A stretch of DNA of 64,000 bases, from the NCBI GenBank assembly GCA_008477525.1, contig SPDT01000001.1, forward strand, positions 62,001 to 126,000, in the 5' to 3' direction. The position numbers and the translations under genes are program-made. Below are positions 1 through 64,000 of this stretch, one piece after another. The stretch's first letter is position 1. Each line of letters opens with the position of its first letter. The notes under the pieces are model-generated. The model did not search any database, had not been told where the DNA came from, and saw only the letters and a program-made list of their open reading frames with translations. The stretch is from Hypomyces perniciosus (Eukaryota; Ascomycota; Sordariomycetes; Hypocreales; Hypocreaceae).

Positions 1-675
1 TGGCTGTCTAAAACATCATCAGTCTTATAAGCACGTTCGATCTCTGGCATTGGGTCGACTAGGCGAGCGAAGTGCACCCTTTTTGCAGACTTACAGTAAG
101 CTCGGTAACGTCCTGCGTACATTCGAAGTAGCCAAAGACTCCAGATCCACAAGCATGTACCATGCCTAGATACCAAAACGTCAGTCAAACTACTGGTTGG
201 AGCTGTGAGGAATGGTTGACCCACGTTCTAAGTTCTTGGATCGATTGAAATGTTGTTGCTTCCTTGTCCAACGTTAATCGCATGACTTGAAACTGAACAC
301 TGAATTATTCACATACTGGAAGAGAAATACATCGCTGGTGACCGGGATGCCACCGACTGTTTTGCTATGTGCCCTGCACATATGTCTGTCAATCGGGTGA
401 TGCTCATTGGGCCAACCCACCACTCACGGATCAGGAAATGGGATGCCTTCATTGTTAGTGAAGTAAGCCCCATCATCTTCTCGTTTGCCACTAGATACAG
501 CACCAGAGACTTTAGCGATAATGTCCGCAGGTCCTTCATTTGCGCTTTGCATGTGGCTCATGCGAGGTGGGCGGCGCTCGCCCTTGATCTCTGCGCTGAT
601 GGCCGCAGCTGTCGCCTTCAGCGGATGCTTGCGAGGGTCGAGTTGGTTAGTGTTGTCGCTCATCTTGACTATCAC
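1..675 (-). CDS. Catalase, N-terminal part, cut by the window edge
   Basis: Haem catalase that breaks down hydrogen peroxide. Five exons can be read on the minus strand: 428-675, 317-373, 225-262, 95-165 and 1-7, with GT-AG introns of 54, 54, 59 and 87 nt. The joined product reads YFTNNEGIPFPDP, then GGIPVTSDVFLF, KQQHFNRSKNLER and MVHACGSGVFGYFE, the conserved N-terminal catalase block. The active-site His is in the MVHACGSG stretch. The frame is open throughout. Two ATGs are possible, at 675 and 663; the second has A at -3 and begins MSDNTNQ, so it may be the real start. No N-terminal secretion signal is visible, so an intracellular or peroxisomal enzyme is likelier than a secreted one. The haem-binding Tyr and C-terminus lie outside the window, so intactness of the whole gene is unknown. 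Confidence 0.9.
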
Positions 676-1399
676 CTATGATACACTCTTGGGATAAGAA
701 TATCTCGAAACAGTTTGAGGTTCTTGGGCTTGTGTAAGAAACTCAGTGTTGCAGCAGCGTTCACTGTCTGCTTATAATAGTGTCAATGCTGCACACGATC
801 CATCTTGACATGTGATTCATGATCTGCAACATACAGTATACACTGTAATCTTTCTATCATCAACATTTGATGACCTGTTGTGGCTGTTCGTCTACATGAT
901 GACGCCGTAACAATTACGTTCTCTATATCTGCGAACTTGCTAAGGTTGACGAATCTGCGGCCCATACTGATAACTGCCGAAATCTTTCGGTGATGCTCAC
1001 TCAGGGCACATTGATACATATAAAAGTGTAATGTCTCTTTGGGAAACTTGTGTTCCTGTCTCCGCGAGCGGATACACTGCGGTCCATCGTCGGCTGATGG
1101 CATCGTGGATCTTGGCTGGCAAGCTATACGAGGTGCACCCAGACCTTTTTCTCACCGTCCCTCACAAACAACACGTCTTTTCGATGACGACAGAGCTTCA
1201 TGCCGCCACCGTCTGGTTTTACGGGTAAACGGCGCATAGAAAATCCCATGCGTCTCATATTTAAGTTCGTCGACATCGTAGATATCAGACTGACGTAAAG
1301 TCGTGCTAATTCAACGTGAAGGGGTAACATACTTGGATCTTTCAACTATCTTCAATAAATCCCAATTTAGCCGCGTTAAGCATATTTGGCCCCCTCGGC
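676..1399. other. Intergenic, no gene seen
   Basis: Only short unsupported open frames lie here. It presumably holds the upstream region of the catalase gene. Confidence 0.6.
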
Positions 1400-2633
1400 T
1401 CCCTCGGCTCAGTCTTACATCATCTGCCGCGAAACTGTCCCGACATGTTTGCATCACGGCCGTGGACGGTCAAACGGGGTTTCTCGTCGCCGAGCTTCTC
1501 CTGAAGGAGGGCAAATTCTCTCGGCGGATGACTAGCCTCACCGGCCTGACCATGAACTCGTTGTCTCCCAAGGCTGAAGAACTTGGAAGAGCTCGGCGCA
1601 AATAACGTTCTCCATGAACAGGGTCGGCCCTCAAGAAGATTGGGTGCGATACTATCTGGCTCATTCCTCCTGCTCATCGCGAAAAGTTCGACATCACCCT
1701 TGAACTTGCAAATACGGCAAAGAAGGCTGGAGTGTCCAACATAATGCTCCTCATCTCGGCTGGCTGTAACTATGCCGATCCAGTGAAACAGCCACGTCTG
1801 AGGGAGTTCATCAACATAGAGAGCCTGGTTTTGGCAAGCAAAGGTGAATCAGATACGCCACTTGGCCATTCGCCCTGCGTCATTCGGTACATTCTATTCT
1901 CTTGGCATGCGTGCTATTAGTCTCAAGTAGATGCTAAGGTCTTCAGCGCTGGCTTCTATGCAGAAAATCTGCTGCTCTATTCAAGCAAAGGCTGGGGGCA
2001 TTCTTCCCCTGCCGATAGGAGAGACCATAAAGTCGCGCCAGTTGCATTAGGCGTGTGCATGAATACTCCTGTGATCAGAAGATTGCTCGCTGAGATAGGT
2101 ATTTAATAGGATGTTGCTCATGTCGCGGCTCATGTTCTCTCAGGCAAAGGCAAGCACGGGTTTGATGATAGACATCGCGGTCAAATGATGGTTGTTATGT
2201 ACCGGTAGGACTCAAGAGCCTGATAAACAGCCTCGCTGGCATTAGTGAGGAGAACTCATGCTAAACAATCCCGGGCAGGCCCAATGTTGTGTGCTGGAAA
2301 GGAGCTAGCCCAAGCTGCCGGCAAAGCCATTGGAACCAAGATGGAATTTGAGAACATATCCGAGTAAGTCCTGCCAGTCAACCAAAGGAAGTCCATAGAC
2401 TCAGGTAAACTTCCAGGGCTGAGGCGAAGAGAGTGTTGGCGACCCAATCGGAAAGCGACGAATCGGAGAAGGAGCACATCCTCGAATACTACAGTCTAGT
2501 TCGTGAGGGCAAGACAAATTACATTGCCACCACCGCATTTCACGACGTCATAGGAGTTCATCCAGATGACTTTTTCAAAATGTATGCCACCGACTTTCGA
2601 CCACGAAAGAGGGCGAGGCAAGGGGGTTCTTAA
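1400..2633 (+). pseudogene. NmrA-like NAD(P)-binding protein, decayed
   Basis: Translation in changing frames follows an NmrA-type Rossmann protein from near its start (VCITAVDGQTGFLVAELLL, the nucleotide-binding loop) through NIMLLISAGCNYADP and ENISEAEAKRVL to the end (EYYSLVREGKTNYIATTAFH). NmrA-like proteins are short-chain-dehydrogenase relatives that usually act as redox sensors or reductases. The frame breaks at least four times: near 1589 (extra T), near 1620, near 1985 and near 2027 (missing base). Old intron positions still show, for example about 1888-1951 and 2363-2403. No start codon fits the first block. The scattered indels across one conserved gene indicate a true pseudogene. 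Residual similarity stays high, so the decay looks fairly recent. Confidence 0.8.
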
Positions 2634-2982
2634 GCAAAAGCTGCCCCTAAGAAGACTGGATGAAACTTGGGTAGAGAAAGCCTGGCTAGAGTTGTCACGT
2701 AGTGCAAAATTGGATTTCAATGCGCATCACTTGTGAGTCAAGCAAGCTGTTCATCTGTTGAGAAACGAAAGTAGCCTTGGTGGGCAGTGTGTACATCGAG
2801 TTGTCATTTCAATGCTGATTATCGACCTGAAAACTGGAAACTGAAAATCACATTGATTCAAAATCTCCGGCTAAAAAAGCAATTGAGTGTTATGCAAGTT
2901 GTCAAGCCCAGACTCCGAATACTTCATTGACCAGGTCCCATCATGGTGCCCAATTCAACATTAATTCAGGTTTGATGATGAT
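2634..2982. other. Intergenic, nothing seen
   Basis: Spacer between two convergent coding ends. No structure recognised. Confidence 0.5.
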
Positions 2983-3290
2983 TTATTTCTTTTCACCTTG
3001 CTGAAGCGTGCCAGGATTATGGGCCACATTGTGCCCATGTTGATCAGCAAAGAGCACCTAAAAATATCAGTTGATTGAATGCGGAATGGGTTGACGACGA
3101 GACAACATATACTCGCCTTTGGAGGGTTCTTCACGCCTGCATCTTTTGCTTCTTGTTCGGTAGTAACGACTCTCTCTACCTTGCCTTCGTGTCTGCCACC
3201 CCGAAAGCGTGTCCAAACATTGTCACCCTCTTTAATTAGTTCTGAATTCTTATCTTTGACCTCCGAAGATATTTTCGTTTCTAACCTCAA
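2983..3290 (-). CDS. Small Tudor-type hypervirulence-associated protein (DUF2945)
   Basis: Small basic protein with the DUF2945 / hypervirulence-associated Tudor fold, found in fungi and bacteria; its molecular role is not established. Exon 1 (3117-3290) gives EVKDKNSELIKEGDNVWTRF, then RGGRHEGKVERVV and VKNPPK. Exon 2 (2983-3057) gives VLFADQHGHNVAHNPGTLQQ and ends in TAA. The joint is phase 0 across a 59-nt intron with a GC donor (GCGAGT) and TAG acceptor. The 5' end is the problem: the frame runs open upstream to a stop without any ATG, and the codon where relatives begin (before SSEVKDKN) is ATA. Either a short upstream exon supplies the start, or the start codon has mutated from ATG to ATA. 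The family call is firm; expression is uncertain. Confidence 0.75.
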
Positions 3291-3793
3291 GATGAATGCC
3301 GAAGGTTCTTGTGCTGATATAGTCTCTATAGACGGAGGGGTGGCATGGGGATGCTCTGTTTAAATTAACTACGTTTGATCACCCGATTACACAATATTTA
3401 TCTACATAATACGATACTGTGGAATACAGACCAACATTAACGTCGTTGCAGTTGACCACTGACGTCATAATTACTATTCAGTGACATTTATGCATGACCA
3501 TTGCCACCGAGAGCAGATGAGCCAGAGGATAAGCAATAATAAATTAACGAGATCGTCGATGTCATTACTATGGCATACATATTGTCACCGGTCGGGGAGT
3601 CATGGTTGCGTACACGCATGACGACGGGATTTTGATGTCACATCATTTGTGGAACGTAGGTTTAGGTCAGTATACGAGATCAGTTGGTGGTAGATATGTA
3701 TAAGTATCCCGAATCTGTCTGGTTTAGACAAATAGAAACAGACCTTCTCGCGTTGCTAGTTATACTTTCGTACCGAATCCGACCTGATCAGTC
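3291..3793. other. Divergent intergenic region
   Basis: AT-rich spacer between the Tudor-type gene (minus) and con-6 (plus). It must contain the con-6 promoter and may hold a missing first exon of the Tudor-type gene. No specific site could be assigned. Confidence 0.5.
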
Positions 3794-4231
3794 ATGGCAG
3801 ATCAAGACGATTATAGCGATATCCCCAAGGAAGTTCCACCAGAGGAGGACTATGTTACCGACCCCGATAATGTTGCTCGAGGTCACAAAGCCGCAATAGC
3901 CAATCCAAGTTAAGGCACCGACAGAGAATTTCAGGCTTGATCTGACAATAGGTTTTTAGATGTTTCGGAACGGGCAAAAGAGCATTCCCGTTACGTTCTG
4001 CAAAATGAGTTTGGGGAACCCTACCGAGGCTCAGACAAGGGTAATCGTCAAGCAAGTGACAAGAAGACAAAGGATCCAGGTAATGTGTAAGGAAGACTAA
4101 AAATCGATAGATTGTGCGCCACTGCTAACAGCAGTAGTGCTCGCGGATTGAAGGCCAGTATAAGTAATCCTGGAGTCTCCGAGGAGGCTAAAGAAAATGC
4201 CAAAAATAGGCTGGAAGAAGGCCGATTCTGA
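3794..4231 (+). CDS. con-6: Conidiation-specific protein 6
   Basis: Small hydrophilic protein of the Con-6 family, abundant in conidia; loss has little visible phenotype in Neurospora and the biochemical role is unknown. Three exons: 3794-3908, 3960-4086 and 4138-4231, with introns 3909-3959 and 4087-4137, both GT-AG and both 51 nt. The product begins MADQDDYSDIPKEVPPEEDY and carries two copies of the family repeat: DPDNVARGHKAAIANPNVSE and DPGNVARGLKASISNPGVSE. The second repeat is followed by EAKENAKNRLEE and a TGA stop. All phases agree and no lesion is seen. It sits head-to-head with the Tudor-type gene and upstream of a CHZ-like gene on the same strand, so this end of the window groups several spore or stress proteins. 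Regulation by conidiation is expected from the family, not visible in the sequence. Confidence 0.93.
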
Positions 4232-4793
4232 TCCGGGAAGACGATTGAGAACGACGGTTGTTTATGGTTGTCTACTCTACTAGTAGCAAATCAATGTAAT
4301 CAATGAAAACACTAAAGCATCGCTACCGTTTGATGAATTTTAGATTCTGATTGTGGTTTCCGGGCGTGATTGGCAAGGTCGTTCAATAAGACGAAAGGGG
4401 CGCTTGATCTCACTTGCAAGACTGTTTAGAGACTGTATCCCATTCCCAGCTCAATTATTATTACGCCACTTGTCACAGTCTGAGTTAGGTTGATGAGCCC
4501 TGGTTTGCAATAAAGTAGTTGCTGGCGCATGACGTTTATAGTTTTATCCTCGATCGAGGCATAGGCCCTTGAGTGCTTTTCCATGTACGAGGTCATCTTG
4601 ACTCGTGAAGCATCACGTATGCGTCACCTCCGAATCATAAACTGATACTCACTTCAGTTCAACATATAACTGCTGGTAAAGAGCGTGGTAATTAACAATA
4701 ATTCTCTATGTTCAATTTCACAAAATTTCGAATCATTTAAACTTGAAGTTCTTCCAACGTAAAATATTCTGTCACGTCGGGAATAAACTGAAA
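4232..4793. other. Intergenic, no gene seen
   Basis: AT-rich spacer between two same-strand small genes. It should contain the promoter of the downstream acidic protein; no motif stands out. Confidence 0.5.
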
Positions 4794-5187
4794 ATGTCGA
4801 AATCATCGTGGGCTCAGACCGACGACAAAGATGCCAATGTCCCATTCGACTCCGACGCACCGGAAGAACAAGTCCAAGACAACTCCTATATGACCGATAA
4901 GCAAAGCGAAGAGCCGATTCCGGTGCAAGGTGATAACGAGCCAGTCGAAGACCCGATGAATGCAGAATCTGCAGACTCCAACGGACAACTAGGTATCTTG
5001 AAACAACATCCATCATAGACACATAGAATTGGAAACATCTTAAGCATGCAGGGACTAACTTACCACAGAGCAGGACGAGAGAGAGGCAATCGACGAGTCG
5101 AATATCATCGACGAAAGGACACGGCATGCCAAGCCGAGAGGCTCATATGAGGAGCCAGGGGACGAGAAGTTGGGGTTGACTGAATAA
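4794..5187 (+). CDS. Small acidic protein, histone-chaperone CHZ-like
   Basis: Predicted 105-residue, very acidic, lysine-poor protein. Exon 1 is 4794-4992 and exon 2 is 5069-5187, joined in phase 1 across a 76-nt intron (GTATCT...CACAG). The first half begins MSKSSWAQTDDKDANVPFD and has no hydrophobic segment; the second half contains the motif EAIDESNIIDERTRHAKPRG. This resembles fungal proteins annotated with the CHZ histone-chaperone domain, which handle H2A.Z-H2B dimers, but the match rests on a short motif. A disordered stress protein is the main alternative. The ATG at 4794 has A at -3; an upstream in-frame ATG at 4743 would add 17 residues that do not look like the family. The gene is intact. 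Confidence 0.6.
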
Positions 5188-6106
5188 GTAGATTGAGGTT
5201 GATTCCAATGCAAACCTGCTGTATTGCATTCTCTGCCTTGTTTTTTCCCCTGCAGTAGCGGGGTAAGCTATGCATGCTGTTTGAGCCTTGCAAAATCTAT
5301 CCTCTACTTTTTCCTCCTGGTACTATTTCTCTGCGGGTTTCGTGGGGGTTAGTAGCAAGTGAACATGAAGCTCCTTTCCTCATGTGCTCAGTGTTTTATC
5401 TTCAGTTGCTGAAGCGGTGCCTGCTTTCTATGGCACGAGTTGTTTGGTCTAAGTTGCTGGGATTCGTAGGGATAAAGGGTTAGTTCCTCCTTTGCGGTTA
5501 GGTCATCTGAGACAAATGAGACGGTGAACTTGCTATCGACTGCGAAATCGACATTTGGGTACAGAGATCACTGTTGGATTCATTTGGAAGTTGCTGCGTG
5601 GCCTCTGTAGCCGGTAAAAAGCCTGATCGCGTTACGCGTCTCGGCATCCTCATTTGGACGGTGCATCAGATCATTCTCGCTCGACTCTATGGCTTTATCT
5701 TCATAGATGGCGATGCGGTGCATATGCGCGCTCAGTATCGTCTGTTGGGAGAGTCATCAGCGCATTTATTTTCCGTCATTTCTGTCGACCTTCTAGTACT
5801 CGAGATCTCTTTCAATTTTTTCATCATGGACGAGTGGCGCATGTATATTCTATAAGGAAAAAGCTGCTAATAACTACCGCGTCCTCACCCTCAAAATCCG
5901 AATCATCGAACTCCCAACATCCAGGGTCTCCAAGTTCCAATACCCCAATGGTCAAAATCCGCAAGAGGTGGGGGAGTGTGAATGGCCGCTCGTACAGGCT
6001 GGCTATCCAATGAAACCGAGATAATAGGAGCAGGTTTGCCGATTTTCAGTCCCCGCGTTGGGCGACGAGATGCATCTCCCGCTCATTGTTGATCATCCCA
6101 TCGTCC
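5188..6106. other. Gene-poor stretch with a faint repeat copy
   Basis: About 5372-5455 resembles the end of the dispersed repeat found at 51.6 and 63.5 kb (shared block near GCTGAAGCGGTGCCTGC). The open frames at 5574-6013 match nothing I know and are not called. Confidence 0.4.
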
Positions 6107-6690
6107 AACTCTCCCCTGTAAAAATTCTCCCGCGCTAGCAGCTGTTATGGCTTGTTAGCGGAGCGGGGTATTTTGCAGGACCTACTGGCCTGTCTCTCCG
6201 CTAGGGCTTATCGGGTCCTAACAGCGCACAAAGAAGGAATTCGGAGAGCTTCACCTTCCTCGAGAGCTGGCCACAAATTCTGCGCAGCTCTGCTGCCAAC
6301 ACGTTACCTCGTAAGAGGCATAGCCAACACATCGTCTCGCAAGCCTCGGCCTGCCCTGAACCACTTGCTAGACCTCATAGAGGGCTCAGCAGCCAACACT
6401 CAGGTTTTTCCCCTCTACAAGGAAGGTTTTTCATCCTAGTGCCTAAATCCTAAGGCCCTAGACCTCGAATCATTTCCTTTATCCAGCGAAACGTCGCGAA
6501 CGGCTATAAGGTTAACACCTCCAGCTATTTTCTAGCAGCTTACTGGCCAGCTAGGCCGGTCCTGGGCTAACAGGACCACGTGGAGGTGACCCAATATCTT
6601 AGCGATAAAGACCTTGGCTGGCTCCTACCGACCTATTGCCCAGACGTAGCTTCTTGTATCTAGATAATTAGTGGTAAAAATTAAAAGAAT
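6107..6690 (+). mobile_element. LINE-tail-like repeat, copy A
   Basis: From CCAACTCTCCCCTGTAAAAA near 6110 to the AT-rich end near 6690 the sequence follows the inverse of 18451-19114 nearly block for block, including the block before the Cys-poor frame SSRAG, the segment CAGCGAAACGTCGCGAACGG and the end CCTACCGACCTATTGCCCAG. The last two blocks also occur in the 3' end of the LINE fragment at 17556-18450. This copy lacks the outer left end seen in the other one. It stops about 45 bp from the 3' end of the BTB gene. Its 95-codon open frame has no recognisable domain. I read it as a non-autonomous or 5'-truncated piece of a Tad1-type LINE family. Confidence 0.65.
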
Positions 6691-6734
6691 CTCCTACCGT
6701 CCGACAACCGTCTCCATGCCTATCGGACAAGACT

Positions 6735-8180
6735 TCACACTTCAAAGCCATAGCGAACAAATGAATATATAGTCTTGAGCTCGTCCATGCGCTTCTCGAA
6801 GCGCTTCAGGTTATCCCTGCTGTACAACTCGGGGTTGAGTTTTAGGAATTTTTTGCACTCGTTATGGTCGAGGAACGAATTTGGATTTCCGGAGCCGAGA
6901 GTCCGGTACGCTCGGCCGACTGATGTGAGGGGCGGTACCGAGGGAGGAGTAGGCGGGACCGCGGGACGGTGATCGCGAGAGCTCGGACGGTTCCGGTATT
7001 CAGGAGGCGGCTGTGGGGTGGTGTTATCGGCGAGCCATTGGCGGAAGAGACTGGTTGCGAGCCAGTCGAGGTAGTTGTTGTTGGGATTCACGCACTCGCC
7101 TCTGGTAGTGTTGAGGTTCAAGCGGAACAGACGGCCTTCCACGCGGCTGACTGTCTCCTCTAGCTCGTCCACCTTGTCCTCGATGATGTCCAGCACGATA
7201 TCGGGCATGGTAGCGCGGAGGCTGCGCTCGCCAGCGGGCCACTGGCCGACCACATGGATGAGCGCTTCCTGGAATATGACTTTGCTGCGGGCTAGGTAGC
7301 CGAGGCGCAGGTAGGAAATGGGGTACTTGGCAATCTGCTTCCACAAACGGGACTGGAACTGCAATAGGTGGTGGTCGACCCGGGGTCCAACGACGGCTAG
7401 AGCATCGTATTGGTCGGCTAGTGTTAGTAGGCTCTTGCACTGGACATATGCGTCTGCAACATTGATGCCGTCAAGCACGGGTGGGTAGTTGTAGAATATG
7501 CGGAAGAGGTTGTCGTAATCGCGGATTAGGTCTTGATCGTCTTGCGAGAGAGGCTGCGGCGCTACGCTCAGGCTCATGACAGACCGAGAGAAGTCGCGCT
7601 TAGAATTGGACGAGTGCGAGTAGCTTCTAGCCTTGTGGTGAGAGCTTGAAGATCTAGAGCCGGAACCGAATATGGATGACGCCGTTGGCCGTGAATCGTC
7701 TGGGTGAGACTCATCCCTCTGCACTAGCATAGGAATATCGTCGTCCCCTGCTCCTGGATCCAGCTCATACCTCCACCTCCTCCTTGGTGCTGTAACAGCG
7801 GCACTGGCCATCCTGTCAGAGTCACCATCCATAGTCGAAGATGCTGAATCATCCCCGATCCGAGCCAGCTCATCCCCACCGGGCAGCAAGGGCTGCGCAC
7901 GCGACCACTCGGACGATGTGCTTGCCTCGAAGAAGCTGCTGCAGCGGGTTAGGGTATGGCGGTGCAGCAGGTATCGGACCTCGGCGGGGCCAGCGCGAAT
8001 GAGGATCTCGACATCGCCGCTATGAGAGAAGACGGGGAACTCATTCTGCGATATGTATGAGCTCGTGCCTCCGGCATGGGAGCGGTTGTAGCGCTTGGTC
8101 CGCGAGAGAGAGGGACGAGAGACAACGGAGGAGGCGCCACGGATGGTGAGCGAGGACACGGGTTCTGGTTGGGAGACCAT
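6735..8180 (-). CDS. BTB/POZ-domain protein, 481 aa
   Basis: Single-exon gene starting at an ATG (8180) and ending in TGA. A BTB-like core lies at about residues 45-95 (FSHSGDVEILIRA, then YLLHRHTLTRCSSFFEA), followed by a long low-complexity linker rich in Ser and Asp (residues 95-215), and a helical region from about 215 to 400 that resembles the C-terminal half of fungal BTB proteins (SRVEGRLFRLNLNTTRGECV). BTB domains dimerise and often act as adaptors for cullin-3 ubiquitin ligases or in transcription; for this subfamily the role is unknown. The frame is intact over 1.4 kb. It is divergent from the TilS-like gene across a 1.3-kb spacer. Confidence 0.8.
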   Translation of the reverse strand: MVSQPEPVSSLTIRGASSVVSRPSLSRTKRYNRSHAGGTSSYISQNEFPVFSHSGDVEILIRAGPAEVRYLLHRHTLTRCSSFFEASTSSEWSRAQPLLPGGDELARIGDDSASSTMDGDSDRMASAAVTAPRRRWRYELDPGAGDDDIPMLVQRDESHPDDSRPTASSIFGSGSRSSSSHHKARSYSHSSNSKRDFSRSVMSLSVAPQPLSQDDQDLIRDYDNLFRIFYNYPPVLDGINVADAYVQCKSLLTLADQYDALAVVGPRVDHHLLQFQSRLWKQIAKYPISYLRLGYLARSKVIFQEALIHVVGQWPAGERSLRATMPDIVLDIIEDKVDELEETVSRVEGRLFRLNLNTTRGECVNPNNNYLDWLATSLFRQWLADNTTPQPPPEYRNRPSSRDHRPAVPPTPPSVPPLTSVGRAYRTLGSGNPNSFLDHNECKKFLKLNPELYSRDNLKRFEKRMDELKTIYSFVRYGFEV

Positions 8181-9514
8181 GGGGGATCAAGGGTATTCGC
8201 GAGTGACGCTCAATTTGGAGGAAGAGGAGGAGGAGGTTGCCGTCGTCTTCGCTGTTGTTATTGTTATGATGACTGCGAAGGGTCACGATCTGGAGGGTGG
8301 CGTCTCGAGCTGCATCTAAGCATGTAGGCCAAATGCGTGGAGGTGGGGGATTGTCGCAGGTAAAGTTGATAGCGGACTTGTCGTACCTGCGACAGAGAAG
8401 AGCTGAGACGCTGGCTGCCCAATTGACGCAACTGCGCAGAAGCAGGAATACTGTTGTCTGGTGTCTTCACCAAAGATGCGACGGAAAAAAAAAGTGAAGG
8501 AGAACAAAGTAACGTCCAGGATTAAGGAGAAGGTCGTGCGCATGTAGCAGCAGCCAGCTGAAGGCAGACTTGGTGGGACAGTGACTCCAGGAGAGGGACG
8601 TCGTTCATCATTCCTCGGCGCCTGCAGTTCGCCTTGCCATGCACACCAACTATTAACTAAAGCCGGCCGCCTGTAGCTCGGGTGGCAACGGACAAATCAG
8701 CGGCCGCAACAGGCCCTGCGCAGCACTAAGCTTTGCTGGTCCAGTGGCCCAGTGCTTTTTTTTTGCCTTCTCTAGGGCTGTTTACAGGCCCTCTCTTGCT
8801 GCAGATCCACTGGACCACATGCCCCAGTGCCGCAGATGTGCATGCAGACACGCAAACACGACAAAGGATGGTGACGATGGTCAAGCGGACGCTGGGGACC
8901 ACTCGTTCGTGCTTTTTGTTCTGCGCCGTCCAGTGGGTATCGGTGGAGTGTTTGGCTGTTTGTCAACTTTGCTGCCTTTAGCCGGTTTGCTTCTCAGGAC
9001 AAGCATCTCAATCTCATCTCTGGTGTCTTACGTGCTGAAGAGACAACGCCACTCGGACAGACGCTGCTACCAACGCAACGGACTCTCAGTTGTTTCGATT
9101 GAACGAATGCAGCATCCGGTCTATCCAGAACCGTAGAAAATATTTTTAGACCACACACTGAAAGACAGTGTTGTGTGACACCACGGTCGGATCCACCAAC
9201 CGATTGGCTGTCACGACACACACTTGTTGATAACAGAGACAGGTCCTGTGATGGTCTCTCGTGATCCAATCCATCACAAGTTGCCTGCCCCCCTTTCGGT
9301 AAAACACCGGCTTGTAGAGCTCCCCTGTCCCGCCCCCACCAACCCCACGCCAGACAAACAGCTTCAAACTTGAAGCTCTGTTGCTTGCATCTTCACCTTC
9401 ACTTTTACCTTCACCAACAAGTGAAACATCCCCCCACTCCAACCTCTCCTTCATGGCACCGCCGTGACCACAATCACCGTGGCGTCAACAGCTGCAGCAC
9501 ACGATGGAGTGGGC
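8181..9514. other. Divergent intergenic region, 1.3 kb
   Basis: Spacer between BTB (minus) and the TilS-like gene (plus); it should carry both promoters. It has pyrimidine-rich and short repeated blocks such as CCAGTGG...CCCAGTGC near 8740 and again near 8822, and a run of ten T at about 8756. No gene is supported. Confidence 0.5.
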
Positions 9515-11530
9515 ATGCAGGCCCACGTCTTCCACCATGCGCCCAAGCCCATCTCTCCCCATGAATTCCGGGACGCAGTCATGGCGGTATGTCGACCGCG
9601 ATTCCCCACAGTTCGATATGCCCGGTCACAGCGAATAGGTAACGACTAATCAATTGCATTACCGGTACGATGAGTGGAAAGCGGCAGGCTGACTACTCTG
9701 TTTCGAAGCAGCCTTGGCCATTAGTGGGGGAGTGGATTCCATGGCAATGGCATTTCTCTTCGCTTCTCTTCTGAGGGTATACAGGGGTATCAAGATAGCT
9801 GACAACCCTGCTGAGAGTGCCTATGCCATCATCGTCGACCATAAACTGCGTGAGGGGAGCTCTACAGAAGCATCACAAGTGGCCCGTGAACTCAAAAGGA
9901 TTGGTCTCAAGGCTGTTGTCAAACCTTTGAACTGGAAGGAACAGAGATGGCGGGGCATCGAACCAAGCACCCTTCCCAATGTCGAAGGTCTCGCGCGGAC
10001 AATGCGATATCAGACTCTGGGAAATACCTGCAGGTAATCCGGGAGGCCAATGCGATACCAGAGTGTTATGAATTACACGGTGTCTACAAGAGCGGTTTGC
10101 TCGATGATCAAATGCAGCAGGATCCGTTCTTGAGTTTCAAGCCTCCTGCCCGCGAGATGAAGAGGCTGCGTTATATCCCCAGGGATAATAAGGCAGCCGA
10201 GCCGTGGGACCAAATCAAAACATATTTGGGCATGAGCGATGTGTCTGCTCACTTTCCTGGGCATCTAACTCGTGACCCTGATCCGCGTGTGCCGTATCTG
10301 ACTCCGTTGAATAGCGAAGATGGGGGTGTCATGATTTATCGACCACTCCTGGAGTTTGACAAGGATAGGCTGATCGCCACTTGTGAGGCCAACAATGTGC
10401 AGTGGTTTGAGGACCATACCAATAAGGACCCCACTCTCACAACTCGAAACGCAATCAGACATCTCACCAAAGTCCATGAATTACCCAGGGCCCTACAAAA
10501 ATCGTCTATTCTTGCGTTGGCCCAAAGATCGAAGCGGAGGGTACGCATAGAGGAGGCAGAGGCGCATCGGATGCTCGTTCGTGGAGCTGTCATCAAGGAT
10601 TTCGATCCCAATGCTGGTACCTTGCTTGTCGAATTACCTACGCTTCGGACCAAACCACCTCAGCGGAGACGTCCATTTGCCAAGGCCAGAGAAGAAGCGC
10701 GCAGACCATTCTACCGGCTGACAGCTGCGATTGCCATCCGGAAGCTCATTGAATTTGTGACCCCCGAGCGCCATCTGCCCCCCTTGGTGAACCTGGGTAA
10801 TGTCGTTGACCGACTCTTTCCACAACTGTCGTCATCAGCAGAGGAGGATAGTGTGCGTTTGCATCCAAAGGCCTTCTCAATAGCCGGGGTTCTCTTTGAT
10901 CCTGTCTTAAGTTCCGAGGCAACAAGGTGGTTTCTATCCCGAGCTCCATATCCTTCCCATCAACCCCTGCCGGAGCGAAAGTTACCTGGCTATCTCAACT
11001 ACAAACAGGGTGTGCTTAGGCCAGAGATAGACGACCAGCCAAATCGGCATGGTCATTGGCGCAGCTGGAAGACAGCCAAGATATGGGACGGCCGATTTTG
11101 GATCCGAGTTAGCGCTTGTGTCGCTGCTAGGTTCCATGTGCTCCCCTTTCAATCGACATACGCCAAACCCTTTCGAATGGCTCTACCTCCAAGGGAACGG
11201 GCAAGGCTAGAGCAAGCTCTCAAATATTATGCACCAGGGAAAGTGCGATACTCACTACCGGCGCTCTACAGTGTAGAAGATCCGAGCGATGGCGACGACA
11301 CAGGACCTGTCCTGACTCTACTTGCCCTCCCAAGCTTGGGGGTTCATGTTCCGGGACTCGAGAGGTGGGTCAAATATGAGGCGAGGTATAAGCACGTCGA
11401 TGTCACGCTTCTCAGACCTGCGGAGAGAGACAGCACGACGCGATCGGCAGGCTATCTGCGCCAGTACAACGCGTCACGACTTGTACGGGAACAAAAGGTA
11501 GCAAGAAAAATAATAAAAGAGGCTGAATGA
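9515..11530 (+). pseudogene. TilS-like PP-loop ATPase missing a conserved block
   Basis: Homologue of tRNA(Ile)-lysidine synthetase, which activates tRNA cytidine-34 with ATP; fungal members are thought to be mitochondrial, which I cannot verify here. Exon 1 is 9515-9638 and exon 2 starts at 9712 after a GT-AG intron. The P-loop is clear: ALAISGGVDSMAMAFLF. It is followed by YAIIVDHKLREGSS and by EGLARTMRYQTLGNTC. At about 10033 the frame changes and the protein resumes at LQVIREANAIPECYELHGVY, continuing intact for 490 codons (RNAIRHLTKVHELP and the C-terminal region) to TGA at 11530. The expected segment with the His-His-x-Asp-Asp-Gln motif between these two blocks is absent. A deletion of roughly 80-110 bp, not a multiple of three, explains both. 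As written, the gene cannot give a full-length active enzyme. Confidence 0.75.
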
Positions 11531-11772
11531 ATAATATTTGTAACACTATCGCATAGAGCAATCCTCCCATGGTAGCGGACCGTCGCTACCAGTGTCGAGG
11601 GCGACCGATCGGCCGAGAAGACTGGCTTGAACCAATTCAATCCAATCAGTCGTATTAACAGATCTTTTCAGACTTGTCTCTTCTTATTGACAAGTTTAGA
11701 TCCAGAGGAATCCGTTGCAAAAAGGCGTTTTCTGTCGACAAGGGGCGAACCGTGACGATAACAGCGAGTGTG

Positions 11773-12729
11773 TCAATCCAGACATAAATCGGTATCATTA
11801 TTCACCGATTGTATGGGCTTAGCCAAAAGGGAAGCCGAGCCTACTTGCCAACCTTTCACCCCGTTCTCCACTCCGTGTTCCGTGGTTGATGAATGCATTC
11901 GCAGAATCAAATCCGCTGCAAGGCCCTTGAAGTGCTGCTGAATCAACTCACAGCCAGAGTTCCCGTGCACCATGAGCATGTTTTTGAGGACGTATACCTC
12001 GGCCTGTAGGTCAACAAGTATGCCACAGAGCTGGCGATTCATGCCTTGCAGCTTCTCATGCTTGGATGTAAGTTGCGAGACAGCTTTGCGTTTCTTGCTC
12101 CGGCATCTGCCTGCGGCAATGCGGTTCTTTTCGCGTATTCGTGAGCGTCGTGAGTTTTGTCGGGCCTCCTCCTTGAGATGCTCATCATCTTCGCCTTCAT
12201 CTTCATCATTATTGTTTCCCTTTTTGCCGCGAGTGTTGTCCCAATCATCATAAATTACGGCCCGTCGTTGTCGCTTTGGCTTCATTGGCGTTTCCGTTTT
12301 CTGTAAGTCTGCAGGCCGCTTTGGAGGATTTCTGTGTCTCTTACAGACTGCAGGTTGGGTAGTGGTTTTCGGCGAAGATGTCTCGTCGAAGGTGGATTTT
12401 GTCTTGCTACTTTTGCTTGGTGAGGATAGATTGGATCCATCGACACTTGAAGAAGACCTCCTTGACGAAAAATCGCCATCCACATCGATGTTCTCATCGT
12501 CGGGCATGCCGCAATACCCATTTCCGGAGTTCTCATCATATCCGGTGGGCCATTCTGGAGCAGCCAGAAGCCCCTCGAGACTTATGCAGTCGCAGCCCAG
12601 CCCCTGATGCTCCAGCAGGCCTTGACATACATTGGACCACTGGTGAATGTTGTCGCTTCCGCCGTCAGCGTTTGTGTCTCCGGTAATTCCTAGTCCCCAA
12701 GTCGAATTGTGGAGCTCTTCCGTGTCCAT
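11773..12729 (-). CDS. bZIP transcription factor, Atf/CREB-like
   Basis: Predicted nuclear DNA-binding regulator of 318 residues, single exon. The basic region reads REKNRIAAGRCRSKKRKAV, with the N-x7-R signature (N...R) of bZIP proteins, followed by a leucine-zipper-like helix (LTSKHEKLQGMNRQLCGILV, continuing to LKNML). This is the Atf1/AtfA type that responds to osmotic and oxidative stress in fungi. A Ser/Thr-rich N-terminal half and an acidic linker (DEDEGEDDEHLKEE) precede it. The ATG at 12729 (MDTEELHNST) is the first ATG; an upstream open extension begins with TTG. The stop is TGA. The gene is intact and converges with the TilS-like gene, 240 bp away. Stress regulation is inferred from family only. 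Confidence 0.85.
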   Translation of the reverse strand: MDTEELHNSTWGLGITGDTNADGGSDNIHQWSNVCQGLLEHQGLGCDCISLEGLLAAPEWPTGYDENSGNGYCGMPDDENIDVDGDFSSRRSSSSVDGSNLSSPSKSSKTKSTFDETSSPKTTTQPAVCKRHRNPPKRPADLQKTETPMKPKRQRRAVIYDDWDNTRGKKGNNNDEDEGEDDEHLKEEARQNSRRSRIREKNRIAAGRCRSKKRKAVSQLTSKHEKLQGMNRQLCGILVDLQAEVYVLKNMLMVHGNSGCELIQQHFKGLAADLILRMHSSTTEHGVENGVKGWQVGSASLLAKPIQSVNNDTDLCLD

Positions 12730-14994
12730 TTGTACTTGTGAGAGATGAACCGATGTTGTAGGTACTGGCAATTGAAGGCAAAAATGTGTGTATCGTACTG
12801 CTGAATATGGCAGGGGCTGTATTTATATTCGTAGTGGTGGTCTTATCGAGACATGGAGAACTACCTAGTCACAACTCAGAATGGCCACCAGGACGATGCC
12901 AAGCCCTTCACCATGATGCGATGAGTCAAGTTTGCGATCTTCACAGAAAAGGGTATTATAGACCAGGATTTATTGCATACTAGAATAGAGAAATAATCCA
13001 TAGGAATAACAACTAGTAGAAGGCAGTAAGCTATGGCTACAACATGTGGAAGACATCCACAAAACGAAACAAGGATGGAGGGCAAGATCATCATGAGGGG
13101 CTTGATAATTTCTCTGCTGCCGGTCTCGAACACATGCAAAATGGCCCTTGGTCTGTCTGCCGCGCGGTGATGATGACGGGTGATGCAAGAGCTGAAGTAG
13201 TAGTTGGGTTTTCTTAGGCTGGGGAAAAGGGGCGAAAAATACCTGTGTGTCAAGAGCTGGGCTTCTACTCTCGGATTGGGTGGACGGATATGGCTCCGGG
13301 AGGTGAAAGGCTGGCCCAATGTGGAATTATGGCATACTAATTGGTAGGGAGATTCGGAACGTGATCCGAGGGTGTTGACATCACCAGTGATGCCGATGGT
13401 TGGCTCTGGCTGCTACCTAACTTTATCGGCTCGAAATCACAGGTCTGCCTCGGCTGGAGAGGCTAAAGGTTATTCTAGTATGTGATGTTTGCATGCATGG
13501 AATGTCATGTGATAACTAAGCCTGAGCTTTGGAGAGGGAGGTGGGTGTGATGATGCTGAAAAGGGGGTAACGTGATGGTTCGATTCTTTAGTTTGTGATG
13601 TGGCGAGATGGGCCTTGGGATTACCTTGTTTATTTTGGAGTGTTGGGTCCAATAGTCTGCTGAAGAGCAATGGATCACGGAATCGGATTTCTCAACGGCT
13701 GGCAAGTATTCACCAGGTGTCTCGGAAAGGACTATGAACAGATACCTACCTATATCCCAGAGGGGTTTTTGGTTTGCTATTTCGTACGGTACTCTACCTT
13801 ATTAGTAGTAATCACCCCAAAGATAGCTCCCACTCTTCTTCCACATCATGTCAGGCGTAGTAGAGCCCAATCTGTAACACTGCGAGCGAAGAACAACATG
13901 GTCCGAAGCTCACCGTATGCTTAGGTGGCCTTGTTGGTACCCAAGACATACATTGGGCCGTAATTTAAAGTGAAGCAATGTGGAATTTCGTTCACTGGAA
14001 GAGCGTTTGCAGTCCAAACGTGAACTATCACGGCGAGTTCGATAACATCACGCCCGAATTCTCAACCGCCACTTGATGGAGACGCAAACCCCCTTCTGCT
14101 CTCAAATTATTGAATAGCTGATAGCGTAAAATTTCCGGATTTTCTTTGACTTCTCGCAAGCTCTCGCAAATCGCTAAACGAGAAAGACAAAATTTGCCTG
14201 CTGCAAATTGTCTCGTTGGATTTATTCATGAACAGGCACCCATGGCAAATTCTCAGTAACACAGCATCACCAGTTCATAAAAATATTCCAAGTTACTAGA
14301 TGGGTATGGTCATCCTCTATCCTCTATTCATCAAGTATTTCCCAACGTACCTATCAGAAGGGGAGCTGGCCCCATTGCAGCTTCATCGGATGCAGCCTCC
14401 CAAAGAAGTTGGGCAGCATTCATAAATTTCACTACTCGGGGGGGTCTCAAAACGGGCATCCCCGTCCTAGTGTGCTAGTGAATTAGGATGGGCATGGTCG
14501 TTTTTGAGAGCGAATCGCATTCACATGGTGCAGAGGATGTCATACATGAAAATCAAAATACAAATCAGTCTTGATCAAGCCATGTGCTTCCCGTGATGAA
14601 ATCTATGACGTAACAGAGCTTATCCCAGGGGGCTTTAACGCGTAACAAGCCGCTGTCGTAATTTATTTATACCTGCATCGTAATGCCGCTGAAATTCTCT
14701 CGTAGTGCCAATGCGAATGCAGCTGTTATATCAGCAACGTTCAATTCATGAGAATAAGGCAGCGGAAGGTGTTATAAACGACCAAACTAGTTGCACAAGG
14801 CAAAGATTCTCGTTTTGAGGTCTGCAGAGCTACGCAAGAATGACTCGAGGGCTACTACTCACCGCAGAGTGACTTAGCTTGACCTCGACGCAAACCGAGT
14901 GATAACAGGAGCCACCCAACACTGCCCACCAGCTCATTCTCCGGAACTCACACCTTGCGGATCAAGCATCGGCCGCAGCTGTAAACCCAAAAAA
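12730..14994. other. Long intergenic region, 2.3 kb
   Basis: No open frame here shows a recognisable domain or an intron-exon structure. The part next to 12729 should contain the bZIP promoter. Confidence 0.5.
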
Positions 14995-17555
14995 ATGTCT
15001 GGTGAGGTGATTGATCGTCCAGATCCGCCTGCACTGCCCTCTCAACTTCCAGACGATGCTCTCGTACTGGCAGCTCGACCAAAGAAGGTAGGGGACCTCT
15101 GCCTGAAGATGTGCGCGATTCACTTCGCAGCTTTCAGCGTGCTGCCTTTTATATTGCAGCGGGTAAGAATTCCGCAGAATTAGCTTTCTATCTGGGAAGG
15201 CAGTCGCTCGAGTCCTCACTAACACATATAGCTATGATATTTCTACGTGACAATGTCCTTCTCGACAAACCTTTGGAGCTGCAGCATGTCAAGCCTCGCC
15301 TGCTCGGTATGATGACCGCAAGGTGTGGATCTCACAACTCTCGACTGACATACGGGCGATAGGTCACTGGGGAACCTGCCCTGGGCTCATACTATTGTGG
15401 TCGCATTTAACCTGCTCATTCAAAAGCATGGCTTGGACATGTTATTCGTGATCGACCCAGGTCATGGCGCTCCTGCCGCGCTGGCAGCGCTTTGGCTCGA
15501 AGGCTCCATGAGGAAATTCTACCCTGGAGAATATGATCGCATCTACAAAGGGCTTCACAACCTCATCACGCGATTTTCCGTACCAGGTGGCCATCCGAGG
15601 TATGATGATATAGTCCAACATTCTCTCTAGTTCGGGTGACTGACCCTGTTCTGAACCAAGTCACATCAATGCAGAGACACCAGGAGCCATCCATGAAGGT
15701 GGGGAGCTGGGCTACGCACTTGCCGTGTCGTTTGGCGCTGTGATGGATAACCCAGACTTGCTTGTGACTTGTGTAGTAGGAGATGGTGAGGCAGAGTCTG
15801 GACCAACCGCTGCGTAAGCCTCCTCACTTCTGACAATGTCAGTCAAACTAGGACTAACAGGCCGCGGGTCTCTTCTTCAGAAAATGGCATTCAATCAAGC
15901 ACATGGATCTGAAAGAATCCGGCGCCGTCATTCCAATATTGCACGTCAATGGATTCAAGATCAGCGAGCGGACCATATTTGGATGCATGGACGAAAAGGA
16001 ACTCGTCTGTCTCTTCGCTGGCTATGGATACCAAGTCGATATGGTTGATGCCGTCGGGGAGGACATCGATGCCAGCCTAGCAACGTCGCTCGACTGGGCG
16101 GTTACAGAAATTCGTAAGATCCAAAAGGCAGCACGGTCCGGCGATCCAATCATAAAGCCACGGTGGCCCATGATAGTTCTTCGAACACCGAAGGTAAGCA
16201 ATGGCCGTTCAGATAGTTCTTAGAGAAGTCGCACCTAATCAATTGTGTCAGGGCTGGACGGGGTCCCAAGGAGGTAGACGGGAAGATTATCGAGGGTTCT
16301 TTCCATTCTCATCAGGTTCCTCTCCCAAAGGCCAATAAGGAGGAGGATCAACTTCAAGCTCTAAAGGACTGGCCTAAAGGCTACGGCATTTCCAAATTGA
16401 TTCCGGGCGGAGCTCCAACGGAGACGGTGCTCGCCTGCTTGCCGAAGAATGACTCGAAGAAGCTTGGACAGGTCAAGGCAAGTTACAATGCCTTGAATGA
16501 GCTGGATATCCCTGATTGGAATGTGTTCAGCGCAAAGAAGAACCAAGAGACGAGCTGTATGCAGGCAGCAGGCAAGCTTCTTGACAAAGCTCTGCAGGAT
16601 AACTCGAATCGTCTTCGCATCTTTTCTCCAGATGAGCTGGAAAGTAACAAGCTCAATGCTGTTCTGGAACACACGGGCCGTAACTTCTAGTGGGACGCAT
16701 ACTCTCGCGCCCAAGGCGGACGGGTCATTGAGCTGCTGTCTGAGCACTGCTGCCAAGGCTTTCTCCAAGGATATACGTTAACAGGCCGCATGGGCATCTT
16801 CCCCAGCTACGAGTCGTTTCTTGGAACTATTCATACCATGATGGTTCAGTATTCCAAGTTTGTCAAGTTTGCCAGAGAAGTGAAGTGGAGGGGCGATGTA
16901 TGGTCAATCAATTATATCGAGACGAGCACCTGGACGCGCCAGGAACACAACGGCTTTTCGCACCAGAACCCCCTTCCTTCATTGGTGCTGTCCTCAACAT
17001 AAAAGCAGAAGCTGCTCGGGTAAGCTTAAGGCGTCTTACTAGGTCTCCACAAGCCGAGTTTCTGACCCTGAGCCCAACGCAGGTCTACCTTCCACCCGAT
17101 GCCAACTGTTTCCTTTCGACACTTCATCATTGTCTTCGCTCTAGAGGCTATGTAAACTTGCTCATTGGGTCCAAGAATCCTACTCCCGTGTACCTATCCC
17201 CGTCAGAGGCAGTGGAGCATTACAAACGAGGCGTTGACGTCTGGCATTTTGCCTCGACGCACAGGGGGGAAAGTCCAGACGTCGTGCTTGTCGGCATTGG
17301 GGAACTTCTGAACTCACTGGAGCCATCTCTCCGGGTTCGCATGGTCAACGCCACGGACCTTATGGTACTTTCGGCTGAGAGCACTCACCCGCACGCGCTG
17401 GATCGGAAGGAGTTTGAGAAACTTTTCACCCAAGACAAGGAGATCTTCTTCAATTACCACGGATACGCTACGGAACTGCAAGGTCTGCTGTTCGGCCGCA
17501 TTGGGACTCATCGCATGCAAGTCAACGGTTACCGCGAAGAGGGTACTACGACGGC
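14995..17555 (+). pseudogene. Phosphoketolase, decayed and truncated
   Basis: Remains of a thiamine-diphosphate enzyme that splits xylulose-5-phosphate or fructose-6-phosphate to acetyl phosphate. It starts MSGEVIDRPDPPALPSQLPD and is traceable through [84 protein letters not shown] and WTRQEHNGFSHQNP to FNYHGYATELQGLLFGR. Introns remain recognisable (for example 15288-15361, 15602-15661). Lesions: frameshifts near 15095, 15407, 16267 (extra T) and 16968 (C run), an in-frame TAG at 16688 where relatives have Gln, and loss of residues after VLVGIG near 17309. The gene ends abruptly at EEGTTTA, where LINE sequence begins, so the C-terminal region is gone. It cannot be functional. Confidence 0.88.
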
Positions 17556-18450
17556 AACTCTGGTTGTGGAGCAGTCACATACTACAGAGCCAAAGCCCAA
17601 ACAAAGTACGGAACCCTTGCGAACTCGGAGGTGTTCGACGCGGAAGCCACAGGAGCCGCTAGAACCATTGAGATGGCGGCAGACTTATCAAGAACTGACC
17701 GTAGAGTCAAAGACATTCACGTCTTCCTGGACAACACCTCAGTGGTCAAAGGACTCCTTAGCGAAGCGCCCGCCTCCTCGCAGAGGGAGTTCCTCCGCTT
17801 CCAGAACGTCGCAGAGAAACTGGGCCCCCGCAGAGTGTTCGTCTCGTGGGTACCAGGGCACAAAGACGTCCAAGGCAACGAAATTGCCGACAAGCTCGCC
17901 AAAGCAGGAGCAGCAGCTCCCCCCCCAACAGGGCTGGAGCTCACTTGCCCACGTCAAACGCTGGGCTAAAGAAGAAAGAATCACCATCCAAGAAAGATAC
18001 TGGGAGTCGAACGCTCCGGAGAGCTATCTACGCTGGAACCTGGGGCCCCCCAATCCCCCGCCCCGTGCTACACAGGCTACTGGCCGAAAGGTCGGGACCG
18101 GAGACTTTCAGAGCTACCACGACCGCTTCGGCCACGACACACGATCGCAGTGCAGGTCCGGGCTACCCAAGGAACCAGGGCACTCTCTTTGCGGAGTGCC
18201 GCATGGTAAGGAGCTTCCTGCCCGGAACCCCCCCAGGAGAAAGCCCTATTACGCACTTACTAGGACCCAAGGGAAGCAAAGACTTCCAAAAGCTGGTGGA
18301 GGACGCAAGCCCCTATGGCCCCCTTCAAAACACAGACCGAAACCCCAACACATCTCCTTTGTCCGGCGAAACGTAGCGAATAGAGGCCGCTAGGCCTCTA
18401 GCTCCTATCGACCTATTGCCCAGATGAGGCTTATGTTTGTTTGTTTGTTT
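17556..18450 (+). mobile_element. 5'-truncated Tad1-type LINE, RNase H and C-terminal part
   Basis: Only the 3' part of a non-LTR retrotransposon is present, joined directly to the broken phosphoketolase. The frame 17631-17969 is an RNase H domain: EVFDAEATGA (acidic residues), IHVFLDNTSVVKGLL, and VSWVPGHKDVQGNEIADKLA with the final catalytic Asp. A shifted frame (17846-18376) continues with the C-terminal region of such LINEs, including PRPVLHRLLAERSG and HLLGPKGSKDFQKLVEDASP. The 3' end carries the block CGAAACGTAGCGAA, then CGACCTATTGCCCAGATGAG and three to four TTTG units. Frameshifts show it is dead. Truncation at the 5' end is what target-primed reverse transcription often leaves. Confidence 0.85.
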
Positions 18451-19114
18451 TAATATTAACGACCATAAGTAAGCTAGTTACACAAATCCCATCTGGGCAA
18501 TAGGTCGGTAGGAGCCGGCCAAGGTCGTTATCGCATCCATAGATGAGATATTGGGTCACCTCTATGTGGTCCTGTTAACTTAGAACCGGCCTAACTAGCC
18601 AGCAAGCTGCTAGAGAATAACCGGAGGTGTTGACCCTATAGCTGTTCGCTACATTTCAATTTATAAAGGAAAAAAGGTTATTTAAGGCTTAGGGCCTCAG
18701 GCACTAGGATGAAAAACACTCCTTACAGAGGGAAAAAACCTAAGTGCTAGCTGTCGGGACCTTTTACGAGGCGATGTAGTTTTCGAGGCCTCTCGCGTGG
18801 GAGGCAGTGTGTCATCGTCGGCAATACCTTTTGCGAGGCAGAGTGTCGTCTATTGCCTCTTACAAGGCAATATGCTAGCAGCAGAGCTGCATAGATGTCG
18901 TCGCCAGCTCTCGAGGGAGGTAAAGCTCTCTGAATTCCTCTCTCTTTATGCGCTGTTAGGGCCCGGTAAGCCCAAGCGGAGAGACAGGCCAGTAGGCCTG
19001 CAAAAATTACCCCGCACGTTAACAAGCCATAACAGCTGCTAGCGTGGGGGAATTTTTACAGGGGAGAGTTGGATGAGGCTTATGTATTTAGTTACTTAGT
19101 GGTCGTTGATAGTA
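18451..19114 (-). mobile_element. LINE-tail element with terminal inverted repeats, copy C
   Basis: This segment lies tail-to-tail with the preceding LINE. Reading the minus strand it repeats copy A at 6107-6690, with the shared tail CCTACCGACCTATTGCCCAG. Its outer ends are inverted repeats of about 38 bp: left TAATATTAACGACCATAAGT and, on the other strand, right TACTATCAACGACCACTAAG. A run of 19 A follows at 19114-19132. The 92-codon frame on the minus strand has no known domain. Terminal inverted repeats on a LINE-derived body are unusual; either two inverted tails make them by chance of insertion, or the unit moves as a non-autonomous element. Confidence 0.65.
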
Positions 19115-19132
19115 AAAAAAAAAAAAAAAAAA
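19114..19132 (+). repeat. Poly-A run
   Basis: Nineteen consecutive A directly after the right inverted repeat of copy C. It may be the retroposition tail of a plus-strand insertion or simple slippage. Confidence 0.8.
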
Positions 19133-19139
19133 GCAAACA

Positions 19140-19438
19140 ATACTTATTAGGATAAGCAACGCTTCCTGGTCCCATTCTTCGGCAGTTACAACATAAGAAT
19201 AGCCAGCCTCAGGGTTGGTCTCTCTCCAGTTGTTGGCCATCATTGTTTGAAAATACGCAGACGCTAGCGTCAGATGTTTTGACGAGAGCCGCCGCATTCG
19301 TATTTCCATTTTGCTGTCAAGCATGGTGAAGTATGTACCTGCAGATTCTGATGCGGGAAACTTTGTAGAGGCCGGCCGAGAGCTGATTAATACGCCCACT
19401 GACGCAGAATGCCCCAACTGCAGTTCATTCTGTCGCAT
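19140..19438 (-). pseudogene. BTB-domain protein fragment
   Basis: From an ATG at 19438 the minus strand encodes the first part of a fungal BTB protein: MEIRMRRLSSKHLTLASAYF, then NNWRETNPEAGYSYVVTAEE and WDQEALLILISI. The segment SSKHLTLASAYFQTMM is the BTB helix-turn that follows the strand of the fold. The reading then runs into the poly-A run and transposon, and no C-terminal half is found beyond it. It is a broken copy created by the same rearrangement that ended the phosphoketolase gene. It is not the same as the BTB gene at 6735-8180. Confidence 0.6.
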
Positions 19439-20281
19439 TTCTCAGGTCCGATACTTTGGCAGAGAGTCAAGCTACGTGACATATGCGCTATTTACTGCGA
19501 ACGGTGCGTTTGGATTGCGGAGGACGAGAAGAGCATCCCCATTTGGATCAACCTCATGTACGGTCGGCTCCATAGCGATAGGATGGACAAACGAAATGAT
19601 GGCAGTAAGTATACTATGGCAATCCATGGGTTGATGTCCAGCAGTTGCGGCTCAACCTCACAATCGGAACTTTGGGCGGAGCGATGAACCAATCAGTGCA
19701 TTGAAAAATATTGTATTGATGACGCCATGATCGACGTCACTAGCAATGTCACTGCAGGTAAATGCTCATGTTCAAGTAGAGCTGTTTGAGCTACATCCAT
19801 AAGCCTCTGATTCATGTGTGAATATTGAAACGGAATCTACGCTGTAAACTTAATAAATACTCTACGTATGCTGTGTCCTATGACTTCGAAGCGTGGCTCC
19901 CACTTCGCCATATTCTTGGTAGTGGTATCGGATCATGTCAGGTCAGGTTCAATGTGTGCATACAGGATAATCGCACCGTTCTCGAATGCCTATGCGCTGA
20001 TTTCTTTTAAAAAGAGTTTTAGTAAGAGGAAGCCGATTCCGCTCCCTGCTGTATGCAATGAACACGCTAGAGTTTCTACAATCTATTGTACTGGTCAAGA
20101 AAAGTCTCGACATCGCGAACAAACCGTCGCGCTACGCCCTCCAGCACCCCGTGGTCGATGTAGAACTGAGCATCATTGTCGACATAAACAAGCTCAAGGT
20201 CAAGGCCTCGTCAAGTCACCAGCCAGCTCGTATAGCTCCTTTTGGGCCTGGCTTCTGACCTTTGAGCAACAGGGTCTCATC
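19439..20281. other. No gene supported
   Basis: Short plus-strand frames (19409-19687, 20058-20258) show no known domain. Confidence 0.4.
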
Positions 20282-20626
20282 CTAGAAGTCGCTTGGAGCT
20301 AGCACAAGGTCCTGCTCAGTTTGTTTCGCGACTACCCTCTTGTTCAATGCCAACTTCCATTCCAGTTCGTAGTGTATACAGGAGGGTGGCTGTTCGTCAT
20401 ATGGCAGGTTAGGATCCCAGTCAGCCAACGGCACGAATGGCAGTATATTTCGGGCAGGTCGCAGATTGCATGGCTGGCTCGGCTCGGCTGGGCTTGGGTG
20501 GCGAGCGGGTGTCGGAATATTGCAAAGCTGAGAGTGCGTTTTATTATCACTGGACCAATAATTCACGTAGTCTTGATTCAGTTGATGCACGATGAGGACG
20601 AGATTCGAGTTACGCTGCGGCTTCAC
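20282..20626 (-). pseudogene. Fragment of a multi-copy fungal orphan family
   Basis: The minus strand carries LPFVPLADWDPNLPYDEQPP followed by SCIHYELEWKLALNKRVVAK and TEQDLVLAPSDF, then a TAG. I recognise this as the start of a fungal family of unknown function that normally continues for several hundred residues. No continuation in any frame was found downstream, so it is a remnant. The N-terminal part has no clear start codon. No function is suggested. Confidence 0.45.
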
Positions 20627-22240
20627 CTGGGGGAATGCGAGTCATAGAGGGCACGTGCCTTCCATCGTCCCCTGTGCTATGTAGTTAGATGCTGAAATAT
20701 GTACCTGGGGAAGGGTATTTCGTACCTTGCGTTAGCATTTGCACTGTCTGGCGGCGTTTGACAATTCTCGGAGTTTGCTAATGGTTCCATCTATCTAGTA
20801 GGACTTCAGCGATACTTGTTCGCAGCGACCTGGTGCTCAAAATCCAGAATGGGCCACAATTGTGGGGTAATTTTCAAGCCAGTCTCGACTGTCCAGTAAT
20901 GATCTTGTATACAGAAGTACCTTTAAGTACCGCTCGTTCGTGCTCAGAATTTTCCAGAATGAGTGAGACAGTGACCATAGAACTGTGGTCGTAACATATT
21001 ATGGCATGCCTATTCACCATTTGAGGGGTTTAACCTTATATAGCAGGTCTATTGTCTGGCGTGTTTTAAACCTACCCTTGGGCTTGGATGGCGACTGCCG
21101 CACTAATACCTTCTTCCCTTTATTTGAGCCACCGTGCTTCCACATCTTTATGTTATGTTCTGGTTCGAGGGGCGGCCTCACGCGTATAGTCACGGTAAAG
21201 GGATCGTTGGCTTGATTCTCATGTGATTGATTTCTCGGGTTGGTGCCTATGGTTAATGATGAAGCGACTCATGGCCATGCGATAATGAAATATTGCGGGC
21301 TGATGTAGTGTTTATAACGATTGCAGAGATGGCTGACTTTGTGTAGCCACAACTGTTATTAGAGACAAAATTGGCGTCAGAGGAGGATTAGTGGGTGGTG
21401 CTTAGCGGAGCCATTGTTTACGCGCATCCTGTCTTCAGTCCCATTTCTTCAAACCCCAGTATATTCTGCCTTTCCTCACAAAATTTAGGACTACTTCTGA
21501 GCCGCGCCAGTTGGCCTCTTTCCATTAACTCGCACCGATAAAACTGCACCGAATTCCCGAGTCAGGAAGAAAAATAACAGAATCAGTTAATCAAGTCTCA
21601 TGAGAGGATTTGGAAGTGGGGTGACTGCCCATGAGTCTGGAAAAGGCACGGCGTGCCACTGACTTGGTGGCTCATGCTCGGAGAGCCAAATAACTATATA
21701 TTGTGACCTCTGTGTATGTTTCTGGCTATTGAGCAAATCTCGGTGCTATCACAGTATATTGAGGTACATAGTCCGTGCCCAGAACATTTCCACAAATACT
21801 CCGTATTAAAAGCGGAAACCAATTTCGCTCCTCACCGTAGTATGCGAAGGCTCACGGTTACTTTCAGGCACTCGAGGGTGGCTGGTATAGCAACGGTATT
21901 GAGAATCTAACTAGAGGCATAACCACAATCATGCCTGGTGTATCATTTCAATTGTTAACGGGCACTATAAAATAGCTGGCAAGGAACCTAGGAAGAATGA
22001 GGGAACAAGGAGCGAACGGAGATCAGTCAGAGAGATCAATAGAGATGGGGTCAAGGTGCTCGCGTTCCCCTATATTGTGTGATCACCGCTGATGCACAAC
22101 GCGCTGCGCCTCAGCTCATCGCAGTAGTTCTGGTTGTCCAGTTCAAGGCCAAAGTGGACATTGTAAGCAGATCTCCGTGACCCCGCTTTTGTTCATATAT
22201 GGACCATATCTCTTGTCACTTTCAGTGCAATAACTCATAA
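20627..22240. other. Gene-poor region, 1.6 kb
   Basis: No recognisable gene, RNA or mobile element. Confidence 0.5.
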
Positions 22241-23080
22241 GACTAAAAGTTAATAAATGGACATATCTATCTCTAGACTTTCAACGCAAGGAATCATGTG
22301 GCCAAAAGTCTACCAATGGATAATGTCAGTTATAGGCTTCTGGAGCAACAACTCAGGAGGCTAAAAGTCAACAAATGGACAATGTGGCTAAAGTGGACAA
22401 ATGGACACTTTTCATATTCGACCTCCGTGACCCCACCTTTGGCTCTTCTCGGACGGATGTTGCAAGGATCTTGGCCTTTGTCACTGCATCGAATTTCTGA
22501 CACTTACCATCATCTTGTCCAATGGGTCTTCATCGTCACGACCGAGGGTTACAGAATTAACTGCTAGTACGCAGTGCACTTGAGTGCAGGCATTGAGGTG
22601 ATCAAAGTTCGAACTACTCCGTGCGTTATCCGGATCTGGAAGGGCCCATCCTTCTGCCAGATAGACCATTCTTTGCGGACCTTTGTCTTCTCATCGATGC
22701 CTTGCTCGTACCAATGTGGCATGATTAGTTTCCACAGTACCAAGGATGATGGTCGGAAGCCACGCAAATTAGGGACAGCTTCGAAGTGAGCAAGGATGCT
22801 TCAGGCACTGATCAGTCGTTGCAACAACCTGTCAGTGCTGCCCCATTTGAACCTTGGGGGCCATGGATGGCTGCGGTTTTTCCCTGTCCACTTGTCTTGT
22901 CCATTTCTTGCATAAAATAACCTTCGCCCAGAACTGAACCCAGTAGAGAATTCCGCTGAAGAGGATAATTGCCAACAACAAGACCATTGATCCCCACAAA
23001 CGCATCCAGGGTATGTTCTATTTCTAGACTTTCGGCGCAATGAGTCAACGACTTATGCGGCCAAAAGTCAACAAGTGGAC
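22241..23080 (+). repeat. Diverged 59-bp repeat with AAAAGTCAACAAATGGAC core
   Basis: A core close to GGCTAAAAGTCAACAAATGG occurs at 22241-22262, 22300-22321, 22359-22380 and 22385-22406 and again at 23059-23080. The first three are exactly 59 bp apart. The DNA before the cores is also similar (CTAGACTTTCAACGCAAGGA near 22272, CTAGACTTTCGGCGCAATGA near 23022). The sequence CTCCGTGACCCC also recurs at about 22171 and 22425. No coding sequence fits. Confidence 0.55.
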
Positions 23081-24495
23081 CCCAATGAGTTATCAGGCTG
23101 GCTGGAATTATACAGATGGCCTCTGGCTAAATGCGGACTCTACAGATAGTGGAAGGCTGTTCTCGGTGCTACTACCTTCTTCCATGGTTAAGAAACAATG
23201 GAGCACCTTGCAGCTTCTTGAATGCACGGGATCGATCGATGGTCGCAATTGCTGATGGATTATAGCGTGATGCTTACAATCAGCTAGCGATGACGCAGGT
23301 GCAGCAGACAGGCGACGGTGAGCTGATTCGGAAAAGCGCATTGCAAATGGTAGCTCAGCAGTAATACTGATCTAATATTTACACTAACGTTTTCCTTGTC
23401 GTGGCTTGGGCGATGCCAGAAACGGGCGATGGCTTCGAGTTGGTTGGAAGCTGGTGGTACAAGTCCGACGCTGCCGGAGAGTAAGTTCCAGCTTGTAGCT
23501 CAGCTCAAAGCTCTAGAGCTCCAAGGTTCCAGGTTCTAGTGCCAAACACAAGGAATGCAACAAATAAGTCGATACTTTTTCCCAGCATCTCAATTCGTAG
23601 TCAATTCTTTTCTCTCTTTCTCTTGAAGCTTGCAGTCTTCTCCTTTCGCGACGCAGCAGTTCCAAGCTCGTCTCACCACATCTCAGCATCTCCATCGTGA
23701 ACCCCGCCATTGAGAGTTGATGACGTCACTACAGCTTCATCCCCTGTCGTTGAGCAATTCAGCCAACATGTCCTTATGAGCATATTCCTCTTCATGATAC
23801 AATCGAAGGCACATTATACTTATTCTGGTGTTGAAACGACGATCTGGAGTATCTAGAGAAGAGTTAACAAGTCTTATCTTCCTACCAAGCATTCACTAAT
23901 CATTTTGGCAAAGAACAGCGTTTGGGCATTAATTGCTGCAACTGCTGACCATTATCTAGTGGCATGATTCACTGTTAAGTAGACTTAGACGTTTGATAGT
24001 TGTTGTGCATCACTGATTTGCTCCATCCCAAAAAAAAACAAATCCACTGCGCCTCACGTCCCGCCGCCGGCCGACCATTCATGCGCCAGTCGAAAAGCAA
24101 GCCACCAACTGCCTGTTAAGCGATTTTAGACTTTCTCTGGGCAGCTGTGCTCGGTGAACCGTTCTGGGTTCGCTCCAAAGATTGATATCCCATTCTTTAC
24201 CTTGTGCATCACCTGGAGTCAGCGGTCTGGCACCTGGTTGATTGATCGAGGGCGGGAACTTAGAGAAGAGAGAGAAGGGAGAGTGCTGACTGGAGCTGCG
24301 AAACCGCAATTCTTTCGTTCTTTGCTTCTGCTTGGCTTACGACCAACCCACGACATAGATTAACCGCCAAATATCTCGCCCTCTTTCCATGCTACTACAA
24401 ATCACTCGTCTGCCTGCCGCCTTCACCTCCAGTCTTCGCCGTCCGCCGACTTGCCTCTCCCGCCTAAGCACTTTGACGATACGCCGCAGAAGACC
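23081..24495. other. Gene-poor region, 1.4 kb
   Basis: No supported gene. The last few hundred bases are upstream of the cyclin relic and are pyrimidine-rich. Confidence 0.5.
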
Positions 24496-25841
24496 ATGTT
24501 GAAGACGTCTCCCATCCTCTCTCCCTCCGCCAATGCTTCCCCCACGAGCTTTCGCCATGCGCCGTCGAGATCCTCCCAGGAATCGACCTCCTCCCGCCCG
24601 CCGCAGCCCCTGGCCGTGAGTCCGAAGCCGCCCATGTCGCACCGCCGGCCGTCTTCACGATCAGCAGTGACGACAGCATCAGCCTCGTCCTCGGACGTCT
24701 CCATGACCTCGGCACCGTCGCCTGCGTAACTGCGTCGTGCTGCTGTTGCTGCTTCTGCTGGCGATTCCCTTTCCTCCTCTTCTGTTACCGTCGCTACGAC
24801 GACGACGCCCATGGGCGGCAGCAGCGAATCGCAACATCCCAGTCATCCCACATCTGCCGCCACTTAACAGCCGACTTCGACCCAACATACATCCCCGCCT
24901 CAGCCCTACCCTCCTCACCCCCTGAGCACAACTCCCAGTGCGTCGCCCGCACAAGCGTAAGCGTCCTCTTCAAATGCGGAGACTCATAATACCCTGTCGC
25001 CCAACAAACGTCGAATCAACCCTGCCATATCGCAAAATGTCTCTCCCTCTGAATGCATCATCTGCTTCAGGGCCGGCTTCGGCCAGCGGGACCTCCACCA
25101 ACGTCACCCAACGATCCTCTTCCCCCAAGACGACTAAGCGAGCCAAGCCTGAGGAGCGACCGCCCAAGTTTTTGCCTCAGAGATATGAGCTTTGTCCGGT
25201 GGAGGACATGGTCGAGTTGATTGCGCACATGCTGGGGGAGCTCATTGCGACTAATGATGCCATCCGCATATCCAGCGGTGGATTGACGCGATTTCACTCA
25301 AGGTGAGTATCATGGAACATGCGAAACAGCATCGTGAGTTTCCTCGGGATTCATCAGCTTCTAACATGGATTGTAGAACCGCTCCGGGCATTTCAGTCCG
25401 AGACTACCTCCACCGCCTCGCTAGACACGCCACCCTCACTCCTCCGCTCCTCCTCGCCATGGTCTACATCGACCGCCTCTGCGCGCTCTACCAGGAATTC
25501 ACCATCAACACCCTCACCGTCCACCGCTTCCTCATCACCGCTGCCACCGTTGCCGCAAAAGGCCTCTCTGACTCCTCTGGAACAATACCACCTACGCGCG
25601 CGTAGGCGGTGTGCGCGTCGCAGAGCTAAAGCTCCTCGAGCTAGAGTTCTTGTATAAGGTCGATTGGAAGATTGTGCCTAACCCGGAGGTTCTGGCTGCG
25701 TATTATCAGGGCCTTGTGCAGAGGACAACGGGGTATACCGTTGGGTCGGATGGGACGACGGATGATGACGAAATTGATGAGGATGATGATGAAGATGAGG
25801 AGGATGATGGGCAGCAGCAAACAGGGGACTCAGACGAATGA
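24496..25841 (+). pseudogene. Pho80/PREG-type cyclin, decayed
   Basis: The cyclin box is unmistakable: FLPQRYELCPVEDMVELIAH in the first exon, then after a GT-AG intron at 25303-25376 PGISVRDYLHRLARHATLTP, LLAMVYIDRLCALYQEFTIN and TLTVHRFLITAATVAAKGLS. Such cyclins partner Pho85-type kinases in phosphate control. A single missing base near 25576 shifts the frame just before WNNTTYARVGGV; the rest (LKLLELEFLYKVDWKIVPNP and an acidic tail) is in the shifted frame and ends in TGA at 25841. Upstream a Ser/Thr/Pro-rich frame from ATG 24496 has three in-frame stops (TAA at 24727, 24865 and 24958) and a frame change near 25050. If translation began at ATG 25037, only the 25576 frameshift would remain, so a sequencing error could restore a short form. 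Confidence 0.8.
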
Positions 25842-27346
25842 AATCCGCGAAATCGGAATCGAAATCGATGTTGAGTATCGGCTACAGCGATGATGCCCCC
25901 TTATCACCACGCTATACCTTTTCTTTTGTCGAGCAACAGTACAGCGGCGAACTGTCAAACGCTCAGGCGCATATTTAATAACCATTCTTGGAAGATACAA
26001 TGGCAACAACATGTTTTTGTAGTAGCGGGTTTTTACCATAAACAATAGGGGAAATGGAACACACGGGCGGTTGGGTCTGGGAGCATATATCTCAACTTAC
26101 ACATTCACACTCAAGCACATGCACTCACACGACGGCGTTAGGGGTTTAGCGGAGTTTTTATGGGTTTTTTTGTTGTTTTGAACAATAATAGTGCGGCGTC
26201 CGAGAAGTATGCCTTGATGTGATAACGGACACTAAACTGGCTGCTGCTGAGAACCTAAAGCAGATCTAAAATAAGACATGTTAATAACGCTCTTGCAGGT
26301 CAGCTACCTAGTGATTTTTGACCACTTCCGTGAGTATATATAAACACAAGGCATTATTTCTGGTGTTTAGTGGTATACTACTCTACTCTAACGGTTTAGC
26401 AAGCATATCGCTAAGGTAAATCCAGGACTGAAAGTTTATGCGATCTGCAAATACTGTAAAAGAGAACGAACTAGGACCTATTACAATCGTCCTAGTCTTA
26501 TCGCTCTCTTGACCTGACGAAACTGGCTCTTTCGTATCCTTGGCCGTGGGAATAGTATTATTGATGATGTCTGCTCGCAGTATCGGCCTAAACAGAACAT
26601 AACGTCTAAAGTTATTCACGAGTATTATTACTACTTCCACGACAGCTGTAATCGTCTACCGCCTATATATCACGCAGAGCTACCAGCCAGTCCTGTCCTT
26701 GAACTAGAAAGAATAAATGACAAATGGCCTTCCTGGCTTGGATTGGATCGAAAGTTATAGTCTCTATTGCGAGTACTAGAAGAGATTGAAAAGCTATTAG
26801 CTACTTGAAGAGGGTGACTATATGTACATATCCTAAACACTCCAGTCAATTTACTAAAAGTCAGCCAGTAGACGTCACAAGGTTCATACTAAACCCTATA
26901 AGCGCCCACATGATGACCGGTCTCGGAATAAGGACGGGTTCGGCAGCAGCACGGGAGATCTTAAGCGACACCTAAAATCATTCATAAGAAACAGAGTCTC
27001 TCCATGCCTTTGTTCTTGTGCCACTATTGCGACGGACATGGAACAGAAAACTGTGGCCCAGAGCACATGACTTCTGTGCTCATCCCCGGTCAATGATCGA
27101 ACCACCAGAGACCTGGGGCGACACTCACAAAGCTTTTTTCTCATTTTCTATAAAAAGAATTGATGGATAGATAACACGCTGCAAGAATATTTGAGGATGC
27201 CCTTATGGTGTCAACTTGGCGTCAATGAATGATTATCGCTCTACTTTGTAATCAATCATTAATTTTATTCAGTTCTCATATGACAGAGGTTCGCGATCGA
27301 CATCAGATAATGACCTCATTGCAGAGGGCCAGAGGCTTGTGAACTC
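25842..27346. other. No gene supported, AT-rich
   Basis: A broken plus-strand reading at about 26400-26770 (YAICKYCKRERTRTYYNRPS, frames interrupted) looks like an old mobile-element remnant but could not be assigned. The end of this stretch should include the promoter of the ferritin-like gene. Confidence 0.4.
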
Positions 27347-28247
27347 ATGCTCGAAATACTCACCCCATCTCGAGGGGACAGGTTTCGTAAAACCATCACC
27401 AAAGTCATTGACCACGGATACGGGATCATTTTTGACGCTGAAACTGATACCAAAATCAAGATGACTGAAGCTTCAAGAAGCTCTTCGGAAGCACTCCGAT
27501 GCGAATATTGATGACTACATCCGAACCACATCTTTCAAAGACGATGTGGTCGAGGTATTCCACTTAATCCATAAATACGACAGACACAATCGACTTACGG
27601 CATTAGGCTATCCGAGGTCACATCCATTTGGAGTTTCAGGCATGGTATTTCTTCCGAAAGCTGGCTGCAGATTGTGCCCGATCTAACATAGCTCTCCATG
27701 GATTTAGCGCGTAAGTTTTTCGCCACGAGATACATCTTGAGAGATGCTTACGGAGCATGTGTCAAATACTAGTCTCTTTGCACGTTCTGCCACCGAATGC
27801 TTTGCAGACGCAAACTGGCTTGAGAAGTACCTAGTCCAACGCGGTGGCTGCGCTAAGCCGACCGATATACCTGCGCCAACCATCTCCTGGCCCAATAGCC
27901 CGGTGAATCCTGTAGCTCCAGTGTATGAGGCCTTGCAGGTCGAGAAGGGTCTTCTGGAAGACCTGCAGCGCTTGTGCCGAAAGGCTGACGAGCATGGGGA
28001 CAACGCCTTTCAGGACATTATCGAAACCCGCTTCTTGTGCAAGGAAACTCGACATGTCAAAGATATGGGGGATCTTCTACAGCAGTGTGTTCGGATTAGC
28101 AAGCAAGTGGGACACGACTTGTATCATCTCAACAAGGAGCTCCGAAACACCAATGGAGTTATTCCTTGGGGCCCCCTGAACGATCCCGATGCCTCGGACA
28201 AGCATTTGCAGAAAATTACTGAGGATCTGTACAAGTTTGCTGTATGA
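27347..28247 (+). pseudogene. Ferritin-like diiron protein, one frameshift
   Basis: Exons 27347-27554, 27607-27710 and 27773-28247 join in matching phases across GT-AG introns. The product reads HSDANIDDYIRTTSF, then AIRGHIHLEFQAWYFFRKLA, ECFADANWLEKYLVQRGG and EALQVEKGLLEDLQRLCRKA, ending IIETRFLCKETRHVKDMGDL and a C-terminal tail. The Glu and His pattern (HLEFQ...E...H; E...ETRH) suits a ferritin-like four-helix bundle that could bind two irons. The only defect is one extra base at 27464-27470: ATGACTGAAGCTTCAAGAAG reads on into a stop, whereas removing one G restores KLQEALRKHSD. The ATG at 27347 is the most upstream in frame, but the true start is uncertain. Either a pseudogene or a base error. 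Confidence 0.6.
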
Positions 28248-30223
28248 GAGAAGGATGATGACAACATGGTAATGGAATTTGGGCCTCCGACAAGGGTACT
28301 GATGGATGTCTCGGGCTCCATGCCGGAGTTCCATGTTGATAAATGCAAAGAGCGGACCAAACCAGCCGGGGATCTGGGTTTCACGTAGCAAATTGAATTA
28401 TTCCTCCTCCTGTGAATTGCGGAACTATGATTCAAAGGCTTTTCCTGGTACCTTTTAAGAGGTCTCGAACATGAGATCAAGTGATGATGGCACTGTGGTG
28501 CATACTTGACTCACCAAACGTAGCGATTGTCATGGTATCAGGTAGGTGTGTGGCATCACTGAGAGCATAGTGAGTTCCATGAGAAATCTGCCATGCCATC
28601 CGTTGACGATGCCGACGACGACTTGTTTGTGGAGGAGGAGAAACCTCTCCCAAAGATGAATATGTTCTTGTCACTTCTTGATCGCGTGCGGGACAAGGTT
28701 GTGCAAGACGTCGAGGGATCTGAAGGGACCGGAATAGGGACATGCCAAGAAGCCAATGCTCTGCATATTCTTGCGTCAAAAGTTCGTCAGGGCTCACCTC
28801 TTCCGCTGTGCATCTGCCGATGTGGCTACTAGCTAGGAGGGCATCAATTAAGGATGCAGTTCTAGGAAGTGGCACACCACCAAAGCGAATCGACACAACC
28901 TGACACAAGGTTTTTGTCGCCGCTCTCCAAATAGCTACTACAAACTTCCGCTTCCTGGTAAGTGTTGCGCAGGGACTGGAACCTATTAAGGGGAAGAACA
29001 AAGTTGAGGGCGGTGGACTACCAAGATATCCGATGTAATCGATGTCGTCTGGCTCAAGGTCATGTTGTCTCCTCTCGGTGCTCTCGAAGCGCTCATCCAC
29101 ACAGTCGCAAATTCTTGATGCATGTGATTCACTTCCATCGGAGAGAAAGGAGATCTGCGGAGCGAAAATTCTCTCCATTTAATTGATCCTCAGTCAACGT
29201 TTCACTTACCCTGATATTCCGTTGTCGACGTTTGATGCTGACGGCCAATAAAGACGGAATGCTTACTCTGGACCCAGAACACAATAACAAGCCTTGGAAT
29301 CGCTGACTTCGTACCGAGAAAAAAGCCACTCTCCATAATATTAGTTTTTCGGTCGTCACAATTGCATCCGAGATCTCTGCCTAGGAGACTGACACAGACA
29401 TGTCTCGCGTCTGGCATCCTCCAAAATTTTAACCATCCATGGGGTGCAACGTATGAATTCACGAAGCCCTGGATGACACCAGTCTCCGCCCTGCCTGCCA
29501 GCTTCATGGTATCGTCAGCGGCGAAGTGAATCAGAATGGTGGTCGAGGTCAATTACTAATTGATTCCGTTTTATCTTCCGGTCGTCATCGTTATGTGCTT
29601 TCCTGACGGGATTGTCTGGCAAATACGTCATTGGAATCCTTGTCAGTATGCGACTAAATCCAAAACCAATAGCCCCACTTGCTCACTTCTGAACGTCAAG
29701 TGACCTTGAAACAAGTGTAACTGTAGTCATTTTCTAGAGCACTTGAGTCCTGGTTTTGTCCGTCCTGGAGAATCGCCGAGCTTTGGGTCCGTGATATTCG
29801 ATTTTTACACTCAGGATGTCAATAATCGTCCGCAATCTGTTTTTCTGATAATTATACAACATGTTGGCTGAGGAAATTCTGTTTAGCTGAATGTGGATGG
29901 ACAAAACAGGAAGAAATTGTCGCGAGACGCGGAAACGGTTGGATTCGGAGACAGGATTAAGGAGCGGGATAGCCACATGGCACTCTGCCAAATTGTCAAA
30001 AGCGAAGGTAAGGCTGGTGTTTTCATATTATCCACTCCTCATGGTGTCGTTAGCAGCCAAACTGTTACGGATTTGTGGACAAACCTCGAGTGAGTCGATG
30101 TAACCGTTAACTGTGCCAACGGGACCACATGTCACAGGCATGCCGTTCACAAGAATCATTAGGCATCCGAATACACGACCTATATTTCGTATGCTTGGTG
30201 CTTTGCACTTAACCAACCATGGT
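28248..30223. other. Mostly gene-free stretch
   Basis: Apart from the weak open frame at 28477-29178 listed separately, nothing supported. The plus-strand frame near 29893 (KLSRDAETVGFGDRIKERDS) is unrecognised. Confidence 0.4.
28477..29178 (-). CDS. Hypothetical protein, weak
   Basis: Single open frame of 233 codons from an ATG at 29178. No domain, membrane segment or signal peptide is recognised, and the composition (Ser, Arg, Pro-rich C-terminal half) resembles random reading of genomic DNA. It lies in an otherwise empty stretch downstream of the ferritin-like gene. Length alone supports it. Confidence 0.25.
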   Translation of the reverse strand: MERIFAPQISFLSDGSESHASRICDCVDERFESTERRQHDLEPDDIDYIGYLGSPPPSTLFFPLIGSSPCATLTRKRKFVVAIWRAATKTLCQVVSIRFGGVPLPRTASLIDALLASSHIGRCTAEEVSPDELLTQEYAEHWLLGMSLFRSLQIPRRLAQPCPARDQEVTRTYSSLGEVSPPPQTSRRRHRQRMAWQISHGTHYALSDATHLPDTMTIATFGESSMHHSAIIT

Positions 30224-30520
30224 TTAAGATTTCTTCTTCTCGCCGCCCATAGTGTTTTGAACAGTTTCCCCAACCATGCCCTCTGAAGTGAATTGCTTGC
30301 CAATGGCGCCGCTCTTGTCAAATGGTCCTCCCAGCTTTTGACCTGTTCCGCCAACGGCCCCCTCCTCTGCAGATTCAAGGTTGGCTCCCATAAACAACCT
30401 TCGCAGCAAAATTGAAGACATACCGGTAAATTGCTTACCAACAATACCCTGCTCGTCCATAGCTCGCGGCTGCTTTGTCTCACCTTGGGTGGAGGCGGAG
30501 TTGTCGGGTCTGTCAGACAT
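30224..30520 (-). CDS. Small hydrophilic stress-type protein, 79 aa
   Basis: Two exons, 30424-30520 and 30224-30366, joined in phase 1 across a 57-nt GT-AG intron. The product is rich in Gly, Lys and Gln and has no hydrophobic segment. It starts MSDRPDNSASTQGETKQPRA and contains two related units, EQGIVGKQFTEEGAVGG and KSGAIGKQFTSEGMVGETVQ, ending MGGEKKKS. This is the appearance of a fungal LEA-like hydrophilin, thought to protect cells during drying or stress; the role is inferred. ATG and TAA are clear and the frame is intact. Confidence 0.7.
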   Translation of the reverse strand: MSDRPDNSASTQGETKQPRAMDEQGIVGKQFTGMSSILLRRLFMGANLESAEEGAVGGTGQKLGGPFDKSGAIGKQFTSEGMVGETVQNTMGGEKKKS

Positions 30521-31755
30521 AGTTGCTGCTGAAATGCGAGTCTTGTTGCTTCTGATTGTGAGATTGATTACCGTGATTCAATTATTCATAAAACAGAGGC
30601 TCGAATGCTCATTATATGGCTATTCTACCGCCTAAGCCATGAAATCAGGGTGCCACTTCATGTCGTCATAGGCTCATCATATTAGCCGGACCAGATCTTG
30701 AGATCATGACATTTCATCGATTGCATTAGTGGTAATGATGATGAGACGTGAACGTAGAAGTGAAACCAAGTTGACATCAGAAATCAATGCCCATGAGCTT
30801 GTGAGAGAGGTTGGAGCCGATTGACTGTGATTGAACGGTCGGAAGAGAAGGCCGTCAATTAAGTAACTATTGGAAGTCTAATCTGGATTGCCAAGGCGGA
30901 TCCAAGCACTCTCCAAAAACGCAATGAGATACCAAACTCTAAAGAAATTGAAGTTATGAACAGTGATTGACTGATTTGAATGCAATTATTAACATCAAGA
31001 GCCCCATGCGCGCTCGCCGTCCCTTATTCTCTACTATAATCCATTTCATTTCAGTGCTCTTTCAATATTTATATGTAAAACACCATGTTGAATAAAGTTT
31101 GATTACTTGCTGGAATTTTTTTTTAATAGTAGATATTATACATCCCACATACTGTAAAGACACAGTGTTTCATGCTGCAATGTTTTATGTCAACTGCCAG
31201 GTGGGGTCAAAGACATCCCAAATACGGGAAATCATCGAGTCACCATCACACACCACACCCACTTTATACCTGCATTGATTCCAGCGCTTTTACGACTTTG
31301 TGGTGACCTCATTTATTCAGCCCTATAATACGGGGTTGAGTGCTGGGATTGGCTGTATGCCAAATGAATACGAGCGTCTCTCTCAAACCTTATCTTCATT
31401 CACATGTCGAAACGCGAGTTCACCGCTGTGCGATTGCCGGTATTCATCATTCTTCGTCAATGGCTAGAATCAATTGTGGCGGCTGAACATTCCAGCTCAT
31501 ACGCCAAATAACCTAATCCACCTCAAGCAAAGTGTCCGTCTTCGACATGTGATATCCATTGAGCCTATTGTTCGTTTGGGAGTGAGGTATAAGTAAAACT
31601 GGAGGCTTGAATCGAGTGACTTGGACCCCAGACTGTTCATATTCTTTTACTCCGCAGGTGGACTCTCGATAAAATTTCTGCCACGCCATTGGCAAATGTC
31701 CGTGACTGACTCAATCTCCCACTCTTATTGCTGATATTTACGTCGATAGACCACT
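30521..31755. other. Divergent intergenic region, 1.2 kb
   Basis: Lies between the hydrophilin-like gene (minus) and the GMC fusion gene (plus), so it should carry both promoters. Several A/T runs near 31080-31145. No gene seen. Confidence 0.5.
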
Positions 31756-36042
<4,287 letters not shown>

Positions 36043-36179
36043 GCTTTATCTATATCGAGAAAGGGCATTAATGACACATTTATAGGTAAGAACTAAATTT
36101 TAAATGGCATGCTGTTATTCAAACAACCTTCCATACTATAACCCCAATATGCATTTGAGGATTTGCATATACGTGTTTG

Positions 36180-36641
36180 TTAACCCTCAACCATGATAAC
36201 TCGTGTTTTCAACCAGACCTTGTGGACGTTTTCTTTAAAATCATTGGGAAGTATGAAGGACCAGCTAGACTCACCCGAGGGAGGGCGATCGCCAATATAC
36301 GAGTAGACGACCTTCCACGTCTTACCCTTGTTGTGAGAGAGGGAGGCCTGGCAGCTGCCGCCATAATGGTTGGCGGAGCCTGTAATGGAGAGGCTGTAGG
36401 TGCCACCGGGAGCCCAAGAAGCCACGGGCTTGCTCTCGGGGGTTCCCAGTAGCCTGTGGTAGTCCTTGCAAGGGAAGTCGCTACCGGTAACAAGGAGCGG
36501 CGAGGTCATGCCATAATCAATATCCTAGCCGGTGTTTAGATTATGCTTAGAGCGAAAAGGTGGAGGAGATGTCATTTCCATGTGGCCATGGGCCAATGCG
36601 GACATTCCGAGGACAGCGACATCAGCGCCAGTTGCTTTCAT
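36180..36641 (-). pseudogene. AA11-like lytic polysaccharide monooxygenase, remnant
   Basis: Copper enzymes of this class cut chitin. From ATG 36641 the frame gives a short hydrophobic leader, then AHGHMEMTSPPPFRSKHN, where the His after the leader would be the copper-binding N-terminus. A TAG (36525-36527) interrupts NTG-DIDY where relatives have Gln. It continues MTSPLLVTGSDFPCKDYHRL, SWAPGGTYSLSITGSANHYG (second copper His) and GGSCQASLSHNKGKTWKVVY, SYIGDRPPSGESSWSF. After LPND it loses similarity, and the usual C-terminal WFN...EMYMNC block with the axial Tyr is missing. One nonsense codon and a lost C-terminus make it a pseudogene. Confidence 0.75.
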
Positions 36642-37283
36642 GGACAGGTTCGCAACGAAGTTCTGCGATGTTTGATCAGAAAGTTTTGTGCAAATTTAGG
36701 ACCAAGCGAAATATGACGAGTGCCACCACGTCGAGATGACGGATATGAATAGCTGCTTGTTCGCATTTCGTATATTCTATGTATCGCGAGTCGAGCTCAT
36801 TGACCTCAACTCGACGATACTGTAGTAAGCGACCGATAACTAATACCAGGATAGACGACTAAGACAAGTCCGTTTGGCGACTTGCGTCCAACCCGTCACA
36901 ACGGTGACATCCCGGCGACAACGTTGATGCAGGAAACAAAGCAATAGTCGACTATTTTCCGACACCAGCTGTAAATAAAAGTCCTGTTCAAGCATGAATC
37001 ATGTACGCCAGGTAGCGCATTAAAACACTGGTGACCACCAATGCACAGACATGGCTAAAACCCAGTTCAAGTCATTGTCGGCTGGTCGGGACGCTTGGCC
37101 ACTTTATGATAACTGTAAGCGGCTAATTGATCGTTCTTGACTTATCGTCAAGATCTGGCGTTATTTCATGTGCTACCTATTCGTCTCATTCGTTAGGCTG
37201 AACAGTCGGCTCGAAGTATATAAATCGGACACGCCTCTTACTAAACGATCTCATTATCACTAGCATCCACCAGATTAGCCGTC
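36642..37283. other. Divergent intergenic region, no gene seen
   Basis: Lies between the LPMO remnant and the J-domain-like gene. A TATATAAA box at 37218 stands 66 bp upstream of the latter's ATG. Confidence 0.5.
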
Positions 37284-39062
37284 ATGCCTAAGGCACGTAA
37301 GAATCCCAAACCCAAAAACACTAGCTCCCGGGGCCCACTGCCCTCTCCAGAGCCTACTCCCGGAGTCGACGATGAACGGGTCGCAGCTGAACTGCGGCGA
37401 AAGCCAGCAGAGGCTGTTACCAATCGGGAAGCAAACGGTGAGGAGCCGCAAGATCCGCATCAGGAAATTGAGAGAATTATGCGCTGCTCCGACGATGCCT
37501 ATGCCGAGATACTAGCCGTAGATCCAGGCTCGGGGGAGGAGGACAAAAAGGCCGCTTGGATACAGCTAGGGTGCATGTTACACTCGAAGCGTTGCCAACT
37601 TGACAATGCCAAGGATGCCTTCAAAAGTAGGTAGAGGTTGAACTTTGGACGTCCTCTCCCATTAACAAGCGTGACAGAACTTGAGAAGGCTGCAATAGAG
37701 ATGGGTGTAGATCAGGTGTTCATTGACCAAGTGAAGCTCTGGAATGGCACAGAGGATCTCCAGGCCGATGATGACTCGAATGTAGATGAAGAAGGAAATA
37801 ACGACAACAGCAACGATATGGATTTAGACCAGATCCCCATGCCGCCTGCTCGAGTGGTGGAGATATATCAGAAAGCGACCCCTTTCCTTTACAAGCTTGG
37901 AGAGGATCCCGACAACCCAGAACTGCTCAAGTAACTGGGGGAACTCAATAACCAGATTATAGAAGGCAACAAAGCCGACAATGCCAAAATGGAAAAGGAG
38001 AGCGACCATATTTCCGATAAGCTATGGGTGATCCCGACGACTTTTTTTGGACCTCATTATAAGATAGTCCGTTGTGAGTATGAAATTCTCAAAGAAGACC
38101 CAGCGAAGCAGGCCGCGAGAAAGAATATATCCGTAGAAAAGATCCTCATTGATGAGTTCATCGAGATGAATCACTTTCCGAAGGACTGGACTGTTCTGAA
38201 TGCAGATGACTATTTGAAGCAGAATGCAGGTGACACTTTGAAGAACGCAGGTGACACTGTGAAGAACGCAGGCCAATCTCTACAAGCGAAATCGAAACAT
38301 ATGGAGTACCCTTGGCTCACCAGCGAGATGGAAGATGGGTCTCTTATCATCGGCGTGAGGCGGCAGGGGTGGGGTACCCAAGTGTGCATCGAGAGGATTG
38401 AAGAGAATGGACGTGTAATCCGCAGACTCGAATCAGCGTCGGAATTTGGACTCGACAAAGTGGACAAGTATAAGGCCATGGATGGTCACAAAAACTTGGC
38501 TGATGGACAGTCAAAATGGTCCAAAGAGGACCGACGTGACTTCGACGAACTCCTCTGGGTAACGAAGTCACAAGTGCAGCTGAAGAACATGGCCGCCAAT
38601 GGGAAGGATCCATCCGCAGACTGCTGTGTGAGGTTTCACAACAAGGGTATCCATATCCTTACCGTGTCAAGCCTCAGTAAGGTCCTTGGAAAAACGAGTG
38701 CGAGTGATCAAATTGAAAAGGTCTGCCGCAGGGACGGAATCCTACCGCCATGGGAAGCTGGGTGGGTGAGTTCCTATTATGATCCGGCAAAGGTTGAAAA
38801 GAATATGGCGCGGCGAAGAGCCATGAAGGATGCGCAGGCCAAAGCATCCTCTGCCGATTATCGCCCGACGCGCGGAAGGCGACGCAGTTCGAGTGTACAT
38901 TCAAATAGTTCGATCAATGAAGTCGAGGAGGCGAGAGATGCCAGGATTGAGGACCTAGAAGCTAAAGTGGCTGTCCTGACTACAACGGTGAACGCATTAG
39001 CAGACATGTTCAAAAAGTTCATGGAGAAGTCTACTCCTGCTCCGCCGGCGTCTAGCAATTAA
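37284..39062 (+). pseudogene. J-domain-like gene with two in-frame stops
   Basis: One frame, 593 codons, runs from ATG 37284 to TAA 39062 with only two internal stops: TAG at 37632 and TAA at 37932. Both could come from CAG or CAA by one C-to-T change. Residues about 68-115 resemble a J domain (DDAYAEILAVDPGSGEEDKK, then LHSKRCQLDNAKDAF), but the HPD tripeptide that stimulates Hsp70 is replaced by HSK. The long middle is acidic, then a conserved-looking block (DKLWVIPTTFFGPHYKIVRC), three short tandem units at 38219-38275 (KNAGDT), a basic stretch RPTRGRRRSSSVHS and a C-terminal coiled coil. The body is otherwise intact over 1.1 kb. Recent pseudogene is likeliest; splicing out of the stops or readthrough is possible. 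Confidence 0.55.
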
Positions 39063-41225
39063 GATTTGAGTTGATTTCCTTTTTTATTAATCTAACTGCT
39101 AGCTCGGTTTTTGTTCGTTATTGTTTTGCTGTTGTGTTTTGAGACGCAGTGCGCGTACATTCTTAGTTTAGTTTAGAGATTACCTGTTACTTTATGAATT
39201 AGACTCATTCAGTATGTAAAGTCTGAAGACTTTGACCTTAGTGATCCATGTTATCCGTGCCACCAGCCTCCATGCAACTACTAAGTTTGAACTCGAACGC
39301 CATCCACTCGGTTCCTCTGAACACGTGGGGCGTCATTGCCGCTTACCTTTCGGGCTACAGAAGCGACCAGCTTCCACTCTCGTTGATGCTATCCTTTTGT
39401 AGTAGCATCTTGTCTAATGTATTGGTCGGGCCTTGCAGAGGGTTGACTCGGTATCTTCTCCACCGCAGCCAGTCGCAGCAGGATCTTTGCTGTCACCCTG
39501 TATTGGGTCATATGGCAAGAGTATTCCAGTCAGTGACCATCGTGTAACGGTGGCTAGCGGGTATGGGATTGCTCCGCAAAGCGCGGGCTTGTCGGATACA
39601 TCTTATTTGGGACCTGAAGACACTTGGTAGGCCGCGTTTATCATATTTGTGGGCGCTTCTCACCCGCAGATCTGGCGGTTGCAATTGAAAGTCTGAGTAA
39701 TGCGCTCAATGGCGAGACATTGTCAGCAAAGCTCCCCTCTTATGCAGAATCGGGTCTTTTCGGGTATCCGTTTATGTTGGAAATGTAGCAAAGGTAGGAT
39801 GCCTGATTGGTATTTAATAATGACAGACGAGGTTGCGGGCAAGTATATTCAACGGGTATAAGAAGCTTCTACGCGGAGATGTGGTCGTCACAGGCAAGTA
39901 ATATTGGCACACTTGTCACATAACTATGAACGGACATAGTTGTGGCATCCTCTAATGTGCGGCAAGCAATTGTGCAAAAGTACGTAGACGAACTAGATTA
40001 CCAGCCTGCTCAATCAATAGACGTGCTAGATGCACGGGAGTGGCGATTGCAGCACAACTGAGTCAATCTGTTATGATGCGGAATTGATTGATGTGTTCCT
40101 CTCGTCTTCCTTTCGTGAGGAAGCCTTTTCTCGCTTCAGCCCCTTTTCCTCTTATGGGTCATTTCCGCGTCATTTACACCCCGACCTCAGGATAGATGCG
40201 GCATACGCCCCCGTTGCATAAAGCAGTATCTAACAAGAAGAAGCAAATAGTCTGGCGCAAGACCCTCCAAAGACCTTGTGTAGAGCCGTGTGGCGTGAGC
40301 CTGGGCTTTGGAGAATCTTCGGCTGCGTAAAGCGAAGCCCATGGTTTTGCATGCTTATGGATAATGTGGAGCGGCCAGACGCGACGAGGGAGCAAAATCA
40401 TGCGAACACATTAAGAATTTTCTTACTTTCCTCAGGTTTGACTCTCTCATGTTGCAAAAATTCGTGAAGAGTTGGAATTTGCAGATGTGGATGAAAGGAG
40501 ATCAGGAAGGCTTCTGCCTATGTAGCCAAAGTAGACTAAGGTATTTACAGAAACAGTAAGCCTAAGTGGAAGTACTCATTCGATTGTCACTTTGCAAGGT
40601 TGGACTTGTATGGTGAGAGGAGATTTTTGGCCACATCGCTGTGCTGTTATTTTCTCCGAAATACCCCTCGTCCCTGGCAACCAGAGTTAGCGGCAGTACT
40701 TCTTTCCAGTCTTTCTCGCGCTGTGACTACTTCTTCGGTACATTGGCTGTTGAAAGCCGTCAAACCGTAACGTCTGCGATAGCGAGATACACGCAGTGTT
40801 TCACCCCACGGGAGCATAGTCCATCAAGTTATGCCCACGGCGTCGAACATGATGCACCAAAAGCACAGCATGAATCAAGCCAAACCGCTCCCACAAGAGC
40901 CTCCATCGACGATGCGCCTGTTGTACGAGACACATCACCCTTCGCTGTAGCTGCTGTCCTGATAGACGGTGCAGCCTTCGTTTAAAGCTTCGCTTACCTG
41001 GATCCCGCCACAATGCCATCATCTGCAAGCACCAATCGTGGAGGCTCTTTATTTGCAATTTCGCGTGATCAATAGAATTCCTACACCTCAAGGACGCCCC
41101 ACCCAGTAGTAAGGGAAACGCAATCTTGGCAGGCTACATGTACCTAACTCTATTCTCCAGCCATCGCTTGGCCTGTCCATCCTTTGAATCACTTGATGCA
41201 GTTCTGTTGTCCGCCTATGATGCCA
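39063..41225. other. Accessory stretch without a supported gene, 2.2 kb
   Basis: Interrupted plus-strand frames at 39248-40060 (for example LLRGDVVVT and SSNVRQAIVQKYVDEL) suggest an old coding relic that I cannot name. Frames at 40641-40985 match nothing known. Confidence 0.35.
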
Positions 41226-41786
41226 TTAACTCTTGCTGAAACCCGAGGACGGATGACGTACATACTTTGACCTCCCACTAGGATGCATCAGCACATCAGT
41301 GAGCGAGCCGAAGCGTAATCCTCTATCATAGCTCAAGCCATAATAATATGGTAAACTCTGGGGTACGCTTCGCCGGAAAAACAGAGCGCGTACTTGTTCT
41401 ATGATAGCAGCGAGCTTGTGGCTATCGATAAAAGGTTTGCCAACAGCTTCCTGAAGACAACCTGTCATATGTTCCGTAACGATATGCCATCCATCTCCGG
41501 TAAACCTCATATACGGTGACAAAATTCGGGTGCTGAATCAATCGTAGCATTTCCAGTTGATCCTGGCTGAGGTCTATGCACCGACAGACTGACACCTCCT
41601 CTCAGCAACAATAACCGCATCGTACTCGCCCAGCTTTAGACTGTAAAGCTTCGTGTAGACTCCCACAGTGAGCCTGTCTTCATACTGTCTCCATGGCCGA
41701 CGGCCGTCTTGATTTGCTTTGAGGATCCTTAGTGGCTTAAACTGTACTGCGTTGCGTTTCTGGAGTCGATTTGGTGTCTTGGACAT
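41226..41786 (-). pseudogene. Protein-kinase-like fungal gene, broken
   Basis: The minus strand reads KLGEYDAVIVAERRCQSV, then in a shifted frame DLSQDQLEMLRLIQHPNFVT, then FTGDGWHIVTEHMTGCLQEA and KLAAIIEQ. These follow the N-terminal lobe of the degenerate kinase-like proteins common in fungal accessory genomes, where the strand before the hinge reads like HIVTEHM. After a possible intron near 41403 similarity resumes (LSYDRGLRFGSLTDVLMHPS). At least one frameshift, between about 41490 and 41574, breaks it, and the C-terminal lobe is not found. It stands head-to-head with the DUF3723 gene, 80 bp apart. Function cannot be expected. Confidence 0.5.
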
Positions 41787-41866
41787 GTCATTTCTTATGC
41801 TTTAAGACTTCGATGGATCAAAGTGTCTTTTCATAAACGGAAACTTGCTAGCTGGTGCGGCTTGAA

Positions 41867-44807
41867 ATGGGCGAAAGCCAGCACCAGCAGCCAGATTTGG
41901 ACAAATTACGAGCAACACCAGGGTACAAGAACGTCTGTAAACCCGTATTGAGACTTTGGTCGTCCTCTCTCATCTACGTGAAACTCTATGCCATGACTGT
42001 CCAAAATTTCACGACCGTAAATCGTCGTATTGAGGAGGAGCGACGAACAAAGTACTGTGGAACTGCAAGCCTACGCATAACGTCTTTGCAGTATCGAGAT
42101 CTGGCGCATGAAAATGTCGCGGGTTCTAAGAGCCGCCATGTCGACGCGATAAAGAGGATGTTTCGCCAAGAGCATGGTTGTCGCAAGGAGGATAGACGCC
42201 ATCACGTCAACGCTCTTGTTAGCCAGCAGGTTCTAGAAGCGGCAATAGCTCGCGCCTCGATTCCAAGCGGAAGCCTCATGGCTGACATTCTACCGTACCC
42301 GGAACTAGAATTCCCTCCCGACGTTAAATTACAGTGCCTTGACGGTCATGATCGACTTTCGGCAGCTGACGAGGTGCTTCAAGGCTCGAAGAAGAGATGG
42401 GTAGTCGATCTCTACCTTGATGGTGTGTCGTATCACTAATCTGGTTGTCCGTGCTAATTTTGTCCAGATCTAAGTGACGACCTGCGACATCTACTCGCCG
42501 ACGGTTATGATTACCAGAAGAAGCCTGACGATGGAGAATTTTACGTTACGATCAGGCAGTTCCAAGGATATCATGGCGAGGAAAGCCCTTTTTTCGAAAC
42601 TTTATGGTTAGCTCGACTCGCAACAAATGTTAATAGCCGGAGACTCTTCGACCAACTTTCGAAACATAAGAAATACAGCGCTGCATTCGACGCCCTTCTC
42701 GACATTCCGGGCCTGTTCGGGGGCTTTCGACTAAGCGTCATACACCAATTGCTGGGCATGAAGTGCGACGAGGTATTGCACCCCAATCCGTTCACTGTTG
42801 GCATGAATATTCATATTTACACAGCCGAATCTTGCCTACTTAAAACATATTTACAGATGGTGGCATGGCGTTTGTGATGGTGACAAGGCAGTAATGCACC
42901 AGATCACCCGTGACACAGTTATGGCCCTCCAGGGTATGGCACCAGGTGCTTGTTCTGCGGACCGTAACATGCTCCTAGCACAGCTGGTGAGCGGCGGAAT
43001 TTTCGAGAACTTCTCTGTCCCGCATCGTCAAGAGCTCTGGTCGAGGGTTTGTAGCGCTTCCCAGCGGTGCCTTATCCCGTCTCTATTCACGTTCTTTGAA
43101 GACCGAAAATTTCTTAGTGATGCCGCCGGTTGCATCAGGAAGATACTGAATGTGGGGCGAAAAGACACAATAGCTGGCTGTCTGGAAGAAATCTTCAGCG
43201 ATGCAACCCAAAGCAAAGATCAGTGCGTCATTCAGCTGTCTGACACAACCTTCGGAAGCGTTGCAGGCGACAGCGACATTCGTCTGGATCTTGGGATTCG
43301 ACAGCTATGGCTAGCAGCTTTTCGCAACTATAAAGATTTGCCTGCTGATACGCAAAAGAAAGACCTTCTGGCACTCTCGCGGACGAAGGCGGACGAAACA
43401 GCATTGTACGAGCTCGCGTTTCTCGCTTCGCGGCTTGGGTTCGAATCAGACAAGCTCAGTGAGATCTTACAGAAATCTACCGAACGAAAGATTGCTGAAC
43501 GTGCTCTTCTCACAGCCCGTAAGCCCGGACGATATCAGTTTCCTGATCCGGAGAGATGCATACAGCAAATACTAGATGCCTTTGCAGCTGCTGTGCCAAC
43601 TTCTGCCGACGAAACGGCAGACGAAGCACGAGATGGAATAAGAGAGGTCGACCAGCCACCAAAGCGATACGGCCGACCGAACAACACTGATCATGATTAT
43701 GATAAAGTCCGGCTCTTTTTGCCACAGATGGACGATGAGGTTGATGTCGAGATGGGAGAGATGACATCGACGTTTGTTCGATGGTCCGTTTACTGTGCAT
43801 ATTTCGGACTTCCTCCGTCCATTGGAGATATTTCTACAGACCAGAATACTACCAGAGTGGACGTGGTCATGGCAGACAACGTGTCCATCGAATGCGAGCA
43901 GTCTGAGCAGTCTGAGCTCTCTGCAAACAGCAGCAAGCAGATGACGATCGGTGAAGAGGACGTGACCTTGGCTATCATAAGGCAGGAGCTCGAATTGGAG
44001 CAGGCAAGCCTTCGTGATACGTTCCAGCAAGTGCAGGACATGAAGTCGAGACTCGAGCAGTTGGCGCAAGCCGAAGTTTCACAGCAGAAAAAGCTCAGCA
44101 GGATCGATCAACAGATACGAGACCAGAATGCGCAACTTGAGGAACTACGGAAAGACTCAATTTTGGAGCAGGAGAGGCTGGATCAGTTAAAGGCAATGGC
44201 GGAACAGGAGCAACGTAAGCTGGATGATGGGCAACTGGCGGTGACTCAATTATTTTCAGAACAACAAGCCAAGATTACGAGGGAAAGGGAAAGGGAGCAG
44301 ACGGCTCACATGGTCAGGGAACCCACAGTTGAGCTAGCCACGCCAAATGAAGTGGACGCTCCGATGCAGCTTATGCCGGTGATATCGGGACCAAGAGGAG
44401 CAGAGACTCAAATTGTACTGCATCGGACAAATCGAAACACACAGTTCACCTTTGAGGAGCTTTTGGCGCACGATCCCAACAAGGAACACCAGGAAGCCAT
44501 AGCAGAAGAAGCTAGAGGAAATGGGGGCGAGCTAACCCGGACGGTGCGCATCGACTTTGTTAATGTAGAATCTGATGACACGTTCGTTATTGCAGATACT
44601 GTCGAAGTGAACCCGTTGGATCCTTCGCAGGTACAGCGGCTGGCGGCAAAGTATGAGATGAAGGGGTACTATCTGTTTGACAAGGAGGGTAATCGATTGA
44701 ACGCAAATGATTGTTTCCGCAACGTTGTTGATAATGGTAGTCATACGATTTTGGTGCAGGCTACTGGCAGTCGAGATGAAGATAGTGGCAGACACAAGAA
44801 AAAATAA
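41867..44807 (+). CDS. DUF3723 protein, 942 aa
   Basis: Large fungal family of unknown biochemical role, often carried by giant Starship elements. Exons 41867-42422, 42468-42789 and 42857-44807 give a full frame, ending in TAA. The first intron is a clean 45-nt GT-AG. The second needs a weak donor (GTTCAC at 42790); the stronger donor GTATTG at 42773 shifts the frame, so this joint is uncertain. Family blocks seen: KYCGTASLRITSLQYRDLAH, LQCLDGHDRLSAADEV, HKKYSAAFDALLDIPGLFGG, MALQGMAPGACSADRNMLLA, CVIQLSDTTFGSVAGDSDIR and DLGIRQLWLAAFRNYKDLP. Residues about 700-830 form a Glu/Gln-rich coiled coil, followed by the C-terminal module VRIDFVNVESDDTFV and NPLDPSQVQRLAAKYEMKGY. The ATG at 41867 has G at -3; a later ATG is possible. 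Confidence 0.85.
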
Positions 44808-45220
44808 AGCGCAGATCAAGTTGCCTAGGTCGTTGTGATCGCATCCCAAAACGCCTGTGACGTGATGTGCCGAGGCTTCTTGGCGTATTATGTTACATTC
44901 CAAGGCGAATATCTGTGAGCAGATCCAAGCATCTGCTGGACATCGAAGGCCAACAGGCGCGGATGTCTTGGCACGCGCAGTTGGCTCAACATGTGAGTAG
45001 AGGACTGGGCTGTATGACGGGTGTGCGTATTGGCCTCGTTCTGTTTGTGCTAATTGAGCCACGCCGCATGTGGCGCAGACGTACAGGGCTGGGCTATTGG
45101 CGCTGGCCATGTAGATTAATACATAGCTTATCAGTCAATCAAAATTGGAGATCCTCTAATTAACGCCAACTCTCTATTTTTACGTAGCAATATAATACCA
45201 ACAGAAGAAGGATACCGCAT
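44808..45220. other. Intergenic, nothing seen
   Basis: Downstream of the DUF3723 gene. No structure recognised. Confidence 0.5.
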
Positions 45221-45320
45221 GGGCTTTCGGGAGTTATGACAAATTTGAGAAACACATATGTACACCAGCTAAAGTTACCCTTTCGGGTTAGCCGCCCGGC
45301 GTTGATAAATTGTATTGTAT
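45221..45320 (-). repeat. Dispersed 300-bp repeat, truncated minus-strand copy
   Basis: On the minus strand it matches the first third of the copies at 51585 and 63508, including GGGTAACTTTAGCTGGTGTA and ATATGTGTTTCTCAAATTTG. The palindrome-like GCCGGGCGGC is near its start. The rest of the repeat is missing. Confidence 0.7.
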
Positions 45321-45948
45321 TATATAATACCAATAAGCGTAGCCTATGTTTTTGCCGTAGTGGTGAAATCTGACAGTATCGCTCTTTAAAGGGATTCCTA
45401 AGACATTATGACAAGAGTAAGCAACATCATCTAAGGCAAGACTAATGCAGCTGTATTGGCCTAAAAAGAACCAGGCAAAAGTTCCGACGATTTCCACCCA
45501 AAAAATTGGATCACAAATCCTTTGGCTGCATTGTTTCTTGAATGTCCTCGAGAGAGATTTCCACCTTCAAACCAAACTGCTTCAAGGCTGAGAATTTTGG
45601 ATGGAGGGGAGGAGGCACGCTTCCCCTTAGTCGTACTTGTCACAATTTGCGATTAGAAAGCGGCAATCTTGCGTCGTTTCCATAGATTTATGCTGTGTGG
45701 GGTTTGCAGCACTCGTTCATTGCCCTGTACATTCTCAGCATGTACTGTTCTCTGCGATTGACCGGTCGTAACTTGCTCTGGGTTGACTTCATGGACGTGT
45801 TGTTGAAGATCAACCTGGCCAAAAGTATTGGGTGGGCTCGAAGATGACAGTTCCAAAGTCTAGAGCCATCTGTCCTCAAAGTTTACGAGATAATCGTGAC
45901 TAAAACCACAATGACGCCATAGAATGAGATGTAAGCCGCCTTCTCCCG
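45321..45948. other. No supported gene
   Basis: Two short minus-strand frames (45461-45643 and 45653-45856) have no recognisable domain. Confidence 0.35.
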
Positions 45949-46311
45949 TCATGCCTTAGGTCTTCTGATTATCCTCCGAGAGTATTTCTTCATAGCGATT
46001 GTAAACCTCCGATCAAGCCCCTGATATCGGCGAATCAAAATCTTTAGCCTTGATTTTGTGTGCTCGTCTCCTAATAATATATTTAATGGGCAGCAAGCAA
46101 GAAGCAACTTACCTTGAGTTGATGCGTCATTCATCGTTGCCTGCAACACAATGTCATTGCCAACAGCTGGGTCAAGCCTTGATTTGGCAGTTAAAGGGGC
46201 ATTATCAGGGTCGGACTCTAGGGCCCACACGATGCTGTCATTGTCATCAAGCTCAGCCCTTAGCTTAGTTATTGCGTTGGAGGCATTGAGTCGGACTGAA
46301 AGCTTGGACAT
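45949..46311 (-). CDS. Small hypothetical protein, 106 aa
   Basis: Two exons, 46113-46311 and 45949-46070, joined in phase 1 across a 42-nt GT-AG intron (GTAAGT...TTAG). The product starts MSKLSVRLNASNAITKLRAE and ends with a strongly basic stretch, MKKYSRRIIRRPKA, then TAG? no longer than that; no domain or membrane segment is recognised. The frame is also open upstream of the ATG (GRSILDTVVRDV), so the true start may lie in another exon. It could be a regulatory small protein or a remnant. The good intron is the main support. Confidence 0.4.
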   Translation of the reverse strand: MSKLSVRLNASNAITKLRAELDDNDSIVWALESDPDNAPLTAKSRLDPAVGNDIVLQATMNDASTQGKLLLACCPLNILLGDEHTKSRLKILIRRYQGLDRRFTIAMKKYSRRIIRRPKA

Positions 46312-46723
46312 GACGTCGCGAACAACTGTATCCAGGATTGATCTACCGGCCGTGCTATTGCATTTCTCTGGCTGACGATAGATGGGGAACCATCAGACCA
46401 GAGCTAGGTATGATGTGTAAACGACGCGTGCTCCACTCGGCTTCATACAAAGCTAGCGATTGCTTCGTGAATAGTCATGTTATGCAGGTGCAGGGCTTAT
46501 GATGTGGTTAGCCCCTTAGCAGGTGCATGAAGCAAGCAAGGAAAACTAGCAGCTCTTCCTATTATCCTTTGCAATCTAAGACGTTTAAGTAGGATGCCTC
46601 CTGACTTAACTTATGCTCACCATCTCATAAATTACTTAAACCCTCCAAGGTTGAGACCATTAATCACGCATAAGAGAAACCATTCTCATAGCATCTAACT
46701 TTCAAACTTCATCCCTCGGTATA
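46312..46723. other. Divergent intergenic region
   Basis: Upstream of the membrane-protein gene; no gene seen. Confidence 0.5.
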
Positions 46724-47638
46724 ATGAACCTTTCGCATTTCCTATATCACACTATGCTTATTGCATTTGTAATGAGCATGCTTGCTTCTGTCCTTCGGGG
46801 CTTTCGAGTCTATCTTCAGACTACCAAAGGCTCTGGACTGCTTGAAGCTTGCCAGCTTTTGAGTGTCAAGTACAGCCTTGGATTCTTGATCCTTGTCATA
46901 AGCCAGATCGCCATATCCCTCGGAACTGGGATTGGATTCTTCATCCTCACTCTCATCAAGAGTGACGTCTGGTTAGTTTATTTGTTCAGTTCGATCGTGC
47001 TTTCAAGTATGATCGGCCAGGTAAGCGGGCCAAGACTTGGGTACTTTCTTCGTTGCTGACGATTGTAGTGTGCTTGGGCAGGCGGTTCTTGGTACCCAGG
47101 GCAGCGTGCGTTCAAGCCGATCTTGTTAGCTGTCACCTTGGCAACTTGTGTTGGTCTCTTTCTTGGCGGTGTTATCCTCGGAGCCAAACGGCCGATAGCG
47201 GGCAGCATTACCGTTTCAGCATCTGCTGGCTTATTCCGTGTCTGTATGGCATGTGAGTGGATGGTGTTTTTTTCTAGAGAAGCGCCCTCATATTCAGGAG
47301 CCGTTTTACACACGCCAGATCGCGGGTCATCTCTTGATTCAGGTTCTCCTTACTCTTGGCGTCATTGTAGCCTGTACTCTGGGAGAGGTACATGCCGACA
47401 CTTGGGGGCTTATTCCGATGCTAAGGTGCAATATGTTATCAGTAAGTTGTCCACACCTCGAGGGGAGAATTTCTAATAATTTCTAATATTTTAGATTATC
47501 TCTGTTGCCTATGGCCTCCACGATCTTTCCACTGAACTTTGGCTCATAATGAACCGCCGGAGTAGCTTATCATGGCTCTGGATAAAGTTAAATTTTGGCA
47601 CATCTGTGGACAATATGGAGCTCGGGCTGCAGGGTTAA
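46724..47638 (+). pseudogene. Multi-pass membrane protein, poly-T frameshift
   Basis: Exons 46724-47020, 47069-47441 and 47495-47638 with clean GT-AG introns of 48 and 53 nt. Hydrophobic segments: LIAFVMSMLASVL, SLGFLILVISQIAISLGTGI, GFFILTLIKSDVWLVYLFSS, ILLAVTLATCVGLFLGGVIL and HLLIQVLLTLGVIVACTLG, giving about six or seven membrane spans, roughly 270 residues. The only defect is in exon 2: seven T at 47267-47273 put CMACEWMVFF into the wrong frame; with six T the product continues LEKRPHIQEPFYTRQIAG to the end. I do not recognise the family. A homopolymer error or a recent single-base mutation are both possible, so the gene may really be intact. Confidence 0.5.
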
Positions 47639-47817
47639 GACGAGAAGAAGAGTCGAGACTCTTTTTTTTTTAAAAATTACTATTTACGACCAATATGTAT
47701 CTACATACAGAACCACTTTTTGATGTGCCCCCGATCTAGAAGCACAGCCAGTTACAAGTTCCTGCTACGTCTAGAACACTTCCTAGCACAATTTGGTCGT
47801 CTATCTCCGTTGCAGGG

Positions 47818-48555
47818 TTAGGCAAGTGAGGGTCGACGCACGCTCCGTGTTTGTCGAGGCTTAGAGCGGGTGGCAACAGTCTTACGCCGCTTTCGTGGCC
47901 TCAAAGTCATATTGTGTGTATTGCGTAGTAGTCGCTTCCTGCCCCAGCCCTTGGAGCGCGTGCTTTTCCTTTTCTGCCATTGATTGGCCACGGCTAGATC
48001 CGGTGTTGATTTTTGACTGTCTTGTTGACTGTCGACTTGATTAATGTCAGTGAGGTGCGCTTGAGGATGGCAGTATTTAAGTTCAGAGGCTTCTTTCCAT
48101 GGTGTTAGCTGATACCGGGGGAAACCACAATGCCGTCGAGCAGAAGATGTACGTTCCCTTGTGTCGGCGTTGTTACCCGCCAGCAATCAGCCTCAGGAAC
48201 GAGTTCTCCATAATGCTTGAGAACCTCCGACCTAGCATCTGAGACCGCTAAACAAAGTCGCTCAGTCTTGAAGTCATGGATTCGCCCCCTGAAAGCTGAA
48301 GAATAACTCACCATCCGTCGCTGCCTGTGAGTTACAGTCGTCGCCATCGCAATTTGTCTCAGGCTAAGTTCTTAGTATCGAACACCGTGAATGGGGTACA
48401 ATTTCGACTTCGACGCGGCATTGTGAATGGGTGTTTGCTGGATTGATGTGCTTGCTTAACAGCAACTCATCAAGCGAAAAGTTGGGCTGTGCTGCGGAAC
48501 CATCACACCAGTTCCAAATCTTCTCATAAGATTCGGCCCTTTCTGCCCTGGACAT
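47818..48555 (-). pseudogene. Unknown gene, interrupted; basic C-terminus
   Basis: From ATG 48555 the frame reads MSRAERAESYEKIWNWCDGS and DELLLSKHINPANTHSQCRV, meets a TAG near 48364, then continues ETNCDGDDCNSQAATD into a 50-nt-class intron and on to ARSEVLKHYGELVPEADCWR, VTTPTQGNVHLLLDGIVV. A following frame (47818-48140) is strongly basic: KRKSTRSKGWGRKRLLRN and LRPRKRRKTV, like a nuclear or DNA-binding tail. The TAG falls where CAG would fit. How the third part is joined is not clear. No family is recognised. Confidence 0.35.
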
Positions 48556-48582
48556 CGCAGCGAAGGTGAAACGGAGCGGCAA

Positions 48583-49474
48583 TGTTAAAATGGAAGTTCG
48601 AGCAAGCGCTCATGACACAAGTGGATGTTGCCGAAGCGTAGATAGTGTTGGTGTTAAGATGGGGCAAGATGTTTCTTTTATGCTAGGCCTCTTCCAGTAG
48701 GCATACGAAGGGTCTAAACCGATATACCTGTCACCTGCAGTAAGATTGGTTTCGGTTATCTAGCTATTTGCTTGTATATTTGTCTGGTTTTTGCCCAAAC
48801 GCGCAGAAGAACCTAACCAGCGTAATAAGGCCAATTCTAGACTCATTTGCAAGCATAGTCGGAAAAAGAGCGGGATGGAATCCCAATGGCCTTATAACCA
48901 TGCAACGCTAAGCTTCTACTTTTTATTACATAGTCAAGTCCTATGTATGTACTTCGTAGCTCATGAGATCACACACGACTTCTCTTCTTTACCACAAACA
49001 CCAGCGCCACTACGACCTGGGTGATGTTGGTACGGTCTCCACAAGCCCGTAGCTTGGTGTAGCTGTTATGAGTAAATTGCTGGCTCTTCCCATTTCATGA
49101 ACTAAAACACTACAATAATAAGGGATACAGTAGCAACTCGACAGCAAAAAAGGCGTTACAAGATCTGGTATTACAGGTTTCAGTAACGCTACATTTTGTG
49201 AATATAAAATGGGATTGTGTAAATGAGACTTGCAGTTGTTGGATCCAAGATACGAAGATATGAGTCACGCAACCCCTTAAACTGACGTAATCATCTGTTT
49301 CAGATTGAATGCATTAAATGACAAGAACTGAAACGAAGGCGGCGATTGGTACCTATCAATGTGTAAAAAGCACATGCTTACACAGTGGTATGTTGTGTAT
49401 TGTAGCTTATCGGCTAGATCATTTCTCTCCCATAATTACCAATGACTGGCGTCAGCAGCTCGTGAGACAGTTGA
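48583..49474. other. Intergenic, nothing seen
   Basis: No supported gene or repeat. Confidence 0.5.
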
Positions 49475-50026
49475 CTATCTTTCCGTAACCAATACCTGAC
49501 ATAACAAATCCCTGAGTCGCTCGATTTCATTTTCGTAGAAAGCCCTCAGCTGTGTGAGATGGTCAAGTTGCTTGAGTACCTGTTGCAGCTTTTCTTCATT
49601 TTCGGCAATCTCCTCCAGTACCGCTTGTCTATTGCGGTAGCGTTCCGACGCCCAAGCATTACACTTTCGTTTCTCATCCATTTCTCTTGATGTCCGTGAA
49701 CGGCCTATGGGAACCGGAAGCGGTGTCTGGTTTCCTGGCAGGATCATATAGAGTTGTTGCACTTCTATTCCATTACAAGTCTGTAGTTGGCTGTAAAGGC
49801 TACCCGGCTGAGAGTCCAAGCTTGTTAGAGTAACCGTTTGATCCCGATTTTCGGATACCGTTCCCAGAGGTTGGTGAAGCCCAAGAGGTCCGGCTCGTCT
49901 CGCTTGATGGTGGTCGTAGCAAGAGCTGGACAGTGTAGGTCCGTCTGAACTTGCAATCAGTTGTCTATATGTTGTGTCTGGTGCTGTCCACTTTGGCTTG
50001 GGATTGAGCAGAAAGTTGATATTCAT
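49475..50026 (-). CDS. Short bZIP-like protein, 183 aa
   Basis: Single exon starting at ATG 50026 (MNINFLLNPKPKWTAPDTTY) and ending in TAG. Near residue 130 comes a basic region, KRKCNAWASERYRNRQAVLE, with the N-x7-R spacing (N...R) of bZIP proteins, though Trp and Ser replace the usual Ala. A heptad-like helix follows: EENEEKLQQVLKQLDH-type spacing, LTQLRAFYENEIERLRDLL. It is probably a DNA-binding protein of a small fungal bZIP class or a derivative that dimerises. The N-terminal half has no known domain. The frame is intact. Confidence 0.55.
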   Translation of the reverse strand: MNINFLLNPKPKWTAPDTTYRQLIASSDGPTLSSSCYDHHQARRAGPLGLHQPLGTVSENRDQTVTLTSLDSQPGSLYSQLQTCNGIEVQQLYMILPGNQTPLPVPIGRSRTSREMDEKRKCNAWASERYRNRQAVLEEIAENEEKLQQVLKQLDHLTQLRAFYENEIERLRDLLCQVLVTER

Positions 50027-50878
50027 GTCGAGGGTGCCTTTTGCTATGTATCCTAGCACGTATGGAATGTACTTTAACCGTTAGGAAACGGAGCGGAATC
50101 TAGCTCTTGAGCAAGAGTTGGCCTTAACTAGTTCATAAATTAGAGAAACAAAAAGTGGCGGGAAGAAATGGAATGAAAGACAAAAGCCAACATACGTCAA
50201 AAGTTCTAAAGTGCAAGCATAAGCTGGAAACGGCTTCTCATCCTGGGACTGATTTCTCCGTCGTGAGGTAGCTTCCGGACATGCAAGAGCAATAAGACCC
50301 TTTATATAGATACAGACCGGAAGATGATGAGAGAGCTTCTCGCCGAGCCGGCAATGGCCCTGCCAGGGGGCATCTTTACTCCATCAGTAACCAGGGCGTC
50401 TAGCGGTGGCTTGGCTGTTAATGTTACCATATTGATGATCGCAGCAAACGTTGAGAAAGCAGAAGCCACGATCCGGTTAGCATCCTCATTCTTGGCTGCC
50501 CTTGCCAGCCAGGAGAACGCAGTTCTACTTGGGGTGCAAGAGAGAAATAGGAACGTACATAAAGCTCAAGAGAGCCTGCAAAAGTGTAAACAAGAAACAA
50601 TAGAAGTATTGAGCGCCTTTCTGTAAATTCCAGCTGGGGAAAAAGGTTTAGAAAAAGGATGGTCGACGTTGGTCACGGTCTTTCAATTCTTTCACGCCAA
50701 AGCTTCGACAACGACTACCCACTCCAGCATCGAATTCTTCTGCTCTCAGGGGCTCTATGTAAGGACGATTAAGAAGGGGGAAGTATATGTCTGGTTTCGC
50801 GTTGTCGTGCGGAAAAGCACAGAAGCGTGGTTGGGTCCGCCATCTGTGCATTTTCTCAATGATCTGAGCCTGCCTGCC
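50027..50878. other. No supported gene
   Basis: The plus-strand frame 50324-50626 has no recognisable domain and may lie opposite the decayed end of the regulator downstream. Confidence 0.4.
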
Positions 50879-51560
50879 TTAACTATATTCCAGAACACCG
50901 TGTAGTCCTATTTCATGATGTTTCCTACCGCGCAAACGCCTTGTACATGCAACTCCCTGCTCGAATTGTGTACGTTGTAAGCTACATACCACTTGCTGAC
51001 AGTCGCCGGTATCTAGAGCCCACCTATCTGTCGCCTGCCAGGAGAGTACAAGAGCTGCCGCCAGGACGGCATCGGAAGTATCACGCGAGAAAGAGCCGAT
51101 GGCCTCATATAAGCCACTCATAGTGGCAGTACTGTGCTTGAGGGTCATTCCACCGACCCGGGGACAGTTGTTGTAGAGGCCGATGTGCGTGGCGGAGAGG
51201 GCGAGCAATGCATGCATGACGTATGGCGTCGTAGTACCGATGGTAAGCGGCCTAGTTCACGGTGTTGGCAGTATCATCAAATAAGGAGCCTGGCAGAAAT
51301 AGAACTTACATGGGAATTTTGCTGACCCATAGGGCGAAGTGGCCAGTGTTGACAAGCCTGTGATACAGACTTGCGATGTGGTAGATAAGTCATTATACGG
51401 ACAGCGGACGTTGTGTGTGGTGAATTTGTCGCTCAAGGTTAGCAGCATAGGTTATGTATCAGTCCACTTCCGCTTACATTTACAAAACCACGTACTGACC
51501 ATTGAGGAAAAGCCTCGTCGCATCGCATATGTCGACGTTTACTGGAACACAGATTAGCTC
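50879..51560 (-). pseudogene. Zn2Cys6 transcription factor, broken
   Basis: At the 5' side the minus strand has SKRRHMRCDEAFPQ, the first part of a Zn2Cys6 binuclear cluster, after which the expected Cys-x-x-Cys run is lost by frameshift. Further on, FALWVSKIPM precedes a GTAAGT donor, and then YVMHALLALSATHIGLYNNC and GLYEAIGSFSRDTSDAVLAA, ALVLSWQATD follow. These are conserved blocks of the fungal C6 regulator family (the MHALLALSA stretch is typical). Similarity stops near 51010. The gene therefore lacks a complete DNA-binding domain and its C-terminal half. It is a remnant, near another accessory gene and a repeat copy. Confidence 0.6.
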
Positions 51561-51584
51561 AGAGAAGGCACAGAGTGATTCGCA

Positions 51585-51876
51585 CTTCATATACAATTTA
51601 CAATTTATTTATTTAACGCCCGGCGGCTCTAGCCGAAAGGGCAACTTTAGCTAGTGTACATGTGTGTTTCTCAAGCTTTGTCATGTATCCTAAAGCCCAT
51701 GCAATCTCCTTCTCCTGATTGTGCTCCTTTGCGCTCCTTATTGTGTTCTTTATTTAGATGTTTTCTCGTGGGTTAGTATTATTATTGGCAGGCTGACTTG
51801 GAGGCTATTCTGCAAGTGTTCAGCATCCTATCTTCGGCAGCTGAAGCGTTACCTGCTGCTTAAGGCACGAGGTGGT
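51585..51876 (+). repeat. Dispersed 300-bp repeat, copy at 51.6 kb
   Basis: Begins near ACAATTTACAATTTATTTAT, then CGCCCGGCGGCTCTAGCCGA, CATGTGTGTTTCTCAAGC and ends near ACCTGCTGCTTAAGGCACGA. The copy at 63508 follows it block for block. It ends about 40 bp from the 3' end of the BIR-like gene. No open frame of note. Confidence 0.75.
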
Positions 51877-51914
51877 GATTTTTTTTCCCCCTTCTATATA
51901 AGTTTTAGTTGGTC

Positions 51915-52955
51915 TTAGTTTCTATGGTAACGATTGCGCATATTGAAGACATGGCTAGAGTCGTGAGATCCTAGGAGGTCTGCGATGGCGTGTAAAAGTT
52001 GTGCAATAGCGGTAGTGGGGGTTTTCTGAGGACTCTGTTCGTTCTGTTGGTGGTAGATAGGCGCTGGTTTGTTATGGAAACGGCATTCCAGATCGTGTAC
52101 CGAGAGGACGGGTGATGGTGTTTGCTTTGGGTGAAGGCGTTGCGGTGTAGTAGCAGTCTTTGGTGTCGTTAAAGTAGCAATAGGTGATGACATTGTACTT
52201 TTATGTGCTAGTGGTGTAGAGATTGACGGTCGACGATTTTTCCATGTCATTGACGATGATGTCGGAGGGGGAAGAGGAGCAACGGCCGCGTATGAAGGCC
52301 GGGCAGGAGAGGCTGGACGAGGGGAAGAGGGCGGTGATGGGGTAGATTTGGTCATTGGGGAGAGAGGAGGAGTGGTAGTTGCTTGCTTTGGTGGGTGTCG
52401 TCCTTGAACAGAATTTACGCTTGCTGGAGCGCTTGATGGGGGTGATTTCGCTGTCTCGGTTGGTTGAGAATCCGGGGTGCTTGGTTTGTAGATGTCTGAG
52501 GGGAAACTGATTAGGTCATGGATCGTGTCTGCTAGGAGGCAGTCCTCAGTATGAAGACTGAGGAGTGTATCGAGGCTGTAGAATTTGTTGCTTTCTAGTA
52601 TTTGTATGGCATAATGAGTACCGCACTCGTGACAGATACAAGCATCTTCGCCCCGTTCTGCAGAGTAACAGAGACCACTAGTTGCTAGTAGTCGTGGGGG
52701 TAGGTCTTTGTAGGTCCATGAGTCTGGATACGTGGCTAGGCGTGATACAATAGAGCGGTATGGTCGGGGCGTGGAAGACGTTTCGGATGCTTTGGACGCA
52801 TCGAACGCGTCAGACGGGGATGGTGATGGTGATTGGAGTCCTAGCCATTCGTCTAGGTCCAAGTCCAAACTCGTTAGAGACGATTTGCGACTTGTTGAGG
52901 GTGATGCGTAAGTTGATAGAGGCATGAAGCGGTTGTTCTTTCGATTTTTTGCCAT
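51915..52955 (-). CDS. BIR-like zinc-domain protein, 346 aa
   Basis: Single exon from ATG 52955 to TAA, intact. Residues about 70-140 resemble a baculoviral IAP repeat (BIR), a zinc fold: SRLATYPDSWTYKDLPPRLL then ATSGLCYSAERGEDACICHE, with C108-x2-C111, H135 and C139 as the likely zinc ligands. The usual spacing is C-x2-C-x16-H-x6-C; here it is x23 and x3, so this is a diverged member. The rest is disordered, rich in Ser, Pro and Thr (residues 150-290), and ends in a short helix (AIAQLLHAIADLLGS). Fungal BIR proteins such as yeast Bir1 act at centromeres; this one is much shorter and lies in accessory DNA, so no function is claimed. Confidence 0.55.
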   Translation of the reverse strand: MAKNRKNNRFMPLSTYASPSTSRKSSLTSLDLDLDEWLGLQSPSPSPSDAFDASKASETSSTPRPYRSIVSRLATYPDSWTYKDLPPRLLATSGLCYSAERGEDACICHECGTHYAIQILESNKFYSLDTLLSLHTEDCLLADTIHDLISFPSDIYKPSTPDSQPTETAKSPPSSAPASVNSVQGRHPPKQATTTPPLSPMTKSTPSPPSSPRPASPARPSYAAVAPLPPPTSSSMTWKNRRPSISTPLAHKSTMSSPIATLTTPKTATTPQRLHPKQTPSPVLSVHDLECRFHNKPAPIYHQQNEQSPQKTPTTAIAQLLHAIADLLGSHDSSHVFNMRNRYHRN

Positions 52956-54867
52956 TTTCCCCCTCGGCGGCTCTATGTATAGTTAAGAAACAGGCAATGC
53001 CTATTTGTTGACTGTCGAGGCTTCCGCTTATGTGCCTACCTTGTGTTATCAAGAGTAATCCCCGCGGCTCAAGGCCACTAAATGAACAATATCCGTTTTA
53101 TGACTTTTGGAGCACGAGCCATGTAAGGCCAGAAGTGGACAAGTCTACTCCGTATGCTGAGAGGATCTTCGGCCGAAAGGATATTTGGCATTTGTCACTG
53201 GGTCGATTGTATCAAGTCGGTATTATGTAACCCGAAGGCCTGACCAATCCGATGGTCAATGTCCCTGTGGTCCGATCCAGAACGCGCAAGAGATGTCGAA
53301 CCAACAGACGCATCAGGATTCTGCTCACAGGTGGTGGCATATGCCCCACCCCCGCACGCCAATAGCCTGTTCCAAAGATCGGAGTTGCTGCCAGAGACAA
53401 GGACGAGCCTGATTGGCCTGCGGGCAGAGTAAGCCTTTCCTGTTCTATTCGTCCTCGTCCAATTCCGGGCGATGCGACTTCACATAGCTCCATAGTATGT
53501 ATCGCATACCAATATGTATGGTGTATGACGCGATTCAATTGACCTGTATTATGTATGTGCTGTATGCAACTGATTCTTACAAATAAAGAGTTGTGTCATC
53601 GGTCGACATCAATTCTGTCCACCACTTTACGCACCGCAAATAGAGGAACAGAAAGAATAGTACACAGCTCTGGTGTTTGTAGTCACATGATGTCTCACGT
53701 GCTCCCTTTGGGCTGCTTAATCATTTTCCTCTCATTTCTTCTCTTCAAATACAGTATTGCTCATATTCGGTTTCCTCTTTTGTATGTAGACTCTGTTTTT
53801 TTAGAGACTAAATGCATGGACCAGCAGGTACATAAGGATACCTATCTATACCTAGTTGAATGGAACATCCAGAAGTGGCCGAATTTAACCCTAGTAAAAT
53901 TGCGCTGGAGTATATTTTAGGAACAAACTGGCGACAAAGAATGTCACCCTAAAGTACTGGTAAGTAAATAGCAAATTGGACAGTGCCGCCCCATGCTGGT
54001 AGGTACAAAAGACACCAAGAGTTCGCAAAATAGCTACTTTATTGGCGTTCACACTTGGCAGTGCGTAATTAATCGTTCAATATACATAGATTTGGAACCA
54101 TTCTTATTGATTTAATGACGGGTAAAGCGTGAAGTAAGAGCCCCAAAGAACTGTTGCAGTACTGTGACTCACAAATTGCTGCCTATATTCTGAGGTTGCA
54201 ACTCCCATCGCTGGTGCGTCAGTGTTAGGAAATAGTAATACGCACTATGTGGGTCTTTCCAAATATTAGGACAGTGTAAGTGAAAGAGGAAGCCGAATAC
54301 GAACAGCACTGTAGCTTCAATTGACTATGTATCCTTACGTTCAGCGATGCTCGTGTGGATCCCTGCTATAGTCTGGCATTCTTTAGCTACCAGAACCTGT
54401 GTGCCCTCTTCCTTATAGCCTCGCGGCCGGGCTGATAATTGATAGCCCCAATCGCCCATGGGACTTTTCCCTTCACTATTTGCAAGCAGGGTAACTACCA
54501 CTATTTATGATATGCATTTCCACACACCTTTAATAAAACACGTGACCTAGATATATATATAGGAAGCAGACTAATACAAAACGGGTGCCATGGGAACAGC
54601 TGGCCCTGTTTCAACAATAGAGCGAAGTGAGTCGTCTTTCAGGACGTATTAGTTGTTTGCCAGACCCTATTAGCCGAGCATGGCTGCGGGCAAAGGGATA
54701 CATAAAAGAACGGCCGCTTCCAAGTAGGAGCCAATCAATCAATTAACCACTCTAGAGGAAGGTCAGAGATCAATACAGTCACCCTTCTACTCTCTACCTA
54801 CTACCCCCCCGCTCGTCTACTGATACATATGATCCTCCCAGATTCTCTCACTCTCCTCCGTGTTGCA
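52956..54867. other. Gene-poor region, 1.9 kb
   Basis: Frames at 53030-53538 are unrecognised; the rest shows no gene. Confidence 0.4.
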
Positions 54868-56408
54868 TCAGTCTTTGACGCAATGAAACAGGTCATTTAT
54901 GGTAAATTCACGATCCAGTCCACTTTCACTTGCCTCACTCGTTCCCCACGTCGGATTACTCAGCGGGACGCATCCTTCCCCCTCGCCTTCGACCCAGGCC
55001 AAGACACTATCCACTGCTTCTCGAGGTGAGTTCCTGTGCTCGAGCAGGAATGCCAGGATCTGCGCCGGGCTGAACATCATTTCAGGCACTCGGTCAACAA
55101 AACTCCTTGCCAATTTCTCAATGACATGATTGTCATCTCGGCTAGCCCTTCCAGCTTCGACCTCACTCGTTGTGGGCCTATAGATGAAGCGGAACAGCCT
55201 CTCTAACATGTCTCGATTGGCGAACCCGAATTCGATCTTCTTGTCTACCCGACCTGGCCGAATAAGAGCTTCATCAAGATGCTCAATGTGGTTTGTCGTC
55301 ATGATCAGAACGCGGCCTTCTTGGGAAGCCACACCATCCATCGCATTAAGAAGGCCAGAGAGTGTCACAGACCCGGGTTTAGGCCCTCGATATTTTTCAC
55401 TGACCTCTTCATCCGCACGGCTTCGTGTAGTCTCGATTGCATCAACATCCTCTAGCAAGATGATGCATCGTGAGGGAAGTTTCCGAAGTAGCTTGTCAAG
55501 AGTTGCGTTATCCACAGCAGCCAGGTTCAGAACATAAATGTCGATGTCAAAATACCCGGCGACTGCAAAGCAAAGGCTCGATTTGCCGGTCCCCGGCCGA
55601 CCATGTAGTAAATAGCCACGCCGATATGGCAGGCCACGGTCGGCATACCAGCTCCGCGCTTTAGGGTCGAGATACTCTTCGACATCTTTCAGGAAGTCCT
55701 TTTTGACGTGTTCCGGTAAAACAATTGTGTCCATATGTCTTCGATCCCGAGTTATGGCAAGAGTCCAGCCATCTCGATTCTCGTAGACTGCGGTTTTCCC
55801 TAGTGTCTTTTCCTCATATAAAGTCTTGCATTCGTCGAGAAGCTCTTTTAGTATTCTTGGAGATGTTCCGAAACAGGTAACCGAGAGTTTCTCATCCCGC
55901 CATGATCTGGTCTCTTCGGAGCGTACGCAGAGAAGCTGGCCCTTGTACCAGAAGAACTTCTTCGTGTTCCATGGCATGTACTGCAAAACCTTCTTTGTTG
56001 GTCGGCCCTGCGCAGAACTCTCAGATTCCTTCCCCAGCGCCACAAGAGTCGATCGGGTGCGTGTCGCAAAAGACTGAGATTGAATCCAGCTGTGAAGCAT
56101 GTCGTGTGTCTCATCTCGGCCGGATATATGAAATGTGAATGCTGCGAACAGTCAGGGCTATGAATGGAAGAGTAGATTACAGAATCAGACGAACTGAGGT
56201 AATCTTCCATGAGGCACATGATGTGTTTGTAGGCAAACTTGAGCAGAAAGGCGATCAGGCCACAGGCGCAGAGCAGTTGAGCACCGACATGAAGGTTGCC
56301 GGATGCTAGAGGATGAATGTAGCTCAACGCAACACCCAGGCCAGGGAAGAACATGTCCAAGAACGACACCTGAGAATAAATGGTGCCAAAGACGGTATTG
56401 GATGCCAT
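54868..56408 (-). CDS. BCS1-like AAA ATPase, 495 aa
   Basis: Two exons, 56195-56408 and 54868-56141, give a continuous frame. The N-terminus has a hydrophobic segment (LLCACGLIAFLLKFAYKHIM, near residue 55), then the BCS1 N-terminal domain (FTFHISGRDETHDMLHSWIQ). The AAA module follows: Walker A HGRPGTGKSSLCFAVAG, Walker B CIILLEDVDAIE, VLIMTTNHIEHLDEALIRPG with the arginine and RVDKKIEFGF. BCS1 helps insert the Rieske iron-sulfur protein into mitochondrial complex III, but fungi carry several paralogues, some linked to self-recognition, and this is probably one of those rather than the housekeeping copy. The donor used (GTTCGT at 56194) is weak; the stronger GTAATC at 56180 would shift frame. 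Confidence 0.82.
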
Positions 56409-57438
56409 GTTTGGTTTTATAGTTATGTCTTTAGTCTCAAGCGAAGGTGCGCTTCCGAGCCAGGACGGGCAAGATGTGGTGCGGTGGGTGGTTTGAGTAT
56501 GTGTAACTGAGAGTGAGAAGCTTTGTCAACGACAAGTTGATCGCACGATGGGAGAAGTTCAAGATTGGGAGTGAGGCAAATGTAAAGATAACAGTTACCA
56601 ACTAGCACGAGAGCAAGCCTTGTCGGGAGGACGTCGGTTTATATAGACGTTTAAACCAGTCCCGAAAGACGACACATGGCATTGTTCTCTCCATCGGAGG
56701 AGACAACAGTCATCTTGCCTCTCTCGAAGCTGATCGAGTAGGGTAGATCGGCATCAGCGAGCCAACACGCATCCCACTCTAATATCAGGGGTACATAAAT
56801 TTCAATGCTCAAATGCACTATAACAGAAGTACAAGCAATTGACCTATACAAATAGCTACATTATATTTATCGCAGCCATAGTTCGTTCTAACAGGCTTTT
56901 TGGACCTTATTTTAAGGCTATCCACATTAAACTACCTATATTATTAGCCGGCTGTTCTCGCTCATAGCAATTAATTTATATCTAAAGGATATTGTTAAAC
57001 TGATTATAAACAATAAGTTCTGGGTTATCTATGCTAAGGTATCGCGAGAATGAATTATGTATGTAATGATAAGTGTAGTTGGTATTGACTCTGTTAGTAC
57101 CTTGGTTCTATAACGTACCAGCTAGCTTACAGGGGTGATATGGGGCTCGAGACCCTTTGTCCCTTCACGCAATGGAAGGGAAAATGGGCTGCTTGCAGGT
57201 ATGAACTTGGCAATGTGGGTGGACAGCTGAGGAGGAAGCTCATGGCTAATAGGTCGGCATCTGCGAGCCATCTTGATGAACTCACATTTTCTGCAAGTTA
57301 CACCGGAATGGGTGAATTAATCTGGCCTACATGTAACCAGCAATCCAGGGGAAATTGGGGTACACGTGTTTTGTTGATACGACATTATCTGACCTACAAT
57401 CCGCCCCTGTACAGGCCATAATGCCGTACCAAAAAGAG
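56409..57438. other. Intergenic, AT-rich, 1 kb
   Basis: The stretch 56850-57120 is very AT-rich and looks like an old mobile-element remnant without a readable frame. No gene. Confidence 0.4.
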
Positions 57439-57608
57439 TATCACAGAAGTGTGATGCCTGTCCGATAAAGTGGAATGCTATCACAGAATCGTGATACATA
57501 CTAATCGCCATAACTATCACGAAATTGTGATGCCTGCAATGGCTTTCAGACATATCACACAAATGTGACGCTTGCTAGCGTAGTGGAGTCAATCACATAA
57601 TTGTGTTA
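57439..57608. promoter_or_regulatory. Array of five 18-bp palindromes at 36-40-bp spacing
   Basis: Five near-perfect inverted repeats: TATCACAGAAGTGTGATG (57439), TATCACAGAATCGTGATA (57479), TATCACGAAATTGTGATG (57515), TATCACACAAATGTGACG (57553) and AATCACATAATTGTGTTA (57591). Starts are 40, 36, 38 and 38 bp apart. The arms TATCAC and GTGATA are kept while the centre varies, and the DNA between copies is mostly unrelated. It ends about 190 bp before the ATG of an intact gene. The pattern fits sites for a dimeric DNA-binding protein, or the relic of a palindromic repeat; neither is proven. Confidence 0.75.
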
Positions 57609-57800
57609 TTGCTAGTCCAATACACACACCGTAATTTATGGATAGCAAAACGGTATGTTGTCACGTGCATATTGCTCCCGGCAAAAATAGACGGTGAGGC
57701 TCTACTTATTACTTTAGTCATGGGAGGGGTTTACAAGCGGGGAACTCCAATCAATACGACAAAAATTCTTCGTGTCATCGACTGTGCGTGCATTTTTCAG

Positions 57801-58603
57801 ATGCCGCCAGAGTTCATGGAGTTAACCAAACCTTCACTGGATACTGCAAAGAAATCTCTCCTCGAGGAGGGATTCATTGATCTGGGCGATCCAACGGTGG
57901 GAGAGCAGGTCTGGAAGTTTGAGCAGAAGAGGTTTCCCTTCTACACGGAAGATGGCATGGACTTTATAATGCAACACATCCTTGGGGATCCAGTAAGTAG
58001 GATGATGTACTCTATACCGGTATCTAGCTCACCTTCAGATCATACAATCAGCTGTACAATGGTTCTTCGAGGACAAGAGTTGCGTTCTTGCACATTGCCT
58101 GAGATACGGAGCGTTACCGGGACATATTGAAAGCTTCTTGGGTGGTCGGGATGCTGGTCGACGCGCTCTGGTGGTCCAGCTATTAGCTAAAGAATCCCGC
58201 GTGGATTACTATGCCAAATCCCATTTACATGTGTTTTCGGCTGAGAAAGGGGCGAGGTTAACGCGCGAGCTTTCTCGGTCCGCACTTCAAGAAGCAGGGT
58301 GTGAAGCCCACGACAGGGACTTCGATATCGGCGGGTCGTAAGTTCCGACATAATATTGGCGTTGCAACTTCTAACCCTGGCAGAGTGATCCTCGACGCCC
58401 GACTTGGTCGCGAAATTCGGGCAGGATACGCAATTACCGCTATATTCATAACTGAGGATCTAGTCGCTCGATTCAACTTGCCTCCAATGCTCCTTCCAAA
58501 TCTGCCCAGATTGAAACATAAGGTTGCCGAAATGCAGAAGCGAAGCAATAACATAAGGCTCAATTTTGCATTTGAGGGGTCCACCGGAGGTACAGACACA
58601 TAG
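57801..58603 (+). CDS. Fungal orphan-family protein, 236 aa
   Basis: Three exons, 57801-57992, 58039-58337 and 58384-58603, with GT-AG introns of 46 nt each and agreeing phases, ending in TAG. The product begins MPPEFMELTKPSLDTAKKSL and contains SAVQWFFEDKSCVLAHCLRY, ESFLGGRDAGRRALVVQLLA, AGYAITAIFITEDLVARF and RLKHKVAEMQKRSNN. This family is widespread and multi-copy in Eurotiomycetes but has no assigned function to my knowledge; nothing resembles a catalytic motif. The start at 57801 is preceded by a pyrimidine tract and an AG, and the open frame extends upstream, so an extra 5' exon is possible. It is intact, converges with a C2H2 gene and lies just downstream of the palindrome array. Confidence 0.75.
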
Positions 58604-58868
58604 CTCCCAATCACTCGTGAGATGGAACAGTCCCGCCGCCTGTCTCCCTGGACCACTGCGGGAAATTTAGAGTCGCAAGGATAGGTGCAATCTCAATATG
58701 GTCCATAATTACGGCTGTCTCGTTCATGGGAGTGGCGTAAGGTGCCTGCGGCATTATAAAGTTTGTGGAAAGTGCGGGAGTATCAAGGTTTGGCAACGAA
58801 GTATCCAGCGGCGTGGGATAGGGTACCCCTGTATTGCAACATTAGCTCGGCCAAGGTGCAAGAAGACG
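58604..58868. other. Short spacer between convergent genes
   Basis: 265 bp, no feature recognised. Confidence 0.5.
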
Positions 58869-59595
58869 TTAAATACCAATGCCATTTTGAAGGGTAAAGT
58901 CGGTTGTAATCGCCACATTACGAGGATCCAACTTGGGTCGCCGAACTGGTCGTGCCTCTAAGCTGGGAAGTGGTCTTTTCTTTCCCTTTTCCCATGCTTC
59001 CAATTCCTCATCGGCCCGATCGCGTAATTCTTGGCATGTTTCTTTTATATACGCAGCCTTTCTCTTGCATAATGTGTTGTGTTGTTCATCGTTGCGCTGT
59101 TCGATATGCCTAATGAACTGGCTGGGCAGTCTAAAAACCTCGTGACACGCCACACAATCTTCAACACCTTCAATATCTGCATTAAAGAATTAATAGCGAC
59201 TTGTAAATAAGACATTAGCTAACATACGTACTAAAAAGTGTCGTCGAAGTGATTGCCTTGATCCATATTCTGGGTGACCATAACAATCCGGATGAGGACA
59301 AACACGCGACTTGCGGAGATGCTTCCCTATTTCGGATACAGAATTACCACCCTTGTTATATTGTCCAGCGTCGAAGTCATTTTGGTTGTCACCGTCGCTG
59401 GCGATTGTGTGAGCTCGGCAACGTTTAGCTTCGGCGAGGTGGTAGCGTTCTCGAGACTGAATGGAAGTCAGCTTTGCTTGCCACAAGGTGCAAGGTACTA
59501 ACCCGATATTCCTCGAGATGGGCAATCAACGCATCACCTGTTCGAAAACGTGCAGTGCAGGCGCATTCTTTCTCCTGGTAGATCTCATGCGACAT
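58869..59595 (-). CDS. C2H2-type zinc-finger protein, 209 aa
   Basis: Three exons, 59503-59595, 59228-59456 and 58869-59176, sum to exactly 210 codons across GT-AG introns of 46 and 51 nt. It begins MSHEIYQEKECACTARFRTG and DALIAHLEEYR, a first Cys/His unit. The middle contains VCPHPDCYGHPEYGSRQSLR then RHFLVH (Cys-x4-Cys...His-x3-His), and next EDCVACHEVFRLPSQFIRHI (Cys-x2-Cys...His). A long helical, charged C-terminus follows (CQELRDRADEELEAWEKGKK) with a basic KRPLPSLEARPVRRPK stretch, possibly nuclear targeting. Family known from Eurotiales accessory genomes; target unknown. The frame is intact and ends in TAA. Confidence 0.8.
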
Positions 59596-61215
59596 GTTGG
59601 TAGTTATGGCGCCTTTGGAAACAAGGTACTCGGGGTTGATGGTTGATCAAGCATGATTATGTAGCTCATCGTCGGACGTGGCCGCTCTTTTATCCGCGTT
59701 GTGGCCACCAGAAGCAGCCAATCAGCGTTCCTAGATACTGGCGATATAATTGGCTCCAAGGCTACTTCCACTGCACCTGGCCTTAAATACCTCAGAAGTT
59801 CTTGATGGTCTTTAAGCGGCAACATCTATATCTTCCCTTTACTCACTCGACGGCGAATCTGACTCGAATTTCTGGAAGAGATATGTCTATTGCGAGAGGC
59901 TTTGGTCAATTCCCGCTCGTCAATTCAATGGCTAGATGCGAAACTTGCTGTGACAACGGCTTCAAAGACATGCAATGCCCAACCTGTGGCAAGCCAGCCA
60001 CAGGATAAGAAACATGGAAATTCACCAAAGCGACTACATTTTTAATCTAGTAGTAGTATATTTTCCAACGTTTCATAAAGACTTAACTAATCGTTGCTAG
60101 ACAAGTGAAGAACTATGTTTTTTTTCTTTTTGGTGGGAAGTACCCGGCTGATGCATGTTGGACGTCGGCGTTGACAAAGCCGAATCCGCATTTCAAGGCC
60201 ACATCAGGGTACCGGATGTTAAGGACTATAGTGTGTATACCACCACGTGTCCTGGAGACAAGTGTTTGTTTCATGATTGCGACCCCGACATTGAGAACTT
60301 GACTGCATTAAGCAGACTGATACCATGTTTATCTGCTCATCACAACAACCTTCCCGCGTCTGCCAGGCGCCAATTCTGTCCTGACAGAACAAGACGGGGA
60401 AGGCGTCAAGATAATACGAGTTTCACTTCAAGATCAGATCTGTTATGTAATGCACTTAGGAGCAGGTATCTATTAAATACGCAATATGGATCGGTTCCAA
60501 AGTACAAGACGTAGGGCGAGAAAGCGAAGCGACGCCGCGTGCATAGCTTCCTCTCTCAAACGAGTTGACACGTATATCTTTCTGCACGTGACCTGCCACT
60601 CACAGGAAACGAAGTCGGACGGCCGGTGGTATCCGTTCGATAAGGTTTGGTGAGTATTTTTGATCCTTTGATGTCTCAGGCGGGGGGGTATCTGGTCACG
60701 GGCCTGGGCGTGAACAGATTACTATCGTTCCTTGATCCCTGTAATAGCATGTCTTCCCGTGGTCAGTTAGTTCGGCCGCGTACCCGGCCCAGGCAAGGTG
60801 CTGCAGCTTGCGAGGCCAGTAGCTCATACTTGAGTTCATCCAAGCAGTCACTTTGGCAATAACGATTAGACAAGACATCGAAGCATGTCGCATCGTTGCT
60901 TGATCATAAAGTCCCCCAATTCTCCCTCTTCTGTTATACTCTAATCAGTACCACATTGTCCGGTTGAGGCTACTTCTTGTTTATTGATTGCCAAACTACA
61001 TACATCGGAACTAACCCTGGTTACTATCCAAACTGTTTGACTTGCAACCCCTTCACTACGGCCATTACCAGCAAGCAGGTTGGTAAGAACACTCGGAGGC
61101 ACTGTGATCATCACGACTGGCTAACCTAGACGTTTCACACAAATATTTTGCTCTTACTCTCTATCGACTCATGCGCCACGTTTACATTTGCGGACTTATT
61201 GTCGTCAACGCATAA
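59596..61215. other. Gene-poor region, 1.6 kb
   Basis: Plus-strand frames with Cys-rich stretches (for example ARCETCCDNGFKDMQCPTCG near 59930) are short and unplaced. No gene is supported. Confidence 0.4.
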
Positions 61216-62652
61216 TAATGGAGAGTCCGGAGACCAGCACACCCAATTCTCTGATTAATGATGCATATCCTCCTTCAAACCGGTACCAATGCATGCCGGA
61301 TCACGTGGAATACGTTTCCAAAGTTGATAAGTGCGTGCATGAAATGGCAGCAGCTATCAATCAGCTCGTTAGGAGAGCTGGGGATGACATGAGGCAGATG
61401 GACACGCTACGGCAGGATGTGATGAGGCAGTCGAGCGTTCAAGACAAGCCAAGCAAGAAAAAATAATGATGGAGGAGAGGCTCCGGATATTTGAGTTGGA
61501 AACGCAGAAGCACTGCGGCGTATACGCGAAACACAAGAGAAGTACCAGGAATTGGAAGAGGTCATCATGGAAAAGGACGAACAAATCCGGCAGGACTGGC
61601 AGGCGCTGAAAACAGCAGCAGACTCAAACAGCAAGCTCGAGCAAGGAACAAACTTGGCGATTGCGTTAGTAGAAGAGACACAACAGGCTGCGAAGGCTTA
61701 TGAAGCGTGGGCCAATAGAGAGATCGAAGCGAAGGAAGGGGCTATGCGAAGCGCTGACTTGGTGAATAAAGAAAAGGTCGCTGCGCTTTCTCAGGCTCAG
61801 AGAGCAAAGGAGAAAGCCAAGGAAGCAGACCAAGCCAGAGAAGTAGCGGAGAAGGTCGCTGTTGAGGAGAGACGTGCCAGAGAAACAGCGGAGAAGGTTT
61901 CTGTGGAGGGGCCAGGAGCGAGGCAGAAACAGCCAAAGCTTCGGCGGAAGAGAAGGCGCAAGAGTTAGAACAAAACCATGCATGGATGGTCAAGTCGATA
62001 AGGGAAGCAGAGGCACACGCAGAACAGGCGAAGTTAGACCTGGCAGCGGAAAAGGCCAGACAGCAGCCCCATACAGTGGCAACCGTCGACCGGGCGGGCG
62101 AGTCAGCCATCTCGGTCAAGCAGCAAAGGAAGGGGTTCTCCGGTCCAAACAAAAGATCACGACTTTCTACATCAACCGCACACAAAAGGATAGGGCTCCA
62201 TAGCCCGGAGGCAACGTGCTATGACGAGCGACTAAAAAACTTGGCGTAGGATCTTGAGCGTGTGGTTGAAGATTACGGGGGACAGGAGACGATATATGCT
62301 CTGTTCGCGTTCAGCGCCGACTTGATTGAGGTTGGCAGGGTGGAGAGTTTGTGAGACTTCTGAATCTTCGCTCTTTGTCAGGTGTGTTCGCCACACTAAG
62401 GAGATAGTGGTCACAATATCTGATGTCGTTTCCCTCTCGCGCAAGCTCTACAGAACAGACATCGATTTCAAAGCCGCCAAGGAGCTGTTGCGTGCCAATG
62501 TATTGCAAACGATGTCTGGGCGACAAGCCGAAAGGTTTATGGGCAAGGAGACTCAACAAGTCACTCTATTCCGCTGGAAAGACCTTGGGGATATCCTCAA
62601 CAAGGTTGCAGAAGTCTACCATGATAGAGATACAATCACAGCTACTGTGTGA
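61216..62652 (+). pseudogene. Long coiled-coil protein, broken
   Basis: Successive frames make one protein: MESPETSTPNSLINDAYPPS and EYVSKVDKCVHEMAAAIN, then after a shift at an A run (about 61460) ERLRIFELETQ, ELEEVIMEKDEQIRQDWQAL, a long Ala/Glu/Lys coiled coil (AQRAKEKAKEADQAREVAEK), a second shift near 61910, HAWMVKSIREAEAHAEQAKL, a TAG at 62247 where CAG would fit, then DLERVVEDYGGQETIYALFA and a C-terminal part VVTISDVVSLSRKLYRTDID. It ends at 62652. The family is not recognised; the coiled coil recalls the tail of DUF3723 genes but the rest does not match. Several lesions make it a pseudogene. Confidence 0.6.
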
Positions 62653-63507
62653 AGCGAGAGTCCACCTCCACGTTCTTGGAATGAATTGTTATTGGGCATC
62701 GGGTTTCTTTTCGTTCGCGTAAATCAATCGAGGTATTGTAGGCGGCCTGCAACCGGAAGAAAAATTCTCGAGAACTGTTTTAGTAGTTTGTCCAATAAAG
62801 GAAGGGCAGCTTGACGGGACTTAGCGAGGGCTTTTGTCTGTCTTTAAGTTACTATCTGGATACTTGCATTTGGAATTTAAGTACACGGAAGCCGTCTCGT
62901 CACTTCCGATACAGTGTCTGTCAACAATTTTCAATTTTGTTTCATCTGCCATGGTGAGGAGGCCGATACTCGCATGGTCATGCGGTCTTTCTGGTGGTAA
63001 AAAAGCGATAATTACGAACCTCGGTGTCTGGAGCCATGAAGCAGGTTTGGCGACAGGTTTGGCGACAGGTTTGGACAAAGCGTTTGCACGACGGCGGGAG
63101 TATCTTACACGGGGACTCAGCTGTGTTCCGCAACTAAGGGTGGTTCCCGAGCCACCAGTCACACGCCTCGTCCTCGGTGGCCGCGTCGGGAAGTTGCGCC
63201 CACCTCTCATCGCTGTCGCCGTAGTGGCTTTTGGCGATCTTCCAGATTCGCTTCGCTCGCCCGTTCCATTTGTGGCCTTCGAAATATTTCTCGTGGAATC
63301 CTCCGACCGCGTGGTGGGTGCAGTGACGAATCTCTTCGAACACGCGCCGCATCTGTTTTGAGTCCTGCTGCGAGGCACAACTGTTAGATCAAAAAGAAGA
63401 AAGTTCCTTCTTGTTCTTGAAACCAGTGCTAGGAAAATGTCAGATGCAGACAATATAAAGAACAATTTGTCTATTGCTGCCACGAAGAATTGTGGTCGTT
63501 GTTGACG
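62653..63507. other. No supported gene
   Basis: Minus-strand frames at 62821-63516 include HEKYFEGHKWNGRAKRIWKI and a threefold 12-bp repeat near 63051-63075 (GGTTTGGCGACA), but no family is recognised and two frames compete. Confidence 0.4.
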
Positions 63508-63785
63508 ATGGTACAATTTACAATTTATTTATTAACGCCCGGCGGCTTTGGCCGGAAGGGTAACTTTAGATAGTGTACATGTGTGTTTCTCAAGCTTTGC
63601 CATGTATCCTAAAGCCGATATAGTCTCCTTTTCCTGTTTGTGCTATTTTGCGCTCCTTATTTCTTGCGTTTTCTCGTAGCTAGTAGTTTCATTAGCAAGC
63701 CGGCTTGGAGGCAATTCTACAAGTGTTCAGCGTCCTATCTTCGGCGGCCGAAACGTTGCCTGCTGTTCGTCCCACAAGGTGGTGA
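63508..63785 (+). repeat. Dispersed 300-bp repeat, copy at 63.5 kb
   Basis: Follows the 51585-51876 copy throughout (CGCCCGGCGGCTTTGGCCGG, then CATGTGTGTTTCTCAAGC and TTCAGCGTCCTATCTTCGGC). Some positions differ, so the copies are old. It may be the 3' end of an unseen mobile or multi-copy unit. Confidence 0.75.
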
Positions 63786-64000
63786 GTGTAGGTTGAGTCA
63801 GCTGTAAGGTGGGCCTTTGGTACTTGGAGGCTGTGGCCATCTCGTGGCGAGACCGCCCTGGGTGCGAGCCGGGATATGGATTTCTGATCTCTTGACTGAC
63901 CGACATGCGCTTCCGTCCTCTCGAGCCAGTATACCAACTCCTTAAAGCAATCAGCCAACGATTGGTGAAGCCCGGTTGCGAGCCGGACCCGATCCTTTCT

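Follow-up and report, generated by a model that had tools for sequence, protein, structure and literature searches.

A local array of five palindromic sites, candidates for binding a dimeric protein, upstream of an intact gene in Hypomyces perniciosus

Introduction

Promoters are known to carry homotypic clusters of palindromic sites, and the usual reason for a two-fold symmetric site is a dimeric DNA-binding protein. The closest fungal examples, those of zinc-cluster, AflR-type and bZIP factors, resemble the locus described here in having several two-fold symmetric sites within ~200 bp upstream of a gene. To our knowledge, the core of the present sites, ATCACAnAAnTGTGAT, matches the site of no fungal factor. 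The portions accessible to us of the literature on ascomycete palindromic or tandem arrays, and on TATCAC/GTGATA in fungal promoters, hold no such array that we recognised; judged by title, the papers listed for the latter mostly concern primers or constructs. The accessible portions of the literature on homotypic clusters in filamentous fungi hold nothing on fungal promoters, and a search on palindromes in fungal transposable elements returned no paper.

The array lies in a 64,000-nucleotide stretch of H. perniciosus DNA (the window), to which all coordinates without a prefix refer. An earlier note on this window had described five inverted repeats upstream of a gene and suggested selection on sites for a dimeric protein, or a palindrome-based element.

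Results

The five palindromic sites lie on the forward strand at 57439-57456 (TATCACAGAAGTGTGATG), 57479-57496 (TATCACAGAATCGTGATA), 57515-57532 (TATCACGAAATTGTGATG), 57553-57570 (TATCACACAAATGTGACG) and 57591-57608 (AATCACATAATTGTGTTA), with starts 40, 36, 38 and 38 bp apart, just as had been noted. Measured against TATCAC-N6-GTGATA, sites 1 to 5 carry 1, 0, 1, 2 and 2 mismatches, the outer arms being exact in site 2. The columns ATCAC, the central AA (columns 9-10) and GTG are identical in all five sites. At each of five further positions, the first T, the inner A (column 7), the inner T (column 12), the 3' A and the 3' T, four sites agree. Since the central AA is invariant and the A of column 7 and T of column 12 are nearly so, a better form of the unit is ATCACAnAAnTGTGAT, a palindrome of 16 bp that all five sites fit. 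Changes between sites break the symmetry of the palindrome and, judged by eye, are not compensated. The site centres are asymmetric, and the orientation in which they are found is the best fit among 16 assignments. The centres had been said to differ; they do so only in part, the middle AA and the orientation being common to all. Mean pairwise identity is 85% in the arms, 60% in the centres and 19% in the middles of the spacers.

The spacers (22, 18, 20 and 20 bases; 57457-57628 on the forward strand when the 20 bases 3' of site 5 are included) are alike chiefly at one edge. Their first five bases, in order CCTGT, CATAC, CCTGC, CTTGC and TTGCT, are 42% identical versus 25% in shuffles (P 0.016), and their last eight 30% versus 25% (P 0.17). 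Gapped similarity of whole spacers also exceeds that of shuffles (P 0.005), mainly through the first five bases. Three flank columns are kept in four of five sites, two on the 3' side (C, T) and one on the 5' side (A). The claim that the spacers differ thus holds for their middles and overlooks a weak likeness beside the palindrome. The site spacing, described before as 3.5-4 helical turns, comes to 3.4-3.8 turns at 10.5 bp per turn and is no whole number. Together, the orientation, the centre and the 3' flank that the sites have in common suggest that one unit was duplicated in tandem, an origin that the earlier note had discounted.

The downstream gene has exons at 57801-57992, 58039-58337 and 58384-58603 on the forward strand, with intron places common, by eye, to a paralogue at C3:4584226. 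A homologue search gave 13 proteins at E <=0.001 among 507 candidates, and all 13 were aligned. The gene had been called an intact orphan; it is intact, and orphan status is rejected because homologues occur in several other Sordariomycetes and a paralogue in the same genome. Sources of the homologues include Hirsutella minnesotensis, Bombardia bombarda, Fusarium keratoplasticum, Fusarium sp. AF-6, F. fujikuroi, Apiospora marii, Rhypophila and Diplogelasinospora. By eye, 11 of the 13 homologues and the paralogue begin at the second methionine, 57816, which is more likely to be the start than 57801. The array would therefore lie about 207 bp upstream of the gene, not about 190 bp as first reckoned. 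A double-stranded beta-helix of the phytanoyl-CoA-dioxygenase type is predicted for one homologue (P0002). The aligned homologues mostly have HxE (GHIE) at the expected HxD position (by eye), and none of the invariant or nearly invariant alignment columns beyond position 121 holds a histidine (by eye). Given these two features, the iron-binding HxD...H triad may have been lost in this family. Pfam gave no match to a phytanoyl-CoA-dioxygenase-type family at E <=1 for the exon pieces or for P0002, P0003 and P0010, the three of the 13 homologues that the scan took in. A profile search against solved structures returned two weak ribosomal-protein matches alone (E 0.4 and 0.62), which we read as chance. 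With the predicted fold, no Pfam match in the members scanned and a triad that seems degenerate, an unlisted family of fungal pseudo-oxygenases is possible.

On its other side the array faces a BCS1-like AAA ATPase gene (main open frame 54868-56151, reverse strand), so that it sits between two divergent genes. The BCS1-like gene is part of a multicopy repeat reaching ~56448. On C8 and C5, six long further copies of the stretch 54700-56448 are 87-96% identical to it, and eight of 12 further matches stop at one point, 56448 or 56449. At seven loci bearing copies of the BCS1-like region (L034-L039, L041) we found no palindrome clusters of three or more, and an eighth (L040) has clusters of three of a different, GC-rich palindrome type. 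Beyond the downstream gene lies the open frame, probably the last exon, of a reverse-strand gene (58869-59189) with one weak C2H2-like finger. Its convergence with the downstream gene is as previously described, and its assignment as a C2H2 regulator is weak (PF00096, 13.5 bits against a cut-off of 25.2).

The array and its gene are part of a duplicated block of ~10 kb, C3:116783-126696 versus C8:1052480-1062423, 97.5% identical, which occupies 54783-64000 of the window and extends past its end. With its flanks (361 bases), the array has one further genome match, C8:1055083-1055444, at 98% identity. The gene of the C8 copy is broken: it carries a stop codon and has lost two bases. Three substitutions and one insertion distinguish the two copies within the array, and one of the substitutions changes an arm base of site 2 in C8, from C to T at CpA. 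One in three is the chance expectation (60 arm bases in 170), and comparison of these three substitutions reveals no sparing of the arms. The duplication therefore gives no sign of purifying selection on them.

Across the block there are 175 substitutions, of which 94 pair a C (or G) of C3 with a T (or A) of C8. These fall in a CpA context in 48 of 94 cases, compared with 12 of 54 changes in the opposite direction; as a baseline, A follows 695 of 2333 C's on one strand of the C3 block. The composition indices of the two copies hardly differ (TA/AT 0.78 and 0.83; (CA+TG)/(AC+GT) 1.20 and 1.19). The C8 copy looks as if it had been hit by mild repeat-induced point mutation. Also within the block, at 63512-63813, is a 300-bp repeat with ~30 further genome matches among those listed. 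It is related to C3:128002-128309, and because the latter ends in ATTGTA repeats, the window repeat resembles the 3' terminus of a non-LTR retrotransposon.

Genome-wide, the motif is not enriched: allowing up to two mismatches, and including the array and its C8 copy, there are 133 forward and 126 reverse matches versus 165 and 174 for a backward control. Exact TCAC-N6-GTGA pairs at distances of 14-40 bases are limited to the array, its C8 copy and a two-site place at C3:3737076 (control 0). Run with zero mismatches, this paired search recovered one pair in the C8 copy and three of the array's four neighbouring pairs, and it would miss arrays that have diverged. The place at C3:3737076 (L023) has no third site within 10 kb at up to two mismatches from TATCAC-N6-GTGATA, and we take it as chance or a minor cluster. 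In prokaryote genomes, the exact paired pattern matched 0 stretches. Around the paralogue (C3:4578001-4588000) exact TCAC-N6-GTGA is absent, and in the 1.5 kb upstream of it the best motif match still has five mismatches. The proposed link between the array and the gene family thus does not hold for the only paralogue that this genome yielded. A dispersed motif acting as a regulon operator is rejected, as there is no enrichment and paired sites occur at one further place only. The array is not scattered: its sole other copy found is in the segmental duplication, which includes the gene. The arrangement is confined to one locus and is no regulon-wide operator.

Another palindrome-bearing sequence, a dispersed repeat of ~820 bp, is found outside the window at C3:30668-31487, 47307-48027 and 48814-49347 (L017, L018). 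It has at least 61 genome matches (40 of 161 candidates scored) and carries rows of short GCCTC-N4-GAGGC palindromes. Six copies hold 11 GCCTC/GAGGC, four GTCTC/GAGAC and three mixed palindromes, and in some the arms co-vary to GTCTC/GAGAC. Two of the six copies, those at 6101-6689 and 18445-19076 of the window, hold none of these palindromes.

For clustering, we counted palindromes that had a 4-base centre and 6-bp arms, tolerating one mismatch, and whose arms differed at no more than two positions between sites. Under this definition the window has five sites inside 220 bases. In 60 simulated 64-kb sequences drawn from the local dinucleotide composition (56450-57800), the largest cluster was one in 28 and two in 32. 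When C3:1-146000 was scanned with centres of 0-10 bases, the largest clusters were the array (five) and the GCCTC-palindrome type (up to four per count), and in three block-shuffles of the same region clusters never reached three. The loose pattern TATCAC-N6-GTGATA occurs five times in 64 kb, and at least five times in eight of 100 shuffles; its bare count is not striking.

Discussion

We favour, at about even chances, a local homotypic cluster of candidate dimer-type sites, grown by tandem duplication and regulating the downstream gene. A unit of ~38 bp containing the 16-bp palindrome would have been duplicated in tandem to give five copies. The five copies have remained similar in the palindrome and for a few bases 3' of it, and have diverged in the rest of the spacer. 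A dimeric DNA-binding protein would then use the sites to control the gene ~200 bp downstream. Palindromes that are kept while spacers are lost favour selection on the sites, and the clustering beyond chance, with an intact gene that has homologues ~207 bp away, fits a site cluster. So does the C8 copy, where a broken gene goes together with one damaged site, a single event. Against it stand the lack of enrichment, of a paralogue array and of arm sparing between C3 and C8, the uncompensated site changes and a spacing that is not in whole helical turns. The suggestion of selection on dimeric-protein sites accordingly agrees with the contrast between arms and spacer middles, and is at odds with the paralogue that has no array and the motif that is not enriched.

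A more specific version, which we hold tentatively and with more doubt than belief, is an undescribed fungal operator: a dimeric regulator recognising ATCACAnAAnTGTGAT at five sites would control the phytanoyl-CoA-dioxygenase-fold gene, locus-specific and co-evolved with that one gene, with no regulon.

The alternative that survives best, possible if somewhat improbable, is a functionless, decayed tandem repeat in which palindrome-driven local copying, by slippage or hairpin gene conversion, homogenises the 18-22 bp core only. It is a serious rival because the evidence for selection is internal to one array, with no arm sparing, paralogue array or regulon beside it. The orientation, centre bases and 3' flank common to the sites are what such copying would leave; a motif unenriched elsewhere, a paralogue without an array, arms not spared between C3 and C8 and substitutions among sites that are asymmetric by eye all agree with it. 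Plain decay, however, should hit arms and spacers alike, whereas the arms are 85% identical and the spacer middles 19%, and Tandem Repeats Finder, even with the score lowered to 30, lists no array at this place. On these grounds, an array whose whole unit is not alike and a negative Tandem Repeats Finder result, a plain minisatellite is rejected, with the counterpoint that whole spacers exceed shuffles in similarity (P 0.005).

We consider it unlikely that the array is the remnant of a mobile element, one end of which carried palindromes bound by a transposase or recombinase. The surroundings are repeat-rich and segmentally duplicated, and elsewhere in the genome the ~820-bp dispersed repeat carries its own array of palindromes, of the GCCTC/GAGGC type. 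Yet the array and its flanks are found just twice, inside a 10-kb block that includes genes, and because the array is not dispersed such an origin is less likely. Among 11 inverted-repeat pairs of 10-18 nt found at 56449-57800, three are pairs of the array sites themselves, and we recognised no element ends. We found no sign that the array lies inside a transposon, and it is not scattered, so that neither objection foreseen in the earlier note applies. With only two places found in the genome, a high-copy transposon is rejected.

RNA hairpins within a long 5' untranslated region are very improbable. By eye, one site could fold into a ~6-bp stem closed by a loop of four bases, and the 220-base stretch folds at -56.1 kcal/mol, a value that has no shuffled control; the lowest-energy fold, however, pairs different sites together instead of forming five hairpins, stem-breaking changes are uncompensated, and Rfam has no match in 56400-58700 at E <=1. 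Chance clustering of unrelated palindromes is rejected with near certainty, for although the loose pattern is not rare over 64 kb, neither the 60 simulations nor the three block-shuffles ever reproduced such a cluster of similar palindromes.

Should a protein bind the sites, the locus would offer a compact, testable example of a fungal promoter gaining a homotypic cluster through tandem duplication, and the broken copy on C8 would serve as its comparison. Should nothing bind, it would warn that an operator array can be mimicked when one palindrome is duplicated locally. In both cases the feature belongs to a single locus, as far as this genome shows.

Set beside known systems, the array resembles a minisatellite in its head-to-tail copies of ~38 bp, single orientation and regular period, and is unlike one in that the likeness lies mostly in the palindrome and its 3' edge and the unit varies from 36 to 40 bp. 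With the ~820-bp repeat it shares a row of short palindromes (arms of 5 bp and mostly 4-base centres in the repeat); the sequences are unrelated, and the repeat is multicopy (at least 61 matches) whereas the array occupies one locus and its duplicate. The half-site of lambda operators resembles TATCAC/GTGATA, and lambda too has several operators in a row. The array differs in having a six-base instead of a five-base centre, a 36-40 bp spacing and a fungal setting, and we read the likeness as coincidence. From the homotypic clusters of fungal promoters, with which it shares its several symmetric sites close upstream, the array is set apart by a motif that is not enriched elsewhere in its genome.
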